The position numbers and the translations under genes are program-made. Below, one piece after another: positions 1 to 64,000 of a DNA stretch of 64,000 nucleotides. The notes beneath the pieces are model-generated. The model was not told the origin of the DNA, ran no database searches, and was given only the letters and a program-made list of their open reading frames with translations. Origin of the DNA: Planctomycetaceae bacterium (lineage in GTDB: Bacteria > Planctomycetota > Planctomycetia > Planctomycetales > Planctomycetaceae); the NCBI GenBank assembly GCA_024742875.1, contig JANSXP010000035.1, forward strand, positions 1-64,000, in the 5' to 3' direction. Positions within the stretch are counted from its first letter, which is position 1, and each line of letters starts with the position of its first letter.

Positions 1-1
1 A

Positions 2-1276
2 AACAACGTCTTCACTGGTGACGGTTCCAGCAGCCTGAATGCTGGTCAAGTTACAAACGGAACCAGCACGCTATCAGTCACGGCACTTGTCCGCACTACC
101 GCCACTGGAAACAGCATCATCATTGGCGAGTACGATGCAACGAACAACGACAGAGCCTGGGCAATACAGCACAACGTCGGCTGGCCAGGGAAAGCGTTGT
201 TCGTCATATCGTCCGATGGCACAAACACCGCATCCACAGCGAAAGTCTGGGCGTCTGCGTCTGACATCAACGATGGCAAATGGCATCGCATCACGTTTAC
301 GTTCGATAACGGCACGCTGCGAATCTGGATTGATGGCGTCGAGGAAACGGCAACCGCGACGAAGGTGACTGACGCCAGTATTACGTCAATCCACGATTCG
401 GTGGCGGACTTCGCACTGTTCGCACAGGACGAACCATCTGCACCGAATTACCTGGCTGGTGACGCTGCCGATGTCCGAGTCAGCACGTCAGTGTTCTCTG
501 ACAGTGACGTCAGCAACATCAATCGCGATGGAGTTCCCGCTATTCGCGGGGAAGAAGCACTGCGCATCGACCCGGCATCGTTCAGCGGCAGCGGCGGCCT
601 GATCGACCAGACGGGCGGGGGGAATGATGGGGAACTGCAGGGCACTGCCACCGTCACTGGTGGTGTTCTGGCGCTTGATGGCACGGACCAATGTCACGCG
701 CGGGTGCCCGCAACAGGCATCGGGCTGGAAAAAGGAACGATTGTCGCACGAATGCGGTTCGGATTGTCCGGCGACGACACCGAAGGAACCGCGTTCCTGT
801 GGGACTGTGATGACGTCCGAATAGCGTTGTACCGCAACGGCGCATCCCGCAACGAACTGCGAATGTTTGTCGATCAACGGTACAGGGACTTCGACCCGCA
901 CGAATGGGACGCAGACACCACATACACGGTCGCGATGGTCTACGAGAAGGCGACCGACACATTGCAGTTGTACTGGGACGGATTGGCGATCGCCGGGGAG
1001 ACAAATCAAGGAACTTGGGGGTCGACCGCCTTAGGAACGTACCTCCGGATCGGTGCTTCGATATCCGGCACAGGCAACCTCACAGCCGAATACGACTGGC
1101 TAAACGTCTACGACGAAGTGTTGACCGCCGACCAGATTGCGTTTCTGTCAGCCAATGGTAACGCCGACCCGTTCTACGAGCCGCCGCTGGCAAGCAATCC
1201 ATCCACCGGATTCTCAGGCATCCTGTCCGCCCGAAACACCTGCAAACCCCGATTGATTACAGGCATCCGAGCATGA
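2..1276 (+). CDS. LamG (concanavalin-like) domain phage virion protein, 5' end outside window
   Basis: The reading frame is open from the first bases of the window, so the true start lies upstream; about 424 residues are visible. Two consecutive LamG/concanavalin-like jelly-roll modules can be read. The first carries DGKWHRITFTFDNGTLRIWI followed by a DVRVS strand; the second carries TYTVAMVYEKATDTLQLYWD and ends with a DWLNVYDEVLTADQIAFLS helix, the usual end of a LamG repeat. LamG modules bind glycans or proteins, and in phages they sit on fibres, tips or capsid decorations. The stop overlaps the next start (ATGA, 1273-1276), which suggests coupled translation. Its place ahead of the tail completion genes fits a decoration or fibre-like role, but the exact virion location is inferred. 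Confidence 0.8.
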   Translation, partial: NNVFTGDGSSSLNAGQVTNGTSTLSVTALVRTTATGNSIIIGEYDATNNDRAWAIQHNVGWPGKALFVISSDGTNTASTAKVWASASDINDGKWHRITFTFDNGTLRIWIDGVEETATATKVTDASITSIHDSVADFALFAQDEPSAPNYLAGDAADVRVSTSVFSDSDVSNINRDGVPAIRGEEALRIDPASFSGSGGLIDQTGGGNDGELQGTATVTGGVLALDGTDQCHARVPATGIGLEKGTIVARMRFGLSGDDTEGTAFLWDCDDVRIALYRNGASRNELRMFVDQRYRDFDPHEWDADTTYTVAMVYEKATDTLQLYWDGLAIAGETNQGTWGSTALGTYLRIGASISGTGNLTAEYDWLNVYDEVLTADQIAFLSANGNADPFYEPPLASNPSTGFSGILSARNTCKPRLITGIRA

Positions 1277-2265
1277 TCACATTGAGCCACACCTACACGG
1301 CACGTTTCGTCTTCTATCACGACGCCGCGCCAACCACGCCAGACAACGCGCCCACAGCGGTGCTGCTCAGAAATGGAGTGGCCAGTGGTGAGAGTGCGGT
1401 GGTTGCGGCCGTTTCCGGTCAGACTGGGGAATACACCATCACCTTCACCACGCTGGCCGGCTGGGCGGTAACCGATCACCTTGAGGTGCGGATAACGGTG
1501 GACCACTCCGGCACTGTCCATCGGTCGATCGTGTTTGATTCGCTGGCCCATCCCGATGCCCCCATGCGAGGCAACGACACAGCTCCAGCGACGCCCACGA
1601 ACATCACAGATGCTCAGGCGGCCATTCTCGCCAAGCTGCCGGCAAATCTGGTCAATGGCCGGATCAGTGCCAACGTGGGAGCAGTTGAGTCCACGATTCG
1701 GGTGGTGCTCGCCGCAGCTCAGCCAGACTACGCACCAGCTCAGGCCGGCGACGAGATGGCTCTCCCAGCAGCGACACTTGCGGAACTCTTCTCTGATGCT
1801 GACGTAACTGATCTGGTTAATCAGATTGTTGCAAAGTTTGACGGAGCAGATGACCTGCCAGTCCAGCAGATTGCCACCGAGACTCGCGACGCAATCCTCA
1901 ATCGAGTGCTGGCAGCCAATCACGAGACGGCCGGCTCAGTGGGCAAGGTGCTGCAGTTCCTCGACGCACTGGTTTCATCGCGTTCGAGCCATGCCGCTCC
2001 AGATCTTTCCAATCTGGACGCACCGATCTCTTCGCGTTCAAGCCATTCCGCTCCAGACCTGTCAAACCTGGACGCTCCAGTTTCCTCTCGGCTGTCGTCT
2101 GCCGATCTGCCCACAAACTTCGCGTCCCTCCTGATCGACGCGAATGGTCGGATTCTCGTGGGCGGCTTTGCTCCCGGACAAATCCCAATACGTGAAGGCG
2201 TGGAATACAACCACGTCGCTTCCTCTGACAACGAAACCCGAGCAGCGACAATCACTCCTGTCTGA
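1273..2265 (+). CDS. Phage virion protein with 18-residue tandem repeat, function unknown
   Basis: A 330-residue protein translationally coupled to the LamG gene by an ATGA overlap, and to the next gene by a one-base TGATG overlap. The N-terminal 100 residues read as a beta-rich domain (alternating hydrophobic strands around TVHRSIVFDSLAHPDAP). Near residues 234-269 an 18-residue unit SSRSSHxAPDLSNLDAP, preceded by V or I, occurs twice in tandem with a third partial copy. Ser-rich repeated segments of this type are common in shafts of phage fibre or decoration proteins. I do not recognise a named family; a structural role is inferred from position among the tail genes. Confidence 0.7.
   Translation: MITLSHTYTARFVFYHDAAPTTPDNAPTAVLLRNGVASGESAVVAAVSGQTGEYTITFTTLAGWAVTDHLEVRITVDHSGTVHRSIVFDSLAHPDAPMRGNDTAPATPTNITDAQAAILAKLPANLVNGRISANVGAVESTIRVVLAAAQPDYAPAQAGDEMALPAATLAELFSDADVTDLVNQIVAKFDGADDLPVQQIATETRDAILNRVLAANHETAGSVGKVLQFLDALVSSRSSHAAPDLSNLDAPISSRSSHSAPDLSNLDAPVSSRLSSADLPTNFASLLIDANGRILVGGFAPGQIPIREGVEYNHVASSDNETRAATITPV
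1972..2079 (+). repeat. Two tandem 54-bp coding repeats
   Basis: Two 54-bp units (1972-2025 and 2026-2079) inside the preceding virion gene encode (V/I)SSRSSH(A/S)APDLSNLDAP; a degenerate third unit begins at 2080 with VSSRLSS. The copies differ at several, mostly silent, positions, so the duplication is not recent. Confidence 0.75.
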
Positions 2266-2798
2266 TGGCAATTTACGGCGACATATACGGCGGCATTTAC
2301 GGGACGATCTACGGTGGAACTGTAGATCCGCCGGCTACCGTTATGCCCCCAGTCTGGAGGCGGATCGCGGATCAGATGGCGAGGGAGATCAATGTCTCGC
2401 AGCTGTTTTCGAATGTGGTCGCCGAGCAGGTGACACACCCCAAACGTCGGCTCAAGGAAATGTCGGAGGGACAGATCCTCGTCGACTGCCTTGGCGTTGG
2501 GATGTCGTCCACGCCATTGAATCGCCGGTTCTTCCGTCACGATTATGTGACTCACGCCGTCCTCCGCTGCAGGATCGAAGACGCGGACATCACAGACGAC
2601 GTGATGGACGAACTCGGGGCCATGTCCGAGGCCATTCAGACGTTCTTCGAGGAAACTCGGCGAACGATGAATCTGTTGGGAGGCGGCCGGGTCTCGCTCA
2701 TAAAGGCCGAACCGTTCGTTCACTATTCTCGCTCGAAGCTATTTGGAGATGGCGTTTTCATGACGCCGATCGAATTCACGTGGACTTACAAGCGGTGA
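2265..2798 (+). CDS. Probable phage tail completion/terminator-type protein
   Basis: A 177-residue protein starting one base inside the stop of the previous gene. The N-terminus is four IYG units (IYGD, IYGG, IYGT, IYGG). The remainder is a compact alpha/beta domain with a strand-rich C-terminal half ending FMTPIEFTWTYKR, which suits a small tail completion or head-tail joining protein. The call rests mainly on gene order: it immediately precedes an HK97-gp10-like gene and the tail tube gene, where the tail terminator group normally sits. No catalytic motif is visible. Confidence 0.5.
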   Translation: MAIYGDIYGGIYGTIYGGTVDPPATVMPPVWRRIADQMAREINVSQLFSNVVAEQVTHPKRRLKEMSEGQILVDCLGVGMSSTPLNRRFFRHDYVTHAVLRCRIEDADITDDVMDELGAMSEAIQTFFEETRRTMNLLGGGRVSLIKAEPFVHYSRSKLFGDGVFMTPIEFTWTYKR

Positions 2799-2802
2799 CG
2801 TC

Positions 2803-3414
2803 ATGCCTTCATCAGTCATGGGCATCCGAGCGGACTTAAAATCGATCAAACGCCGGTTTGTTGACCGGCCCGCGATCATCAACAAGTTCGACAAAACCGC
2901 CCTTCGCAAACTGCGGCGTGTTGGGGCCATGACCCGCACGATTGCGAGGCGATCCATTCGAAAAGGCGGCCGTCGGAAGTCGGCCAGTCAGTTTGATCCC
3001 GAGCTTCGAAGACTGGTTGATGAAAGCCGAGAGAAGTACGGCCTCTCCCTCAATGATCTCGACATTTCACCTTACCCGGTGCGTACGTCAGCCCCAGGAA
3101 AGCCGCCGAAGTACCGAAATCGAGACCTTCGCGACAAGCTCTTTTTCGTTGCGGATTTGAATACCAGGTCGGTCATCACGGGCCCTCAGGTTTTCGATGG
3201 AGAGGACATTCCAGGACAGATCGAATTCGGCGGCACATCAGGCGATGAGGCGAAAGAGTGGGTCGCATTCTGGGAGGCTGGAGGTCGAAAGATCCGCCTT
3301 GTGGGAAAAGCGGGACGACGGTTAGAAACGAAACCACGCCCATTTATGGCACCAGCTCACGAAGCCGCGATTGATAGGCTCGTCCCCGGTATTTGGCAGG
3401 ATTCGATCTCATGA
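2803..3414 (+). CDS. HK97 gp10-like head-tail/minor tail protein
   Basis: A 203-residue, strongly basic protein. The N-terminal helix-rich part (FDKTALRKLRRVGAMTRTIARRSIRKGG) and the motif SAPGKPPKYRNRDLRD (Ser-x-PG-x-PP) are typical of the HK97-gp10-like family, whose members act in head-tail connection or tail completion. The C-terminal RPFMAPAHEAA matches the usual RPFMxPA ending of that family. It lies directly upstream of the tail tube gene and overlaps it by ATGA (3411-3414). Confidence 0.75.
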   Translation: MPSSVMGIRADLKSIKRRFVDRPAIINKFDKTALRKLRRVGAMTRTIARRSIRKGGRRKSASQFDPELRRLVDESREKYGLSLNDLDISPYPVRTSAPGKPPKYRNRDLRDKLFFVADLNTRSVITGPQVFDGEDIPGQIEFGGTSGDEAKEWVAFWEAGGRKIRLVGKAGRRLETKPRPFMAPAHEAAIDRLVPGIWQDSIS

Positions 3415-3854
3415 AACTTGGACTCGACGGCAAGGCCTACGCCTCCACCACCACGCACGCGAGTGGTGGCTCAATTACGTGGACCGAGGGCGATCTGATT
3501 GAGCAGATCGAGCACGAAGACGCCAAGGGAGAGGCCAAAGTCAACAACCGGCGATCGAGGATCGAGAAGTCCGGCAGCGGTCAGCGTCGAATTTCCTACA
3601 CGCTGACACTCACCTACGAAGCCGACGACCCGTTCATTGTGCTACTGATGGCCGCCTACGAGAACGACACCGTCCTCTCGTTTGCCGTCATGGATGACGA
3701 CATCACAACCAGCGGCGTCAAAGGGTTTTACCTGGACGTTGAAGTCTTCAGCGCCCCGAAGCCTGAGAACCTCGAAGAATTCGACAAGGTTCAGTTCAAG
3801 GTCATGCCCGCTGCGAAGTCCACGTACGAGCCTCAACGCGTCACTGTCGCGTAA
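3411..3854 (+). CDS. Phage major tail tube protein
   Basis: A 147-residue beta-rich protein (MKLGLDGKAY). I place the start at 3411 because that ATG forms an ATGA overlap with the upstream stop; an in-frame start 18 bases earlier is possible. The content, SGSGQRRISYTLTLTYEADD followed by GFYLDVEVFSAP, is typical of tail tube proteins that polymerise into the lumen of a long tail. Its position between the gp10-like gene and the tail assembly chaperone pair is the canonical one for a siphophage tube protein. Confidence 0.7.
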   Translation: MKLGLDGKAYASTTTHASGGSITWTEGDLIEQIEHEDAKGEAKVNNRRSRIEKSGSGQRRISYTLTLTYEADDPFIVLLMAAYENDTVLSFAVMDDDITTSGVKGFYLDVEVFSAPKPENLEEFDKVQFKVMPAAKSTYEPQRVTVA

Positions 3855-3893
3855 GTCTCAAATCCACCCCCATTCGATTGACAGGCAACAGAA

Positions 3894-4070
3894 ATGACTG
3901 AGGCGACCGCACCAAAATCAAACGAACGAGTGAGCAAGGTCCGGCACAAGGACGGCAGGACTTCAGACGTGAAGGTCCGACTTGACGGGCCGGCAAAGCT
4001 CACCCGAAAGCAGAAAGACGAGGCCACAAAGGCAGCCCTGGAGCAGGCCTACCGACGCTCGGCAAAATAG
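3894..4070 (+). CDS. Small basic phage protein (58 aa), unknown
   Basis: A short frame from ATG 3894 to TAG 4068-4070. It begins MTEATAPKSNERVSKVRHKD and ends ALEQAYRRSAK. It is rich in Lys, Arg and Glu, predicted helical in the second half, with no membrane segment. Its place between the tube gene and the tail chaperone, co-directional with both, supports a real gene, and an intrinsic terminator-like hairpin follows it. I do not recognise a family. Confidence 0.5.
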   Translation: MTEATAPKSNERVSKVRHKDGRTSDVKVRLDGPAKLTRKQKDEATKAALEQAYRRSAK

Positions 4071-4098
4071 GCCCCGCCTCAATTCAAGGACGCATCTC

Positions 4099-4131
4099 AA
4101 CGTCGACGTTTTGCGTCGGCGTTTTCTTTTT
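4099..4131 (+). terminator. Intrinsic terminator-like hairpin inside the tail operon
   Basis: Arms 4099-4108 and 4114-4123 form a 10-bp stem (one G-U pair) around the 5-base loop TTTTG, followed by TTCTTTTTC. It lies 18 bases before the tail chaperone start, so it may lower downstream transcription relative to the tube gene. Confidence 0.65.
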
Positions 4132-4148
4132 CCCCGGACCCCAAAGCA

Positions 4149-4631
4149 ATGACTGAATCCAACCAACTCACACTCAAAGTTCGCGAGGGTGACACCACGC
4201 GAGAGGTTTCTTTCCGGATCGCTCCGACAATTGGGCACTGCATCGATCTTCAGACGCGAGGAATCGACCTGCTTGGTAGTGATTCCGATGCTGAGATCCA
4301 CAGGCTCGTCGCGAACCCGCTGTGTTTCTGCGAAGTGCTCGAAGTGCTCATCGGTTCGGAGGAAGAACAGTTCCGAATGCCGGCCCTCGCGGGCTTGTTC
4401 AATGGCCCGACCTGGACGGAGGCTCGGGAAGTCGTGTTCTCATCATTTCGGGATTTTTTCCAGTCCAGCGGACACACCCAGATCGCCGCCGCGCTGGACA
4501 GGCTGATCGAGGCGGCGGACACAGTGACGAAACAGGTGGCGGAAAGTCTGGAAAGCGGAGAACTCAGAGAGGCGATCGACAGGGAAGTCAAAAGGACAGT
4601 CGGAGAACTGACAACAGTTTCTGGCGACTGA
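4149..4631 (+). CDS. Tail assembly chaperone, upstream frame
   Basis: A 160-residue acidic, helical protein (MTESNQLTLKVREGD) directly before a second short overlapping frame and the tape measure gene. This is the position of the lambda gpG/gpGT-type tail assembly chaperone. The N-terminal beta segment followed by helices rich in Glu and Ala (EAADTVTKQVAESLESGELR) suits a chaperone that coats the tape measure protein. The frame closes at 4631, while a well-formed coding frame continues one base back (-1), which argues for a longer frameshift product. Identification is by context and organisation, not by a recognised motif. Confidence 0.6.
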   Translation: MTESNQLTLKVREGDTTREVSFRIAPTIGHCIDLQTRGIDLLGSDSDAEIHRLVANPLCFCEVLEVLIGSEEEQFRMPALAGLFNGPTWTEAREVVFSSFRDFFQSSGHTQIAAALDRLIEAADTVTKQVAESLESGELREAIDREVKRTVGELTTVSGD

Positions 4632-4657
4632 TCTGGGACGCCGCCGGGCGTCTGGGG

Positions 4658-4879
4658 ATGGACCCCCGGCCTTTCACCTGGCGGCAACTTGACGACATGG
4701 ACCGAGCCCGGCGACGGGATCTTTGGCAACACACCGGAGACATCTGTTACCTGATCGCGAAGGCCCATTTCAAGGATCACGTCGGTCGAGAGACCTTCAA
4801 CCGATTCGCACAAATGGAAGACGCCGAGCGAGGTCCGATCCGGACCATCAAACCAAGTCAGCTGGGAAACGTGAGTTAG
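4658..4879 (+). CDS. Tail assembly chaperone, downstream (-1) frame
   Basis: Protein-like sequence in the -1 frame relative to the upstream gene begins around 4613 (WRLIWDAAGRLGMDP), before the upstream stop at 4629-4631, and ends at TAG 4877-4879. The only standard start in the protein-like part is ATG 4658, giving 73 residues, and it has no convincing ribosome binding site. That makes expression as a fusion by -1 frameshifting, as in lambda G/GT, the more likely reading. The WDAAGRLGMDPRPFTWRQLD segment resembles the short Trp-containing tail chaperone proteins of several siphophages. I see no textbook X-XXY-YYZ slippery heptamer, so the mechanism is open. Confidence 0.6.
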   Translation: MDPRPFTWRQLDDMDRARRRDLWQHTGDICYLIAKAHFKDHVGRETFNRFAQMEDAERGPIRTIKPSQLGNVS

Positions 4880-4880
4880 G

Positions 4881-6866
4881 ATGACATCCGCAAGGTCCAT
4901 CAAGGCAGGTTCTGCTTTCGTCGAGTTCTTCCTCGACGACGGGCGGCTGCAGCGTGGCCTGAAAACCGTGGAACGGCGGATCTCACGTTTCGGTGCAAGC
5001 ATTCGATCGAACGGGGCGGCCTTGCTGGGGTTGGGCGGCGTTCTGGCCGTTCCATTTCTGGCAGGTATCAAGGCAGCCAGTGATCTTGAAGAGACGATGA
5101 ACAAGTTCAACGTTGTCTTCGGGGAAAACGCAGAGGCCGTGAAGCAATGGGGCGACAACTTCGCCAAAGAGGTCGGCAGATCGAAACGTCAGATCGCCGA
5201 TTTTCTCGCGGGAACTCAGGACCTGTTCATTCCGATCGGCTTTGACGCTTCTGAGGCCGAACAGTACAGCAAGCAGCTCACTCAACTGGCCGTCGACGTT
5301 GCGAGCTTTAACAACAAGGCGGATGCCGATGTTCTTCGCGACTTCCACGCTGCCCTCACCGGCGGCGGCGAGACAGTCAAGAAATACGGTGTGATTCTGA
5401 ACGTTGCCACAACGAACCAGGAACTCCTTGCCCAGGGGATCGATCCCAAGTCCGCGACGAATCAGCAGAAGGTCTTCGCGAGAATGCAGGTCCTGCTGAA
5501 AGGCACGACGGCCGCCCAGGGCGATGCGATCCGTTCAAGCGGCTCCTATGCCAACCAGATGAAGCGGCTTGCGGGGGTGACGGAGGACGCGGCCGGCGCA
5601 ATCGGGAACATTCTCCTTCCAGTGATCACCCCGGTTGTCTCGAAGATCGCAGACGTTGCCAGGTGGGTTGAGGTTGCAGTTGATGCAAATAAGGAACTTG
5701 TCTCGGCTATCTTCAATGTAGTGTCCGGCGTGCTTGCCACTGGCGTGGCGATGGTCGCGCTTGGAACGATCATCCAAGTCGTGACTTTCGGAATTGGAGG
5801 TCTCGGCAAAGCCATGTCGCTCGTCGTGAAGGGCCTCCTTCTCGTTAAGGCTGCGATCACGTCAACGGTCGGATTGATGACAGCATTGCTGTCTCCCGCA
5901 GGACTACTGATAGGGGCGTTCGCAGGCATAACGGCCTATGCGATCTCTGCATCCGGGGCAGTTGATTCACTGTCGAACTTCCTCGGCGGCCGTTTGAGCC
6001 GGACATGGAAGACAATTGTTGCTCTCATTGGGTCTGGCAATCTGAAAGCAGCTGGGAACCTCGCAATGGCAGGGCTGAAGGCCGTGTTTTCGATCGGCTT
6101 GGCAGAGATTCAGGGTTTTTGGATTCGTTTCAAGGGAGAGTTGGCGGGAATTTTCCTGAGCCTTACCAGCACCCTCGAAAACGCATGGCTGGATTTCAGC
6201 GGTGTGTTCGTCGACTCAATGATCTCGGCCGCTGCTCGGGTGAAGTCAGTGTTTCAGTCGGCGTCCGGGGAGATCTCTAAGTACATCGCTGCGGCAATCG
6301 CCAAAGCCAGCGGCCAGGACGTTGGTGAGGTTCTACAGACACTGCAGGAAGATCAGGACCGCAACAGAGTTGATCCGATTGGTGACGCAGAGCGGGAGAT
6401 CGCGGAGCGTCAACAGCAACGCCAGAGGAGGAAAGAGCGTAGTGAGATCGAAACGCAGGAAGCCATAGATCTCGTTCGGGAGCAGACAGAACGACGGGCG
6501 GAAGCCGCTGGGGAAGAAGTCCAGAAGGCTGCCGCTGAATTTGACAACGCCCAGAACGAAGCGGAGGGGATTCTCGCGAACAACGGTGAGAATGACCCGG
6601 AGTCGATATCCAATTCTATCGCAAGATTGCTCAGAGAGTTCAATGAGAACCGAGAAGCGGCGGCCGCTGAAGTCAACAGGGCCAACACGGGCGTCGATGT
6701 ACGCAGTAGTCAGGCAAGCGAAACTGTCGCGATTGCGTTATCCGGTTCGGCAGGACGAACTGCCCAGGACGCCATTGATGACCAGACTAACGCCCTGCTG
6801 GGTGAGCTTGAGGACGTGAACGGTAATCTCAAGAAGGCCCCAGTTGTCAAGGAGTCAACAACATGA
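4881..6866 (+). CDS. Phage tail tape measure protein
   Basis: A 661-residue protein with the usual tape measure layout. There is an amphipathic N-terminus, then a TP901-core-like region (about residues 60-260: SDLEETMNKFNVVFGENAEA, FLAGTQDLF, KRLAGVTEDAAGAIGNILLP), several hydrophobic segments (residues 270-420) and a charged coiled-coil C-terminal part (residues 490-640) rich in Glu, Arg and Gln. Tape measures set tail length and are ejected with the DNA; 661 residues is short for the class and implies a tail of roughly 100 nm by the usual 0.15 nm per residue. The start follows the chaperone stop by one base, and the end overlaps the next gene (ATGA). Confidence 0.88.
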   Translation: MTSARSIKAGSAFVEFFLDDGRLQRGLKTVERRISRFGASIRSNGAALLGLGGVLAVPFLAGIKAASDLEETMNKFNVVFGENAEAVKQWGDNFAKEVGRSKRQIADFLAGTQDLFIPIGFDASEAEQYSKQLTQLAVDVASFNNKADADVLRDFHAALTGGGETVKKYGVILNVATTNQELLAQGIDPKSATNQQKVFARMQVLLKGTTAAQGDAIRSSGSYANQMKRLAGVTEDAAGAIGNILLPVITPVVSKIADVARWVEVAVDANKELVSAIFNVVSGVLATGVAMVALGTIIQVVTFGIGGLGKAMSLVVKGLLLVKAAITSTVGLMTALLSPAGLLIGAFAGITAYAISASGAVDSLSNFLGGRLSRTWKTIVALIGSGNLKAAGNLAMAGLKAVFSIGLAEIQGFWIRFKGELAGIFLSLTSTLENAWLDFSGVFVDSMISAAARVKSVFQSASGEISKYIAAAIAKASGQDVGEVLQTLQEDQDRNRVDPIGDAEREIAERQQQRQRRKERSEIETQEAIDLVREQTERRAEAAGEEVQKAAAEFDNAQNEAEGILANNGENDPESISNSIARLLREFNENREAAAAEVNRANTGVDVRSSQASETVAIALSGSAGRTAQDAIDDQTNALLGELEDVNGNLKKAPVVKESTT

Positions 6867-7837
6867 GCGACCTCATTGCGCCCATTGACGATTACCCGAT
6901 CAAGATCGAGCGAATCGAACAGGATCGAACCGTTGACGACTTGGCGTCCACTGATGACGTCACGCAGACGCGGAAGTGGAACATCTTCACGAATGACACA
7001 ACGACCGAACTCACGGTCTTTGATGTCATGGAACAAGTTCCGATCTTTCGACCGGGCGTGACGATTGGAAGGGCACCCCTTCAGCGGCGACTCACCGACA
7101 TGCGATTGCGTGAAACTGAGTCGAATTACATCTACACCCTCGAATGTGACTTCTCGCTGTTCGAATACAAGACGCCTTTCCTCGTCCCAATTGACTGGAC
7201 ATGGGAAAGCACCATTCTGGAGATACCGGCCTACGTCGACAACAAAGGGAGGCCGATCGTCACCACAGCTGGCGAGCCGATCTCTGGCATGTTTCGCCGA
7301 ATCAAGTGTTGGATTATCAGCGGAACAAGGAATGTCCCTGGCGTTCCAGACTGGTTCCGGGAGTACGGCGTCAGCGTGAACAAAGACTCGCCACGCCTGG
7401 ACGGTGTGCGGTTCAAACCGAAAGAGCTGCAGCTGCAAAAGATGAGCCTTGGGGCGTGGCAAACGCAGACGATTAACGGCAAGGAGTACCGTTATCGCCC
7501 CCTCTCGTTTGAGTTCTGGTTCAACCCACTGACGTGGACAACAGAAGTCTTCAATCTCGGCTACAACGAATTGATCGTGCGGCCATTTGAAGAGGTCGAA
7601 GTGTCTGCTTCCGGAAAGGAAACAGTCAAGAAGGGCTTTCGGTCGTACCAGGTCAGAGCGACGGACGGGCAGGGGAACGAAACAAGACAGAGAGTCTTCC
7701 TGAACAAGCTCGGTCAGCGACCGCGGCAGATCATCAATCGTGAAGTCATCATCAAAGAACCCCTTGAGCCCAAAGACATCATCACTCTGAAGTTCGACCT
7801 AGACGAAGAACTCCCATACGCGAGGTTACTGAAATAA
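6863..7837 (+). CDS. Phage distal tail/baseplate-region protein, unknown family
   Basis: A 324-residue soluble protein translationally coupled to the tape measure gene (ATGA) and to the following large gene (TAATG). It is beta-rich and aromatic, for example YRYRPLSFEFWFNPLTWTTE near residues 215-235, with no signal peptide or membrane segment. By position directly after the tape measure it should be a distal tail or baseplate hub component. I recognise no named motif, so the functional call is contextual. Confidence 0.6.
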   Translation: MSDLIAPIDDYPIKIERIEQDRTVDDLASTDDVTQTRKWNIFTNDTTTELTVFDVMEQVPIFRPGVTIGRAPLQRRLTDMRLRETESNYIYTLECDFSLFEYKTPFLVPIDWTWESTILEIPAYVDNKGRPIVTTAGEPISGMFRRIKCWIISGTRNVPGVPDWFREYGVSVNKDSPRLDGVRFKPKELQLQKMSLGAWQTQTINGKEYRYRPLSFEFWFNPLTWTTEVFNLGYNELIVRPFEEVEVSASGKETVKKGFRSYQVRATDGQGNETRQRVFLNKLGQRPRQIINREVIIKEPLEPKDIITLKFDLDEELPYARLLK

Positions 7838-10635
7838 TGGCTATCAATCGATTTCGCGGCGACGCTACTCCGAGTGCAAAAGTCCTGAGGCTGCTCCGAC
7901 CGAACAACGTGTCTCAGGGCGTCTTCACGGTCGTCAGTGTTGGCAACAAGCGGCTTGAATTCGTCGGTTGGGATGCTGACGAGATCGCCGCCGGCCTGAA
8001 CAGTTCCGGGTTTCCCGAGTTGGCAAACGTCAACGCAACGGTGACGGGGCTTGATGTCAGTTTGACTGGCGGGGAGAACGAAGACTTCGACGTTCAGGTC
8101 TCAATCTCTCCGACTGTGGAAGTGGAATTCAATCAGGGGTCTCCGCCCGTCAATCAGCAGACCCGACTGAACTTCGACGCCGCGGACGGCGGAACCTTCA
8201 CGCTGACCTGCAACAACGAGACTACGGCAGCGATCACGCTCAAGACATCAGGAGCATTCAACACGGGCGGCGTTCAATCCGCGATTGAGGCCCTTACGTC
8301 CTTCGCGTCTGGCGATGTTTCCGTGTTCGTGGATTCTGGCGACATCGTCCTGGAATGGATAGGCAATTACGCAGCCCAACCCGTCGCCGTAAAGATGGAC
8401 GCCACGGGCCTGAACAACGGCGGCCAGGTCGTCTTTGTCGAAACTCAGTCCGCTCGTCCCGCCACGCACGATATCTACTGGCTCGGGATCGACGGGGACT
8501 ACGTCTTCGACATCACCGACGGCTCGACTCCGCTGGAAGTAAAAAGCAACGAATCCGAAGCCGATCTGTCCGCCCGATTTTCGGCGGCGTGGGGCGGTCA
8601 GGTTGATGTCTACATTCACGTCACGGGTGACAAGCTGACTCAGCGGAATGCTTTCCGCCGAATCATGTACATCGACATGGTGGGATTCCCCGGGGCAACA
8701 ACAAACCTGTCGGTCTCTGGGATCGAACCGAACGATTCAAACCCGCCACAGGTCGCGATCAGCAAAGTGATCTCGTCCGCTGACGCCAGTCCGCACGAGG
8801 TGATTCTGCTCGATCAGCGAGAGGGGCCAGTCGCCGCCTCGCTGGATGGTGCGGTCGTCGACTTCTCAACAGCGAGCGACCTGATCACTTCTCTGAACGA
8901 GGCAGTCCAGTTCGGCGAGTGGACGGTCTGGCGTGGACCAACTGGATTCGACGGCGGAACAGAACTCGGTGGGGGCAATATTCAGACGGATGAGCTTTGC
9001 CTCATCTTCTGGTTCGACGATGGGCTGAGACGAGCGAACACCTACCCGACGACGTATCAACTCCCCGTTGACGATGGCGGCGGAACCGATTTCGACTTCT
9101 CACGCTTCGAATTCCACGAAGACAATCTCGGAACGATGCGAGTCCTGCAGCACGGCGGTTCCACGAACGCAGCTCGGCCAGCGGTTCACGAGTTCTACCT
9201 CCAGCCGAACACGGCCGGCAACACGCTGACGGGAAGCTACAAACTCTCATTTGCCGAGGGCATCACGTCCGCCCTGACAGAATCGAGCAATGCGGCGGCC
9301 GTTCAGTCTGCGATCAACACAGCAACGGGGATCACCGTCGCTGTGAGCGGGGCCGGAACAGCCGCATCGCCGTTTTCCATCTCCTACACGGGAGACACGT
9401 CGTCGCGAAACTTGCCGTCTGCCGTTGAGACGAGCTTCACGGGCGATGGGAATGGCGTTGTGTCCGCCGATGCGGCCGCCTTCGCGGGTGTCTCAGCATC
9501 GGCGACGATTCGCGTGTCCCTGACCGCTGACGACGGGACGTTTGATCTGATTTCGGGCAACGAAGGACCCGTCTCGTTCAACTGGAACGAAGACGGGGCG
9601 TCTTTCCTGACGAAGCTGCAGAACTTCCCGTCGCTGGCCACTCCTGGCGACGTGGTGGTCAACTACAACGCCGCTTCTCGCGAGTATCTGGTCAATTACA
9701 CGGCAGGTCTCGCTCTGCAGGAGGTCGATCAGCTGCTCCTGCAACGCAATCAGACCAGCAGCGTCACGCAAAGCCAGGCCACTCGGGAGATCGACGACTT
9801 TCCGAGTGGCCCAGGGAACTGGGCTGACGCGGTCAACTGGTCTCTCGGTCGTTTGCCCGAAACAGGAGACGAGATCCTTCTCGACTTCAGCGACGAGTCG
9901 ATCACGTACGGTCTTCGGCAGTTCGTTCAGGTCGCAATCGACACCACAGACAACACTCTGACGGCCGCCGGTGGCCACGATCTGCAGAACGGGCAGAAGG
10001 TTCAGTTCCTGTTCGGAGACGCGGCCCCCACAGGCGTCTCGGCCGGCACCGACTACTTCGTGATCAACTCCGATCGAACCGACGGGATCTTCCAGGTCTC
10101 TGCGACGGAAGGCGGGGCAGCGGTCAACATCACGGCCGCCGGAACCGGGCCTCACTTCTGCGGCGTGATCGCCGGTGATGTGACGATCCCAGCATCGTTC
10201 GATCAGGGCATCGGCCTGGAACGGGACAACTCTGAGGGCTTCGAAGAATACCGACAGCGATTTCTGGCCATCGGGATCGCCGCGACCGGCGTGATCGAAG
10301 TCGGGCGGGGCGACGGTGTTGGCTCGGGGCTCATCCGGATCGATCCCGGAAACAGTGCCGGCGAAGTCGTGGTCTATGAGACAGGAGCTTCGGAAGTCGA
10401 TGGCAAGCCTGCCTGTGTGCTGAGCTGCCTGAGCGACAATCTTCGTCTTCGCGTTCATTCCGGGGATGTCGGGATCGCTGTCTATGACGACGAAGTCGCG
10501 AAGCTCGGTTCGTTCAACTGTCTCGCGGGATCGCTGTTCGTCGGTTCTGTCACGGTCGTGAACAACGCCATCGCCGGCCGCGACACTCTGACCTCACAGC
10601 GGATGTCTGTGAACGGCCTGGTGAGGATCACGTAA
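7837..10635 (+). CDS. Large beta-rich phage tail tip/virion protein (932 aa)
   Basis: A 932-residue protein with almost continuous beta-strand character and low Cys/Lys content. Several internal segments look like diverged copies of one module: a strand pair such as TFTLTCNNETTAAITLKT, a helix of the AVQSAI type, then a G-D-V/I-strand turn. Examples are residues 110-190, 455-530 and 550-630. A central part carries FWFDDGLRRANTYPTTYQLP, and the C-terminal third ends in a right-handed repeat-like stretch. Position after the tape measure suggests a tip, baseplate or fibre protein. No enzymatic motif is visible. Confidence 0.6.
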   Translation: MAINRFRGDATPSAKVLRLLRPNNVSQGVFTVVSVGNKRLEFVGWDADEIAAGLNSSGFPELANVNATVTGLDVSLTGGENEDFDVQVSISPTVEVEFNQGSPPVNQQTRLNFDAADGGTFTLTCNNETTAAITLKTSGAFNTGGVQSAIEALTSFASGDVSVFVDSGDIVLEWIGNYAAQPVAVKMDATGLNNGGQVVFVETQSARPATHDIYWLGIDGDYVFDITDGSTPLEVKSNESEADLSARFSAAWGGQVDVYIHVTGDKLTQRNAFRRIMYIDMVGFPGATTNLSVSGIEPNDSNPPQVAISKVISSADASPHEVILLDQREGPVAASLDGAVVDFSTASDLITSLNEAVQFGEWTVWRGPTGFDGGTELGGGNIQTDELCLIFWFDDGLRRANTYPTTYQLPVDDGGGTDFDFSRFEFHEDNLGTMRVLQHGGSTNAARPAVHEFYLQPNTAGNTLTGSYKLSFAEGITSALTESSNAAAVQSAINTATGITVAVSGAGTAASPFSISYTGDTSSRNLPSAVETSFTGDGNGVVSADAAAFAGVSASATIRVSLTADDGTFDLISGNEGPVSFNWNEDGASFLTKLQNFPSLATPGDVVVNYNAASREYLVNYTAGLALQEVDQLLLQRNQTSSVTQSQATREIDDFPSGPGNWADAVNWSLGRLPETGDEILLDFSDESITYGLRQFVQVAIDTTDNTLTAAGGHDLQNGQKVQFLFGDAAPTGVSAGTDYFVINSDRTDGIFQVSATEGGAAVNITAAGTGPHFCGVIAGDVTIPASFDQGIGLERDNSEGFEEYRQRFLAIGIAATGVIEVGRGDGVGSGLIRIDPGNSAGEVVVYETGASEVDGKPACVLSCLSDNLRLRVHSGDVGIAVYDDEVAKLGSFNCLAGSLFVGSVTVVNNAIAGRDTLTSQRMSVNGLVRIT

Positions 10636-10636
10636 G

Positions 10637-11551
10637 ATGGTTGACGGCTTTTTCATATCTCCCCGCGATGAACCGGTTTACCGAGAGGTGATCCAGGAGC
10701 GTCGGTCCTTGCGACAGGCGGACTTCGAAGACGAACCGCAGATCAACGGCATCCGCGGTGCCATGATCGTCGATCCGCCGCTCGGCTGGCAGAAGGGCAA
10801 ATGTGCAGTCCTTCGCGAGGACGCCGAGTTTTCGTTCTCGTACGAGGTGTCGATTAACGGCTATCCGGGTTTTGGAAAGCTTGACGTTCTTCGCGGCCGC
10901 ATCGTGAAAGCAGGGCAGGAACGAAACCCGGACTTCTCGGGGGAGTTCACGTTTCGCCGCGACGCTGACAATTCGGCCATCATTCAGGCGTTGCCGAAAT
11001 ACTGGCGGACGCGGGTGCAGGTCACCGGCGGCAAGATGCGAGTCGATGGCAAACGCGTTGCGAATCCCGACTTCAACGATCCTGAAACCGATCCAGAGTT
11101 CATATTCGAAGACACGATGGTCAACACGGGCCGGTGGTTCATCGCGTTCAACGAAGCGCCAGAGGAGTTCGTGTTTGCCAAAACGGAAGGTCTGACACAG
11201 GATGAAATCATTTCCCTGCTCGGATTCAACGACGATGGGAGCATCCCCGACCATCCAGTCGACGAGAACGGATTCCCGTACAACCTCGATGAGCGGCTGA
11301 CGGTTCGAGTTCGTCAGGTCCCGTTCGTCGTTTCATCCCTGACGACTGAATTTGGGACGCTTGTCGACACGTCGCAGCCGTCGCCGATCGCCGTGGGGGC
11401 ACTGGCCTACATTTCTCAGGTTCCGGGCATCGGCAATCAGCTGCTGAGCGTCGAACCACGTGTCTATCAGGACCTTGGCGGCATCTTCACGCCTGCAGTC
11501 TTCGCGGCGGCCACCGATATTGTGGCGTCGCTGGAAGAGGAATCAGGCTGA
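10637..11551 (+). CDS. Phage tail-region structural protein, unknown
   Basis: A 304-residue soluble protein beginning MVDGFFISPRDEPVYREVIQ, one base after the previous stop. It alternates beta segments with charged turns (EFTFRRDADNSAIIQALPKY). It overlaps the next gene by one base (TGATG). There is no signal peptide or membrane helix. The tight spacing within a block of virion genes supports a structural role; no family is recognised. Confidence 0.55.
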   Translation: MVDGFFISPRDEPVYREVIQERRSLRQADFEDEPQINGIRGAMIVDPPLGWQKGKCAVLREDAEFSFSYEVSINGYPGFGKLDVLRGRIVKAGQERNPDFSGEFTFRRDADNSAIIQALPKYWRTRVQVTGGKMRVDGKRVANPDFNDPETDPEFIFEDTMVNTGRWFIAFNEAPEEFVFAKTEGLTQDEIISLLGFNDDGSIPDHPVDENGFPYNLDERLTVRVRQVPFVVSSLTTEFGTLVDTSQPSPIAVGALAYISQVPGIGNQLLSVEPRVYQDLGGIFTPAVFAAATDIVASLEEESG

Positions 11552-12285
11552 TGATGGGCTCACCATGGAATCCGTTCTTCGACCAGGTCATCCCCGGCAC
11601 GTCAAAGCGATACGACGGCCGGCTTGTCGACAACGTCGATCCGAAGCAATCGGGTGGTTTCAACGCCATCCGTCTGCCGCAGAATGTCGCAGTCCTGGAC
11701 AACCTTGGGACTGTGCAGGCCATTCTGAACCGGACGTATGAGATGAGCGGGCCGCCGGTGCCGATCGAGTCCGAGGTGGTGACCTACGGGGCCCTGTACA
11801 ACACGGGACTCGCCAGTTCGATCCGGAGAACGGCGTTCTGCTGGTGGCACACGCCGTCAGTCTCATTCAATGACCGATATCCGCGAGTGCTCTACAAGAG
11901 TGACCCCGACTTTCGCGGCTACTGCTACTTCCTCGGTGCTGGCTTCGCTCATACCGGCATCAACTTCCCGCAGGAAGCGATTCAGTATCCGCCGCAGGAT
12001 TACACGGCTGTGTGGTCGTTGTGGCTCACTGATGACATTCCAGAGGCCGAGGGCGGATCTCCAGAGTTCTGGGCGGACGTTCCCGGGACGACACTCGTGG
12101 AACCTGGCGAACTTGGTGAGACCTATCCGCTGTGGGTGAATGAAGGGGGATTCGATGGTGATGTCCCCGCCGGCTCACGCATTGTGGCCGGTCTGGATCT
12201 GAACCGTCGATCGAAGCTGATCAACGTCACGACGAGTATTGAAAACCTGCCGATCTACGTGGAACCGTGGTATCGGTCAAACTGA
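11551..12285 (+). CDS. Phage tail-region structural protein, unknown
   Basis: A 244-residue aromatic-rich protein (MMGSPWNPFFDQVIPGTSKR). Many Trp, Tyr and Phe residues (CYFLGAGFAHTGINFP, YTAVWSLWLTDDIPEAEGG) suggest a compact beta fold such as a receptor-binding or carbohydrate-contacting domain, but this is inference. It closes the run of overlapping virion genes; the next gene starts 12 bases downstream and looks like a holin. Confidence 0.55.
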   Translation: MMGSPWNPFFDQVIPGTSKRYDGRLVDNVDPKQSGGFNAIRLPQNVAVLDNLGTVQAILNRTYEMSGPPVPIESEVVTYGALYNTGLASSIRRTAFCWWHTPSVSFNDRYPRVLYKSDPDFRGYCYFLGAGFAHTGINFPQEAIQYPPQDYTAVWSLWLTDDIPEAEGGSPEFWADVPGTTLVEPGELGETYPLWVNEGGFDGDVPAGSRIVAGLDLNRRSKLINVTTSIENLPIYVEPWYRSN

Positions 12286-12297
12286 GGAACTGAAGCG

Positions 12298-12573
12298 ATG
12301 TATCTGATGGGGGGTGTTACGAGCGGCTTTCTGTTGGCGTATTTCGTTAGTTCTGAACAACTCAATTCATGGGGCGAATTGGGAGCGGCAGCAATTCTGG
12401 GGCTCTTGTGCGTTGGGTTCGGCGTCCTGCACTGGAAAACAATGGCAGCGATGGCAAAAGCGGTCGAACGACTCGCGAAATCTAACGAGAAGACGGCGGC
12501 TGACTTCCGTGAGGACCACAGAAGGCTGATGGAGCAACTTGTCGAGGGGCTCATTTCTGAACAAGGAGAATGA
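12298..12573 (+). CDS. Small holin-like membrane protein (91 aa)
   Basis: The first 55 residues form two hydrophobic segments: MYLMGGVTSGFLLAYFVS, and LGAAAILGLLCVGFGVLHW separated from it by a short polar turn. A charged, helical cytoplasmic-type tail follows (AKAVERLAKSNEKTAADFRE). Size, two transmembrane segments, charged C-terminus and position after the virion genes fit a class II holin or a related lysis or superinfection protein. No endolysin is evident next to it, so the lysis role is uncertain. Confidence 0.5.
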   Translation: MYLMGGVTSGFLLAYFVSSEQLNSWGELGAAAILGLLCVGFGVLHWKTMAAMAKAVERLAKSNEKTAADFREDHRRLMEQLVEGLISEQGE

Positions 12574-12613
12574 TCTGGTGCAAAAACTCACTTGCAAATT
12601 CCGACTTTTTTGT

Positions 12614-12643
12614 TTGACTTCCACCGCCACACCTGCCTAATAT
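12614..12643 (+). promoter_or_regulatory. Strong sigma70-type promoter in the prophage
   Basis: TTGACT at 12614-12619 and TAATAT at 12638-12643 are separated by 18 bases, a close match to the housekeeping consensus; the predicted start is near 12650. It opens a stretch without a convincing gene but rich in inverted repeats. Confidence 0.6.
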
Positions 12644-12649
12644 CAGGAT

Positions 12650-13235
12650 CGAGAGCCCGCAATACTCTCAACCCGCCGGAGCGACCGCTTACCGCTCCGA
12701 CTCTTCAACGACTGATTGCACGGATACAGATGACGTCGCGGAAAGGTTCCGGACGTCAGACGGACTGGGGCTGATGTTTCCATCCGAATAGATCTACGTT
12801 CTTCTGAGCCAGGAACGTCAAGATTTAGACGGAGTGAACATGCGCAAGGTTTGTAAGAGCGTCCCACCTACCTGTAAATGGGCGTCTCTTCATAAGTCGT
12901 TTTGGATTGTCTCACCATGATCGAGCTTGCTTCGCTCAAATCATGTCTCCAACAGAACCGAGCATCCAAAACCCGTGCGCGCTACGTCCCTAGCGAGCCC
13001 CAGTCCCGAGTCAAGTCGCCCACCCTGACCTGTTGGAGACAGGGTGGCTCCGGAAACCCGGAGAGACTGGAGGGTTGAGTGCGGGACTGCTGGGAGATAA
13101 GCGCCCTGGCCGCAATATGTTGGTTGCCTGGAAATGCAGACCGATCGCTTCTTCCACGGATTTAACAAGCTGAGCTACCTGCCTCGACTTCCCTCATCTA
13201 TCTCCGACACCTTCTTCTTCTTTTTGAGGTGTCAA
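12650..13235 (+). ncRNA. Candidate large structured RNA or long regulatory leader
   Basis: About 590 bases between the holin-like gene and the gene at 13240 hold no convincing protein but a series of mostly nested inverted repeats. Paired segments are: 12677-12683/12693-12699 (7 bp); 12731-12743/12747-12758 (12 bp, one bulge) enclosed by 12721-12725/12782-12786; 12796-12801/12813-12818; 12899-12907/12964-12972 (9 bp) enclosing 12916-12926/12934-12945; 12980-12984/12991-12995; 13001-13008/13082-13089 (8 bp) enclosing 13020-13027/13040-13047 (8 bp) and the abutting 13048-13053/13058-13063; 13099-13103/13146-13150; and 13122-13127/13136-13142. Segment 12667-12674 is also complementary to 13072-13079, a possible pseudoknot. 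A good promoter lies directly upstream. I cannot assign it to a known family; short stems arise by chance, and it is the dense nested set that is suggestive. Confidence 0.5.
13206..13233 (+). promoter_or_regulatory. Hairpin sequestering the ribosome binding site of the next gene
   Basis: GACACCT (13206-13212) pairs with AGGTGTC (13227-13233) around a pyrimidine-rich loop. The 3' arm contains the AGG expected to serve as Shine-Dalgarno, 10 bases before ATG 13240, so the folded form would block translation. Confidence 0.45.
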
Positions 13236-13239
13236 ATCA

Positions 13240-13713
13240 ATGTCGAAACCAACATGGAGCCAATGGTTCTACCCCATCGCAGAAAAATTGGCGGCGGAAG
13301 TTGCCGCGAAGTTGTTGTATTTGCTCTTGGTCGCTGCCGTAACTGCACTGTTGTGGCTGGCAGCAACCTACCTCTGGCCTTCAAGTCCAGACTTTCTCCA
13401 TAAGACATGGCAGTCCGACGATGGTGCGGTCGTCATGCGCGGAGAGACGTTGAGCGCGATTGAAATTGTCACTCGGGGCGGCGTGGCTCTCGAGCTTAAT
13501 GTGACTGAAGAAACCACCAACCCCAGCCGTTACTCTGGCGAACTGAAGTGTGTGGTCCACGGCGGCACAATCGGTCAGTTGGAGCTGGAGCTGGAGCCTC
13601 ACGGACAGATTCGAGCGCGGACTGTTTGGACAACCAGCCAAGATTATGAGTTGGATGAACGGCTTCGCGTAAACTGGCCGGATGCCCCACAGGTGACGAC
13701 AGGCAAGACATAG
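13240..13713 (+). CDS. Prophage single-pass membrane protein, unknown
   Basis: A 157-residue protein. An amphipathic N-terminal helix precedes a strong transmembrane segment (about residues 23-47: LLYLLLVAAVTALLWLAATY), followed by about 110 residues of beta-rich soluble domain (GVALELNVTEETTNPSRYSG, QLELELEPHGQIRART). Few Lys in the soluble part and the N-in anchor suggest a periplasmic-side domain. It has its own perfect intrinsic terminator 33 bases downstream, and its start lies under a hairpin at the end of a long structured leader, so it may be regulated post-transcriptionally. Candidate roles are lysis control (spanin-like) or superinfection exclusion; neither is shown by sequence. Confidence 0.6.
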   Translation: MSKPTWSQWFYPIAEKLAAEVAAKLLYLLLVAAVTALLWLAATYLWPSSPDFLHKTWQSDDGAVVMRGETLSAIEIVTRGGVALELNVTEETTNPSRYSGELKCVVHGGTIGQLELELEPHGQIRARTVWTTSQDYELDERLRVNWPDAPQVTTGKT

Positions 13714-13745
13714 CCACAGCAGACGGACACACCAGTATCTACAGA

Positions 13746-13774
13746 CCGCTGAGATTGATCTCAGCGGTTTTTTT
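13746..13774 (+). terminator. Intrinsic terminator
   Basis: A perfect 9-bp stem (13746-13754 with 13759-13767), 4-base loop TTGA, followed by seven T residues. It ends the transcript of the membrane protein gene at 13240. Confidence 0.9.
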
Positions 13775-13868
13775 GTGCTTTCGCAGGCACCAGACCAAGT
13801 GTCCACGCCCGAACACGGTTGATCGTCGCGTCGCTGACCAATGCCAACCAAGACTCTCGGCCCACGCC

Positions 13869-14048
13869 ATGCACGTGGTGATGCTGGCTCGTGATCCAGA
13901 CGACCTGCTTGCCAACGTGAAGCAGTTCATCGAGGAAGATCCGGAGACCGCTCAGGAAGTGCTGTACGCGGCGTTGGCGGCACTCGCGGTTTCCGTGGAG
14001 GCGTACGCGGAGCGGAAGGCTCGGTGGGAGAAGCGAGAGGGGAATTGA
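13869..14048 (+). CDS. Small acidic helical prophage protein (59 aa)
   Basis: From ATG 13869 the product is 59 residues, with a helical, acidic body (ARDPDDLLANVKQFIEEDPE, then ALAALAVSVEAYAERKARWE). The frame is open farther upstream, but that part overlaps the terminator at 13746-13774 and is compositionally poor, so I use the internal start; a Met at 13881 is also possible. No family is recognised. It is co-directional with the flanking prophage genes. Confidence 0.45.
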   Translation: MHVVMLARDPDDLLANVKQFIEEDPETAQEVLYAALAALAVSVEAYAERKARWEKREGN

Positions 14049-14260
14049 GGGCCAGTTGTTGCGAAGTCAGCCAGCTTGGGCGTCGTGTACTGGATGAGTC
14101 AGATGGAAATGGTCAGCAAGAGCGACCGAGCGATAACCTAATTCGTTCAAGAATCTGAGCTCACTGAATTGCATAGCCCTTACGTGCGTAGGAAGCTAAC
14201 GATTCCCTCTCTCTCTCTTCTTTTCCGCAGAAAGACTCACGCAAGCTCGCAGAGGTTGAC

Positions 14261-15247
14261 ATGGAATCCGAGAAGCTCATCAGAGATGTTGATAGTGCAT
14301 CATTAGGAACTACGCAAACCAGCGTAGGAGTGAACCACAGCGCAGACGAAGGCATTTGGGAAACTCAAACATCGTTCACAGAAGGCGATAGCGAACGGTC
14401 TCTCGCCGTACCGGAACTCGACTGGAGCCCACAGAACATCATCCCAACCGGATCTGTGTTCCAGACTGAAGTAAACAGTCATGTAGAAGTCGCACAATCT
14501 CCTGTAACAATCGAGTCGCTGGCGGACCTGGTCGAATTCAGTAGGTTGTTGCACGGGACGCATAGGTCGCTAGATGTGTGGTGGAGAGGGCACTCCAAAG
14601 CAACTTATACGTTGACTCCAACAGTGTTTCGATCAGCGAGTTATCGGGAATATGAGTCCACCATGCTGCAGCGTTTTCGAAGCTATGCTCATACCCGGGA
14701 CTTGAGTCTACCGAATAACATCAGTAAAGAGCACTTGTTGTTCGTCGCGCAACATCACGGCCTTCCCACAAGGCTGCTTGACTGGACGTATTCGGCTCAG
14801 GTTGCGCTGTTCTTTGCAGCGAGGAGTAACCCAGATTGTGACGGAAGGGTCTACGGCATGTACCCATTCGGCCTCAACCAGAAGACGATCGGAAAGCCTG
14901 TTCTACCGGCTGCGTTGTCTAAAGATGTAGTTGGGTTGACGGACGCCGCATTTAATCATGGGGCAAGCGACGAACGAGTAATTGCATTGAGTAGCTCAGA
15001 ATCCAATCGACGAATGCTGGCTCAACAAAGCCACTTCACGATCCATGGCAGCAATTCAAAGTGCCTCGAGAAGTCGTGCAGTGAGACCGACAACTTTCTC
15101 TCATCTGTTGTGATACGCAGCAAAGCCAAAGCGGGACTGCTTGAAGAATTGGAATCGATGGGGATATCGGAGCGCACCCTGTTTCCAGACCTCGATCACC
15201 TTGCAAATTTCATCAAGAACGCACGATTCCAGCACTTAGGCAACTAA
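14261..15247 (+). CDS. FRG-domain protein, prophage cargo
   Basis: A 328-residue protein with a clear FRG domain from about residue 85 to the end. Motifs in order are WWRGHSKATYTLTPTVFR (the Arg-Gly signature), LLFVAQHHGLPTRLLDWT, QVALFFA, RRMLAQQSHFTIHG, and LFPDLDHLANFI near the C-terminus. The biochemical activity of FRG domains is not well established. They recur in mobile elements and in variable islands, often beside defence genes. The first 80 residues form a polar extension with no recognised motif. It is the last gene before the attachment site, stands apart from the virion operon, and its base composition looks less GC-rich than the neighbours, all typical of a cargo (moron) gene. 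Confidence 0.8.
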   Translation: MESEKLIRDVDSASLGTTQTSVGVNHSADEGIWETQTSFTEGDSERSLAVPELDWSPQNIIPTGSVFQTEVNSHVEVAQSPVTIESLADLVEFSRLLHGTHRSLDVWWRGHSKATYTLTPTVFRSASYREYESTMLQRFRSYAHTRDLSLPNNISKEHLLFVAQHHGLPTRLLDWTYSAQVALFFAARSNPDCDGRVYGMYPFGLNQKTIGKPVLPAALSKDVVGLTDAAFNHGASDERVIALSSSESNRRMLAQQSHFTIHGSNSKCLEKSCSETDNFLSSVVIRSKAKAGLLEELESMGISERTLFPDLDHLANFIKNARFQHLGN

Positions 15248-15298
15248 GACTGAGCAGAGAGCCGCCAAGACGCAAACCCGACTTACCATCGAGTGTGA

Positions 15299-15466
15299 AA
15301 TGGTGATCTGCGATGGTTGTCAATACGCCCTGAGGGTTGCCAAAAAATTGCCGCACTTTGTGCCGCACTTGGACGACAAATCCGACTATTTTCGTCGTTC
15401 AGATTCTCAGAAAACCCCGAAAAAGCTGGGGTTTTGGGCGTTTCTGAGTTTATCGCCCATGCCTGA
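15299..15466 (+). pseudogene. Possible 3' remnant of a phage integrase gene
   Basis: A 55-codon open stretch with no start codon support, between a stop at 15296-15298 and a TGA at 15464-15466 that lies inside the tRNA-like attachment core. It reads GCQKIAALCAALGRQIRLFS and then a charged tail. Position and character resemble the variable C-terminal end of a tyrosine recombinase that reads into its att site, but no catalytic motif is present, so the call is weak. It may simply be non-coding. Confidence 0.25.
15411..15435 (+). terminator. Intrinsic terminator near prophage end
   Basis: AAAACCCC (15411-15418) pairs with GGGGTTTT (15428-15435), a perfect 8-bp A/T-flanked stem that could work in both directions. 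It lies downstream of the FRG gene. Confidence 0.6.
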
Positions 15467-15504
15467 AAATCCTGGTGTCGCCGGTTCGATTCCGGCTCTG
15501 CCCA
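15461..15504 (+). other. Prophage attachment site: 3' fragment of a tRNA-Phe gene
   Basis: The stretch contains the tRNA-Phe anticodon loop CTGAAAA with GAA anticodon, the 3' anticodon strand, the GTGTC variable region, a perfect T-arm (GCCGG, loop TTCGATT, CCGGC), the acceptor 3' strand TCTGCCC and discriminator A. The upstream bases do not form a D-arm, a 5' acceptor strand or a proper 5' anticodon strand, so the tRNA is incomplete. Such 3' fragments mark the distal att site of elements integrated into a tRNA gene; the intact tRNA-Phe should lie at the other prophage end, outside the window. Confidence 0.8.
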
Positions 15505-15519
15505 CTCCGACAAAAAACT

Positions 15520-15555
15520 GGCCAGTCGAGGCTTCCTCGGTTGGCCTTTTTTTTT
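15520..15555 (+). terminator. Terminator of the original tRNA-Phe transcript
   Basis: GGCCA (15520-15524) pairs with TGGCC (15542-15546), with an inner GAGG/CCTC stem, followed by a run of nine T residues. It lies 15 bases after the tRNA fragment. Confidence 0.85.
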
Positions 15556-16048
15556 GCCGTCGCCGTCCGTCGACCATCAACCGCTGCCGTTCGCGCAGTT
15601 CGTCCCAGCGAGTCGCTGCAGAATGCGATTCGCGAAATCGCCATTCACTTCGCGCAACCCGTCCAGGCCCAACAGGGCAACTTGCTGTGAGGCCTCACGG
15701 GAGATCTCCGGTTTCCCGGGGGGCATCAGATTCTGAGCGGCCTGCCGACTTCGATGAGATGGCCGCATTCATCGCGGAGCCGACCTGATCGCTCAATGCG
15801 ATCGTCCCATCACGCATAGGCGGTGGAGGGCGTGAACACGCGCGAAGGCTCTGAGGAATTCTCTGGCTGTGCTGCCAGATGCCCTTGAGAAGACATCATT
15901 GTGAAGACGGAGAATTGCCTCGGGTTCGCCCTTAGGTTAGTGTTTTCACCGATGTAGCACTTTGCCCGTGGGTGTCTCCGTGAACCTCCGGAATTCCAAG
16001 CCTGTAATGGGTGCCGGTTTCTCGATTTCGCCCGGCAGATATTTGCTG
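15556..16048. other. Intergenic region without a supported gene
   Basis: The roughly 490 bases between the tRNA-Phe terminator and the zinc-ribbon protein gene hold only short overlapping frames without motifs or credible ribosome binding sites. A minus-strand frame at 15577-15768 could be a decayed fragment, but I cannot identify a parent gene. Confidence 0.5.
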
Positions 16049-16828
16049 ATGAAAATTCACGCAATTTGTGATTCCTGCGGCAAAACGCTGGCCGTCGATG
16101 ACATTCATGCGGGCAAAAAAATTCGCTGCCCGGCATGCAAATCCGTGGTGAAAGTGCCTCAGGCCGGCATGGCCACGTCGGCGCCAGCCGCACCTGCCGC
16201 CAAACAGAGACCTTCCACCGCAGGCAGTGCTTCAGCTCCGCCTCGAAAAAAACGGCCGGTCGGTGGACAGGAGCCCGAGCGGCCGCGGCCCGCCAAACGC
16301 AAACGGAAGCGACCTGCGCCCGCCGAAGACGACTATGGCTACGACGATCTGTGGAACGATCCACTGGTCACGTCCGGTGCCAACTACGATCAGAATCCCT
16401 ACGCCTCTTCTCCTCCCCCACGGCGGAGGAAAAAGAAGAAGACACGGCCGGACGGCTATCACGATGACAGTGCCGACGCAGCACGCAGCAGCGCTGGGCG
16501 CGGCGGTATCATCCTCAAGACCCTGCTTGGGTGCGTCGTGCTGATGGTGATCGCGGGGGTGGGTATCCCGATGAACGTGGAAGGCATGACGTGGCCAGCC
16601 GTCATCGTTGGCGCGTTACTCAACGCCTACGGCGGCCTGGCAATTATGGGCAACGCATTTCGTGAAGACTCCACGGTGGGCTACATGTACATGTTTGTCC
16701 CCTTTTACCCACTCTATTTTCTGTTCAGCCGCTGGGACGAAAACATGTTTCCCTTCTGCATGTCACTGGTCGGAACGCTGACAATCATGGTTGGGATCAT
16801 CTGCCAGATCGTCATCGGCGGCGTCTAG
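16049..16828 (+). CDS. Zinc-ribbon membrane protein with basic linker
   Basis: I start at ATG 16049 (MKIHAICDSCGKTL) because the zinc ribbon begins there; the open frame extends upstream without conserved content. The first 45 residues hold two Cys pairs (CDSCG and CPACK), a treble-clef or ribbon that should bind one zinc. A 100-residue low-complexity linker follows, rich in Pro, Lys and Arg (PRPAKRKRKRPAP, PPPRRRKKKKTRP), then three or four hydrophobic segments (GIILKTLLGCVVLMVIAGVG onward). This layout is frequent in planctomycete proteins of unknown role. The family is not otherwise recognised. Confidence 0.75.
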   Translation: MKIHAICDSCGKTLAVDDIHAGKKIRCPACKSVVKVPQAGMATSAPAAPAAKQRPSTAGSASAPPRKKRPVGGQEPERPRPAKRKRKRPAPAEDDYGYDDLWNDPLVTSGANYDQNPYASSPPPRRRKKKKTRPDGYHDDSADAARSSAGRGGIILKTLLGCVVLMVIAGVGIPMNVEGMTWPAVIVGALLNAYGGLAIMGNAFREDSTVGYMYMFVPFYPLYFLFSRWDENMFPFCMSLVGTLTIMVGIICQIVIGGV

Positions 16829-16888
16829 TGACGCTGCCGGCCCCCGAAGCAGGCACAGGGACCGAATGGTGACTGACAGGGCGGCTGG

Positions 16889-18193
16889 TTACCACTCCGG
16901 CTCCGCGTCTTCCACGCCCTCAGCGACCAGCCGTTTGGCCGCGCGAACCGTGCGTTTGGCCTTCTGCTGATCTTCTGTTGTGAGCCGTGACAGCCGGACC
17001 TGTTTGAGGGTCAGCAGAGCCGCATTGGGCCGGCGATTGGCCACGTAAACTTCCGCGCAGCGAACTCGCGCCCAGGCGTCGTCCTCCGGGAAGCGCTCGA
17101 CGTATTCTTCCAGGCACAGCTCGGCATCATCCAGCATGCCGGCTTCCATCTGGCCGCGAGCCAGCCGCTTCAGCCGGGCGCGATCCAGCTTTGGACTGTT
17201 GTCCTGCATTTGCAGCGCGTACAGCTCTTCGGTCGCATCGATAATGGATCCGGAGTCGATCATCTTTTCGATTTTCTCCAGACGGGTGCCCCGCAGCTGC
17301 CGGGCTGTCTGCTTTGGCTTTTCGCGGTGTGTGTCATCATCGACGGCCACCTCTTTGCCAAACATCAGGGAGGGATCGGCGTGACTGCCAACCGCCACCG
17401 TCCGGTCCAGATCGCGGCCGTACTTTCCGGACAGCACCTTGTACAGGTCCCACCCCTCACAGTCGACCCAGTCCTTTTTCAGGTACAGCGTGCCCACCCC
17501 AAACCCGATGGCAGCTCCCATCAGGTGCAGCGCTTCGCTACCCATCGAGAACCCAAACATAGAAAAGGTGAACACTTCCCAGCCGATATAAAACACGGAA
17601 AACCAGATGATCGACAGGTCAAAAAAGACGGGCCAGATCACAATCAGCAGAAACACGCTGAAGTCGTTTTTGGGCGCCCACACAAGGCAGATGGCCAGTA
17701 AGCCGTAGATCGCTGCCGAAGCTCCGCACGACGCGCCAGGCTGCAGCATCATCAGGCTGACGAAACGGGCTTCGTCTTCGTCCCAGCCTTCGGCCACGAG
17801 TCCGTCGACCAGTTCTTCGGGAGTGTCGAATCCGTAGTCAGCCAGCACGCTTTCGGGAGACTGGCCCAGCATCACCAACTGCTCCACGCCGCTTTGTCCC
17901 ACACCAATGGCCAGGTACAACAGCAGAAAGCGACGCCACCCCAGTTTGCCCTCCACAATCAGCCCGAAGGCCACCAGGAAGATCATGTTGCCGATCAGGT
18001 GCATCCAGCCAAAATGCATGAAGATGCTGGTCACCCACTCGACAGGATTCAGCGATCCGTAGTGCAGCAGCCAGATCGAATCTCTGCCGGCGTCAGCAAA
18101 CAGCACATAGGCCAGAAAATTGGCCACCACCAGGCCAGCTGTGGAGATGGGATAATGGTAGATCGGTGCGTCAGTGGAATACGGAATCAGCAT
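16889..18193 (-). CDS. Rhomboid-family intramembrane serine protease with C-terminal extension
   Basis: A 434-residue protein. About six hydrophobic segments occupy residues 15-240, with the rhomboid landmarks HLIGN (65-69), a Ser region GASCGASAAIYGLLA (153-167) and the helix-6 motif HLMGAAIGFG with H223. The nucleophile is probably S159 in GASA (the common form is GxSG), though S155 in GASC is an alternative. The soluble C-terminal 150 residues (RLEKIEKMIDSGSIIDATEE onward) look like TPR-type helical repeats. Rhomboids cleave membrane proteins within or next to a transmembrane helix. It is convergent with the zinc-ribbon gene and divergent from the metal transporter operon. Confidence 0.82.
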   Translation of the reverse strand: MLIPYSTDAPIYHYPISTAGLVVANFLAYVLFADAGRDSIWLLHYGSLNPVEWVTSIFMHFGWMHLIGNMIFLVAFGLIVEGKLGWRRFLLLYLAIGVGQSGVEQLVMLGQSPESVLADYGFDTPEELVDGLVAEGWDEDEARFVSLMMLQPGASCGASAAIYGLLAICLVWAPKNDFSVFLLIVIWPVFFDLSIIWFSVFYIGWEVFTFSMFGFSMGSEALHLMGAAIGFGVGTLYLKKDWVDCEGWDLYKVLSGKYGRDLDRTVAVGSHADPSLMFGKEVAVDDDTHREKPKQTARQLRGTRLEKIEKMIDSGSIIDATEELYALQMQDNSPKLDRARLKRLARGQMEAGMLDDAELCLEEYVERFPEDDAWARVRCAEVYVANRRPNAALLTLKQVRLSRLTTEDQQKAKRTVRAAKRLVAEGVEDAEPEW

Positions 18194-18480
18194 ATCGACA
18201 GACGCACATCTTTCCAGGGCGGACTCACGGTCCGAATCGCTCGGGCAACCTGCACGGGCAATCCAACGCTGGCGGCGAGTCCCGCGCAGCCAGCCCGAAC
18301 GGGACTTCTCGTCACCACTCGCCCCCGGGTCAGGACTTGCGGCGCGGCCGATTCGGCAGCCCGAATTCCATCATAACGAACGGATCCCGATTCTGGCCAT
18401 GGCGCTACCACCGACCAGTGGAACGGTCGAGTGGCCCAAATGGTTCAGAATTCGTGGGAAACGGGACCCGGAATTCATGT

Positions 18481-18520
18481 TTTTGATTGATCAAAATAAT
18501 GTTTTTGGCTAATTAAAAAC
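18481..18520 (+). promoter_or_regulatory. Two inverted repeats before the metal transporter operon (candidate operator)
   Basis: TTTTGAT (18481-18487) and ATCAAAA (18490-18496) form a perfect 7-bp inverted repeat with a 2-base spacer. GTTTTT (18501-18506) and AAAAAC (18515-18520) flank an 8-base centre containing GGCTAATT. Both are AT-rich in a GC-rich surrounding and end one base before the start codon. They could bind a Fur, Zur or MntR-type regulator; no specific consensus is matched. Confidence 0.4.
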
Positions 18521-18521
18521 C

Positions 18522-19478
18522 ATGTCGAAATTCCGCCGTTTACTGCTGTTTTTCCCCATGGTGGCCCTGACCGCGGTGGGTTGCGCGCCCGTTCCGGAGT
18601 CGGCGGACACCTCCCACGACTCGCTGAACGTCGTCTGCACAACCAACGTGGTCAAGGACCTTGTGGCCCAGGTCGGTGGCGACCGAATCACCGTGACGGC
18701 CATCATGGACGGCCCCGGCATTGACCCCCACACGTATGTGACGTCGCCGGGTGACATCAACACACTGACCGCCGCAGATGTGGTCGTGTATTCCGGTCTG
18801 CATCTGGAAGGGCAGTTTGATGAGCCACTGGAAAGCCTCAGACAGCGCGGAATCCCCGTCATCTGCCTGACCGCCGCCCTGGCGGAGGAGACGCCCAGTC
18901 GCCTCATCGCCGCAGACGGCGACGCACACGATCCCCACGTCTGGTTTGATCCGGATCTCTGGGGAGATTGCGCTGTGCACTTTGCGGAGCAGATGGGCAC
19001 CCATGACCCAGTCGGGGCGGACGATTATCTGCAGAACGCCCAGGCATACGCCGCGGCATTATCGGCGGCCGGCCAGACGGGCCGTGACCTGCTGGCGACC
19101 ATCAACCCACAGCGACGCGTGCTGGTCACGGCTCACGACGCCTTCGCCTATTTCGCCCGCTACTTCGATTTCAGCGTGGAAGCCGTGCAGGGCATCAGCA
19201 CAGACAGCGAACCGGGCCTGCGGCGCATTAACGAACTGATCGAACTGCTTTGCTCGCGAAAAATCTCAGCGGTCTTTACCGAGCAAAGTGTTTCGGACAG
19301 AAACATCCGCGCGTTGCTGGAAGGCTGCCGGGCACAGGGGCACACACTGTCAATCGGCGGCGTGCTGTACTCAGATACGGTCGGCGAGGCGGGGACAGCC
19401 GAAGCGAGCCTGACCGGTGCACTGCTGCACAACATTCGTGAAATCGCCGATTCGCTGGGCGATGGAGTGGCCCCATGA
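18522..19478 (+). CDS. Zinc/manganese ABC transporter substrate-binding lipoprotein
   Basis: A 318-residue protein with an N-terminal lipoprotein signal (lipobox LTAVGC) and the cluster A-1 metal-binding fold. Visible ligand regions are [26 protein letters not shown] and, near 19135, [13 protein letters not shown] followed by [12 protein letters not shown]. These His and acidic residues coordinate Zn(II) or Mn(II) in ZnuA/MntC/SitA proteins. No His-rich loop is present, which in this family leans toward Mn or Fe over Zn, but that is weak evidence. It is the first gene of a four-gene operon and overlaps the ATPase gene by ATGA. Confidence 0.92.
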
Positions 19479-20242
19479 CGGCCGCCATCCTGGACATTCA
19501 CGACATGACGGTGGCCTACGACCGTCGCCCGGTATTGTGGAACATCGATTACACCATCAGTGAACCGGGCTTAACGGCCATTGTAGGTCCCAATGGCGCG
19601 GGCAAGAGCACCATGATTCGCTCTGTGATGGGGCTGGTGCCGATGGTCAGTGGCGAAGTCACCGCCTGGGGCCAGCCAGCCGGTTCTCAGCTGGATCGCA
19701 TCAGCTACGTGCCGCAGCGGGGCAGTGTGGACTGGGATTTTCCCATCAGCGTGTTTGAAACCGTGCTGATGGGAACGTACGGGGCCCTGGGCTGGTTTCG
19801 TCGCCCCGGACGGAAACAAAAAGCTCTGGCGGCCGAATGTCTGGAACGAGTAGGCATGCAGGATTTCGCGCAGCGGCAGATCGGAAGACTGTCAGGTGGC
19901 CAGCAGCAGCGCGTGTTTCTGGCCCGCGCCCTGGCACAACAGGCCGACCTGTATTTCATGGACGAACCCATGGCGGGCGTCGATGCGGCCACGGAGCGCA
20001 TCGTGTTTGACCTGCTGCGATCTCTCAGCGAGGAAGGCCGCACAATCGTGGTGGTCCACCATGATCTGCGAACAGTGGCTGAGTATTTTGATAACGTAGT
20101 GCTGCTGAACGTGCGCGTGGTGGCGTCAGGTCCGGTCGCCACCACATTTACCTCGGACAATCTGCAGGCCACTTACGGCGGACGACTGACCGTGCTGGAT
20201 CAGATGGCCGAAGCCGTTCAGAAGCAGAAGGAAACGACCTGA
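19475..20242 (+). CDS. Zinc/manganese ABC transporter ATP-binding protein
   Basis: A 255-residue ABC ATPase with Walker [10 protein letters not shown] (about residues 38-46), Q-loop SYVPQRG, signature LSGGQQQR, Walker [14 protein letters not shown] and switch His in [10 protein letters not shown]. Sequence and context match the MntB/ZnuC/SitB group that powers import of divalent metals. It overlaps the substrate-binding gene and is followed 15 bases later by the first permease. Confidence 0.93.
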
Positions 20243-20257
20243 CAGGTCGTCTGTGCC

Positions 20258-21163
20258 ATGCCGGGAAGCCAGACCATCATTGTTTTGCTGGGCACGCTGC
20301 TGCTGGGAATCGCCGCAGGACTGGTGGGCACCTTTGCCGTGCTGCGAAAGCGGGCACTGGTGGGTGATGTGGTGGCCCACTCCGCCCTGCCGGGGCTGTG
20401 CGTCGCGTTTATGCTGCTGGAATCCCGCTCCATCCTGGTGTTGCTGTCGGGCGCACTGCTGAGCGGTCTGCTCGGGGCAGCCTGTGTCTCGTTTCTCAAA
20501 CGCGTGACGCGTCTCCGGGAAGACGCCGTGCTGGGTATTGTGCTGAGTGTCTTTTATGGCGGCGGCATAGCGCTCACGCGCTTCATCCAGAACACCTGGC
20601 GAAGCGAACGTGTCGACCTGGAGTCCTTCATCATCGGCCGAGCGGCCACCATGCTGCAGGAGGACGTCATGCAGATCGGCATTGTGCTGACCATTGCCGC
20701 GGTCGTTGTTGTGCTGCTGTTCAAAGAGCTGAAACTGGTCAGCTTTGACGAGCAGTTCTGCCGTGTGCAGGGCTGGTCCTCCACCGGACTCGATGGACTG
20801 CTGATGCTGCTGACGGCCATAACGGTGATCGTCGGACTTCCGGCCGCCGGCGTCATCCTGACGGCCGCATTGCTCATCATTCCCGCCGCTGCCGCCCGAT
20901 TCTGGACAGATCGCCTGTCTCACATGATGATGATCGCCTGCGCATTTGGGGGTCTGTCGGGAGTCACCGGGACCCTTATCAGCGCCCGGATCGCCGGTCT
21001 GCCCACCGGACCTTTGATTGTGCTGACGGCCGCCTTCATCTTTGTGGCCTCCTGGATATTTGCGCCGCATCGGGGCGTGCTGTTTCGAGCCCGCGAAGGA
21101 CTGGACACCAGCCTGCTGCCGTGGGTCGCGGAGCGGCAGGAAGACGACGGAGGTGCCGCATGA
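20258..21163 (+). CDS. Zinc/manganese ABC transporter permease
   Basis: A 301-residue integral membrane protein of the ABC-3 family with about eight hydrophobic segments. It carries the typical RKRALVGDVVAHSALPGLC segment near residue 30 and PAAGVILTAALLIIPAAAAR near residues 195-215. It forms the transmembrane channel with the second permease encoded next. The stop overlaps the start of that gene (ATGA, 21160-21163). Confidence 0.92.
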   Translation: MPGSQTIIVLLGTLLLGIAAGLVGTFAVLRKRALVGDVVAHSALPGLCVAFMLLESRSILVLLSGALLSGLLGAACVSFLKRVTRLREDAVLGIVLSVFYGGGIALTRFIQNTWRSERVDLESFIIGRAATMLQEDVMQIGIVLTIAAVVVVLLFKELKLVSFDEQFCRVQGWSSTGLDGLLMLLTAITVIVGLPAAGVILTAALLIIPAAAARFWTDRLSHMMMIACAFGGLSGVTGTLISARIAGLPTGPLIVLTAAFIFVASWIFAPHRGVLFRAREGLDTSLLPWVAERQEDDGGAA

Positions 21164-22542
21164 CAAACGCGTTGATGTCGGCCGGTCTTCTGCTGTGCGC
21201 CAAAATCCCCATTCCACTGACCGGACTGACCAACAGGCTGGCCGAACTCCTGTCACTTCCCCCCAATTCCGTTCAGAACGCCTTCTGGACGATCGCGGTC
21301 GGGGCCGTGTGTGCCGTCTGTTGCGCGGTGGCCGGCTGTTTTCTGGTGCTGCGGAAGATGAGCCTGCTGGGAGACGCACTCAGTCACTCAGTCCTGGCCG
21401 GAACGGCGGGCGTTTATCTTCTCACCGGTCAGGTGTCACCGCTGCCCATGCTGATCGGCGCGCTGGTGGCGGGGCTGCTCACCGCCGTCCTGACGCAGTT
21501 TGTTCACGAGCGGGCGGACGTCCCGGAAGATTCCAGCATTGGCATCGTCTTTACCTCGCTGTTTGCGTTTGGCGTGGTTGTGGTCTCGCAGGCGAAGGGC
21601 GTGCATCTGGACCTGGATTGTGTGCTGTTTGGTGACCTGGCCCTGGCGGGCGTCAATTTGAATCCGATGGGCGGCTATTTGTGGCCGGCCGCGTTCCGCA
21701 CGCTCATTCCCGCACTTGTAATCACGCTCGCCTTTCTGGCCGTATTCTGGAAGGAGCTGAAACTGTCGTCGTTTGATCCGGTGTTCGCGACCACCGTCGG
21801 TATCAGCGCCGGCCTGATGCACTATCTGCTCACAACTGTCGTGGCACTGGTGACCATCTCCGCGATGGAAGTCGTCGGCCTGCTCGTGGTCGCGCTGCTG
21901 ATCGTCCCCGCCTCCATTGCGCGGCTGCTGACAGACAAACTTTCCACCATGCTTTGGCTGGCCAGCGCCGTGGGCGTCGCGTGCACCACCAGCGGCTATC
22001 TCCTCGCACTCTGGCTGGAATCGTCCGCGGCCGGCATGACGGCCGTGATGTCAGGTTTGCTGCTGGCCGTTGCCATCGTTTTATCTCCGCATGAGGGCCT
22101 GCTGGTACGCGCGGCACGGACCGTTCGGCTGCGTGTCCGCATTTGTGCCGAAGATGTTCTCGCAGGCCTGTTTCGTCAGCAGGAACGTTCCAGCACGCCT
22201 GCCCAGCCGGTGCAGTCTTCGCGAACGGAGTGCCTGAAACTGGCAGGCGGAGGTCTGCTGGCCGCTCCCGCACTGCGCTGGCTGCAGTCCAGTCGGCTGC
22301 TCACAGGAACGAGGGAGGACGTGCGTCTGACAACGCAGGGAACGCGCTACGCCCGATCACTCATCCGCTCTCATCGACTGTGGGAATCCTACCTGCTGGA
22401 GAATTTCAATCTGCCGGCCGACCATCTGCATGATCCGGCGGAAGCCATGGAACACTACATCGGCCCGGAGATGCAGGAACGCCTGCGGGACGAACTGTCG
22501 CAGCCGGCGGAAGATCCTCACGGAAGATCGATCCCCGATTAA
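21160..22542 (+). CDS. Metal ABC transporter permease fused to a DtxR/MntR-type regulator domain
   Basis: 460 residues starting at the ATG that overlaps the previous stop. Residues 1-330 are an ABC-3 family permease (RKMSLLGDALSHSVLAGTAG, then SAMEVVGLLVVALLIVPASI). After residue 335 the protein continues as a soluble domain: EDVLAGLFRQQE, a winged-helix-like part ending VRLTTQGTRYARSL, then HRLWESYLLENF and DPAEAMEHYIG, and the end DPHGRSIPD. These match the DtxR/MntR fold, with the His of HRLWE and the E..EH group in the places of MntR metal ligands. A fused metal sensor could gate transport or bind the operon's own DNA; either is inference. Confidence 0.88.
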   Translation: MTNALMSAGLLLCAKIPIPLTGLTNRLAELLSLPPNSVQNAFWTIAVGAVCAVCCAVAGCFLVLRKMSLLGDALSHSVLAGTAGVYLLTGQVSPLPMLIGALVAGLLTAVLTQFVHERADVPEDSSIGIVFTSLFAFGVVVVSQAKGVHLDLDCVLFGDLALAGVNLNPMGGYLWPAAFRTLIPALVITLAFLAVFWKELKLSSFDPVFATTVGISAGLMHYLLTTVVALVTISAMEVVGLLVVALLIVPASIARLLTDKLSTMLWLASAVGVACTTSGYLLALWLESSAAGMTAVMSGLLLAVAIVLSPHEGLLVRAARTVRLRVRICAEDVLAGLFRQQERSSTPAQPVQSSRTECLKLAGGGLLAAPALRWLQSSRLLTGTREDVRLTTQGTRYARSLIRSHRLWESYLLENFNLPADHLHDPAEAMEHYIGPEMQERLRDELSQPAEDPHGRSIPD

Positions 22543-22923
22543 TCGGCCGTGCGTTCACGGCCACCATTGCGCCCTTTCAGGGCCTTCAATATTAGTTGCC
22601 AAAAGTCGTGCGGTCCCGGGAGTCCCCCAGACGTAATGCGGCGGAGCGTTCACAAAGGGATGCGGGTATGACCTAACATCTTCAGAAAAACTGTCCACAC
22701 AATTTTGATTAAATCTGATCCTGTTCACCTTTCGAGCAAATTTGCGACGAACATAAACCGCCCCCCCCGGGGATTTAGTATGATGGTAAACATGGTTGTG
22801 GTGTGGATGACCAGCCCCCATGGGCGTGATTAGACACAGATGCTACTGAGCATTTGTCGATCTTCTCCAACGACGCTGGTGTCCCACTTCTCTTGTGGAA
22901 TCAAACCCCGACAGGAGGGCAGG
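22543..22923. other. Intergenic region between metal transporter operon and response regulator
   Basis: It begins with a perfect 7-bp hairpin (22545-22551/22556-22562) and a second small hairpin (GCCCT/AGGGC, 22571-22583) without a T-run, possibly Rho-assisted termination of the transporter operon. Farther on are a C8G4 run (22761-22772) and TATGAT at 22779-22784, a possible -10 element for the next gene without a clear -35. No gene is supported. Confidence 0.45.
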
Positions 22924-23601
22924 ATGAACGCGACTCTTGAATTTCAGGCTGATGAGATGAGCACGGATGAATCGCCAATCAACTCGAAGGGAAACATCTA
23001 CGTCATCGACGATGAACTTCAGGTGCTGGAAGTCATCGAAATGCAGCTGACGGCCGTTGGCTACAACGTCAAGTCGTTCTCTCGCCCCACCGAGTTTCTC
23101 AGTCAGCTGGAATCTCTGCCCAAAGGGATCGTGATCTCAGACCAGCGGATGCCTGAGGTCGAAGGTCTGGGGGTTCAGCAGGCCGTGAAACCTTACCCTC
23201 ATAAGTTTCAGCTGATCCTGCTCAGCGGCTACCCCGAGACACGTGTGGCTGTGGAAGCCATGAAGCAGGGGGCCGTCACCGTTCTGGATAAACCGTACAA
23301 CAAAGAGCAGCTGCTCAGCTCAATTGAGGAGGCCTTCGACCAGCTGCGGACCGGCGTCCGTGACGACGCTGGACTTCCTCCCATCCTGCCGGGCGGCGAA
23401 ACCTATGGCAGCCGTCTGTCCTCACGAGAGCGGCAGGTCATCGACCTGGTATACGAAGGCGAAACCAACAAGTCGATTGGCATCAAGCTGGGTATCAGTA
23501 TCAAGACGGTGGAAAAACACCGCGGCAAAGCGATGCGAAAAATGGAAGTCAGCAGTCTGGCCGAACTGGTTCGACTGATCGATCGTGAACAGCGCGGCTG
23601 A
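22924..23601 (+). CDS. FixJ-family two-component response regulator
   Basis: The start at 22924 is set by a strong AGGAGGGCAGG ribosome binding site. The 225-residue product has a receiver domain (about residues 25-140: IYVIDDE, phosphoacceptor region VISDQRMPEVEG, LLSGYPET, LDKPYNKEQL with the conserved Lys) and a LuxR-type helix-turn-helix (residues 160-220: LSSRERQVIDLVYEGETNKS, GISIKTVEKHRGKAMRKM). Proteins of this type are phosphorylated by a sensor kinase and activate transcription. No kinase gene is adjacent, so it is an orphan regulator. A good terminator follows. Confidence 0.92.
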   Translation: MNATLEFQADEMSTDESPINSKGNIYVIDDELQVLEVIEMQLTAVGYNVKSFSRPTEFLSQLESLPKGIVISDQRMPEVEGLGVQQAVKPYPHKFQLILLSGYPETRVAVEAMKQGAVTVLDKPYNKEQLLSSIEEAFDQLRTGVRDDAGLPPILPGGETYGSRLSSRERQVIDLVYEGETNKSIGIKLGISIKTVEKHRGKAMRKMEVSSLAELVRLIDREQRG

Positions 23602-23624
23602 CAGGTCGTGATCACCGAACACGC

Positions 23625-23663
23625 AAACAGCCCACGGCCTAATGGTCGTGGGCTGTTTTTTTT
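23625..23663 (+). terminator. Intrinsic terminator
   Basis: AAACAGCCCACG (23625-23636) pairs with CGTGGGCTGTTT (23647-23658) around a 10-base loop, with eight T residues starting in the 3' arm. It ends the response regulator transcript and could also serve the opposite strand through its A-rich 5' side. Confidence 0.85.
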
Positions 23664-23693
23664 GACCTGGTGCGGCTGACCGCCGACCAGCCA

Positions 23694-25538
23694 CTACTGT
23701 CGCTGAAAAAGCGATGGCGGCACGCCCTGTGGCGGCTGCCTCAAAGAGGCCCCACCGGATTTCGGCGATCCGGCCGGGCGGCCCGTTTCACCAGAACCGC
23801 CCATCAGTGACTCCCAGTCGACATCCGGATTGAGCAGTTCCTCCACCCGACGTGAGACAATCAGCTCCCGATTGGCTTCCCGCTGGGCCAGTGTCTTTTC
23901 GATCTGCCGCAGTTTGGCCTCGAGCTGCTGCGCCATCTTTTTTTGATGGTCGAGTCGCTCCTGCAGCAGCGATTCCACCACAGACTGCAGTTTGGCGCGG
24001 TCCTGCGGCCCCACCGTCTTGCCTGCTGACCGCAGCTGCAAAGCCAGCCTTACATCCGGACTGCCACCCGCGGACTGACTCTCCCCGATCGCGAGACCCT
24101 CGTGACCTGCCTGCGATACGCGGGCCGCTTCAATCATCCTGACGGCCGCGTCCACATGTCGGGCGATTCCGCGGATCTGAACGCCGCCACGGTTCGTCTG
24201 CATGCTGACCCGATTCGAGGCAGCCTCGGCGAACGCACTGGTCGGCACGCCCGTTGTACTGACGACCACTTCCTTTTCCCGGTAATCCGGATCGTTGGGT
24301 GACGTCCAAACGCCGGTCTTCAGTGGAAAAAAGTACATGCGGCTGCTGTCCTTGAAGTTTACTTTGACGGCTGAAGTGTCGACCGTGACGATGGGCTCTT
24401 CGTCTCGACCAACATCCAGCAGATCCCACGTGCCCGACTCCGCACTGTAGGCAGCCACCGACGACTGCAGCTGCACGGCCGCAACAGCTGTACCGACAAC
24501 CGGCACGATCAGGTCTTCCCGCGGGATCTTCACGTTACTCCACCGTCCCGTCATGGCACTGAGCGCCTGCAGTTCCTGGTGGTCGTCAGACCACGTTACC
24601 GTCACCCCCGTACTCACCACAGGCCGACCGTATTTATCCGCCTGCTCAATACGACGTTTGATGCCGGCGGCGATCAGCGTGTCCTCAACCAGTCCGCCAT
24701 GTTCTTTGAGCGACTCAGCCATATCGGCCACCCACAGGAACGTGGACGTGCCGGTGTTCGTTGCGCCTATCATCCCGGCCATCAATCCGTACTGCGTTGA
24801 GCCGGTGGCGACACCCAAAAGATCGCCCTGCTGGTCAAACACGAATCGCACCAGGTCCGGATCGTCCCACTCTGCCTTCAGATCACAGGAAAAGAAGTTG
24901 GCATGATTGCCCCACATCGACTTGCCGACACGGGATCGGCTCAGCGTGGACAGATCGAGAGCCTCCCCCCCCGGCAGGCGAACCACGGACTCACGTCCTG
25001 GTTCACGGTCGATCAGCTGGGAGATGATCGCCAGCGGCAGATCTTCACGGGGTATCCGCCCCGACAACACGGGCAGTGAATCGCCGTCCTCACAGTCCAC
25101 CAGAAAAAATGTGGTCCCCGCCGCCATGGAATCGGCCACCGGGCGAATGGGCTTCCAGTTACGCAACACCCGTTGATCGTCTTCCGGTGTGCCAATCCAC
25201 ATACTCAAATCCCTGGAGTAACCTCCCTGGGATGTGTTGGCCATGTCCTGCCGAAACGTGAGCCCTTTGGTGAGCAGCAGGCACTTACCGGGCGTCGCAC
25301 TTTGCAGTCGGACGCCTGTCGTGTAGGAATATTGCGTCTCACCATTCAGACGCCAGGCGGCACGCACTGGCACCGCGGCAGCGCTGATCTTCTGATAGGC
25401 GGCCTTCCACGGACCGGCGTCGTCGGCATCACGAAGCTTCAGATACTGAGCGGGGGCCAGACTGCCGCTGGCGACCAGGACAGCAGCGGCCAGCTGCAGC
25501 AGTCGCGTACGACTGCAAAGAGAAGGAATGATGAGCAT
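23694..25538 (-). CDS. Secreted planctomycete protein with C-terminal coiled coil, unknown
   Basis: A 614-residue protein with an AGGAGA ribosome binding site just before ATG 25538. A signal peptide is evident (LLQLAAAVLVASGSLAPAQ, cleavage near residue 31). The body is beta-rich, with repeated phrases around IPREDLP and IPREDLIVPVVG (about residues 164 and 347) that suggest two related modules. Residues 525-580 form a coiled coil (LDHQKKMAQQLEAKLRQIEK and continuing). The C-terminus is Pro/Gly-rich. I recognise no catalytic family. It is the distal gene after a Ser/Thr kinase and an ECF sigma factor on the same strand, so it may be controlled by or linked to that signalling pair. Confidence 0.7.
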   Translation of the reverse strand: MLIIPSLCSRTRLLQLAAAVLVASGSLAPAQYLKLRDADDAGPWKAAYQKISAAAVPVRAAWRLNGETQYSYTTGVRLQSATPGKCLLLTKGLTFRQDMANTSQGGYSRDLSMWIGTPEDDQRVLRNWKPIRPVADSMAAGTTFFLVDCEDGDSLPVLSGRIPREDLPLAIISQLIDREPGRESVVRLPGGEALDLSTLSRSRVGKSMWGNHANFFSCDLKAEWDDPDLVRFVFDQQGDLLGVATGSTQYGLMAGMIGATNTGTSTFLWVADMAESLKEHGGLVEDTLIAAGIKRRIEQADKYGRPVVSTGVTVTWSDDHQELQALSAMTGRWSNVKIPREDLIVPVVGTAVAAVQLQSSVAAYSAESGTWDLLDVGRDEEPIVTVDTSAVKVNFKDSSRMYFFPLKTGVWTSPNDPDYREKEVVVSTTGVPTSAFAEAASNRVSMQTNRGGVQIRGIARHVDAAVRMIEAARVSQAGHEGLAIGESQSAGGSPDVRLALQLRSAGKTVGPQDRAKLQSVVESLLQERLDHQKKMAQQLEAKLRQIEKTLAQREANRELIVSRRVEELLNPDVDWESLMGGSGETGRPAGSPKSGGASLRQPPQGVPPSLFQRQ

Positions 25539-25679
25539 GGTGTCTCTCCTGAAGGATAGGTGGGAACAAATGGCTGAGCAGAGCCCAGTCGCTCACACGG
25601 TTTCGTACGCAAACGATGCGAGCGATTTCAAAACAGAGCATCAACACAAAAAGTATTCAGCCGCCCAGGCGGCCAGCGT

Positions 25680-27191
25680 TCACTCCGCAAAAAGCGGAGC
25701 ACTCAGCAAAGTGTCTGCCTCAGCAGACAGCTGATTCAAGTCTTCGTCCAGGGATGTCGTCCATGCCTGCGTGGCGGCTTCGGGCAGCGTCGCTGCTGCA
25801 GAGGGATTCGTCGCAGCAGTCGAATCAGTCGGCGAGTCGGACACACGACTTTCCGCCGCCACGGATGCCTGAGTGCCTGACTGTCCGGTGTTTTCCGGTG
25901 ATCGTGGCCCCTTCGGCCGAAAGACGATCGCAGCAATCGCGACGGTCGCACAGACAGCCACAAGTAACAGGCGGCCCCATGGGCGAACGTGATGAGACTG
26001 CAGCGCTGCGGGCAGGGGGCGGGTCAGCGGCTGCTGCAGATGAGCCAGACCACCTCGCAGTGTTTCGGCCACCATATCCGCGGACGCCAGTCGCTGCTCG
26101 CTGTGTTTGTGCATGAGTTGTCCGATGTATCCGCTGAGCCACACCGGCACGGCGGGGTTCAGCAGCGGAATGGCGGTTGGACTGTCATCGGTGACCCGGC
26201 GGAGAATGCCATAAGTGGTTTCCGCGCGAAACGGGGGACGGCCGGTGCACATGGCGTACAGCACGCTGCCCAAACTGAACAGATCGCTGGCCGTATCGAC
26301 CGCATCACCGCGGGCCTGTTCGGGCGACATAAACTGAGGCGTCCCGGCGATGATGCCCGTGCGTGTCAGCGTGCCATCGTCCACCGCCCGGGCGAGACCG
26401 AAGTCGGTCAGCATGACACGATCAACGCCTTTCTCCAGCAGAATATTGGCCGGCTTCACGTCCCGATGCACCAGCCCCTGAGCGTGCGCGGCGGCCAGTC
26501 CTTCTGCCACCTGCTGCCCGATTCGCAGCACATCCACGGCCGACAGCGCGCCCTCCCGATCCAGTCGCTGCTGGAGTGTTTCACAGTCAACGTACGGCAT
26601 CACCAGATAGGGCAGCTGCCCGTCGGAGTGCACCGTCAAAATGGGCATCACCGCCGGATGCACAATCGCGGCTGTGGCCTGAGCTTCCCGGGAAAATCGC
26701 ATGCGGGCCGCCGCACTGGCCGCCAGCTGCGGAGCCATCACCTTCACGGCGACGAGCCGATTCAGCTCCGGCTGCAGCCCCTTGAGCACAATGCCGTTGC
26801 CTCCCTGGCCGATGACACTGTGGATTTCGATGTCGTTGAGAGTGCCCAGTACGTCCGTTCTGTCCGAAGGCTGAAGGAAGTCGACAGCAAAATCGTCGAT
26901 ATTCAGCTCCGCAGACACCGGCGGAAATTCGCCCAGCGAAGAGCGGTCCACGGGCAGCAGTGTGGAACGCAGAGCGGCCGGCCGATCGACCTGCAGGCGA
27001 ATTTCGCTGCGGAGCACGTCCCTGACGTGACTCCACTCGCTCACACCGCCGGCCTGCTGCTCGAGCAAAGACCGACACTGCTGGCAGTCTTCAAGATGCT
27101 CGGACAGCCACTGCTCCTGCTGTTCGCTGAGCGAATCCTGCAGCAGCTGGTGCAGAAGGTTCGCGTCGCAGTTGTGTGCTGATGTTGCCAT
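25680..27191 (-). CDS. Membrane-anchored Ser/Thr protein kinase with N-terminal zinc-finger-like domain
   Basis: About 503 residues from ATG 27191; a GTG three codons earlier is possible. Residues 1-50 hold an anti-sigma-type zinc finger (HLEDCQQC) as found in ZAS domains. The kinase domain spans roughly residues 115-375, with the Gly loop IGQGGNGIVLKG, the catalytic Lys in VAVKVM, HRDVKPANILL, the DFGLARAV Mg site and GTPQFMSPEQARG in the activation segment. A single transmembrane helix follows (LLLVAVCATVAIAAIVF), then a Ser/Thr/Ala-rich external tail. It sits 38 bases downstream of an ECF sigma factor gene, the common planctomycete sigma factor-kinase pairing. Confidence 0.9.
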   Translation of the reverse strand: MATSAHNCDANLLHQLLQDSLSEQQEQWLSEHLEDCQQCRSLLEQQAGGVSEWSHVRDVLRSEIRLQVDRPAALRSTLLPVDRSSLGEFPPVSAELNIDDFAVDFLQPSDRTDVLGTLNDIEIHSVIGQGGNGIVLKGLQPELNRLVAVKVMAPQLAASAAARMRFSREAQATAAIVHPAVMPILTVHSDGQLPYLVMPYVDCETLQQRLDREGALSAVDVLRIGQQVAEGLAAAHAQGLVHRDVKPANILLEKGVDRVMLTDFGLARAVDDGTLTRTGIIAGTPQFMSPEQARGDAVDTASDLFSLGSVLYAMCTGRPPFRAETTYGILRRVTDDSPTAIPLLNPAVPVWLSGYIGQLMHKHSEQRLASADMVAETLRGGLAHLQQPLTRPLPAALQSHHVRPWGRLLLVAVCATVAIAAIVFRPKGPRSPENTGQSGTQASVAAESRVSDSPTDSTAATNPSAAATLPEAATQAWTTSLDEDLNQLSAEADTLLSAPLFAE

Positions 27192-27228
27192 GTGAGTCAC
27201 CAGAAAACGGTTCTGCCGGAGCAGACGA

Positions 27229-27810
27229 CTATTCCATAATGTCCTGAATCAAACCACGAATTCTTGCCATGATGCGACTGCGGGACATATAGATGCTGCC
27301 CGCCGTGATCTGGAGTTCCGCCGCGACGTCGGCCACACGACGCTCGTCCACGGTGGTCGCCCAGAAAGCCGTCCAGCTGGTTTCCAGAAACTCGCTGCGG
27401 ACCTGCTCGGCAGCCCAGACGATCAGTTCATGGTCGTAGCGGTGGCGTTCGCTGGCCGCCGGCTCGTCGGCCACGTTTTTCATCAGGTCAATCACACTGG
27501 TACCACCACCGCCGGACGGCTGGCGGCGTTCCCGCGTCATAAAGCGAATCACAACGTTTCGCGCCACGGTCGACAGCCAGCGGCGGAATGACGCATCCCG
27601 CCCATCATCCGACCAGCCCTCCACAGATCGCGCCACGGCCATCAGCACCTGCTGCACCACGTCAGGAACGTCGCGCTCAGGAACCCCCTGACGGGTGGCC
27701 ATGCGATAAAGAAATGGCTCATACGCCACCACAAAATCGTCCCACGCCTGGTCGTTGCGTTCGTCCTGCAGGCGAACAATCAGACTATGGCGGGTTTTGG
27801 GGTGCGGCAT
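27229..27810 (-). CDS. ECF RNA polymerase sigma factor
   Basis: A 193-residue sigma70-family protein. Region 2 lies at about residues 20-90 (AYEPFLYRMATRQGVPERDV, then FRRWLSTVARNVVIRFMTRE) and region 4 at about 130-185 (TSWTAFWATTVDERRVADVA, then ITAGSIYMSRSRIMARIRGL). The HTH sequence differs from many ECF groups but keeps the order. It is co-transcribed with the Ser/Thr kinase that follows and may be regulated by it; the zinc-finger-like N-terminus of that kinase would suit an anti-sigma contact, which is inference. Confidence 0.88.
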   Translation of the reverse strand: MPHPKTRHSLIVRLQDERNDQAWDDFVVAYEPFLYRMATRQGVPERDVPDVVQQVLMAVARSVEGWSDDGRDASFRRWLSTVARNVVIRFMTRERRQPSGGGGTSVIDLMKNVADEPAASERHRYDHELIVWAAEQVRSEFLETSWTAFWATTVDERRVADVAAELQITAGSIYMSRSRIMARIRGLIQDIME

Positions 27811-28059
27811 GATGGTGTCCTCACAGGAGAGGAGTTCACCGTCACGGGAAAATCACACGCCTGTTGCAGAAATTTTTCCCAAATTTGTCCTGCAGCGACA
27901 GCCAACCGCAAAAAACGCAGCAAAATCGGGGCGAAGGCGATACGGCAAAGTACTCACATGAGGCAAGCGGGCCGTGAGAACAGATCGAGCGGGTGAGTCT
28001 GGCTGGCACAGCGCTGGCAGTATTAAGGCGGCAGGGAACCAGAATTGGGCGGCGGACAC

Positions 28060-28587
28060 TTACGGCAAAAAACCGCGTTCACGCAGCTCGCCGAGATTAT
28101 CGGCCGCACTTTCCACCACCCGATGGGAGGCGTATTTGAACAGCGCCACGCCCGCCAGTGCGGCAGGCGCCGTGAGAATCGCCACGCGATCCTCCTCCTC
28201 CGCATCCAGTTGCCGATTCAGTCGATCCACCGCCTCTTCCACCGTGTCGGTGACGATGTCTTCCGAGACATGCTGATTGGACAGCTTCAGGTTGGAAAAT
28301 GCGGCCGTTCGCGCCATCAGAAAATCGGGAATGCCGAAGTCTTCATTCTCTTCAAAGAAGTTCTGAAACTCCGGTCGGGCGGAGTCCGGCGTGATGATCC
28401 GCGCCCGACTGATGGTAATCTGACCTCGACGCACACGAACAAGGCGATCATCGTCCGTCCCGGAAGTGACCAGGAAGTAGGGCAGGTCAGAGTCGCCAAA
28501 GGTGAACAGAGAATACTCCACACCGCGGGCAATCTGCACCGATTCCCAGAGGTTTCGAAACTGCTCATGCTGATCGTCAAACATCAT
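28060..28587 (-). CDS. Conserved-looking hypothetical protein, unknown function
   Basis: I start at the tandem ATG codons at 28587/28584; the frame is open to a GTG at 28692 but the extra residues are low-complexity. The 175-residue product begins MMFDDQHEQFRNLWESVQIA and reads as an alpha/beta domain with a strand-rich half (YSLFTFGDSDLPYFLVTSG, RLVRVRRGQITISRARII) and a helical acidic half (VTDTVEEAVDRLNRQLDAEE). A weak hydrophobic stretch (VAILTAPAALAGVALFKYA) near the C-terminus could be membrane-associated. I recognise no family. It lies between the ECF sigma factor and the RNase P RNA, all on the minus strand. Confidence 0.6.
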   Translation of the reverse strand: MMFDDQHEQFRNLWESVQIARGVEYSLFTFGDSDLPYFLVTSGTDDDRLVRVRRGQITISRARIITPDSARPEFQNFFEENEDFGIPDFLMARTAAFSNLKLSNQHVSEDIVTDTVEEAVDRLNRQLDAEEEDRVAILTAPAALAGVALFKYASHRVVESAADNLGELRERGFLP

Positions 28588-28794
28588 CCGCGCTGCACTC
28601 TTGATCGTACGGCCGCCGTGGCGACCACCATCTGTTGCCTGCCTGCCATCCACCGTCGCTGACTGCGACCACACCTCATCGCCGTTCGGCACCCGTCATC
28701 ACGGCTGGTCGCGTATCGCGTGACCCAATGCAAATGTGAGGGTGCGACATCCGCCGTAAGTCAGATTTCGGTATCAGGCCCCTCAGATACAAAA

Positions 28795-29226
<432 letters not shown>

Positions 29227-29258
29227 GGTGGATCCTAACGGCACCAGCCGGCAGACGA

Positions 29259-31979
29259 TCATGCATTCCTGCCTGTTTCCGATTTTTCGTCGTCCTTCAG
29301 CTTCTCCAGCAGCCGAGCGGCCAGCGCCGTCCAGCCCGTTTGATGACTGGCCCCCAGGCCGGCGCCCGTTTCTCCGTGGAAGTATTCATAAAACAGCAGC
29401 AGATCCTTCCAGTGCGGATCGTCACGGAATCTGGGATCGCTGCCGTGACAGGGACGATCTCCGTCCGCGCCGCGCAGAAACAGATTCACCTGTCGCTGCA
29501 TCAGTTCACGGGCCACTTCCCGCAGCGTCATCTCATTGCCGGATCCCGTGGGGCACTCCACCCTGAATGAGTCCCCATAGAAGCGGTGATAGCGTTCCAG
29601 AGACTCAATCAGCAGATAGTTCAGCGGAAACCACACCGGCCCGCGCCAGTTGGAATTGCCGCCAAACATCCACGAATCCGATTCCCCGGGAATGTAACTG
29701 ACCCGGTGTTCCTGCCCGTTGACATGCAGCACAAACGGTTCGGTCTCATGGACCTTGGACAAAGAACGAATGCCATAAGGTGACAGGAATTCGTTTTCAT
29801 CCAGCAGGTAGGCGAGAATCTTGCGAAAGCGATCTCGCGAAGGCATCGCCAGCAGACGGCTGCCACCAGGCTGCTCGCCCTCGTCGCAGTCCCGCTCCAT
29901 GTACGTCAGATGCTGCAGCTGATTGCGACGATTGCGAACAAACCAGTTCATGCGTTTGCGAAAACCGGGCAGTCGCTCCAGTACGCTGTCATCAATCATG
30001 GTCACGGTGAACAGCGGAATGATGCCGACCAGCGAACGCACCTTCAGCGGAATCGATTTGCCGTTGTCGTACAGATGGTCGTAGTAGAAGCCGTCCTCTT
30101 CGTCCCACAGTCCATTGGTTCCACCGGAATTCATCGCATCTGCGATTTCCACATAGTGCTCAAAGAACTTGCTCGCCATATCGGCGTACGCCGGGTTTTC
30201 GGCCGCCAGTTCCAGCGCAATGGTCAGCATGGTGGCGCAGAAGAACCCCATCCACGCCGTGCCGTCTGCCTGATGCAAATGACCTCCGGTCGGCAGTGGC
30301 TTGGAGCGATCAAACACACCAATGTTATCAAGCCCCAGAAAACCGCCGGAAAACACGTGCTTGCCCAGCACGTCTTTGCGATTCACCCACCACGTGAAGT
30401 TCAGCAGCAGCTTTTGAAAGGTCCGCGCCAGAAACTCGCGATCCCGCTTGCCACCATTTTCCCCCGTGCGCTTGTAGACATGCCAGCAGGCCCACGCATG
30501 CACGGGCGGATTGACGTCACTGAAATTCCATTCGTAAGCCGGGATCTGTCCATTGGGATGCATGTACCATTCCCGCAGAAACAGGATCAGCTGATCCTTG
30601 GCATACTGCGTATCCACCGCTCCAAACGGAATCATGTGAAATGCCGAATCCCACGCGGCATACCACGGATACTCCCATTTGTCCGGCATGGAAATCACAT
30701 CGCGGTTGTAAAGATGATTCCAGTCTCCGTTGCGCATCTGCCGTCGATGTTCGGGCAGCGGTGGCATGTTCGCATCGCCCTTGAGCCAGTCGTAAACGGA
30801 GTAGTTGTAGAACTGCTTGGTCCACATCAGCCCCGCGTAGGCCTGACGCATGGTCTGTTCTTCGTCCTGGGCCAGATTGTCGGGGATCTTCGTTTCGTAA
30901 AACGCATCGGCTTCAGAAACACGCTGGTCCATCACAAAATCAAACGAGTCGCCAAACAGCAGGGCGGGCGGTTCATTCTCGGCGTGCAGCCGCAGTCGCA
31001 CGGTGATCTGTTCACCGGCCGGAATCTTCGTCACGTAGTGAGCCGCCACTTTGGTGCCGCACTTTTTGGGGTTCACCGCTCGCTTCTTTTTACCCACGAC
31101 ATAATCGTGAAATGCATCCTTGGAGTATCGGCTGACGAGCTCCGGGTCCTGGATGTACTTCGGATTGGAGTCATTGTCAGTAAACAGCCATTCCGGCTCG
31201 GCCGTGCAGGACGATGCGTCGGCCGCAAACTGAAAACGTCCCAGCGTCTCGTGCTCGGCAACCACCTGGCCATTCTCATCGAGCATCATGGTGGGCCGCT
31301 TCCAGCAGCCTTCGTGCTGACAGCCCCAGGTCCACGTGTTGCGAAACCACAGCGTCGGCAACAGATGCAACGGGGCCGCCTTCGGCCCGCGATTGGCAAT
31401 CGTCAGCTTGATCAGAATGTTGTTGGGCGTTTCTTTGGCATACTCCGCGAACACATCAAAGTACTCACTGTTGTCGAAGACGCCCGTGTCAGCCAGTTCA
31501 TACTCCGGCAGATGCTGACCCCGGTTGCGATTTTCAATCGACAGCTGTTCATAGGGAAACTCGCGCTGCGGATACTTGTAAAGCGCCTTCATGTACGAAT
31601 GCGTGGGCGTGGAATCCAGATAGAAGTAGAACTCCTTAACGTCTTCTCCGTGATTGCCTTCCGGCCCACTCACACCATACAGCCGCTCTTTCAGAATTGG
31701 GTCTTTGCCGTTCCACAGCGCGACGGCAAAACACAGCCGACACTGGCGATCACTGATTCCCAGCAGTCCGTCTTCTCCCCAGCGATAGGCGCGACCGCGG
31801 GCATCGTCGTGTTTGAAGTAATCCCAGGGCTGGCCATTATTGGAGTAGTCTTCCCGCACGGTTCCCCACTGTCGCTCTGACAAATAGGGGCCCCAGCGTT
31901 TCCAGTTCTCACCCGGCTCTCGGCGGGCTTCCCGCTCCAGACGAAGGCGTTCCACGTTGCTCAGATAATCGGACTGCAT
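29259..31979 (-). CDS. MGH1-type glucosidase / GH63-like glycoside hydrolase
   Basis: About 906 residues from ATG 31979 (MQSDYLSNVERLRLEREARR); the frame extends upstream but without conserved content. The C-terminal half is an (alpha/alpha)6-type catalytic domain with features of GH63-like glucosidases: YPWYAAWDSAFHMIPFGAVD, ADGTAWMGFFCATM, WDEEDGFYYDHLYD, NWRGPVWFPLNYLLIES and TGWTALAARLLE. The Asp of the AWDSAF segment and a Glu in the EEDGF region are the plausible acid/base pair. No signal peptide is visible, so it is probably cytoplasmic and acts on a glucosyl- or mannosyl-containing compatible solute or oligosaccharide; the substrate cannot be told from sequence. Confidence 0.82.
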   Translation of the reverse strand: MQSDYLSNVERLRLEREARREPGENWKRWGPYLSERQWGTVREDYSNNGQPWDYFKHDDARGRAYRWGEDGLLGISDRQCRLCFAVALWNGKDPILKERLYGVSGPEGNHGEDVKEFYFYLDSTPTHSYMKALYKYPQREFPYEQLSIENRNRGQHLPEYELADTGVFDNSEYFDVFAEYAKETPNNILIKLTIANRGPKAAPLHLLPTLWFRNTWTWGCQHEGCWKRPTMMLDENGQVVAEHETLGRFQFAADASSCTAEPEWLFTDNDSNPKYIQDPELVSRYSKDAFHDYVVGKKKRAVNPKKCGTKVAAHYVTKIPAGEQITVRLRLHAENEPPALLFGDSFDFVMDQRVSEADAFYETKIPDNLAQDEEQTMRQAYAGLMWTKQFYNYSVYDWLKGDANMPPLPEHRRQMRNGDWNHLYNRDVISMPDKWEYPWYAAWDSAFHMIPFGAVDTQYAKDQLILFLREWYMHPNGQIPAYEWNFSDVNPPVHAWACWHVYKRTGENGGKRDREFLARTFQKLLLNFTWWVNRKDVLGKHVFSGGFLGLDNIGVFDRSKPLPTGGHLHQADGTAWMGFFCATMLTIALELAAENPAYADMASKFFEHYVEIADAMNSGGTNGLWDEEDGFYYDHLYDNGKSIPLKVRSLVGIIPLFTVTMIDDSVLERLPGFRKRMNWFVRNRRNQLQHLTYMERDCDEGEQPGGSRLLAMPSRDRFRKILAYLLDENEFLSPYGIRSLSKVHETEPFVLHVNGQEHRVSYIPGESDSWMFGGNSNWRGPVWFPLNYLLIESLERYHRFYGDSFRVECPTGSGNEMTLREVARELMQRQVNLFLRGADGDRPCHGSDPRFRDDPHWKDLLLFYEYFHGETGAGLGASHQTGWTALAARLLEKLKDDEKSETGRNA

Positions 31980-32078
31980 GGTTGTCGGTTCTGTGATTGT
32001 GACCGCGTAAAACTTTGAAAGACCGTCTCGCCCTGAACGGACTGATTGCACCACGCGCTGATGGCTCCACGCTTTTAT

Positions 32079-32112
32079 GCAAACACCTTCGCCCACAGAA
32101 TGGGCGAAGGTG
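32079..32112 (-). terminator. Hairpin downstream of nadA
   Basis: A perfect 12-bp stem (32084-32095 with 32101-32112) and 5-base loop. On the minus strand it is followed by only a short T stretch (TTTGCAT), so termination may be partial. It lies 30 bases after the nadA stop. Confidence 0.65.
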
Positions 32113-32141
32113 GTCGTGGTTCCTGAGGCGGCAGCGCCCGC

Positions 32142-33134
32142 TTACTTCAGCAGGCTTTTGTCGAGCACAGCCCGCGCCTTCTCAAAGTAGTCCTGCCACT
32201 CGATTTCCGGCGACTCGTCCCGCAGACAGTCGCGGACTTTCTGCAGCGTGTTGCGGGCCATGTGTGGACAGCGATTACAGGCACACGTTTCGCCGGTGGC
32301 CGTAATAATGCCCGGCACGGGCACAAAGGTGTGCTGCGGCGCGGACTTTTCAAACGCATGAATCATGGCAGCTTCCGTGGCTACCAGAAACGTGGTTGGT
32401 TCCGCAATGGACATCACGTACTGTCGCATCTTCTCCGTGCCACCAATGAAGTCGGTGATCTCCAGAATGTTCTGCGGACATTCCGGGTGCGCGATGACCT
32501 GGCTGTTGGCATGATTCCGCTTGGCACGAATCAGTCCCTGAATGCTGAAGACTTCGTGCACCATGCAGGAGCCGGGCCACAGCATCATCTTTCGCCCCGT
32601 GACTTCCATCAGATACCGACCCAGATGCTGGTCCGGTACAAACAGAATGTCCCGGTCGGCTGGAACCCGTTCGATAATCTCCTGCGCATTGCCGCTGGTC
32701 ACGATCCAGTCGCACAGACTTTTCACGGCCGCCGACGTGTTGATGTAGGCCACTGTGTCGAATTCCCGCCCTTCGGATCGCAGCTGCTCCTGAAAGGCGG
32801 CCAGTTGATCGGCGGGACAGCTCTCTGCCAGCGAACACCCGGCCAGCATGTCGGGAATCAGCACTCGCTTTTCCGGATTCATGATCTTGGCAGACTCGCC
32901 CATGAAATGGACGCCGGAAAAGACAATCGTCGATGTTTCGACCTGCGTTGCGTCGCGTGCCAGCTTCAGGCTGTCCCCCGTGTAGTCGGCAATGTCCTGA
33001 ATCTCACCATCAACATAAAAGTGCGCCAAAATGCTGGCGTCCTTTTCCTTCTTCAGCTCCTCAATTTCGTCCATCAGATCCAGTGGATCTTCGTAGGGAG
33101 CGTCATCGGTTGCGTTCACAACAGGCAGAGACAT
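32142..33134 (-). CDS. nadA: Quinolinate synthase
   Basis: 330 residues from ATG 33134, which has an AAAGGA ribosome binding site. NadA condenses iminoaspartate with dihydroxyacetone phosphate to quinolinate in NAD synthesis and needs a [4Fe-4S] cluster. Visible landmarks are [83 protein letters not shown] and [14 protein letters not shown], which include the three cluster Cys. Length matches the longer NadA form. No nadB or nadC is adjacent. Confidence 0.96.
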
Positions 33135-33434
33135 CGAATTCCTTTGGTAACTGAGTGCACAGACCTGGCCGGTCGAAGATACGAGCAACCGGACTCTACT
33201 GCTCAGATTCGCTCGATTCCGGCGAGGTTCACCGCCCCGCCATAGTTCTCAGATCATTATGGCGAGTATTCTCGATTCGTCGACCGGATCGGAACCTCAG
33301 CCCTGGAACTTCCTGCGGTCGGAACGGCACTGCCGTGACAGACACCCCAAACGTCTGCCCGTCAACTCGCGCGTGCCTGGCCACCCATTGCTGCCGCCAC
33401 ATGGGGGACTGAACCAGCCTCTGCGCAAAAAAAC

Positions 33435-33553
33435 AGCCCTTGGCGTATCGAGTGTGGGGAAAGAACCTGACCGTTGTTTGGGGAATCCTGAAGGTGGCTG
33501 GGTGACTACCTATCGGAGTTGGTCAAGTTCAACACTGCTTACGCCAAAGGGCT
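33435..33553. repeat. Long irregular inverted repeat (119 bp)
   Basis: AGCCCTTGGCGTA (33435-33447) pairs with TACGCCAAAGGGCT (33540-33553, one bulge). Inside, 33451-33455 pairs with 33532-33536 and GAACCTGACC (33463-33472) with GGTCAAGTTC (33521-33530, one G-U). The 48-base loop holds a further small stem. The element could be a miniature mobile element or a transcribed hairpin RNA. Confidence 0.6.
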
Positions 33554-33649
33554 GGCTGGGTGGTTCCGGGTACAGCGAACCGCGTGCCAAACAGAGATTG
33601 AGCGATCAACAAAAGCTGAACGGGGACGAAACGAAGTCAAAACGTCGGT

Positions 33650-33795
33650 TTTGGCGAAGCGCCGCCACAAAGACTGGAGGTTTCGGCGCGCGCCGAAAAG
33701 CGCCGAAACCCGGCGCCAGCGCCGGATTCTGTCTCAATGGTTGAAATCTGGGCGCCACACGACTATCGTTGGCGCCGAACTTGAGAGCGCCGAAA
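33650..33795. promoter_or_regulatory. Cluster of GGCGCC-centred palindromes upstream of the sigma54 activator gene
   Basis: TTTCGGCGC/GCGCCGAAA is a perfect 18-bp palindrome at 33681-33698. CCGGCGC-CA-GCGCCGG lies at 33710-33725. GGCGCC recurs at 33751 and 33771, exactly 20 bases apart. CGCCGAA half-sites recur at 33691, 33701, 33773 and 33790. The block ends just before ATG 33797 and is a candidate binding array. Confidence 0.5.
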
Positions 33796-33796
33796 A

Positions 33797-36700
33797 ATGT
33801 CCACCGGATTCCCACACGATGAACACAGCAAAATAGGCAGGATAGGTGTACTTTGCGCCGCCACTGCCTCAATCAGTTACTGTTTGGTGGTGATTTGGTA
33901 TGTCGCCACGTTTCCAGACGTGGGTGTGCGCTGTTTGCTACCCAACACAGCGAACGAGACAGACCTTGAGATCGTGCAGTTTGTGTTTCCAGGCGAGGAC
34001 TGCCTGTCCACTGAACCCTCCCCCGGTGACCGACTGATTGCCACTGGCCGGGTGCCGGCGGGAAACCTAATTCGCTTCGTCCACAGCCTCGCCGGCTTAC
34101 GATCGGCCGAGATTCCCACCGGCGGACGAATGAATCCGGGATCCGAGCCGGCCGAGAAATCCGAGTCGCTGGTCCCCGCTCTCGTGGAGATTGAGTCCAG
34201 TCCGGAAACGAACAGTCCGTCTGGTCGCATGGTGGAACTGAAGCTGCGACAACCGGACTCCATCGACCCCAATCTGGTGGTTCGCACTTATGTGCCTGTC
34301 CGTCCATTGGTGTCATCCGATTTTCTGCTGACCATCTTCTGGTTTCTGTGCCAGCTGGGGATCTTTGTGGTCGGCGTCGCCGCCTGGTGGCAGCGTCCCA
34401 ACGACAAGGTCATTCGTATCTTCTGCCTGATGTGCTGTGCGTCGATGCCCGCATTTGTGGGAGGGTTCAACTGGTGGATGCTGGTGTCCAGCCCATTGCT
34501 GAACCTGCCCTTCATTTTTGCCGCCTGCCTGCTGCCGGCCGTGACACTCCACTTTTTCTCCTGCTTTCCTCGGGAGAGTGTCTTCCTGCAGCAGCGTCGC
34601 GGCTGGAGCCTGGCTCTGATCTACGCGCCCCTGCTGGCGATGGCCGTTCTGGTGGGCTTTGTGTATTGGGCCGCGTATTCACTCACTGGTGTTGGCGTCT
34701 CCCCTGGCCAGTATTCTCTGATGCAGAAGCTCGTGGCGGTTGCTGACAGTATCACGGAACCAGGTCAGATTGTGTTCGCCAGTGACGCTGTCAGCGCCTA
34801 CCTGCTGTACGTCCTGCGACTGCTCGTGTTTTCCGCCATCGGACTGAGCAGCGTGTATTTTGTGCTGACCGTACTGTCACTGTCGGTCAGCCTGCTGCGA
34901 ACCCAGAATCCCGTTGAACGCCGTCAGGCTTCCGGCATTCTGATCGCCTCTTTGATCTCGACGATTCCCATTCTCTACACGTTGTATCTGGCCTTCTATC
35001 AGAAGACGGAGTTTGCTCTCGGGCGGGCTCAGCGTCCCATGTTCATCGCCAGCGGTCTGTTTATGGCGGCCTACGCACACGGCATGCTGAAACACCGACT
35101 GATTCTGGCCGACGACATCCTGAAGCGGGGTCGTCAGTACTCTCTGATTTCCACGCTGCTGACCGTAACCTGTTCTGCTGTCCTTGGCGTGGGTGTCCTG
35201 CTGACGAGGGTGTATGGTCTGCCGCAGGATTCGTCACTGCTGCTGCACCTGACCATCTTCCTTGTGGTGGTCATCGCGATTGCTTTCGTCCTGTGGGCAC
35301 GGGATCGTATTCAGTCCGTCGTTGACCAGCGGTTCTTTACGGAGAAGTATCAGCTGGACCGCACGCTGAAACAGCTGAATCAGGCCAGTGGGTATCTGTC
35401 GGACCCCTCTTCACTGGCACAGATCACACTGGGCTCTTGCCGCGACGTGCTGGATGCCTCAACGGCTGCCATGTTTGTGCGGGATGGATCCGGCGTCCTG
35501 CGGCTGATCGGCGCTGACGAAACGTCTACGGCTCCCGCTACACTGACTCTGGATTTTCCCGATGGCGTGGTGCCGACCGAACAGGTGGTTCTGCGACTGC
35601 CATCACTGAGCCGCAGCGATATGCCGTTTGTGCAGCAGCTGCTGCGTGACCTGCACGCGGAACTGATCTGCTTTCTGCGTGGCGATCAGGGCGTGGACGG
35701 TGTGATTGCGCTGGGCGCTCGCGCGAATGAGGTGGCCTATTCTCCGGAGGATATTGCCTTCCTGCAGGCCATGGGACAGATGACCGTCCTGGCGCTGCAC
35801 AGTTCCAAAGCCAATCAGAACCTGGCCCGCCTGGACCAGGAACTGAAGGTCAAAGTGGACCGTATTGCGGAACAGCAGCGACAACTGTCTATGCTGCGGG
35901 CCGAACTGACCAACCTGCAGGACAATGCGGGAGAAGTGGCGCGGCAGGAAACAACAGACGGTCTGGACCGGGGGGAAATTCGCGGCAACAGTCGGGCCAT
36001 TCTGGACGTGCTGGAGATCGTTCGCAAAGCGGCCGCCAGCACGGCCACAGTTCTCATTCGTGGTGAAAGTGGAACGGGCAAGGAACTGCTGGCCCGCACC
36101 GTACATCGCAACAGTGATCGCCGGGAAAAGCCGCTGGTCTCGGTCAACTGCGCAGCGCTGGCCCCCTCTTTGCTGGAAAGCGAACTGTTCGGCCACACGC
36201 GCGGCGCATTCACGGGGGCCGACTCTGACAAAGTGGGTCGCTTTCAGGCAGCTGACGGCGGCACTCTGTTTCTGGATGAGGTGGGCGACATCTCACTGGA
36301 AACACAGGTCAAACTGCTGCGAGTACTTCAGGAACGCTGTTTTGAGCCGGTCGGCACCAGCCAGACGGTGCATGTGGATGTGCGGCTGATCGCCGCCACC
36401 AACCGAGACCTGGAGAAGATGATCGCTCGGGGAGAATTTCGTGAAGACCTGTACTACCGACTGAACGTTGTCAGTGTCACACTGCCGCCGCTGCGGGAAC
36501 GACGCGAAGACCTGATTGAGCTGGTATTCTTTTTCCTGAATCGTGCCGTTCAGAAGACGGACAAACGAATCAGCCAGATCGAGCCGGACGCGCTGGCACT
36601 TATCGAGCGTCACGACTGGCCGGGCAACATCCGTGAACTGGAAAACGTGGTGGAACGTGCGGTGGTTCTCGCCGACGGTGACACGATCACCCGCAAGGAT

Positions 36701-37012
36701 CTGCCGGAAGAACTCTGCACGCCCGCGCTCAGTACTGCTGGCGACACGCTGTCGACGGCTGCTGACGCCCGCTGGTCGCTGCAGGACATGGCGAAGGAGC
36801 AGCGGGAAGAGGCGGGCCGCCCTGCATCTTCGGCACACGCGCCGCCCTCAGCTTCTCCACAGCCACCCCGCGGGGCCATATCAGCGGCGGCCGACATCGC
36901 CCGTATCAGGTCGGCGCTGGAGTCCACCGGTGGCAACAAAGCGATGGCCGCGCGAGCGCTGAATATGCCCCGCAGCACGCTGTACAGCAAGATCCGAAAA
37001 TACGGCCTCTAA
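33797..37012 (+). CDS. Membrane-anchored sigma54-dependent transcriptional activator with GAF domain
   Basis: A 1071-residue protein. Residues 1-170 form an external domain after a first hydrophobic helix. Residues 175-510 hold about eight transmembrane helices. Residues 515-690 form a GAF-like sensor region. The AAA+ sigma54-interaction domain spans about residues 725-965, with Walker A GESGTGKELL, an intact GAFTGA loop, LDEVGDI and RLIAATNRDL. A Fis-type helix-turn-helix ends the protein (GGNKAMAARALNMPRSTLYS). GAFTGA marks a true sigma54 activator, so it remodels RNA polymerase at -24/-12 promoters. A membrane location for such an activator is unusual. Its 3' end overlaps by four bases the convergent kinase gene. 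Confidence 0.92.
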   Translation: MSTGFPHDEHSKIGRIGVLCAATASISYCLVVIWYVATFPDVGVRCLLPNTANETDLEIVQFVFPGEDCLSTEPSPGDRLIATGRVPAGNLIRFVHSLAGLRSAEIPTGGRMNPGSEPAEKSESLVPALVEIESSPETNSPSGRMVELKLRQPDSIDPNLVVRTYVPVRPLVSSDFLLTIFWFLCQLGIFVVGVAAWWQRPNDKVIRIFCLMCCASMPAFVGGFNWWMLVSSPLLNLPFIFAACLLPAVTLHFFSCFPRESVFLQQRRGWSLALIYAPLLAMAVLVGFVYWAAYSLTGVGVSPGQYSLMQKLVAVADSITEPGQIVFASDAVSAYLLYVLRLLVFSAIGLSSVYFVLTVLSLSVSLLRTQNPVERRQASGILIASLISTIPILYTLYLAFYQKTEFALGRAQRPMFIASGLFMAAYAHGMLKHRLILADDILKRGRQYSLISTLLTVTCSAVLGVGVLLTRVYGLPQDSSLLLHLTIFLVVVIAIAFVLWARDRIQSVVDQRFFTEKYQLDRTLKQLNQASGYLSDPSSLAQITLGSCRDVLDASTAAMFVRDGSGVLRLIGADETSTAPATLTLDFPDGVVPTEQVVLRLPSLSRSDMPFVQQLLRDLHAELICFLRGDQGVDGVIALGARANEVAYSPEDIAFLQAMGQMTVLALHSSKANQNLARLDQELKVKVDRIAEQQRQLSMLRAELTNLQDNAGEVARQETTDGLDRGEIRGNSRAILDVLEIVRKAAASTATVLIRGESGTGKELLARTVHRNSDRREKPLVSVNCAALAPSLLESELFGHTRGAFTGADSDKVGRFQAADGGTLFLDEVGDISLETQVKLLRVLQERCFEPVGTSQTVHVDVRLIAATNRDLEKMIARGEFREDLYYRLNVVSVTLPPLRERREDLIELVFFFLNRAVQKTDKRISQIEPDALALIERHDWPGNIRELENVVERAVVLADGDTITRKDLPEELCTPALSTAGDTLSTAADARWSLQDMAKEQREEAGRPASSAHAPPSASPQPPRGAISAAADIARIRSALESTGGNKAMAARALNMPRSTLYSKIRKYGL

Positions 37013-38784
37013 GATCCGGTGGTTTCGGGTGTCAGTGACCGTCCTGTCCATCGCTCCAGTTTTTTTTGCAGTGTCTCAAGCGTAAACGGTTTGGCCAGAT
37101 AGTCGTTCATGCCGGCTTCCAGGCACTTGTCCCGGTCACCGGCCATCGCATGAGCCGTGAGGGCAATCACGGGCACACTGCGAGCGGGGCCTGCCAGCTG
37201 CCGAATGCTCTGCGTCGCTTCGTAGCCGTCCATCACGGGCATCTGGCAGTCCATCAGTACAATGGAAAACGCCTGCTGCGACATCAGCTCCAGCGCCTGC
37301 CGTCCGTCCACAGCCATGACCACCTCACAGCCAAGGAGTTTCAGTGTTTCGCCGGCCACCACGCGATTCACTTCGTTATCGTCAGCCAGCAGAACAACAG
37401 GACGGTCATCGGGATTTGTCGGATCGCCGGACGGAAGACCCTGTGGGGGGGCTGAAGTCAGCAGGTCGGCGTGTGATTCGTCCCGCAGGTCGCAGCATAC
37501 AGGCAGCTGCAGGTGGAACGAAAATTCCGCCCCGCGACCTGGCTCACTGCACACGTGAATTCGGCCTCCCATCATGTGAATCAGTTGCTGGGAAATGGCC
37601 AGGCCCAGCCCGGTGCCGCCATATTGACGTGTTGTCGAACTGTCGGCCTGCGCAAACTTGCCGAAGATCACAGACAGCTTGTCCTCCGGAATCCCGATGC
37701 CCGTGTCGCGCACAGCGAATCGGAACGTAGAAATATTGTCGTGACACGCGACGGCATTGATGTCCAGAACCACCTCGCCGGACTGCGTGAACTTGAGCGC
37801 GTTGGACACCAAATTGGTGAGCACCTGCCGGATTCGCAGTGAGTCTCCGACGACCAGCGACGGCGCAGTGTCACAGTAGTCCAGCACCACGTCGACACTG
37901 CGATCGCCCTTTTGTGCGGCGCTGATGGTGATCAGCTCTTCCGCCATCCGTCTGAGGCAAAACGGGTGTTCGTCCAGCTGCAGCTGGCTGGCTTCAATCT
38001 TGGAATAGTCAAGGATGTCGTTGATCAGCGCCAGAAGGGAGCGGGCAGATGACAGACTGACATCCGCATATTCCTGCTGCTGCGGCGCCAAACCGCTTTC
38101 TTTCAGCAGTTCCAGCATGCCCATCACGCCATGGAGCGGCGTACGAATTTCATGGCTCATGTTGGCCAGAAACTCGCTCTTCAGACGACTGGCGGCCTCC
38201 GCTTTATCTTTGGCTTCATGCAGATCCAGGGTGCGCTGCTCCACACGGCGTTCCAGTTCTTCGGTCCGCAGACTGGCCTGATCTTCCAGCGAACGACGAG
38301 TCGCCAGTGACAGCGCCAGGTGCTGCACCTCAACCGGATCGAATGGTTTTTTTAGTATCTGCAGTCGATCTGAGACTCCCAGTCGTTCGAAGATCTCCGT
38401 TCCTGAATAGTCAGAGTAAGCCGTGCAGATGACGACCGGCAGCCCCGAGTCGAGTTCCCACAATCGCTCAATCGTGTCGACGCCGTCCAGTCCGGGCGGC
38501 ATCCGCATGTCAACAAACGCCAGGTCAAACCGAGCGCCGGCTTCCATGGCCGCCTGCAGCATTTCGACACCCGCCAGCCCCTGATCGGCGGCCGCCAATT
38601 CAAAGTGCGGTATTTCCACAGACGGATGGTCGGACCGGGGCGCTTCGCCGAGAAACAACGCTTCCAGGTCCGTCGGCGTCTGCTTCACGGGCGTGAGAAT
38701 CTTGCGAAAGTCCATGTGGATGTCCGCATTGTCATCGATGACGAGAATGCGAAACCCGGTCGCTTTGGTGTGCTGCGCTGTCAT
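37009..38784 (-). CDS. Hybrid sensor histidine kinase (receiver-kinase-receiver)
   Basis: A 591-residue protein with no membrane segment. The N-terminal receiver (residues 1-165: ILVIDDNADIHMDF, FVDMRMPPGLDG, KKPFDPVE) has a long insertion between its first helix and second strand. A coiled coil leads to HisKA (FLANMSHEIRTPLHGVMGML, phosphoacceptor His near 215) and a HATPase domain (LVSNALKFT, DTGIGIPEDKLSVIF, GTGLGLAISQQL). A C-terminal receiver (VLLADDNEVN, VLMDCQMPVMDGYEA, ALTAHAMAGD) completes it. The start overlaps the stop of the upstream PAS kinase gene (ATGA), so the two are co-transcribed and likely form a phosphorelay. Confidence 0.92.
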   Translation of the reverse strand: MTAQHTKATGFRILVIDDNADIHMDFRKILTPVKQTPTDLEALFLGEAPRSDHPSVEIPHFELAAADQGLAGVEMLQAAMEAGARFDLAFVDMRMPPGLDGVDTIERLWELDSGLPVVICTAYSDYSGTEIFERLGVSDRLQILKKPFDPVEVQHLALSLATRRSLEDQASLRTEELERRVEQRTLDLHEAKDKAEAASRLKSEFLANMSHEIRTPLHGVMGMLELLKESGLAPQQQEYADVSLSSARSLLALINDILDYSKIEASQLQLDEHPFCLRRMAEELITISAAQKGDRSVDVVLDYCDTAPSLVVGDSLRIRQVLTNLVSNALKFTQSGEVVLDINAVACHDNISTFRFAVRDTGIGIPEDKLSVIFGKFAQADSSTTRQYGGTGLGLAISQQLIHMMGGRIHVCSEPGRGAEFSFHLQLPVCCDLRDESHADLLTSAPPQGLPSGDPTNPDDRPVVLLADDNEVNRVVAGETLKLLGCEVVMAVDGRQALELMSQQAFSIVLMDCQMPVMDGYEATQSIRQLAGPARSVPVIALTAHAMAGDRDKCLEAGMNDYLAKPFTLETLQKKLERWTGRSLTPETTGS

Positions 38785-41156
38785 GACCTGGCTCCTGCGG
38801 CAGCGCTCGCTGAGACACCGGATTCCGCTGCGCTCGCCGGCTCCGCCTGCCGATCAGCGTGGGCAGAATCTGGCCGCCGCACGGGCAATCGCAGCCGAAA
38901 CACGGCCCCCCGTCCCGGGCCGTCGCTGTGAACGCTAAGATCTCCGCCCAGCGTGCGGGCTGCATTGGCACAACTGTGCAGGCCGAATCCGTGTCCATCC
39001 GGCTTCGTGGTGAATCCATGAGCAAACACACGCGCGAGGTTTTCTTCCGCAATGCCGCTGCCCGTGTCTTCCACCTCAATCACAACGTAGTCGCCCTGAA
39101 CGAACTGTCGCACAAACAGTTCGCGCGGCGACTTTGGCTCACCGTCAATCGCCTGCCGAGCGTTCTTCAGCAGGTTCACCAGAATCTGCAGAATCTGATT
39201 GCGATCGGACTCGATCACGGGCACGGTGTCGAGTTGTCTGTGCAGATAAATCTCATGCCTTTGAAATGATTCGCGAAGTGTCAGGATGGCATCTTCAATG
39301 ACTTCTTCCAGCGGCACGCTCATCCGGACATAGACTGAGCGGGCCAGCGACTGCTGCGTGGAGATGATCTGCCGGATGTGTTCGATGTGGCGACTGAGAA
39401 TCTGCAGCTCCTGCTCCACCGCTGTGTCATTTTCCGCACAGCGACCGGCAAGCTGTTTCAGAAAGGCGGGCAGATGTCTGCCACCCGGGTGCGTGGTGAC
39501 AAATCCCGCCAGATCGGACTCGTGTTCGCAGATCAGATCACTGGCTTTCTGCAGTGTTTCAATGGGCGAATTCTGACTGCGTTCCAGCAGCAGCTGAGTG
39601 CTGACATTCACGCTGTTTAAGACGTTGCCTACGTTGTGCAGTACGCCGGTGGCCACTTCTGCCATGCCGGCCTGACGAGAAGCATCCGCCAGTTGCTGAG
39701 ACAGTCGCGCTCGTTCGGCCTCCTGTTCCTTGCGGTCGGTGATGTTGCGCTGCACGGACACCCAGTGTGTGTAGCGGCCCTCTTCATCAGCCAGCGGCGC
39801 AATGTTCAGCTCTACCCAGAACGGCTGACCGTCTTTGCGATAATTCAGAATCTCTTCCCGCACAGGCTGCCAGTTTTTCAGACACTCCCGAATACGGTCC
39901 CGGGTGGCCGGGTCAGACTGTTCTCCCTGCAGGATACGGGGGCTGCAGCCAATGATTTCATCGGCCGAATAGCCTGTCATCTTTTCAAACGCCGCATTTA
40001 CGGACTGAATGCGGGGGCCGGGCTCGTCAACGGGCTCGGCTTCAGAAATGATGATCGCATCGTTGGCCTCGCTCACCGCCTTGCTGTACAGCCGCAGCTG
40101 CTGTTCGTGTTTCTTCCGTGCTGTGATGTCGCTTTCAATGGCGATGAATCGCGACACCTGCCCGGTCTCATCGTGAATCGGCCGACACTCGATGGCCACC
40201 CAATACGGCCGCTGCTGTTTGTCGTAATTAATGAGCTCAACTTCGAAGCCCTCGCCGCGGGCCAGGCAGGCGCGCATCACGTCGACGGTCTGCGGATCAG
40301 TTTCGGGTCCCTGCAGCAGGTGACCTGGCACCTGACCTTTGACCTCCTCCAGAGAATACCCCGTGCAGCGTTCAAAACCTTCGTTGACCCATTCGATATG
40401 CGCCTGGGCATTGGTAATGACGACCGCGTTGTCTGTATAGCGAGCTACCAGGGCAAGCAGTTCGGCTTCTTCCGTTTTTCTCTTCAGTTCCGCCGTGCGT
40501 TCCACCACGCTTCGTTCGGTCATCTCCTTGGCCATCTCCAGTTCGGCCTGATGGCGGCAGGATTCGCGAGTTTTCCGAACTTCCCGGCGACACGAAGCGA
40601 TCAGGAAAAAGTCAATGAAGATGACCCATCCGGTGACTTCCAGCCAGCGCCAGGCACTGACATCCTCAACGCCAAACACAGACACCGGAAAGAACTGCCC
40701 CCGCAGATACTGATCCAGCGCCACGACAGTGGAAGCGGTCAGCAGGACCTTCCAGTCACCGTAAAACGCCAGAAATGCGAGCGACCCAAACAGGTGAAAG
40801 TGGGTCGTGGTGCGCCCGCCCGTCAGATGAATCAGGAAGGCGGAAAACAGAATCTGAGAAACGGCAACTGTATGCCGCGTGAGCGGACGACCGGGAAGCT
40901 GCACGGTCATCCAGACCGGTATGAACGAGATCAGCGCGCCCCAGATGACGGCCGCCCACAGGTGCCCGTTCAGCGCCGTCGTCTCACCGATCCAGGTGGT
41001 TGGAGTGACCAGCACGGCCGTTCCCACCACGCACACCCACTGGAACATCATCAGCAGACCAAACATGCGGTCCGTCCAGGCACACTGCGCCTGACGCTGA
41101 GTCCGCATCAATTCTGCGGTACGCTGTTCACAGCTGGAGAAATTCAGATCCGACAT
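38781..41156 (-). CDS. Membrane PAS-domain sensor histidine kinase
   Basis: I start at ATG 41156 (MSDLNFSSCEQRTAELMRTQ); the frame continues upstream with no conserved features. Of the 791 residues, the first 210 contain about six transmembrane helices, including HLTGGRTTTHFHLFGSLAFL, a His-rich membrane motif. After a coiled coil come two PAS domains (AHIEWVNEGFERCTGYSLEE and SVNAAFEKMTGYSADEIIG) each followed by a PAC segment. The kinase part has the atypical H-box GVLHNVGNVLNSVNVST and a HATPase domain (LVNLLKNARQAID, DTGSGI, HGFGLHSCANAART). It heads an operon with the hybrid kinase. Confidence 0.9.
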   Translation of the reverse strand: MSDLNFSSCEQRTAELMRTQRQAQCAWTDRMFGLLMMFQWVCVVGTAVLVTPTTWIGETTALNGHLWAAVIWGALISFIPVWMTVQLPGRPLTRHTVAVSQILFSAFLIHLTGGRTTTHFHLFGSLAFLAFYGDWKVLLTASTVVALDQYLRGQFFPVSVFGVEDVSAWRWLEVTGWVIFIDFFLIASCRREVRKTRESCRHQAELEMAKEMTERSVVERTAELKRKTEEAELLALVARYTDNAVVITNAQAHIEWVNEGFERCTGYSLEEVKGQVPGHLLQGPETDPQTVDVMRACLARGEGFEVELINYDKQQRPYWVAIECRPIHDETGQVSRFIAIESDITARKKHEQQLRLYSKAVSEANDAIIISEAEPVDEPGPRIQSVNAAFEKMTGYSADEIIGCSPRILQGEQSDPATRDRIRECLKNWQPVREEILNYRKDGQPFWVELNIAPLADEEGRYTHWVSVQRNITDRKEQEAERARLSQQLADASRQAGMAEVATGVLHNVGNVLNSVNVSTQLLLERSQNSPIETLQKASDLICEHESDLAGFVTTHPGGRHLPAFLKQLAGRCAENDTAVEQELQILSRHIEHIRQIISTQQSLARSVYVRMSVPLEEVIEDAILTLRESFQRHEIYLHRQLDTVPVIESDRNQILQILVNLLKNARQAIDGEPKSPRELFVRQFVQGDYVVIEVEDTGSGIAEENLARVFAHGFTTKPDGHGFGLHSCANAARTLGGDLSVHSDGPGRGAVFRLRLPVRRPDSAHADRQAEPASAAESGVSASAAAGARS

Positions 41157-41383
41157 GACCGGTACAAACTCGTCTCGATGCTCGTGTGGCGGCCGCTTTT
41201 GGTGCGCGACCAGAGACACAGTTATCGAAGCGGTCCGACGGAAGATGCCCGGCAATTGCACGTCTGACATTTCCTGCCCGCCAGAACGGGAAACACCCCA
41301 TCCTGTGGTTGTTTGCCGGCGACCTGCCGCCGACCATGTAATCTGCACAACTGCTGCATCCGGACTTTGCTGAAAGCGACAAC

Positions 41384-41809
41384 GTGGCGAGCCCCTCTCA
41401 ACCCAGTGACGACGCACCCTCATTCCAGATTGGCGGCTCGATCCCCGTGCTGCGCATGCTGGATGAGCAATCGACGCGAACCTTTTACGGCGATCTGCTG
41501 AACTTCACGATCGACTGGGAACATCGCTTCCATCCGCATCCGGATTCCACGCTCTACATGCAGATTCACTGGGGACAGGCTACGGTCCACCTGAATGGTC
41601 ACGTGGACGACTCCTCACCGACCACCGAAGTGCGTCTGCCCGTCGATTGCCTGGACAGTTTCTGTCGCTTTGTGAACGACCGGCTGACTGCCGGCAGGCA
41701 GATCAACGCGGTCGACCCGCGGGGGACCGGCGCGCCCACCGAAGTCAATCTGTATGACCCGTCCGGCAACCTGCTGGTCTTCTGGCATCGACCAGACGAG
41801 ACGCGGTGA
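41384..41809 (+). CDS. VOC-superfamily (glyoxalase/bleomycin resistance-like) protein
   Basis: A 141-residue protein with a GTG start at 41384. The body shows the paired beta-alpha-beta-beta-beta layout of the vicinal oxygen chelate fold (SIPVLRMLDEQSTRTFYGDL, LNFTIDWEHRF, then EVNLYDPSGNLLVFWHR). This resembles the bleomycin-resistance/glyoxalase-like branch, including the typical DPxGNLL ending. Potential metal ligands include H in the QIHWGQATVHL segment and E in TEVNLYDP. The substrate is not predictable. It is divergent from the kinase operon. Confidence 0.8.
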   Translation: MASPSQPSDDAPSFQIGGSIPVLRMLDEQSTRTFYGDLLNFTIDWEHRFHPHPDSTLYMQIHWGQATVHLNGHVDDSSPTTEVRLPVDCLDSFCRFVNDRLTAGRQINAVDPRGTGAPTEVNLYDPSGNLLVFWHRPDETR

Positions 41810-41925
41810 CGTAAGTGATACGGCTGTCGCAGCGTCAGACAGGCGTGCGGTCCGCGTTGGTGATCGCGGAGTCCGTGACCGCAGAATTTGTGACTGCGGC
41901 GAAGGCACCAAAGCAGACATTGTCG

Positions 41926-42411
41926 TTAGCCGGTCGGCAGGACGTAGTGTGTGAACAGCCACAAACAGCCGGCCGCGTAGACGGCAGCCAGCGTGTCGTC
42001 GATCATGATGCCCAATCCGCCCGACAGACGATCGCCCTGGCGAACCGGCGGAGGTTTACTGATGTCAAAAACGCGAAACAGCAAAAAACCCAAACCAATC
42101 GTCAGCCACAGCCGGGAATCATTCAGCGGCACAAACGCGAACACGATGGGAAAGGCGGCCATTTCATCCCACACCACGCTGGACGGATCCTTTTCCCCAC
42201 GCAGATCCGCTCCCTTGCGGCATATGGGGACCCCCACCACAAACATAACAGCGGCCACCAGCAGTCGCTCCCACCAGACCGTCTCCCAGTATCCCAGCAG
42301 CAGCCCCAGTGGTATTCCCCACAGACTGCCCCACGTGCCGGGAGCTGGGCGCAAACGTCCGAGGCCACAGCCTTCGGCCAGCCAGAGCACAAATTTATCG
42401 GTCACGGACAC
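41926..42411 (-). CDS. pgpA: Phosphatidylglycerophosphatase A
   Basis: A 161-residue membrane protein with a GTG start at 42411. PgpA removes phosphate from phosphatidylglycerophosphate to give phosphatidylglycerol. Family motifs are all present: RPAPGTWGSLWGIPLG near the N-terminus, DPSSVVWDEMAAFP in the middle, FRVFDISKPPPVRQ, and GGLGIMIDDTLAAVYA near the C-terminus. Four hydrophobic segments match the family. Confidence 0.9.
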   Translation of the reverse strand: MSVTDKFVLWLAEGCGLGRLRPAPGTWGSLWGIPLGLLLGYWETVWWERLLVAAVMFVVGVPICRKGADLRGEKDPSSVVWDEMAAFPIVFAFVPLNDSRLWLTIGLGFLLFRVFDISKPPPVRQGDRLSGGLGIMIDDTLAAVYAAGCLWLFTHYVLPTG

Positions 42412-42602
42412 CAGCAGATTCCCCGGTCACTGGGAAATGAGAAACGCGGGTCTCAGCTTAACGTAATGCCCGCGAATCGACTATCCACACATTTCTTACC
42501 CACCTATACTCACCTCAGCACGGCGAGAAATCCGGGCTGAATCGCGCCGTTTGCGGTGTCGGTTTTGGTATCTCAGTCCACGTTGGTCAGGAACGAACGA
42601 TC

Positions 42603-44309
42603 ATGTCATCGGCAGAAGTCAAACTCAGCAAACTGGAAACCCTTAAAGAAGGCAGCCACCAGCTGCGCGGCAGCATTCCCGATGAGCTGCTGAACGACGA
42701 GCCGACATTCTCCGCCGATGCGGCGCAACTGCTGAAACACCACGGCAGCTACATGCAGGACGACCGCGACGTCCGCAAACAGAAGAACGAAGACGGCACC
42801 AAAAAAGCCAAGGCGTTCTCCTGCATGGTCCGCACGCGGATTCCCGGCGGCCGCGTGACGGCCGCCCAGTTTCTGGCGGAACTGGATCTTTGTGAAAAGC
42901 TGGCCAATGGCACCGTTCGCATCACCACACGTCAGGGCTTTCAGCTGCACGGGGTCCTCAAAGGCAATCTCAAAGAGACCATTGCCACCATCAACGAAAC
43001 CAAGCTGACCACCTTTGCCGCCTGTGGCGATGTCAATCGCAACGTGATGTGCTGCCCGGCCCCCTATCGCAACAATCCCGTGCATGACCAGATGCAGGAG
43101 CTGTCACAGGAACTGGCCGATCACTTCAAGCCAAAGTCCACCAGCTACTTTGACATCTGGCTGACCGACGAAAACGGGGAAAAGACCAGCGCCACCGATT
43201 TTGCTCCGGTCGAAGAGCCCATCTACGGCGAACGCTATCTGCCACGCAAATTTAAGATGGCCATTGCGGAGCCCGCTGACAACTGCGTCGACGTATACAC
43301 GCAGGATCTGGGTTTGCTGGCCGTTGTCGAAGACGGCGGCATCACAGGTTACAACGTCCTGGTGGGCGGCGGCATGGGACGCACGCCGTCCGCGGAAAAA
43401 ACATTTCCCCGCATCGCCGACAGACTGACGTTTGCCACGCCCGAGCAGGTGGTGGCCGTGGCAGAAGCAGTCGTCAAAGTGCAGCGTGACTTTGGCAATC
43501 GGGAGGACCGCAAACGAGCCCGACTGAAATACCTGATCCACGACTGGGGCCTGGAAAAATTCAAAGCCAAAGTGGAAGAGTATTTTGGCGGCCCGCTGCC
43601 GGAACCGCATCCGTCGGACGTCACGGGCGTCGACGATCACATCGGCTGGCACGAGCAGGGCGACGGCAAGCTGTTTCTGGGCATCAACATTGAAAACGGA
43701 CGCATCAAGGACGAGGGAGAACTGCGGATCAAGACCGGCCTGCGGGCCATCCTTGGCAAGTTTGGCATGGACACTCGCCTGACGGCGCTGCAGAGCGTCA
43801 TCCTGTGCGATATTGATCCGGCCAACAAAGACGAGATCGACGGCCTGCTCGCCGAGCACGGCATGAAGTCGGCGGAAGAACTGTCGCTGCTGCGACGTTA
43901 TTCGATCGCGTGTCCCGCCTTTCCCACGTGCGGCCTGTCCATCACCGAATCAGAACGTGCGCTGCCGGGCATCATTGATCAGCTGGAAGTGGAAGCCGCC
44001 AGATACGGGCTGGAGTCGCAGAAGATCGCGGTACACATGACCGGATGCCCCAACGGATGTGCGCGTCCTTACACGCCGGACATCGGTCTGGTGGGCAAAG
44101 CGGTTGGCAAGTACACCGTCTTTCTGGGCGGTAATCCGGAAGGCACCCGCCTGTGTTACATCTACAAAGACCTGGTGCCGGGCGAGGAAATTGCCAGCAC
44201 GCTGTCGCCCGTGCTGGGTGTGTATAAGGCCGAACGCGAAGAGGGAGAATCGTTTGGCGACTTCTGCCACCGCATCGGGCTGGAAGACCTGCAGGCAAAG
44301 GTCGCATAA
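42603..44309 (+). CDS. Ferredoxin-type sulfite reductase (siroheme/[4Fe-4S])
   Basis: A 568-residue protein of the nitrite/sulfite reductase family: two half-domains and the C-terminal siroheme/[4Fe-4S] binding Cys set, CPAFPTC near residue 437 and TGCPNGCARPY near 480. The N-terminal half has VRITTRQGFQLHGV and CGDVNRNVMCCPAPYRNN, typical of assimilatory sulfite reductase (ferredoxin). It reduces sulfite to sulfide with six electrons in the cytoplasm. Sulfite rather than nitrite is inferred from overall resemblance; other sulfur assimilation genes are not adjacent. The next gene starts three bases after its stop. Confidence 0.88.
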   Translation: MSSAEVKLSKLETLKEGSHQLRGSIPDELLNDEPTFSADAAQLLKHHGSYMQDDRDVRKQKNEDGTKKAKAFSCMVRTRIPGGRVTAAQFLAELDLCEKLANGTVRITTRQGFQLHGVLKGNLKETIATINETKLTTFAACGDVNRNVMCCPAPYRNNPVHDQMQELSQELADHFKPKSTSYFDIWLTDENGEKTSATDFAPVEEPIYGERYLPRKFKMAIAEPADNCVDVYTQDLGLLAVVEDGGITGYNVLVGGGMGRTPSAEKTFPRIADRLTFATPEQVVAVAEAVVKVQRDFGNREDRKRARLKYLIHDWGLEKFKAKVEEYFGGPLPEPHPSDVTGVDDHIGWHEQGDGKLFLGINIENGRIKDEGELRIKTGLRAILGKFGMDTRLTALQSVILCDIDPANKDEIDGLLAEHGMKSAEELSLLRRYSIACPAFPTCGLSITESERALPGIIDQLEVEAARYGLESQKIAVHMTGCPNGCARPYTPDIGLVGKAVGKYTVFLGGNPEGTRLCYIYKDLVPGEEIASTLSPVLGVYKAEREEGESFGDFCHRIGLEDLQAKVA

Positions 44310-44312
44310 CTG

Positions 44313-45224
44313 ATGTTCGCGAACAAAGGCCACGGCATCGCGATTCAGCTGCGAATCGCTGCCGTGGTCTTTTTCGCGCGCTGGCCGCAGCCTGCGATTG
44401 CTGCCGACACCGAAATCACCGTGGCGACCTTCAATCTCAATTACGCCAACGAATCGCCGCGCGATATGCTGGCGACGCTGGAACAAACGCGTGCCGACAT
44501 CCTGTTTTTGCAGGAAACAACGCCGGATGTGGAACGGCTGCTGCGGCGACGGTTTCGAGGCACCCATCCGTACGTCGTGTTCATGGGGCATCGCAATGAG
44601 TATTTTGCGGAACGCTCCGGAGTGATCAGTCGCTGGCCACTGCGCAATCTAAAATTTGCGCCACCGGTCGAAGGCGGGCTGTTTGGAACACTGATGGCGG
44701 AAACCTCAGTGCATGGTCAGACAGTGCAGCTGGTCAACGTGCATCTCATGCCCTTTCAGGTGAAGCGGCGGACGAGCGTGGCCGCCGTCATGACGGCCAT
44801 GGGACGCACGGAAAGTGTGCACCAGCGAGAAGCGACCCGATTGCTGGAGCGCCTGAACGTCAGGCGGCCAACCCTCGTGTGTGGCGACTTCAACAGCCTG
44901 CCGGACTTCAAAGCGCCCACCGCCATGAAAGCCGGTGGACTGAACGACAGCTATGCCCAGGTGGTGTCACGTCGCGAGCAGAAGCCCACCTGGCACTGGC
45001 CGTTTGGTGACGTCAACGTCCAGTTTCGCATCGACTATGTCTTTCACTCGGACCACTTCGAAACGCGGCAGTCCCGTGTGATCGAATCCGGAGGCTCCGA
45101 TCATTACCCGGTTATCAGCCAGCTGCGACTGCAACCTGCCCGGGCACAGTCGCCCCCGCAGGATAAGCTGAACTCCGGCAACTGCACTGATCAGAAATCT
45201 TCTGTGTCGGACGGGCAGTTGTAA
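44313..45224 (+). CDS. Secreted endonuclease/exonuclease/phosphatase-family protein
   Basis: 303 residues with an N-terminal hydrophobic signal (IAAVVFFARWPQPAIAAD). The DNase I-like fold is shown by VATFNLNYANE, ILFLQET with the catalytic Glu, LVNVHLMPFQ, LVCGDFNSLPD, FRIDYVFHSDHF and the final GGSDHYPVIS. This superfamily cleaves phosphodiesters or phosphomonoesters of nucleic acids, lipids or sugars with Mg; the substrate is unknown here. It is tightly spaced behind the sulfite reductase gene, yet a functional link is not obvious. Confidence 0.85.
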   Translation: MFANKGHGIAIQLRIAAVVFFARWPQPAIAADTEITVATFNLNYANESPRDMLATLEQTRADILFLQETTPDVERLLRRRFRGTHPYVVFMGHRNEYFAERSGVISRWPLRNLKFAPPVEGGLFGTLMAETSVHGQTVQLVNVHLMPFQVKRRTSVAAVMTAMGRTESVHQREATRLLERLNVRRPTLVCGDFNSLPDFKAPTAMKAGGLNDSYAQVVSRREQKPTWHWPFGDVNVQFRIDYVFHSDHFETRQSRVIESGGSDHYPVISQLRLQPARAQSPPQDKLNSGNCTDQKSSVSDGQL

Positions 45225-45426
45225 TTTCGTCTTTGGCGATTTATGTTGATTACGGCGTCAGCGAGCGCGACCACGCACCGAGCGACTGTCGTGTTGTGCC
45301 AGGTTGTCGAACGTCCTTCCGTATCCGTCCGGCACCGGTTTGGCGTTCGGCTGAGTTGCGGCAGACATCGCTCACTGACCACTGGACATTCATTCTCTGC
45401 GTACCCTTCCGTCTCGGAAATGGCCC

Positions 45427-46536
45427 ATGACTTCCCCGGAACAATCTTCTGTCAGCGTTCAGCGTCGATCTTTTCTGGCAGCCGCTTCGGCCGTCCTGGT
45501 CGGCTCCCGACTGTCGGCCGACGAAAACCATTTTGCTCCCGGCGCCGCGCCTGTGCGCTACCCGGACTATCGTCTGGTGTCGCACGACGATCGCTTTGGC
45601 AAACTGGTCCTGGGAAACACGCCCGTGCAGCGTTTGTACCACAGCCCCAATATGCTGTGGGCCGAAGGTCCAGCGTGGAACGGCTCCGGCCGCTATCTGG
45701 TGTGGAGCGATATTCCCAACAACGTGCAGCACCGCTGGCTGGAGGAAGACGGCCACGTCAGCACGATTCGCAACCCGTCCAACAACAGCAATGGCAACAC
45801 GTTTGACTTTCATGGTCGGCAGATTTCCTGCGAACACCTCACGCGCAGCGTAGTGCGATATGAGCATGACGGCACCCGAACCGTGCTGGCCTCCCAATTC
45901 AACGGCAAGTCACTGAACGCTCCCAACGACGCGGTCGTGCATCCCAGTGGCGACATCTTCTTCACGGACCCCGGCTACGGCGCCCTGATGGACTACGAAG
46001 GTCGCAATGCCAATACGGGCTCGGTGCAGCCCTATCAGAAGGAAGCCGTCTACCGCATCGATCGCAGTACGGGACAGCTGTCTCAGCTGACCACAGACAT
46101 CTACAAACCAAACGGATTGTGCTTCTCACCCGACTACCGCAGGCTGTATGTGGCTGACACGGGTTCCTCGCACTACCCGGATGCCAAAAAACAGATCAAA
46201 GTCTGGGATGTGGCAGGAGAAAAACGCCTTGCCAATGGTCGTGTGTTTGCGTCCATGGAGCTGGAACTGGATGGCAAAGTGGTGGCCGGTCAGGCTGACG
46301 GCATTCGCTGCGACGTGGCCGGCAATGTGTGGTCGAGCGCCGGCTGGGTGGGCCAGGGTTACGACGGTGTGCACGTGTTCGGTCACGAAGACGGCAAGCG
46401 GCTGGGACAGATCCTGCTGCCGGAAATCTGCAGTAACGTCTGCTTTGGCGGCACCAAACGCAATCGCCTGTTTATGACGGGCAGTCAGTCGCTGTATGCT
46501 GTGTACGTTAATATCAGCGGCGCTCATATCAGCTGA
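45427..46536 (+). CDS. SMP-30/gluconolactonase-family protein with Tat signal
   Basis: 369 residues. The N-terminus QRRSFLAAASAVLVGSRLSA has the twin-arginine RRSFL motif and a hydrophobic core, so export by Tat is expected. The body is a six-bladed propeller of the SMP-30/Gnl family: LWAEGPAWNGSGRYLVWSDI with the metal Glu, LNAPNDAVVHPSGDIFFTDP with the Asn ligand, KPNGLCFSPDYRRLYVADTG, and GIRCDVAGNVWSS. Such enzymes hydrolyse sugar lactones with a divalent metal. The actual substrate in planctomycetes is unknown. Confidence 0.88.
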   Translation: MTSPEQSSVSVQRRSFLAAASAVLVGSRLSADENHFAPGAAPVRYPDYRLVSHDDRFGKLVLGNTPVQRLYHSPNMLWAEGPAWNGSGRYLVWSDIPNNVQHRWLEEDGHVSTIRNPSNNSNGNTFDFHGRQISCEHLTRSVVRYEHDGTRTVLASQFNGKSLNAPNDAVVHPSGDIFFTDPGYGALMDYEGRNANTGSVQPYQKEAVYRIDRSTGQLSQLTTDIYKPNGLCFSPDYRRLYVADTGSSHYPDAKKQIKVWDVAGEKRLANGRVFASMELELDGKVVAGQADGIRCDVAGNVWSSAGWVGQGYDGVHVFGHEDGKRLGQILLPEICSNVCFGGTKRNRLFMTGSQSLYAVYVNISGAHIS

Positions 46537-46565
46537 TCGGCGGCACAAGGCCAGCCTGACCGCCG

Positions 46566-47420
46566 CTACCAGCGCACAACCGTGCCGGCGATGACACGTG
46601 CGTGTGCTCCTCCCTGATCCAGCAGCAGCCGGCCGTCGTCATCGACGCCCAGACAGCGACCAGTGATGGTACGGGTGCCATCGTCAATCTCCACATCACG
46701 CCCATTCAGCTGACTGAATCGGTTCAGTTTTGCAAAAAACTCGCGGGGACGATCGCTCAACAGGCGAATGGACGCGTTCAGCTGATTGACTGTGGCGATG
46801 AGCGTGTCCGTGAGATCAAACAGCTGACCGGTCGCGTCATACAGGCTGGTGGCGGAGGTACGAAAATCGACCGCTGTGGCAGTCAGCGAGTTGTTCACGT
46901 TAATGCCGATGCCCACCACAATGATCTCGCCACCGCTGGTGCGATGCTGCTCGGTCAGAATGCCACAGATCTTCTGCTCGTTCACCAGCACATCGTTGGG
47001 CCATTTTACCAGACACGGTCGATCCGTCCGCTCGCAGATCGCCTGACGCACAGCCACCCCGGCCGCCAGAGACAACTGCGGCAGCCGCTGCGGAGACAGC
47101 CCGATCGTCTTCCGGTCGTAAACCACAGAAAACGTCAACGCGCCTTCTGTCGCCAGCCAGTTGTTGGAACCTCGACCACGACCAGCTGTCTGACTGGCCG
47201 TCAGCACCAGTGCCGGACAGACAGGCAACAGTTGATCGGCCAGCCCGGCGGCCAGTTTGTTGGTCGAATCCAGCGTTTCGTGGTACTCAATATGCTGCAG
47301 CTGAGTCTGCTGAGCAATCCGTTGCAGATCAAACACACGCGTAACCGGTTCGCATTTGAAGTCAGGTCGGGTAAAATCGGCCTCACGGCGATGCAGCGAT
47401 CCGGAAGGACCAGATCCCAT
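46566..47420 (-). CDS. birA: Biotin--[acetyl-CoA-carboxylase] ligase
   Basis: A protein of up to 284 residues; the first 25 residues lack conserved content, and a GTG near 47336 is an alternative start. The catalytic domain shows [29 protein letters not shown] with the biotinyl-AMP loop [25 protein letters not shown] and [10 protein letters not shown]. It activates biotin and transfers it to the carboxyl carrier protein. The N-terminal winged helix of E. coli BirA is absent, so this is a mono-functional ligase that does not repress biotin genes. It is divergent from the cyclophilin gene. Confidence 0.9.
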
Positions 47421-47500
47421 CGACCGAACAGCGAGGACCGAGTATTCGATGCCGGTCCATGCTAACGAATGTCACACGTTTTTACTGGAGAAAGTTCAAT

Positions 47501-48103
47501 ATGCGAAACGGGCTTACATTTTTTTGCGGACTGATGTTCGCCGCTTGCTCTGTGGTCAGCGGCGCCGAAGTGGCCTCCAAAGGCAAAGTCACAAAGAAAG
47601 TGTACTTTGACATCGAAATCAACGGTGAGGCCAAAGGGCGCATCGTGATCGGGCTGTTTGCCGAAGATGTTCCCAAAACGTGCGAGAACTTCCGCGCTCT
47701 GTGTACCGGCGAAAAGGGAGAAGGCACATCGGGCAAGAAACTGCATTTTAAGGGCAGCTCTTTTCATCGTGTGATTCCGCAGTTCATGCTGCAGGGCGGC
47801 GACTTCACGATGGGCAACGGCCGCGGCGGCGAAAGCATCTACGGCGAAAAGTTTGAGGACGAGAACTTCAAATACACGCACGACGGCCCCGGCGTTCTGA
47901 GCATGGCCAACGCGGGTCGCAACACGAACGGCTCACAGTTCTTCATCACCACGGTGAAAACGCAGTGGCTCGACGGAAAGCACGTTGTATTTGGTCGCGT
48001 TCTGGACGGCATGGACGTCGTCAAGCTGATTGAGAGCAAAGGCTCTCAGAGTGGACGTCCGCTGGCCAAAGTCACCATTGCAGACTGTGGCGAACTGAAA
48101 TAG
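47501..48103 (+). CDS. Exported cyclophilin-type peptidyl-prolyl isomerase
   Basis: I start at ATG 47501, which has a GGAG ribosome binding site; the frame opens 42 bases earlier. The 200-residue product has a signal peptide ([20 protein letters not shown]) followed by a full cyclophilin domain: [96 protein letters not shown]. The catalytic Arg in FHRVIP and the TGEKG insertion are those of eukaryote-like cyclophilin A. It should assist folding outside the cytoplasmic membrane. A terminator follows. Confidence 0.94.
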
Positions 48104-48139
48104 GCGGGGCTGCGGCGCTGCTGCCAGCACAACCATCAA

Positions 48140-48169
48140 CGGCTGTCGCTCTCGCGGCAGCCGTTTTTT
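48140..48169 (+). terminator. Intrinsic terminator
   Basis: CGGCTG-T-CGC (48140-48149) pairs with GCG-G-CAGCCG (48154-48163), loop TCTC region, followed by six T residues. It ends the cyclophilin transcript. Confidence 0.85.
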
Positions 48170-48188
48170 CGTGCGCTGTGCAAGGCAC

Positions 48189-48809
48189 TCAGTGGCCGCC
48201 ATTCAGAAAAGCGGCCAGGGCGGGAGAATTGCGAACCGCATTGACAGCATGATGAAGCCGGGATTTGACAGTCCCCAGCGGCAGCTTTAGTGCCTGGGCG
48301 ATCTCCGGCTGCGTCAAATCGTCGACAAACCGCATCAGCAGGATTTCCCGATGCGAGTCGGACAGCCCGGACAGCAGCGCGGCAAAATCTTCACGCTCCG
48401 AGTGCGTTTGATCGTCTTCATCTGCACAGAACAGATCGAGATTTTCCCCGCCGCCGGTGGAGCGCTGTCGCTTTTTGCGGGCTGCGATCGACAGATTTTT
48501 CACGGCTGGATACAGGAAGGTGGTCATCCGAGCCGTCAGTTCAAAGCCGGGGAACTTGCGGACCAGATAGGAAAACGTCTCCTGCATCACGTCCAGAGCG
48601 TCGTCGTGATTTCCTGTGAATCGAAACGCCAGGCTGTGCACCCAGTCTTTGTGACGATGGTACAGCACGGCAAACGCGGCCTGGTCACCCGAGTTGATGG
48701 CGGCCACCAGTTCCTCGTCGGATGACTGATCCGAAACACCTTCAGGTTGAGAGGCGGAATTGGCCACGGTGACGTTCACACAGAAAAGGCAAACGGAATG
48801 CTGACGCAC
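48189..48809 (-). CDS. ECF RNA polymerase sigma factor
   Basis: A protein of up to 206 residues with a GTG start at 48809; internal GTG codons at 48779 and 48767 are alternatives. Region 2 runs through ELVAAINSGDQAAFAVLYHR and DDALDVMQETFSYLVRKFPG, and region 4 through LSDSHREILLMRFVDDLTQP and LKLPLGTVKSRLHHAVNAVR with a canonical HTH. A charged linker with ENLDLFCADEDDQTH joins the two. No anti-sigma factor gene is adjacent. It is convergent with the cyclophilin gene. Confidence 0.88.
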   Translation of the reverse strand: MRQHSVCLFCVNVTVANSASQPEGVSDQSSDEELVAAINSGDQAAFAVLYHRHKDWVHSLAFRFTGNHDDALDVMQETFSYLVRKFPGFELTARMTTFLYPAVKNLSIAARKKRQRSTGGGENLDLFCADEDDQTHSEREDFAALLSGLSDSHREILLMRFVDDLTQPEIAQALKLPLGTVKSRLHHAVNAVRNSPALAAFLNGGH

Positions 48810-49122
48810 AACGCCACGGCATCATAGTGCATCGTCTCACCGATCGACCAGCGACCGCGGGGCCCATCCCTGTCGCAGCGGCACCTGACAGAGGAGAGTG
48901 TGGCATCGTGGACGGTCACGGCAGAACCGGACAACAGCAACAGTCCGGTGGCCGCCTGATGGGATACGGTGTCCAGTCGCTGAGTTCGTGAAAATCAAAG
49001 AGGCGCTGCAGTCGAAACGGGGTCCGCCAGACGAGGCCGACTGCACTGTCACTGCTCACCGAGGCACCTCAATCAGGGTACCTCACTTCGATGCAACTCA
49101 CATAGAAGGCCGCGACCGCGTG
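48810..49122. other. Intergenic region, nothing recognised
   Basis: Just over 300 bases between two minus-strand genes. Only short frames without protein-like composition are present and no strong hairpin or repeat was seen. Confidence 0.5.
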
Positions 49123-49671
49123 TTATTCGTCGGCAGCGACAGCGGGACGCAGTGTGGCTGATGCCGCCGGCACGGACATCTTGTGGGCAACCAAAAACAT
49201 AGCCGGCCCCAGCAGAATGTTGCCGACAAACGTGCCCGAGGCAAAGGGCAGCCCCATGGTATAGCACTGCCACAATCCGGCGGCCGTTTGCGGGTAGTAG
49301 TCCGTCAGCGCCCAGACGCCCAGGTTGCTGATCAGAAAGTAGGTGGCCGCGGCGGCGATTGATCCGCCGACAACCCGCGTTCCACTGCCCGGCTGCACGA
49401 ATCGTCCCAGCAGAAAGAAGATCGCCAGATACGCCGCGTAGTCAAACGGCCAGCTGGCAAAAAATCCGTAGTCCGTCTTGAAGTAGATCAGTACGTCAGA
49501 AATCAGACGCACGGCCAGCGGCACCAGTACGCCCAGCGGACTGCGAATCACAGATCCACACAGCAGCGCGAGCGCCGCCATGCACCCAAAGTTCGAAAGT
49601 GGGACTTCCGCAAACCGCAGCGCGACTGCAAGCACTGACGCACCAATAACCAGAATCGTACTGTTCTTCAT
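49123..49671 (-). CDS. Small integral membrane protein, DUF6580-like
   Basis: 182 residues from ATG 49671, which has an AGGTG ribosome binding site. Five or six hydrophobic segments fill the protein (ILVIGASVLAVALRFAEVPL, MAALALLCGSVI, LAIFFLLGRFV, ATYFLISNLGVWAL, GTFVGNILLGPAMFLVAHK). The polar features SNFGCMAALAL and SWPFDYAAYLAI, and FLISNLGVWALTDYYPQTAA, resemble small transporter-like proteins of the DUF6580 type (ECF transporter S-component-like). The substrate is unknown. The gene starts 11 bases after the tsaC/sua5-type gene and is probably co-transcribed with it. Confidence 0.7.
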   Translation of the reverse strand: MKNSTILVIGASVLAVALRFAEVPLSNFGCMAALALLCGSVIRSPLGVLVPLAVRLISDVLIYFKTDYGFFASWPFDYAAYLAIFFLLGRFVQPGSGTRVVGGSIAAAATYFLISNLGVWALTDYYPQTAAGLWQCYTMGLPFASGTFVGNILLGPAMFLVAHKMSVPAASATLRPAVAADE

Positions 49672-49681
49672 GACACCTGTA

Positions 49682-50674
49682 TCACTTAGAGGCTGCACGC
49701 TGCAGCCGATCATTCAACGCCACTCCAAGACCCTGACTGGGAAATCGGATCGCGATGATGGCATCCAGACCTGCCGCATCCAGACGTCGCAAACCGGCAA
49801 ACAGCTGAGCGGCACAATTTTTCAGATCCGCCTGTTCACACAGAATCTCGACCCGTTCAAAGCCGTCTGCCACAGTTTCCGCGGCAGGCCGTCCATAGGT
49901 TAACAATCCCGTCGGCTTTCCGACAATCGGAATCGCCTCATTCAGAGAATCGACCACAGTCAGCGGCGTCCGCGGCGCGTAGTGCCGACTGAGCATTCCC
50001 GGGGCTGGCTGCGCCTGATCGTCTTGTTCAGGATCCGCCACCGCCACATCCACCGGACCGATGACACGCTCAATGGCTTCCCGCGTGACACCGCCGGGCC
50101 GCAGCAGTGTGGGAATCGGAGTCATCAACGACAAAACGGTCGATTCCACGCCCACCAGGCACGGACCGCCGTCGAGCACAGCATCAATGCGGCCGCCCAG
50201 TCCGTCCAGCACGTGCTGAGCGGTGGTGGGACTAATGCCACTGAACGGATTTGCGCTGGGCGCAGCGACGGGGCAACCAGCGAGCCGCAGGACCTCACAG
50301 GTCAAGGGGTGTCCCGGCACGCGAATGCCCACACCCGGCAGACCGGCTGTGACCAGATCGGAGATTTCCGGCCGTTTGGGCAGCACGAGCGTGAGGGGCC
50401 CTGGCCAGAAGGCCTCGGCCAGTTGCCGGGCGGTGTGCGGAAATTCGGCCACAACCTTATCCACCATCGTCACATCCGGCACGTGCACAATGAGCGGGTC
50501 GAAGGCCGGTCGCTGCTTGGATTCAAAGATTCCGGCCACAGAAACCGGATTCGTTGCATCCGCACCCAGACCGTAGACCGTTTCCGTGGGCAGCGCCACC
50601 AGTGCGCCGTCCCGCAGGAGGGCGGCAGCTTCGGCCGGTGACTGGCAGATTTTTGTGGTTTTGGAAGTGTTCAT
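49682..50674 (-). CDS. L-threonylcarbamoyladenylate synthase (Sua5 type)
   Basis: 330 residues from ATG 50674 (MNTSKTTKICQSPAEAAALL). The YrdC domain covers residues 1-205 (GALVALPTETVYGLGADATN, KQRPAFDPLIVHV, FWPGPLTLVLPKR, GVGIRVPGHPL, APSANPFSGISPTTAQHVLD, CLVGVESTVLSL). The C-terminal Sua5 domain follows the linker around residue 240 (PGMLSRHYAPRTPLTVVD). It makes threonylcarbamoyl-AMP for the t6A37 modification of ANN-decoding tRNAs. The full-length two-domain form distinguishes it from short TsaC. Confidence 0.93.
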   Translation of the reverse strand: MNTSKTTKICQSPAEAAALLRDGALVALPTETVYGLGADATNPVSVAGIFESKQRPAFDPLIVHVPDVTMVDKVVAEFPHTARQLAEAFWPGPLTLVLPKRPEISDLVTAGLPGVGIRVPGHPLTCEVLRLAGCPVAAPSANPFSGISPTTAQHVLDGLGGRIDAVLDGGPCLVGVESTVLSLMTPIPTLLRPGGVTREAIERVIGPVDVAVADPEQDDQAQPAPGMLSRHYAPRTPLTVVDSLNEAIPIVGKPTGLLTYGRPAAETVADGFERVEILCEQADLKNCAAQLFAGLRRLDAAGLDAIIAIRFPSQGLGVALNDRLQRAASK

Positions 50675-50937
50675 GGCGCCAAATTGGCGGTTCACAAAAC
50701 GGAGCGTGTTTCGGAACAATATCGCTGCTCGGCGGGTTCGCAACTTCGAAACATTCAGAATCGAAACACGGCCCAAATCCGATCGGAACGTCGCAATATC
50801 GGTCGCCAAGGGAAGCGAAAGTGGTGACAATACGACGATCAAATGACAAAGGTTTTTTGCCAGCCGTCGAATGGTGCCGTGGTCAGTGCTGTGATCAGCG
50901 TTCCGATTCCTGTGGTCTTTGATGTGGTAGAACTGAC

Positions 50938-51579
50938 ATGCCGGATGCCGGAGTATTAGCAACGATCCTGTTGATCGTCGGACTGTTTCTGCTCGCCCTG
51001 GAGCTGATGATTCCCAGCTTCGGTGTGATTGGCATTCTGGCGGCAATCTCTCTGTTGATTTCTGCCTGGAGCGCGTGGCAGGCGTGGTGGGGCACCAGCC
51101 CGGGATTTTTCTGGACGTACGCCGCATTCTGGATCCTCGGCATACCGTCCGTGCTGGGCGGCGTCTTATACCTGCTGCAGCACAGTCGGCTGGGCGACCA
51201 TATTGTGCTCAAAGGGCCCGTGCGTACAGAACCGCAAAGCAGCGGCGCAGACAGCCTGATCGGACAGCAGGGACTGGCCGCCTCAAGTCTGATGCCCGGT
51301 GGCATGGTCACACTGAACGACGAAAAATTCCACGCGGAGACCCGTGGTATGCTGGTTGAAGCGGGGGAACGGGTGGAAGTTATTGGAATAGAGGGAAATC
51401 GTTTGATCGTTAAGAAGGCGAGCGACGTTCCTGCTGTTTCCGCGACACCAGCCGGAACTTCGCCCGCGCCCTCAATCGAAGACTCTCTGGCGGTGACGCA
51501 ATTGCTGGAAGAACCGAAGTCGGGCGACGCGGACGGGTCCCTTGACTTCGATATTCCCGAGGACTACACCGCATCCTGA
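50938..51579 (+). CDS. NfeD-family membrane protein
   Basis: 213 residues. Hydrophobic segments at residues 8-60 (ILLIVGLFLLALELMIPSFG and following) and 66-85 are followed by a beta-barrel OB-like NfeD domain (residues 95-165: LIGQQGLAASSLMPGGMVTL, VEAGERVEVIGIEGNRLIVK). A Pro/Ser-rich C-terminal tail is added. This is the short NfeD form lacking the serine protease domain. NfeD proteins pair with stomatin or flotillin-like proteins, and the next gene encodes the partner FloA, so they should act together in membrane organisation. Confidence 0.87.
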   Translation: MPDAGVLATILLIVGLFLLALELMIPSFGVIGILAAISLLISAWSAWQAWWGTSPGFFWTYAAFWILGIPSVLGGVLYLLQHSRLGDHIVLKGPVRTEPQSSGADSLIGQQGLAASSLMPGGMVTLNDEKFHAETRGMLVEAGERVEVIGIEGNRLIVKKASDVPAVSATPAGTSPAPSIEDSLAVTQLLEEPKSGDADGSLDFDIPEDYTAS

Positions 51580-51669
51580 CAGACAGGATGTCCGAGACCA
51601 TCAAACAACCGGCGGTCATCTGACGCCAACCGAAGACACACTGCGGACCACCCGCCTGGAGGAACTGGA

Positions 51670-52731
51670 ATGATCAACGTTCTTGATGCCATCACTGCAG
51701 CGCCCATCGCACAACTGGCACAGATCGGCCCAGGAGGCTGGATCGCCATTGTTGTTACCCTGCTGCTGGCGATTATCCTGCTGGCGATCGTGGCTCAGTT
51801 TGCCAGTCTGTGGCTGCAGTGTCTGATGACACGTACCAACATTCGGCTGATCGATCTGGTCACCATGCGGTTTCGTAAAGTGAACCCCACCGTCATCGTC
51901 CGCAGCATGATCATGGCTGTGCAGTCGGGGCTCACCAAAAGCTACCCCATCACTCAGCGCAAACTCGAAGCCCACTATCTGGCAGGCGGCAATGTGCCCA
52001 ACGTGATTCGAGCGCTGATTGCCGCTGAAAGAGCGGGCATCGCGCTGGACTGGGACACGGCACAGGGCATCGACCTGGCCGGTCGTGATATTCTGGACGC
52101 GGTGCGCACCAGCGTTTACCCGAAAGTGATTGACTGTCCCGACCCTAAAAGAACGGCCGGTACGCTGGACGCTGTCGCCGGAGACGGTATCCAGCTGTGT
52201 GCCCGAGCCCGCGTCACGGTACGAACCAACATTGCTCAGCTGATCGGTGGGGCCACGGAAGAAACCGTCATCGCCCGTGTTGGCCAGGGCATTGTGCAGG
52301 CCATCGGCTCGACGGACTCCTACAAGAGCGTGCTGGAAAATCCGGACAACATTTCCCGCATCGTGCTGGGGCAGGGGCTGGAAGGCAATACGGCATACGA
52401 AATTGTCTCGATCGACATCGCAGATATCGATGTAGGCGAGAACATCGGCGCCCGACTACAGGCCGACCAGGCCGAAGCCGATATGCGTGTGGCTCAGGCC
52501 AAGGCCGAACAGCTGCGTGCGGACCAGCGTGCCCGCGAACAGGAAATGATCGCCCGCATTCAGCAAAACCGGGCCAAAGTCGTCCAGGCGGAAGCCCAGG
52601 TCCCGAAGGCCGTTGCGGAAGCGTTTGCCAGCCGCAAACTGGGCTTGCTCGATTTCTACGAACTGAAGAACGTGCAGGCGGACACCAGCATGCGGGAAGC
52701 CATTGCCGGTCCCGCGGCGGCCAGCCAGTAA
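51670..52731 (+). CDS. floA: Flotillin-like protein FloA
   Basis: 353 residues with a GGAGGAACTGG ribosome binding site. An N-terminal membrane segment (residues 18-45: [20 protein letters not shown]) is followed by the PHB/SPFH-type domain ([60 protein letters not shown]). A coiled-coil region rich in Ala, Glu and Gln follows ([20 protein letters not shown]). It matches FloA over its whole length. FloA forms membrane microdomain scaffolds; it lies 90 bases after the nfeD gene in the same orientation. Confidence 0.92.
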
Positions 52732-52856
52732 CCGTCCGCTCGGCAAAGCTCCGGCAGCGGTGTCTGTGACAGACGCCACCAACCTGACGACGGCCGCAAC
52801 ACGCATCACGGCCACATGGATCAAACATCTCCCCCTCAGGAAAACGGAACAACAAC

Positions 52857-53489
52857 ATGGAAAAGCTGATTGTCGTTCTGATCATTCTGGGTTTCAGTGC
52901 CGTGCAGTCGATGATCAAGGCGGCCAACGAGAAGGCCAAAAAAGAGCAGCGACAGGCGCAGGGGGGAGCCCGGCCGCGGCAGCGGGCGACCGTGCAAAAT
53001 GAGATCGAGTCCTTCCTGGAAGGCATCAACGATCCTCAGCCGACCGCCGCACCGCGACAGGGATCAGATTCGATCCGCACGCGGGAACGTCGCGAACGTC
53101 GGCGGCAGCAGGCGGAAGCCAAAAAAGCGGAAGCCCGAAACCGACAGGCGGCGCAGAAGAAGGCCGCGCGGGAGGCCCGCAAACGAGAAGCGGACCGCAA
53201 ACGGGAAGCCATCGGATCGGGCATCTCCCGACACGTCAACGAATACATCAGCCAGCATGTGGATGAATACATCGACCACGACGTCGAGGAGTATGTTGAA
53301 GCGACGATTGTCGAAAGCGTGGAAGACAACCTCGGAGATCGCAGCGAGGAAATGCCGCCGCTGACCGGACAGAAGCCCACCCGCAGCGCAGCGGCTGATG
53401 TGGCCAGGCTGTTGCGAAATCCGGAAGGTGTGCGTAACGCAATCCTCGTGAACGAAATTCTGTCCCGGCCACGAGCGTTGCGAAAATAG
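52857..53489 (+). CDS. Membrane-anchored charged coiled-coil protein, unknown
   Basis: 210 residues. One N-terminal hydrophobic segment (residues 3-16: KLIVVLIILGFSAV) precedes a very charged body (residues 60-120) made largely of Arg, Lys, Gln and Ala with long-helix character (QAEAKKAEARNRQAAQKKAA). It ends in a conserved-looking helix (AADVARLLRNPEGVRNAILV). A middle part has the repeat-like VNEYISQHVDEYIDHDVEEY. The overall form suits a membrane-tethered scaffold. No family is recognised. It follows nfeD-floA and precedes the glycosyltransferase by 9 bases. Confidence 0.65.
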   Translation: MEKLIVVLIILGFSAVQSMIKAANEKAKKEQRQAQGGARPRQRATVQNEIESFLEGINDPQPTAAPRQGSDSIRTRERRERRRQQAEAKKAEARNRQAAQKKAAREARKREADRKREAIGSGISRHVNEYISQHVDEYIDHDVEEYVEATIVESVEDNLGDRSEEMPPLTGQKPTRSAAADVARLLRNPEGVRNAILVNEILSRPRALRK

Positions 53490-53498
53490 GCCGGCCGC

Positions 53499-54629
53499 AT
53501 GCCTGATCCCGTTGAACGCGTGTTGTTTCTGACGCACGATCTGACTTTCCGCGGCTCCTCCATTCTGCTGCTGCGACAGGCTCAGGGAATGGAGGCGCTG
53601 GGCATTGAGACGATTGTCCTGTGCACACGGATGCAGAAACTGGAGCCGGGGCTGACGGAACACGTGAATGTGATCACGGTCCCGGGCTATGGTGTTCCCC
53701 TCTGGGGCCGCGTGGTGGGTCGCAGCGTACTAAGCCAGCTGATTGATCAGCCACCAGACGTCATTCACGTGCATGGCCCCGCCATGCTTTCGCAGGCCCT
53801 GTTTCTGGGACGCACCCTGGGCCGCCCCGTCGTGCTGACACTGACCGACCAGACCGAAGCGGCCCGCGTTGTGCTGTCGTCCGGGTCGGACGTGTGTCGC
53901 GCCATTATCTGCGTCAGTGAAAGTGTGCGTGCCGCGCTGCCGCCCCGGCTGGATCAGATTGAACAGCGCGTCATTCCGCCAGGCGTCTCGCTGGACCAGG
54001 CGGCCGATCATCCGCCCATTCTGGAGGGCGACCGCCTGCCGGTGGTGGGTATTGCCGGCCCACTGGAAGTGATCAAAGGCGGCTCGTTTTTTCTGCGAGC
54101 CTGCCATCGGGTGATCGACTCCGGAACCGAGATCCGCATCGTGGTGGTTGGGTCCGGGCCGGAGGAAAAAAACCTGCGCAAGCTGGCCACGTCGCTGGAG
54201 CTGGACGACCACATCACATTTGTGGATGACGGCACAGCGATGACCGCCTACCTGACGGCCATCGATATTTTCTGCCTGCCGTCTTTGCAGCAGGGCTTCG
54301 GTGTCATCATGCTCGAAGCGATGGCGCTGGGGCGGCCGGCCATTGCGTCCGGAGTGGGCGGCGTGCTGAGCATTCTGGAGGATGGCCAGAATGGTTTTGT
54401 CGTGCCACCGTCAGACAGCCGCGTGCTGGCAGATCGCATCCTGCAGCTGCTGGGCGACCACAAACTGGCCGCCCGCATCGCTATTGCCGGACAAAATCTG
54501 GTGGAAGACCGGTTTACCAAGGAACGGATGGTGCATGACGTGCTCGCGTTGTTTGCCGAAATCACAGAGTCTGGCCGACAGGAACCCGCAACGATTTCGA
54601 TCGAGCCGCGGGAAGGTACCGGAGTATGA
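53499..54629 (+). CDS. Glycosyltransferase family 4 (GT-B) protein
   Basis: 376 residues. The N-terminal domain begins RVLFLTHDLTFRGSSILLLR with a Gly-rich acceptor-site loop. The C-terminal donor domain includes VIPPGVSLDQA, VVGIAGPLEVIKGGSFFLRA, IVVVGSGPEEKNLRKLA, DHITFVDDG, then DIFCLPSLQQGFGVIMLEAM with the GT4 E-x7-E motif ending in an IASGVGGVLSILEDGQNGFV segment. It transfers a sugar from a nucleotide donor, with acceptor unknown. The stop overlaps the next start (ATGA, 54626-54629). Confidence 0.88.
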   Translation: MPDPVERVLFLTHDLTFRGSSILLLRQAQGMEALGIETIVLCTRMQKLEPGLTEHVNVITVPGYGVPLWGRVVGRSVLSQLIDQPPDVIHVHGPAMLSQALFLGRTLGRPVVLTLTDQTEAARVVLSSGSDVCRAIICVSESVRAALPPRLDQIEQRVIPPGVSLDQAADHPPILEGDRLPVVGIAGPLEVIKGGSFFLRACHRVIDSGTEIRIVVVGSGPEEKNLRKLATSLELDDHITFVDDGTAMTAYLTAIDIFCLPSLQQGFGVIMLEAMALGRPAIASGVGGVLSILEDGQNGFVVPPSDSRVLADRILQLLGDHKLAARIAIAGQNLVEDRFTKERMVHDVLALFAEITESGRQEPATISIEPREGTGV

Positions 54630-55843
54630 AAGCAGAGATCATCGCCATTGGGTCAGAGCTGACGTGTGGCGCACGACTGGACACCAACAGCCAGTGGCTC
54701 AGTTCTGAGCTGGAAGGACGTGGCTGGACAGTTCACCGGCACACCACCATTGCGGACGATCACGATGGCATGGTGCGCGTGTTTCGCGAAGCCGCGCAGC
54801 GATCGCGACTGGTGCTGGTCACCGGCGGCCTGGGTCCCACACTGGACGACATCACTCGTGACACTCTCGCGGCCGCTTTTGAGCAGCCCCTTGTGCAGGA
54901 TGACGAAGCGCTGGCGCACATCGAAGCGATGTTCGTCTCACGCGGTCGGACCATGCCCGAACGCAACAAAGTGCAGGCCCTGCGACCACAGGGGGCGATG
55001 GCCGTTCACAACGCACACGGAACGGCTCCGGGCATCCTGATGCATCTGGAAGATCCCGCCTGCACCATTGGCGTGATGCCGGGAGTACCGGCCGAAATGA
55101 AGCTCATGTTCACTGAGCAGATTGTGGATGCGCTGCCCCGCAGCCGTCAGGTGGTCCGCCGCTCACTGATACGCACGTTTGGTTATGGGGAATCGGATGC
55201 CGAACGCCTGCTGGGGGATTTGACGGCCCGTGGTCGCAATCCGGAAGTGGGGATCACGGCCAGCCAGGCGGTGATTTCTCTGTCCATCACCTCCCGGGCG
55301 GACACGGAGTCAGAGTGTGAGCGGCTGACTGCCGCAGCGCGGGACACCATCTATCAGCGACTCGGTTCTGCCGTTTACGCGGACGGCAATCTGGAACTGT
55401 ACGACGTGGTGGCCCGGCAGCTGCTCGATCGCAATTTCCGCCTGGCGCTGCTGGAGGGTCCGACCACAGGCGGCCTGATCAGCCAGTGGCTGACCGAACG
55501 CACTGACTATGCGGCGTGTCTGTCATTCAGCCGCATGTTCCCCACACCGCAGTCAATCAGCCCGGAATTGACGGCCGATGGTGGCTTGTGGCGGGAACAT
55601 CTGAGGAAGCAGGCCGACCGCATCATTGACGAACAGCAGGCCGACTATGTGGTACTGTCTTCACCGTCTTATGTGGTCCAGGATGGTCGAATCAGAAAAC
55701 AAAACGGCTGTGTGGTGGTCGTGGGTCGGAATCTGGACGAAGATTATGATGTCAGCATGACGGGCAATCTGGCCATTTTCCGCAACCGCGCCGCCCGCCA
55801 CGCGCTGAACATTCTGCGTCTGCACCTGGAGTCGCAGAGTTAG
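54626..55843 (+). CDS. CinA-like protein with degenerate C-terminal domain
   Basis: 405 residues. The N-terminal COG1058/MoCF-like domain is intact (MKAEIIAIGSELTCGARLDT, VLVTGGLGPTLDDITRDTLA, ALRPQGAMAVHNAHGTAPGI, GVMPGVPAEMKLMF). The middle helical linker is present (TFGYGESDAERLLGDLTARG, VGITASQAVISLSITSRADT). The C-terminal nicotinamide nucleotide amidase-like domain should carry ESCTGG, but here reads LEGPTTGGLISQWLTERTDY, so the Ser and Cys are changed. N-terminal ADP-ribose/CoA pyrophosphatase-type function is therefore plausible, while the amidase activity is doubtful. It is coupled to the glycosyltransferase gene. Confidence 0.85.
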   Translation: MKAEIIAIGSELTCGARLDTNSQWLSSELEGRGWTVHRHTTIADDHDGMVRVFREAAQRSRLVLVTGGLGPTLDDITRDTLAAAFEQPLVQDDEALAHIEAMFVSRGRTMPERNKVQALRPQGAMAVHNAHGTAPGILMHLEDPACTIGVMPGVPAEMKLMFTEQIVDALPRSRQVVRRSLIRTFGYGESDAERLLGDLTARGRNPEVGITASQAVISLSITSRADTESECERLTAAARDTIYQRLGSAVYADGNLELYDVVARQLLDRNFRLALLEGPTTGGLISQWLTERTDYAACLSFSRMFPTPQSISPELTADGGLWREHLRKQADRIIDEQQADYVVLSSPSYVVQDGRIRKQNGCVVVVGRNLDEDYDVSMTGNLAIFRNRAARHALNILRLHLESQS

Positions 55844-55903
55844 CGTCTGCCTTTGCGTTCGTCCCTGCGTCTGTGTCGTATCCGGCCCGTCGGTCCGATT
55901 TTC

Positions 55904-56332
55904 ATGCCTGAATCCTCGCCTCCCACTGTTGTTCGTCCGGCTGTTGTCGACGATCTGCCGCTGCTGGAAGAATTTATCGATCGGTTTGTGAAAGCCAATC
56001 GGCTGCTCCCACGCACGCCCGGAGAACTGAGCGACCTGGTCCCGTTCGGTTTTGTCGCCTGTCAGCAGGAGCAGGTTGTCGGATTTGCGGCGCTGGAGAT
56101 TTACTCGTCCAAACTGGCCGAGGTCCGCAGTCTGGCCGTATCTCCTGCAGTGCAGGGCACTGGGGTGGGCAAACGGCTCGTGCAGGAGTGTGTGCAGCTG
56201 GCCCAGCGCCGCAACGTGCTGGAGGTGATGGCAATTACGTCGTCAGAAGGATTCTTCCAGTCGTGTGGCTTTGACTTCACACTGCCTGGGGAGAAAAAAG
56301 CGCTGTTCATTCAGACACGGGAAGAACCGTAA
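55904..56332 (+). CDS. GNAT-family N-acetyltransferase
   Basis: 142 residues from ATG 55904 (MPESSPPTVVRPAVVDDLPL). A GNAT fold is clear: VVGFAALEIYSSKLAEVRSL, then LAVSPAVQGTGVGKRLVQEC with the acetyl-CoA binding Q-x-x-G-x-G/A loop, and MAITSSEGFFQSCGF. It resembles the ArgA-like (N-acetylglutamate synthase) subfamily by its LLPRTPGELSDLVPFGFVAC part; that assignment is tentative. It follows the CinA-like gene by 60 bases and is convergent with the DUF1501 gene. Confidence 0.82.
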   Translation: MPESSPPTVVRPAVVDDLPLLEEFIDRFVKANRLLPRTPGELSDLVPFGFVACQQEQVVGFAALEIYSSKLAEVRSLAVSPAVQGTGVGKRLVQECVQLAQRRNVLEVMAITSSEGFFQSCGFDFTLPGEKKALFIQTREEP

Positions 56333-56372
56333 ACCGCTGTCGCCCGCACTCTGGCTGGAGAGACGCACTCTG

Positions 56373-57839
56373 TCAGCCCAGAATCTCGTGCACCACTTCC
56401 CCGTGCACGTCGGTCAGTCGGAACTGACGCCCCTGGAAGCGGTAGGTGAGCTTCGTGTGATCGATGCCCATCTGATGCAGAATGGTGGCCTGCAGATCGT
56501 GCACATGCACACCGTCTGACACCACGTTGAAACCCAGTTCGTCAGTCGCACCGTAGCTCATACCTGGCTTCATTCCGCCGCCCGCCATCCAGATGGTAAA
56601 TGCATACGGATGATGGTCTCGCCCCCAGCGTTTGCGATTGTTGATGTCGCCCTGCAGAAACGGCGTGCGGCCAAACTCGCCCCCCCAGATCACGAGTGTT
56701 TCATCCAGCAGACCACGCTGTTCCAGATCCCGAACCAGGGCGGCCGACGGCTGATCGGTGTCGCGAACCTGGTTGTAAAGTTCTGTCGTGAGTGAGTTGT
56801 GCTGATCCCACCCGGCATGCATCAACTGCACGCAGCGGGTGCCGCGTTCCACCAGTCGCCGGGCGAGCAGGCAGTTGTGGGCAAATGTGCCGCGTTCGAG
56901 CACCGAAGGTCCGTACATATCCAGCGTGGCTTTGCTTTCGCCGGACACGTCCGTGAGCTCCGGCACACTGGCCTGCATCTTGAATCCCATTTCATACTGA
57001 GCAATGCGGGTGGCGATTTCCGGATCCCGCTGCCGCTGCAGTTTGAGCTCATTCAATTGCGCCAGATCATCCAGCAAACCGCGTTTGACCTGCCGGGACA
57101 CCCCCTGTGGGTTAGACAGATACAGCACCGGATCACCGCCGCTGCGAAACTTCACCCCCTGAAATCGCGATGGCAGAAATCCGCTGCCCCAGTAAAAGTC
57201 GTAGAAGATCTGTCCGCACGACGAACCACGGCTCAGGGACGTCATGACCACAAACGCTGGCAGATTGTCCGCCTGATTGCCCAGCCCGTAATTGAGCCAG
57301 GCCCCAAGGGAGGGTCGTCCTGGCAGCTGAAAGCCCGTGAGCAGAAACGTGATCGCCGGAGCGTGGTTCACATGGTCCGTGTGCATGCCTTTGACGAAAC
57401 ACAGTTTGTCGGCAATCTTCGCTGTGTGCGGCATCAATGCGCTGACCGTTGCGCCGGACTGCCCGTGCTGCTGAAACGGCTCAATGCCGCCGAGCACCAG
57501 CTTCCCCGTGGCATCTCCCGTCATCGTGCTGAAACGTTTGCCGCTGACGAACGACTCAGGAATCGGCTGGCCGTGCAGTCGCTCCAGTTCCGGTTTGTGA
57601 TCGAACAGATCAACGTGCGTGGGGGCGCCGTTCTGGAACAGGTAGATGATGTTTTTGACTTTGGGGCTGATGTGCGGCAGCCCAGGCAGGCCCCCCAGGG
57701 ATGTCGCGTCGGCACCGTCCGCCGCCAGCCCGTCCGCCTGCAGCAATCCGGACAGGGCCGCAAGTCCCACGCCGGTCCCCGCCGAAGACAGAAGCTGACG
57801 ACGCGTTGACAACAGTTGAGATTCAATGGCGGGATGCAT
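56373..57839 (-). CDS. DUF1501 (sulfatase-like) secreted protein
   Basis: 488 residues from ATG 57839; a GTG nine bases upstream is possible. The N-terminus STRRQLLSSAGTGVGLAALS has a twin-arginine-like motif and a hydrophobic core, the usual export signal of this family. DUF1501 features follow: NIIYLFQNGAPTHVDLFDHK, ADKLCFVKGMHTDHVNHAPA, GRPSLGAWLNYGLG, YGPSVLERGTFAHNCLLARR, WDQHNSLTTELYNQV and WGGEFGRTPFLQGDINNRKR. The alkaline phosphatase/sulfatase-like fold is expected. In planctomycetes it normally pairs with a DUF1549/DUF1553 cytochrome protein; here that partner is divergently encoded across a 370-base gap. Confidence 0.93.
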   Translation of the reverse strand: MHPAIESQLLSTRRQLLSSAGTGVGLAALSGLLQADGLAADGADATSLGGLPGLPHISPKVKNIIYLFQNGAPTHVDLFDHKPELERLHGQPIPESFVSGKRFSTMTGDATGKLVLGGIEPFQQHGQSGATVSALMPHTAKIADKLCFVKGMHTDHVNHAPAITFLLTGFQLPGRPSLGAWLNYGLGNQADNLPAFVVMTSLSRGSSCGQIFYDFYWGSGFLPSRFQGVKFRSGGDPVLYLSNPQGVSRQVKRGLLDDLAQLNELKLQRQRDPEIATRIAQYEMGFKMQASVPELTDVSGESKATLDMYGPSVLERGTFAHNCLLARRLVERGTRCVQLMHAGWDQHNSLTTELYNQVRDTDQPSAALVRDLEQRGLLDETLVIWGGEFGRTPFLQGDINNRKRWGRDHHPYAFTIWMAGGGMKPGMSYGATDELGFNVVSDGVHVHDLQATILHQMGIDHTKLTYRFQGRQFRLTDVHGEVVHEILG

Positions 57840-58059
57840 ATCGGTCACACTGGGCAGGAAAATCAGTCGGGGCTGGGGATTTTACCCGTCAGACTCTGCT
57901 AACTCCACGCCACAATCGATTCGGAAGTATTCAGTCCGACATTGACGTTGGGTATCATGGCCGTCCAGGCGGTGTTGCCATCTGCCGCATCCCTGTCACC
58001 GACCTTTGCTGTCGTCCACGGGCCTACACGGCCGCTTGCCCGTTTTTTCTGTCGGACAT

Positions 58060-58122
58060 CTCCACTCCGTCTCCACTCCGTCTCCACTCCGTCTTCATCC
58101 GTCTTCATCCGTCTTCATCCGT
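58060..58122. repeat. Short tandem repeats, 3 x 11 bp then 3 x 10 bp
   Basis: Three copies of CTCCACTCCGT (58060-58092) are followed by three copies of CTTCATCCGT (58093-58122), giving a strongly strand-biased pyrimidine tract between divergent genes. Confidence 0.9.
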
Positions 58123-58207
58123 CTCGGTCTCCGTTACCCCGGCAGTTCAACAGTGCGTTAGCAGCCGACACGGCGTAAACCGCCATTTTTCTTCCTGCCT
58201 GCCTCTG

Positions 58208-60679
58208 ATGTTCCCCATGACTCACACACTTTCCTCTCCCTCCTGCATCCCTGCTGCCGGCTCTGGGCACGGTCGCGTTCGCCGGATTCTGGTCTGTGCC
58301 GTCACTCTTTTCGCAGTCACGCCCCTCGCACGCGGACAGCAGAAGGTGGACTTTGCCCACGAAGTGGTGCCCGTCCTGAAAAAGCACTGCGCAGAATGCC
58401 ACACGGGAACGCGGTCAGAAGGTGGCTTCTCATTCAACACGCACCGCCAGATTCTGGAGTCAGGTTACGTCAAACCTGGCGAACCGGCTGACAGCCTGAT
58501 GATCGAACTGCTGCACAGCACAGACACCGACTATCAAATGCCGCCATCTGACAGACCTCGACTGACGGCCGATCAGACCAGCCTGCTCGAACGCTGGGTC
58601 GCAGAAGGTGTCAACTGGGAGCCTGGATTTCGCTTTGCCAAAGCGGCCTGGGAACCGCCACTGCTGCCTCGCAACGTCGAGGTTCCGGACACAGGCGAGG
58701 CCGGAGCGAACCCCATTGACCGCATCCTGGCAACCCATTTTCAGGCGCACAGCCAGCCCGCCCCGCAGCCCGTACCCGGGCACGTTTTCCTGCGACGCGC
58801 GTACATGGATCTGATTGGCATTCCACCCACGCTGGAAGAACAGCGGCTGTTTCTGTCCCGCGAATACAACGATGCGTCCTGCTCCCAGTTGGTGGACGAA
58901 TTGCTGGACCGTCGACACGACTACGCCGAACACTGGATGTCCTTCTGGAACGATCTGCTCCGCAACGACTACGCGGGCACCGGATACATCGATGGCGGGC
59001 GCAGTCAGATCACTGCATGGCTGTATGAGGCGCTGCTTAACAATTTGCCGTACGATGAATTTGTGCGTCAGCTGATCAGCCCGACGAAACAAAGTGAAGG
59101 ATTTATCCGGGGCATCAAGTGGCGAGGCAGCGTCAACGCCAGCCAGGTCCGCGAAATTCAGTTTGCCCAGAACGTTTCGCAGGTGTTTCTGGGCATCAAC
59201 ATGAAGTGCGCATCGTGTCATGACAGCTTCATTGATCGCTGGACACTGGACGAGGCGTATGGCCTGGCCGCCATCTTCTCCGAACGAGAGCTGAGTATTC
59301 ATCGCTGCGACAAACCAACGGGACGCATCGCCTCGGCCAAATGGATTTTTCCGGAACTGGGTTCCGTCGATCCAGATGCTGATCAGCCCACCCGACTGAA
59401 GCAGCTGGCTGACCTGATGACGTCTCCACAGAACGGACGCTTCAGCCGCACCATCGCCAACCGTGTCTGGCACCGGCTGATGGGGCGCGGCATTGTGCAC
59501 CCGGTCGACGCTATGCACACCCAACCGTGGAACGCTGATCTGCTGGATTTCCTGGCCAACTATCTGGTGGAGCAGGACTACGACCTCAAGGCCCTGATGA
59601 AACTCATCGCCGAGTCCCGCGTCTATCGCGGCGCGGCTGCGGCAGACGTCGATCCCTCAGCAGCGGGAGACTACGTGTTTTCCGGGCCGATTCGCCGACA
59701 CCTAACGGCCGAACAGTTCATGGATGCTGTCTGGCGCCTCACGGGTGTGGGGCCCCAGCGTGTTGACGCTCCCATTCCGCCGGCGCTGCGACACGATGGC
59801 GACATCCCGCTGATCGAAAAGTCGGGCGAGTGGATCTGGACGTATGCTGATACTCGCACGTCACCGCCCGGAGAAACGGCCACGTTTCGCAAACAGCTAT
59901 CGCTGGAAAAACGGCCTCGCAAAGCCACGCTGGTGATCACGTGTGACAACGAGTACACGGCCTATGTGAACGGGAAAAAAGTGGGCGCAGACAACAACTG
60001 GACGACCGTCGAAGCGATCAGCATTTCCCGTCAGTTACGCCGCGGAGAGAACGAAATTCTGATCGTCGGCCGCAATGGCGGCAACTCGGCCAACGCGGCC
60101 AGCCTGTACGCCGAACTGATCATCGAAGACACCCTTCCGGAGCCTGTCGTCATCCCGACCGACACGTCCTGGCAGGCTGCCAGTGGGGACGTCCACGGAA
60201 AGAACTCCGCCGCAGCAAAGTGGAACGCCGCCGTTGTGGTGCCTTCCCGATTCACTCCTGGCCCGACGGCTGAGAGTGCAATCTCGCGCACAATCAGCCG
60301 TGTGCTCAATATCTCGAATGGCATCACGCGGGCCGCACTGCTCAAAAGCAATATGCTCATGCGATCCCTTGGACGTCCCAATCGCGAGCAGGTCGTCACT
60401 GTCCGTCCACAATCATTGTCCACGCTGCAGGCCATTGACCTGGCCAATGGAGAAATCCTGGACACGATGCTGCGACAGGGAGCAGAACAAATCGCAGACT
60501 CAGACGAAACGTCAGCGGAGCTGAGTGATCGGCTTTTCCGCAAAACGCTGGTGCGGGCACCGCGGGAGACGGAACGTCAGATTATTTCAGATCTGCTGTC
60601 GGACGAACTTTACGTGGAATCGATCCACGATTTCCTGTGGCTGCTCGTCATGCACCCGGAATTTCAGTTCGTGCACTGA
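58208..60679 (+). CDS. DUF1549/DUF1553 planctomycete cytochrome-type protein
   Basis: 823 residues from ATG 58208; ATG 58217 is an alternative. A signal peptide (ILVCAVTLFAVTPLARGQ) leads to a cytochrome c-like domain with CAECH (residue about 61) and LTADQTSLLERWVAEG. DUF1549 follows (DRILATHFQ, RRAYMDLIGIPPTLEEQRLF, MSFWNDLLRNDYAGTG, NMKCASCHDSFIDRWT with a second C-x-x-C-H), then DUF1553 (FSRTIANRVWHRLMGRGIVH, RVYRGAAAAD, MRSLGRPNREQVVTVRPQSL, RAPRETERQIISDLL). Between the DUF1553 parts, about residues 555-645, sits an inserted beta-rich segment (CDNEYTAYVNGKKVGADNNW) resembling a galactose-binding-like module. Function is unknown; the family is a planctomycete hallmark. Confidence 0.9.
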   Translation: MFPMTHTLSSPSCIPAAGSGHGRVRRILVCAVTLFAVTPLARGQQKVDFAHEVVPVLKKHCAECHTGTRSEGGFSFNTHRQILESGYVKPGEPADSLMIELLHSTDTDYQMPPSDRPRLTADQTSLLERWVAEGVNWEPGFRFAKAAWEPPLLPRNVEVPDTGEAGANPIDRILATHFQAHSQPAPQPVPGHVFLRRAYMDLIGIPPTLEEQRLFLSREYNDASCSQLVDELLDRRHDYAEHWMSFWNDLLRNDYAGTGYIDGGRSQITAWLYEALLNNLPYDEFVRQLISPTKQSEGFIRGIKWRGSVNASQVREIQFAQNVSQVFLGINMKCASCHDSFIDRWTLDEAYGLAAIFSERELSIHRCDKPTGRIASAKWIFPELGSVDPDADQPTRLKQLADLMTSPQNGRFSRTIANRVWHRLMGRGIVHPVDAMHTQPWNADLLDFLANYLVEQDYDLKALMKLIAESRVYRGAAAADVDPSAAGDYVFSGPIRRHLTAEQFMDAVWRLTGVGPQRVDAPIPPALRHDGDIPLIEKSGEWIWTYADTRTSPPGETATFRKQLSLEKRPRKATLVITCDNEYTAYVNGKKVGADNNWTTVEAISISRQLRRGENEILIVGRNGGNSANAASLYAELIIEDTLPEPVVIPTDTSWQAASGDVHGKNSAAAKWNAAVVVPSRFTPGPTAESAISRTISRVLNISNGITRAALLKSNMLMRSLGRPNREQVVTVRPQSLSTLQAIDLANGEILDTMLRQGAEQIADSDETSAELSDRLFRKTLVRAPRETERQIISDLLSDELYVESIHDFLWLLVMHPEFQFVH

Positions 60680-60704
60680 TTGGGCCCACAAGACACGCCA
60701 CAGG

Positions 60705-62159
60705 ATGGCCAGGACGATCCTGCCCGAGATGTGTTACAGTCACCGTCCGGCCCACTCTAACGCCACGCCCCTGCCGGACTCTTATGTGGGGTATCGCCCA
60801 GATCACACAATCTTCTCTCCGGGAGTCCCCATCTTTAGGCAATCCCACAGACGGCCATCCCCCCTGGATTCTGAAAGTCTGCCAACTCCACCAAACGCCG
60901 GCCGCCCCGCCTTCCATCCGGGCTGGGTGATGCTGGCACTGGCCGCTGTCACCGTCTTCATGTCGGCTCCCGGCCAGTCGTTTTCGGTCGCCGCTTTTGT
61001 GGACCCCATGCTGACGGAACTGGGCATAGGCCGCACGCAGTACACGTTTGCGTACATGACAGCCACGCTGATTGGCGGTTTTTCGCTGCCGCTGATCGGG
61101 CGTCAGGTGGATCGTTTCGGAGCTCGATTTGTGCTGCCACTGGTGGCTGCCGGCCTGGCGTTAGCGTGTGGCTGGATGTCGGCTCTTGGCAGCCTGACCG
61201 GACTCTATCTGGGGTTCACTCTGATTCGCTGTCTGGGGCAGGGCTCACTGACTCTGATCTCCAACTGGATCATTGGAGAGTGGTTTCAATCACGGCGAGG
61301 ACTGGCCGCAGGCATCTGTGCGGTCGGCGGAACGGCTTCTGTGCTGATTATTCCACAGATCAATGATGCCTTCATTGAGGCGTGGGGCTGGCGACAGGCA
61401 TGGCTTGTGCTGGGCGGCATCGTGGCCGTGAGCCTGATCCTTCCGGCTGCCGTTTTTCTGCGTGATCGCCCCGAGTCGCTGGGTCTGTTTCCCGACTGGC
61501 AGTTTGAACGACCGGCCCACCGGGCAACAACCGCAGCGCTGGATTCCACTGCTGAGGATTACACCGTCAGGCAGGCGCTGCGATGTGGCAGCTTTTGGAA
61601 GATCGCAGCCGTCGTGGCCACCGTCTCTCTGGTGGGAACCGGACTGATGTTTCATCAGGTGTCCCTGCTGGCAGAGCACGGTGTCGATCGCAGCACGGCC
61701 CTGTCGGCACTGGGCGTGCAGGCCATTGCCGCGACGCTGTCGACATTGATTGCCGGAATTCTGATCGACCGACTGCCCGCTCGATTCGTCCTTGCAGTTT
61801 CCATGGCCCTGGAAATTTGCGCCATTGGACTGCTGATCCTGCTGCCATCTTCGGGCTGGATCTTCGTGTATTCGGCACTGCTGGGGCTGCACGGCGGGAT
61901 CATCCGCAGCGCTGGCAGCATTATCTGGATCAACTATTTTGGTCGCACACATCAGGGCGCCATTCAGGGAGTTGCGATGTCCGTTATGGTGCTGGCCGCC
62001 GCGCTGGGACCGATCCCGCTGGCACTGGCTCACGATTTCACGGGGGGCTATCTGTCGGCGCTGCTGCTGTTTCTTCTGTTTCCTGCCGCCGCGGGACTGG
62101 CCGTGCTGACCGCCCATCCGCCGAACCGAAACCAAACAGCGGTGTCTGGGAATTCGTGA
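60705..62159 (+). CDS. MFS transporter
   Basis: About 484 residues from ATG 60705; ATG 60729 is also possible, and the first 60 residues are polar. Twelve hydrophobic segments follow, beginning PGWVMLALAAVTVFMSAPGQ. The MFS loop 2-3 signature appears as GRQVDRFGARFVLPL, and a second GILIDRLPARFVLAV is found at the start of the second half. The central loop (residues 245-275) is charged. It resembles the oxalate/formate antiporter-like or monocarboxylate transporter groups, but substrate is not predictable. It starts 26 bases after the DUF1553 gene in the same direction. Confidence 0.88.
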   Translation: MARTILPEMCYSHRPAHSNATPLPDSYVGYRPDHTIFSPGVPIFRQSHRRPSPLDSESLPTPPNAGRPAFHPGWVMLALAAVTVFMSAPGQSFSVAAFVDPMLTELGIGRTQYTFAYMTATLIGGFSLPLIGRQVDRFGARFVLPLVAAGLALACGWMSALGSLTGLYLGFTLIRCLGQGSLTLISNWIIGEWFQSRRGLAAGICAVGGTASVLIIPQINDAFIEAWGWRQAWLVLGGIVAVSLILPAAVFLRDRPESLGLFPDWQFERPAHRATTAALDSTAEDYTVRQALRCGSFWKIAAVVATVSLVGTGLMFHQVSLLAEHGVDRSTALSALGVQAIAATLSTLIAGILIDRLPARFVLAVSMALEICAIGLLILLPSSGWIFVYSALLGLHGGIIRSAGSIIWINYFGRTHQGAIQGVAMSVMVLAAALGPIPLALAHDFTGGYLSALLLFLLFPAAAGLAVLTAHPPNRNQTAVSGNS

Positions 62160-62252
62160 AACGCCGGTTGTCGGCACCTGGTGGCCCGCTATGATCGAGC
62201 CAGCGACATCAGGCCATCACAGTTCAACTGGTGCGAACACCGCACAGACCGA

Positions 62253-62951
62253 ATGGACGCAGACAAACTTCGACGCAACATCTGCTTTCACGCCGCCCGG
62301 CTGCTGCATTCGCGGCAGGAAAGCAATTTCACGACGGCACGCTGGCGTGCTGCTCGGTCCATCACCCGCAGCTATCTCCCCGGCGAGTGTCTGCCGACAG
62401 ACATGGAAATCCGTCTGGCGCTGCAGGACCTGATCAGCAGTTCTCCGCCGGTCAGCCCGCTGTCCTTTGACGCAGAACACAGCGACGCCTCACTGAAAGT
62501 CGCCTACCACAGTCTGCTGGAACCTTTGGATCGTGTGCGTCTGAATCGTCGTGAGCATCCGGAGGGTGACCTGCTGTATCACAGCCTGCAGGTGTTTCAT
62601 CTGGCCCGGGACGGACGTCCGTGGGATGAAGAATTCGTCACAGCCGCTTTGCTGCACGATGTGGGCCACGGGATCGATCCGTATGATCCACTGCCGGCGA
62701 CGGTCAGAGCCATCGAAGATCTGGTCAGTGAACGAACGCTCTGGCTGGTTGAGAATCTGCCGCTGCAGCATCGCAAAGCAGATGGCACCATTGGTGCGCG
62801 GGCCCGACGGCGACTGGACGCTCATGAAGATGGCGACGCGCTGCGTTTTCTGGCCGAATGTGATCTCGATGGCCGTGTACCGGGACGGCCCGTCGACTCG
62901 CTCACGGACGCTCTGCAATCTTTGTTTGAAATCTCAGGTAACGATGACTGA
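62253..62951 (+). CDS. HD-domain protein, probable phosphohydrolase
   Basis: 232 residues from ATG 62253 (MDADKLRRNICFHAARLLHS); the frame opens 72 bases earlier. The HD motif is clear in LLYHSLQVFHLARDGRPWDE and AALLHDVGHGIDPYDP, giving His, an HD pair and an Asp, the metal set. Such enzymes hydrolyse phosphate esters of nucleotides or related substrates. A later HRKADGTIGARARRRLDAHE part may contribute to substrate contact. The stop overlaps the next start by eight bases (62944-62951), so the two are coupled. Confidence 0.82.
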   Translation: MDADKLRRNICFHAARLLHSRQESNFTTARWRAARSITRSYLPGECLPTDMEIRLALQDLISSSPPVSPLSFDAEHSDASLKVAYHSLLEPLDRVRLNRREHPEGDLLYHSLQVFHLARDGRPWDEEFVTAALLHDVGHGIDPYDPLPATVRAIEDLVSERTLWLVENLPLQHRKADGTIGARARRRLDAHEDGDALRFLAECDLDGRVPGRPVDSLTDALQSLFEISGNDD

Positions 62952-63582
62952 CTCTGTCCCCGCCGTTCAATTTCGCAACCTGACTGACCTGTCGCAGATT
63001 CAACAGGACATCTGGATCAGCCTGCAACGCAGCGTCACGGCCCGCGACTGTGGCTGGCGACTGCCCGTGCTGGCCACCCGCAGTGGCGATACCGTGCGGC
63101 AGCGGACGGTGGTGCTGCGGCGAGTCGACGCGGCGACCGGTTGCCTGTTTGCGCACACCGATCTTCGCTCCCCCAAGGTAGCGCAGCTGCTGGCCGACGC
63201 CAGGACAAGTCTGCTGTTTTATGACCATAGTGCGGCCACTCAACTGGTCGTCACGGCACTCGCCAGCGTGCACACGGACGATACGCTCGCGGCAGACTTC
63301 TGGGAGTCGGAACCGGTCTCCAGCCTGCGCGGCTATCTGGGGCCGCATTCGCCGGGCAGCCCGGCCGATCAACCGAACAGCAATCTGCCGGCTGAGTTCC
63401 TCGGCCGAGTGCCGGAGCGCGGCGAACTCACACCGGCTCGGATCAATTTCGCTGTGATCCGTTTTGAGGTGAAGGCCATCGAGTGGCTGCATCTGTCACG
63501 CCAGGGCAATCTCCGAGCTGTCTTTCCCGCAACGCACACGTCTGGTGACGGCGAAATTTTCGGCGGCTGGCTGCACCCCTGA
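62944..63582 (+). CDS. Pyridoxamine 5'-phosphate oxidase-family flavoprotein
   Basis: 212 residues from ATG 62944, which overlaps the HD gene. PNPOx-like split-barrel features are present: LPVLATRSGDTVRQRTVVLR, GCLFAHTDLRSPKVAQLLAD, RTSLLFYDHSAATQLVVTAL, SSLRGYLGPHSPGS, and the final FEVKAIEWLHLSRQGNLRAV. The family binds FMN. It is shorter in its C-terminal part than classical PdxH, so I call only the family (the pyridoxamine oxidase-related group) and not the enzyme. Confidence 0.82.
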   Translation: MTDSVPAVQFRNLTDLSQIQQDIWISLQRSVTARDCGWRLPVLATRSGDTVRQRTVVLRRVDAATGCLFAHTDLRSPKVAQLLADARTSLLFYDHSAATQLVVTALASVHTDDTLAADFWESEPVSSLRGYLGPHSPGSPADQPNSNLPAEFLGRVPERGELTPARINFAVIRFEVKAIEWLHLSRQGNLRAVFPATHTSGDGEIFGGWLHP

Positions 63583-63604
63583 TGCGAGTGATAGTTTGGC
63601 GTGA

Positions 63605-63820
63605 TCAGTCGCGGCCGTTCAGTCGATCGGTGAACAGTGCCAGCAGCTTTCGGCCGCACAGCATCGCGGCGACGACGATCAGAGCGGATCCCGCATGCAA
63701 AGGCGAGGTCAAATAGTGCATCAGGCCGTCTGCATGCGCGGTGGAACCGTGGCCGGGATGGGCGCTGGCGGAGGCAGAACAGAGGAGGGTCAGAATAATT
63801 GTCAGCAAATACCGGAACAC
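63605..63820 (-). CDS. Small exported/membrane protein with His-rich N-terminus
   Basis: 71 residues from GTG 63820, chosen for the AAGGA ribosome binding site six bases upstream. The frame extends to 63886 but without a signal. A signal peptide (RYLLTIILTLLCSASASA) precedes AHPGHGSTAHADGLMHYLTS, which has five His in 20 residues, followed by a hydrophobic helix (GSALIVVAAMLCGRKLLALF). The size and His-rich segment recall the N-terminal portion of HupE/UreJ-type nickel or cobalt permeases, but only one or two membrane helices are present. Metal-related function is inference. Confidence 0.6.
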   Translation of the reverse strand: MFRYLLTIILTLLCSASASAHPGHGSTAHADGLMHYLTSPLHAGSALIVVAAMLCGRKLLALFTDRLNGRD

Positions 63821-63931
63821 GGGACATCCTTTTGGGCAGAACGAAGAAAGGGAACGATAGCACAGCGGGCGTGCGGAGAACAGCACAACACCGTGGCCGA
63901 TCAGTAGACGAACGCCCGGCTGTCACCGCGC

Positions 63932-63970
63932 AAAAAAAAACAAACGACTGCCACATCAGGCAGTCGTTTG
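63932..63970 (-). terminator. Intrinsic terminator for a minus-strand gene beyond the right edge
   Basis: CAAACGACTGCC (63941-63952, minus-strand 3' arm) pairs with GGCAGTCGTTTG (63959-63970) around a 6-base loop; on the minus strand it is followed by nine T residues. Confidence 0.85.
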
Positions 63971-64000
63971 TGTGTTCGCTGACAAACGGCAGTCGCCGGT

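Follow-up and report, generated by a model that had tools for sequence, protein, structure and literature searches.

A candidate large structured RNA beside phage tail genes in a probable planctomycete genome, with a predicted promoter at the boundary of its fold

Introduction

GOLLD and ROOL are RNAs of prophages and phages whose function is unknown and which often lie near tRNA islands; according to PMC12286853, profiles of both and of OLE are contained in Rfam. GOLLD is a multi-junction RNA with kissing-loop contacts and many members above 800 nt, and the ROOL RNA studied has 659 nt, a complex fold with pseudoknots and no known protein partner (PMC12286853). In both, kissing loops join molecules or lock the fold, and a homo-oligomeric nanocage is a further trait of ROOL. 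OLE RNA has about 600 nt and occurs in Gram-positive extremophiles; it is not known to be a phage RNA. In the packaging RNA (pRNA) of phage phi29, loops of different molecules pair with one another; this RNA is much smaller than the element of about 440 nt described here.

The element shares setting and style with GOLLD and ROOL, and not sequence, size or tRNAs. Like GOLLD it would be a large multi-junction RNA, with the phage or prophage location given here by a tape-measure protein, and it differs in its length of about 440 nt, the lack of a tRNA in 64 kb and the lack of an Rfam match. The likeness to ROOL lies in the location and in a complex fold with a pseudoknot, predicted in this case from one sequence; the differences are the length (about 440 against 659 nt) and again tRNAs and Rfam match. 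An initial annotation of this DNA had called the size and setting similar to GOLLD and ROOL while seeing no sequence basis for equating them: the setting holds, the size and the tRNAs do not, and the caution against equating proved sound on all three counts (no Rfam match, no tRNAs, shorter length). OLE is a large ornate RNA that functions as RNA; the element would resemble it in this, and gave no match to the Rfam profile. Compared with phi29 pRNA, it follows tail genes, with no terminase or portal among 19 ORFs scanned, and the window gave no Rfam match to a pRNA, assuming that Rfam includes this family. The traits of ornate RNAs found here are structure beyond chance, long-range helices and a pseudoknot, all predicted from one sequence. 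Among the matches listed in a search of open papers on large prophage RNAs, none describes this element in its title or the opening of its abstract.

Genomic context

The window, meaning the whole stretch of 64,000 nucleotides analysed, is the first 64 kb of a 72.7-kb contig from a genome of 8.2 Mb. Phage tail genes occupy its first part, and a PHROGs scan of 19 ORFs placed a tape-measure protein at 4881-6866 and named no terminase or portal. The tail-gene region is presumably a prophage, and the count of 0 tRNAs in the 64-kb window applies to a prophage cut at the contig start. Relatives of the tape-measure protein were found at 60 loci in IMG/VR viral contigs, at 2 loci in genome_contigs (both Planctomycetota) and in 32 of the 170 family genomes, its own among them. 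The two genome_contigs loci make a planctomycete host probable. The 932-aa tail protein had relatives in 45 of 397 class genomes, own included, and no relative in IMG/VR. The 244-aa protein upstream had no relative in IMG/VR or in the 170 family genomes beyond its own. For the tail-region proteins of 324, 932, 304 and 244 aa (6863-12285, +), neither PHROGs nor Pfam returned a match at E<=0.001.

The gap of interest, 12574-13239 (666 bases), is flanked by complete ORFs at 12298-12573 (91 aa) and downstream by the following gene:

13240..13713, + strand, 157-aa protein with an N-terminal helix followed by predicted beta strands

The 157-aa protein had no relatives in IMG/VR, phages, genome_contigs or the 170 family genomes beyond its own. 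Its one weak Pfam match, below the cutoff, was DUF4131 (E 0.0025), and its structure model was poor (pLDDT 55). Further along and close to the RNA unit, an FRG-domain protein (14261-15247, +) was identified by Pfam; it matches the PADLOC candidate defence family PDC-S15 with E 3e-46. A small ORF at 13863-14048 (+, 61 aa) showed coding-like codon use (log-odds 0.24, GC3 0.77) and no firm family match in Pfam.

Coding signal in the gap

The stretch 12651-13239 (G+C 54%) contains 4-8 stops per frame in all six frames, and all six gave negative codon scores (-0.18 to -0.31), measured against a training set of nine tail-region genes which themselves scored +0.04 to +0.37. The overlapping ORFs 12592-12774 and 13134-13403 (+) and 12643-12867 and 12941-13168 (-) scored -0.20 to -0.28, and Pfam at E<=1 returned nothing for 12592-12774, 12643-12867 and 12941-13168. 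The description of the stretch as gene-free agrees with these stops, scores and Pfam results. The FRG-domain gene at 14261 also scored negative (-0.11), as did the ORF at 15300 (-0.18); since the former is a real gene by Pfam, the codon test is a weak guide here, and the lack of a clear coding signal in the gap is not decisive.

Folding statistics

The 589-nt stretch 12651-13239 folds with -224.5 kcal/mol (z -4.9, with 0 of 100 shuffles as low; z -4.7 in a repeat set). The core 12651-13095 has a minimum free energy (MFE) of -187.5 kcal/mol and z -6.7 against 200 dinucleotide-preserving shuffles, the lowest of which reached -165.0, a value somewhat favoured because the core bounds were picked after folding. 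The 144 nt between domain and gene (13096-13239) folded no better than shuffles (z +0.3), so the structure does not extend past roughly the first 440 bases. The structured stretch had been put at about 590 bases: structure beyond shuffles is present, and its extent shrinks to a domain of about 440.

The ensemble of the core is also well defined, with a diversity of 0.083 per nt against a shuffle mean of 0.247, below all 200 shuffles and below 59 of the 60 in a second set (1/60 as low). Against 289 segments of 445 bases across the 64 kb, the G+C-corrected core energy was the lowest, with a residual z of -2.97 (next-lowest background segment -2.43); one background segment, at 34981, had a less diverse ensemble than the core. 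A scan of 1-24000 in 200-nt segments ranked 12901 second lowest of 238. The bacterial class A RNase P RNA found by Rfam in the same window (28797-29221, -, 425 nt, 279.9 bits), a genuine RNA close to the core in length, served as a folding control; set against 60 shuffles in the same way, it gave z -3.6.

Only 6 of the 159 core pairs are G-U, compared with 13 of 139 in this RNase P RNA, and the reverse strand folds about equally (z -6.2, 131 pairs in common). Folding therefore proves neither which strand is used nor that the element acts as RNA. Support for a structured RNA comes from single-sequence statistics, which give good backing to the prediction of a large folded RNA among phage tail genes, with a promoter placed at its boundary. 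The reading first given to the locus stands in part: the fold (z -6.7) and the promoter placement agree with it, and two of its specific pairings do not.

Predicted structure of the domain

The features of the predicted fold, all on the + strand, are as follows.

12651..13091, +, structured RNA core, a closed multibranched domain (MFE and shuffles)
12652..12677 (12652-12661, 12667-12674, 12676-12677), +, P1 5' strand, closing helix in the predicted fold
13069..13091, +, P1 3' strand, closing helix in the predicted fold
12678-12698, +, hairpin A, inside P1 in the predicted fold
12699-12703/13008-13012, +, P2 (p 0.71)
inside P1, +, hairpin B, weak (p 0.54)
12731-12758, +, hairpin C, inside P1
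12762..12772, +, P3 5' strand, long-range helix (p 0.94-1.0)
12996..13006, +, P3 3' strand in the predicted fold
12774..12841, +, arm D, a long arm inside P3
12842-12849/12973-12980, +, P4, carrying arms E and F
12850..12896, +, hairpin arm E (mean p 0.82)
12899..12972, +, arm F, an outer stem, an inner hairpin (12916-12945) and then a 14-nt strand
12981-12994, +, hairpin G, inside P3
13014-13017/13065-13068, +, short stem after P2 (p 0.63), bearing H1 and H2
13020..13047, +, hairpin H1, 8-bp stem (p 0.99) and 12-nt loop
13048..13063, +, hairpin H2, directly abutting H1 (p 0.99)

The closing helix P1 consists of pieces of 10, 8 and 2 pairs. Its segments 12656-12661 and 12667-12674 had pairing probabilities of 0.98-1.0, in the longer transcript too, while the outermost pairs (12652-12655) were weaker, with a best p of 0.69 in the core and 0.25 with the tail, and failed in the read-through transcript 12298-13770. 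P3 is a perfect helix of 11 bp whose strands are separated by 223 nt, and it encloses arm D, hairpin G and P4, from which arms E and F extend. Probabilities of 0.94-1.0 persisted in the 1.47-kb read-through transcript (12298-13770) for the second piece of P1 (P1b), for P3 and for pairs one to eight of arm F.

Several of the pairings named in the initial annotation could be placed in this fold. A 9-bp stem at 12899-12972 enclosing a hairpin was recovered as the outer stem of arm F, with p 0.98-1.0 for its first eight pairs and 0.56 for the ninth. The pairing of 12667-12674 with 13072-13079, suggested as a pseudoknot, appears instead as the nested closing helix P1b (p 0.99-1.0). A multibranch unit had been drawn at 13001-13089; its two abutting hairpins (13020-13047 and 13048-13063) are present, and its 8-bp closing stem is negligible (probability <1e-7), the strands of that stem belonging to P3 and P1.

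Predicted crossing contact between the H1 loop and arm F

A repeat finder detected a perfect 12-nt inverted repeat, 12944-12955 and 13030-13041, which includes the two strands of the predicted contact.

12946..12955, +, crossing-contact strand 1, in arm F, complementary to 13030-13039
13030..13039, +, crossing-contact strand 2, in the H1 loop, ten Watson-Crick pairs with 12946-12955

The ten bases on each side sit in the arm F strand 12946-12959 and in the 12-nt H1 loop, and their pairing crosses the nested helices. The pairings of these strands in the MFE structure are short (3 and 2 pairs): the 14-nt strand of arm F, single if the crossing contact is assumed, forms a 3-bp hairpin with p 0.65, and the H1 loop has two internal pairs (13029-13030/13035-13036). 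A shuffle test considered only bases that lie outside helices of at least 4 pairs. No crossing run of Watson-Crick pairs in 400 shuffles was longer than 7, with 0/400 reaching 8 or more; with G-U allowed, 2/400 reached 10 or more crossing pairs. Opening the strands was estimated to cost 4.2 kcal/mol against a duplex of -15.0, with loop penalties left out. The H1 loop has an alternative partner at 12704-12710 (seven pairs including G-U). Owing to the steric limits of a ten-pair helix on a 12-nt loop, fewer pairs may form within one molecule; a contact in trans would be free of this limit.

Promoter, terminator and transcription unit

The signals found around the domain are listed below.

12614..12643, +, sigma-70-type promoter TTGACT-18-TAATAT, 9/12 consensus positions
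13206..13233, +, small hairpin over the likely ribosome-binding site, which is held by its 3' strand
13743..13770, +, intrinsic terminator-like site after the 157-aa gene

The predicted transcription start, at about 12649-12652, lies 6-8 nt after the promoter, at the edge of P1. The promoter had been described as near-consensus: the site exists (9/12) and its start meets the edge of the fold, and one promoter-like site was found in 12000-14300 where 0.9 would be expected by chance in 2.3 kb. Because about one such site in 2.3 kb is expected by chance, the match is weak taken alone, and its value is one of position, as the predicted start falls on the fold edge.

The scan of 12000-14300 found 13743-13770 as the only terminator-like site on the + strand and none directly behind the domain. 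With no terminator between domain and gene, the domain would be a leader, or it would be released by processing or through an unseen 3' end. The hairpin 13206-13233 lies in a 46-nt stretch of -10.4 kcal/mol (z -2.6) and is also present in the 589-nt MFE structure; it covers GAGGTG, 8 nt before the ATG of the 157-aa gene. Beside it, in the same structure, 12651-12654 at the very 5' end of the RNA are paired to 13201-13204.

Search for known families and relatives

Rfam gave no match in the element at gathering scores, and three implausible ones at E up to 10 with permissive filters; no GOLLD, ROOL, OLE, group I or group II intron, riboswitch or leader match was obtained. A resemblance to group I introns near 12704 was considered and dropped as it had no Rfam support. 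The Rfam search proposed for this locus, including GOLLD, ROOL and intron models, thus produced no match, and the nucleotide and covariance searches proposed with it produced no homologue. The best reading of the family searches is that the element, matching none of the RNA families searched, may be a new orphan "ornate" prophage RNA.

At the DNA level the element matched only itself in its own genome; among relatives (1/58) and in a phylum sample (1/294) the single match was in each case the own genome, and the phages and plasmids searched gave no match. A covariance model (R1) was built from the single sequence 12762-13006 and its MFE structure, covering 245 of about 440 nt; such a one-sequence model reaches near relatives only. 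Against 81 sources at E<=10, R1 matched the window alone. The genome samples were partial and overlapping (397 class, 170 family). Among the family genomes at E<=1, 5 of 170 matched, namely the own genome and four weak matches of 14.9-21.5 bits, which were judged to be chance because each skips at least 131 of the 245 model positions. Among the class genomes at E<=0.01, 2 of 397 matched, the own genome and the same 21.5-bit match (E 0.0015 per genome). Further loci gave nothing above 9.5 bits.

Exact-word scans of IMG/VR in four runs returned 14, 1, 10 and 0 stretches. The best extra similarity around shared words was an nhmmer E of 2.4, or E 0.07 over 118 nt, the latter match being three near-identical loci. 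In all 10 loci of the third run (10/10) the word sits inside an open stretch of 241-962 codons; these loci were rejected as homologues, since words in long open stretches look like coding sequence sharing them by chance. Homologues of the element were therefore found neither by DNA search, nor by the covariance model in the 397 class and 170 family genomes, nor by exact word.

Interpretation and alternative explanations

The interpretation draws on quantities computed here, namely structure statistics, extra complementarity, the lack of a clear coding signal and the placement of promoter and terminator. It is quite probable that the element is a folded RNA with a function, of a kind not described before. 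That it is a free, trans-acting structured non-coding RNA made from its own promoter has slightly better than an even chance.

The main competitor, a real but lesser prospect, is a very long structured 5' leader that would control the 157-aa gene in cis, its fold or a partner bound to it acting on translation through the hairpin at the ribosome-binding site. The arrangement suits it: domain and gene share a strand, a terminator was found just after the gene and none before it, the hairpin 13206-13233 hides GAGGTG, and the 5' end of the RNA pairs beside that hairpin in the 589-nt structure. The 144 nt linking domain and gene are no more stably folded than shuffles, however, the ribosome-binding site itself has no pairing partner within the domain in the MFE structure, and Rfam gave no matching riboswitch or leader. 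About 440 nt is also large for a cis-regulatory leader element. A reading at the DNA level, in which errors of replication or recombination left nested inverted repeats, or a folded single-stranded DNA site exists, with no RNA function, is improbable. It would account for the few G-U pairs and the similar folding of both strands, and long palindromes do occur in regions of class relatives; the three strongest palindromes are each mostly one long hairpin, unlike the multibranched fold here, a promoter is directed into the element, and a crossing contact of ten pairs would not be expected from palindrome formation.

Two further explanations fare worse. Size and multi-junction shape would be compatible with a diverged or degenerate intron or another known ribozyme, and gene decay can leave gaps; yet Rfam offered no more than the three implausible matches noted above, the element lies between complete ORFs (12298-12573 and 13240-13713) and not within one, as an intron interrupting a gene would, and z -6.7 would not be expected of a decayed gene, which makes this origin very improbable. 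Equally hard to credit is chance folding in G+C-rich DNA, in spite of the 54% G+C, the good folding of other gaps and the caution about individual stems voiced when the locus was annotated, because shuffle and genomic backgrounds, the contact shuffles included, speak against it.

For the trans-acting RNA the following course may be envisaged. Transcription would start at about 12651 from the element's own promoter, near the end of the tail-gene region, and the RNA would fold into a closed domain, some 440 nt long, with P1, the nested P2, P3 and P4, and nine hairpin arms, to which the H1 loop and the arm F strand may add a contact of at most ten pairs. This contact might lock the fold within one molecule or join molecules, as the kissing loops of GOLLD and ROOL do. 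Transcription probably continues across the 157-aa gene as far as the terminator at 13770, and with such read-through, promoter, RNA and gene would make up a single, independent cargo ('moron'-like) unit. Most likely the RNA would act in trans as a folded particle; transcription, processing, any assembly and the function of this putative orphan ornate RNA are all inferences from the sequence. A more specific version is doubtful: a prophage RNA class of its own, shorter than GOLLD and ROOL, which the lysogen would express from the RNA's own promoter beside a candidate defence gene and which would multimerize through up to ten pairs formed by the H1 loop of one molecule with arm F of another.

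If the reading as a prophage RNA is true, a compact ornate-style RNA of 440 nt would offer a tractable case for the role of such RNAs in prophages: its structural model is definite, and mutation could disrupt its one predicted tertiary contact. GOLLD and ROOL themselves are without known function (PMC12286853). The phenomenon of ornate RNAs would then probably extend to planctomycete phages.

Structured gaps in related regions

Regions around some relatives of tail-region proteins were retrieved (20, then 8 regions). A cruder folding scan covered 111 ORF-poor gaps of at least 220 nt from 83 sources, own window included and N-containing gaps excluded, each cut to 450 nt and compared with 20 shuffles. 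The own gap, cut from 12555, had z -2.6 and ranked only 25 of 111; the cut at 450 nt stops P1 from closing. This rank indicates that gaps fold well generally, so that the case for the element rests on the whole domain.

The three strongest gaps, L050 9596-9992, L042 3507-4089 and L040 1115-1459, are long near-perfect palindromes (z -10.8 to -12.9); all from genomes within the class, they look by eye like inverted-repeat mobile elements. In the fourth strongest, L035 (z -8.0), long hairpins follow one another in a row. Eight further gaps (ranks 5-11 and 16) inspected by eye showed no architecture that could be equated with the domain described here, and some of them look like missed genes. In a second set of nine gaps selected by position or size, the best was L033 12209-12622 with z -3.4, a 414-nt ORF-poor gap of a related prophage region, the z applying to the strand folded, and the gap in L151 gave z +0.6. 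In L154 8844-9428, a gap rich in A+T that lies downstream from a tape-measure relative, repeated short words resembling TGACA and CAATGAC were seen by eye.
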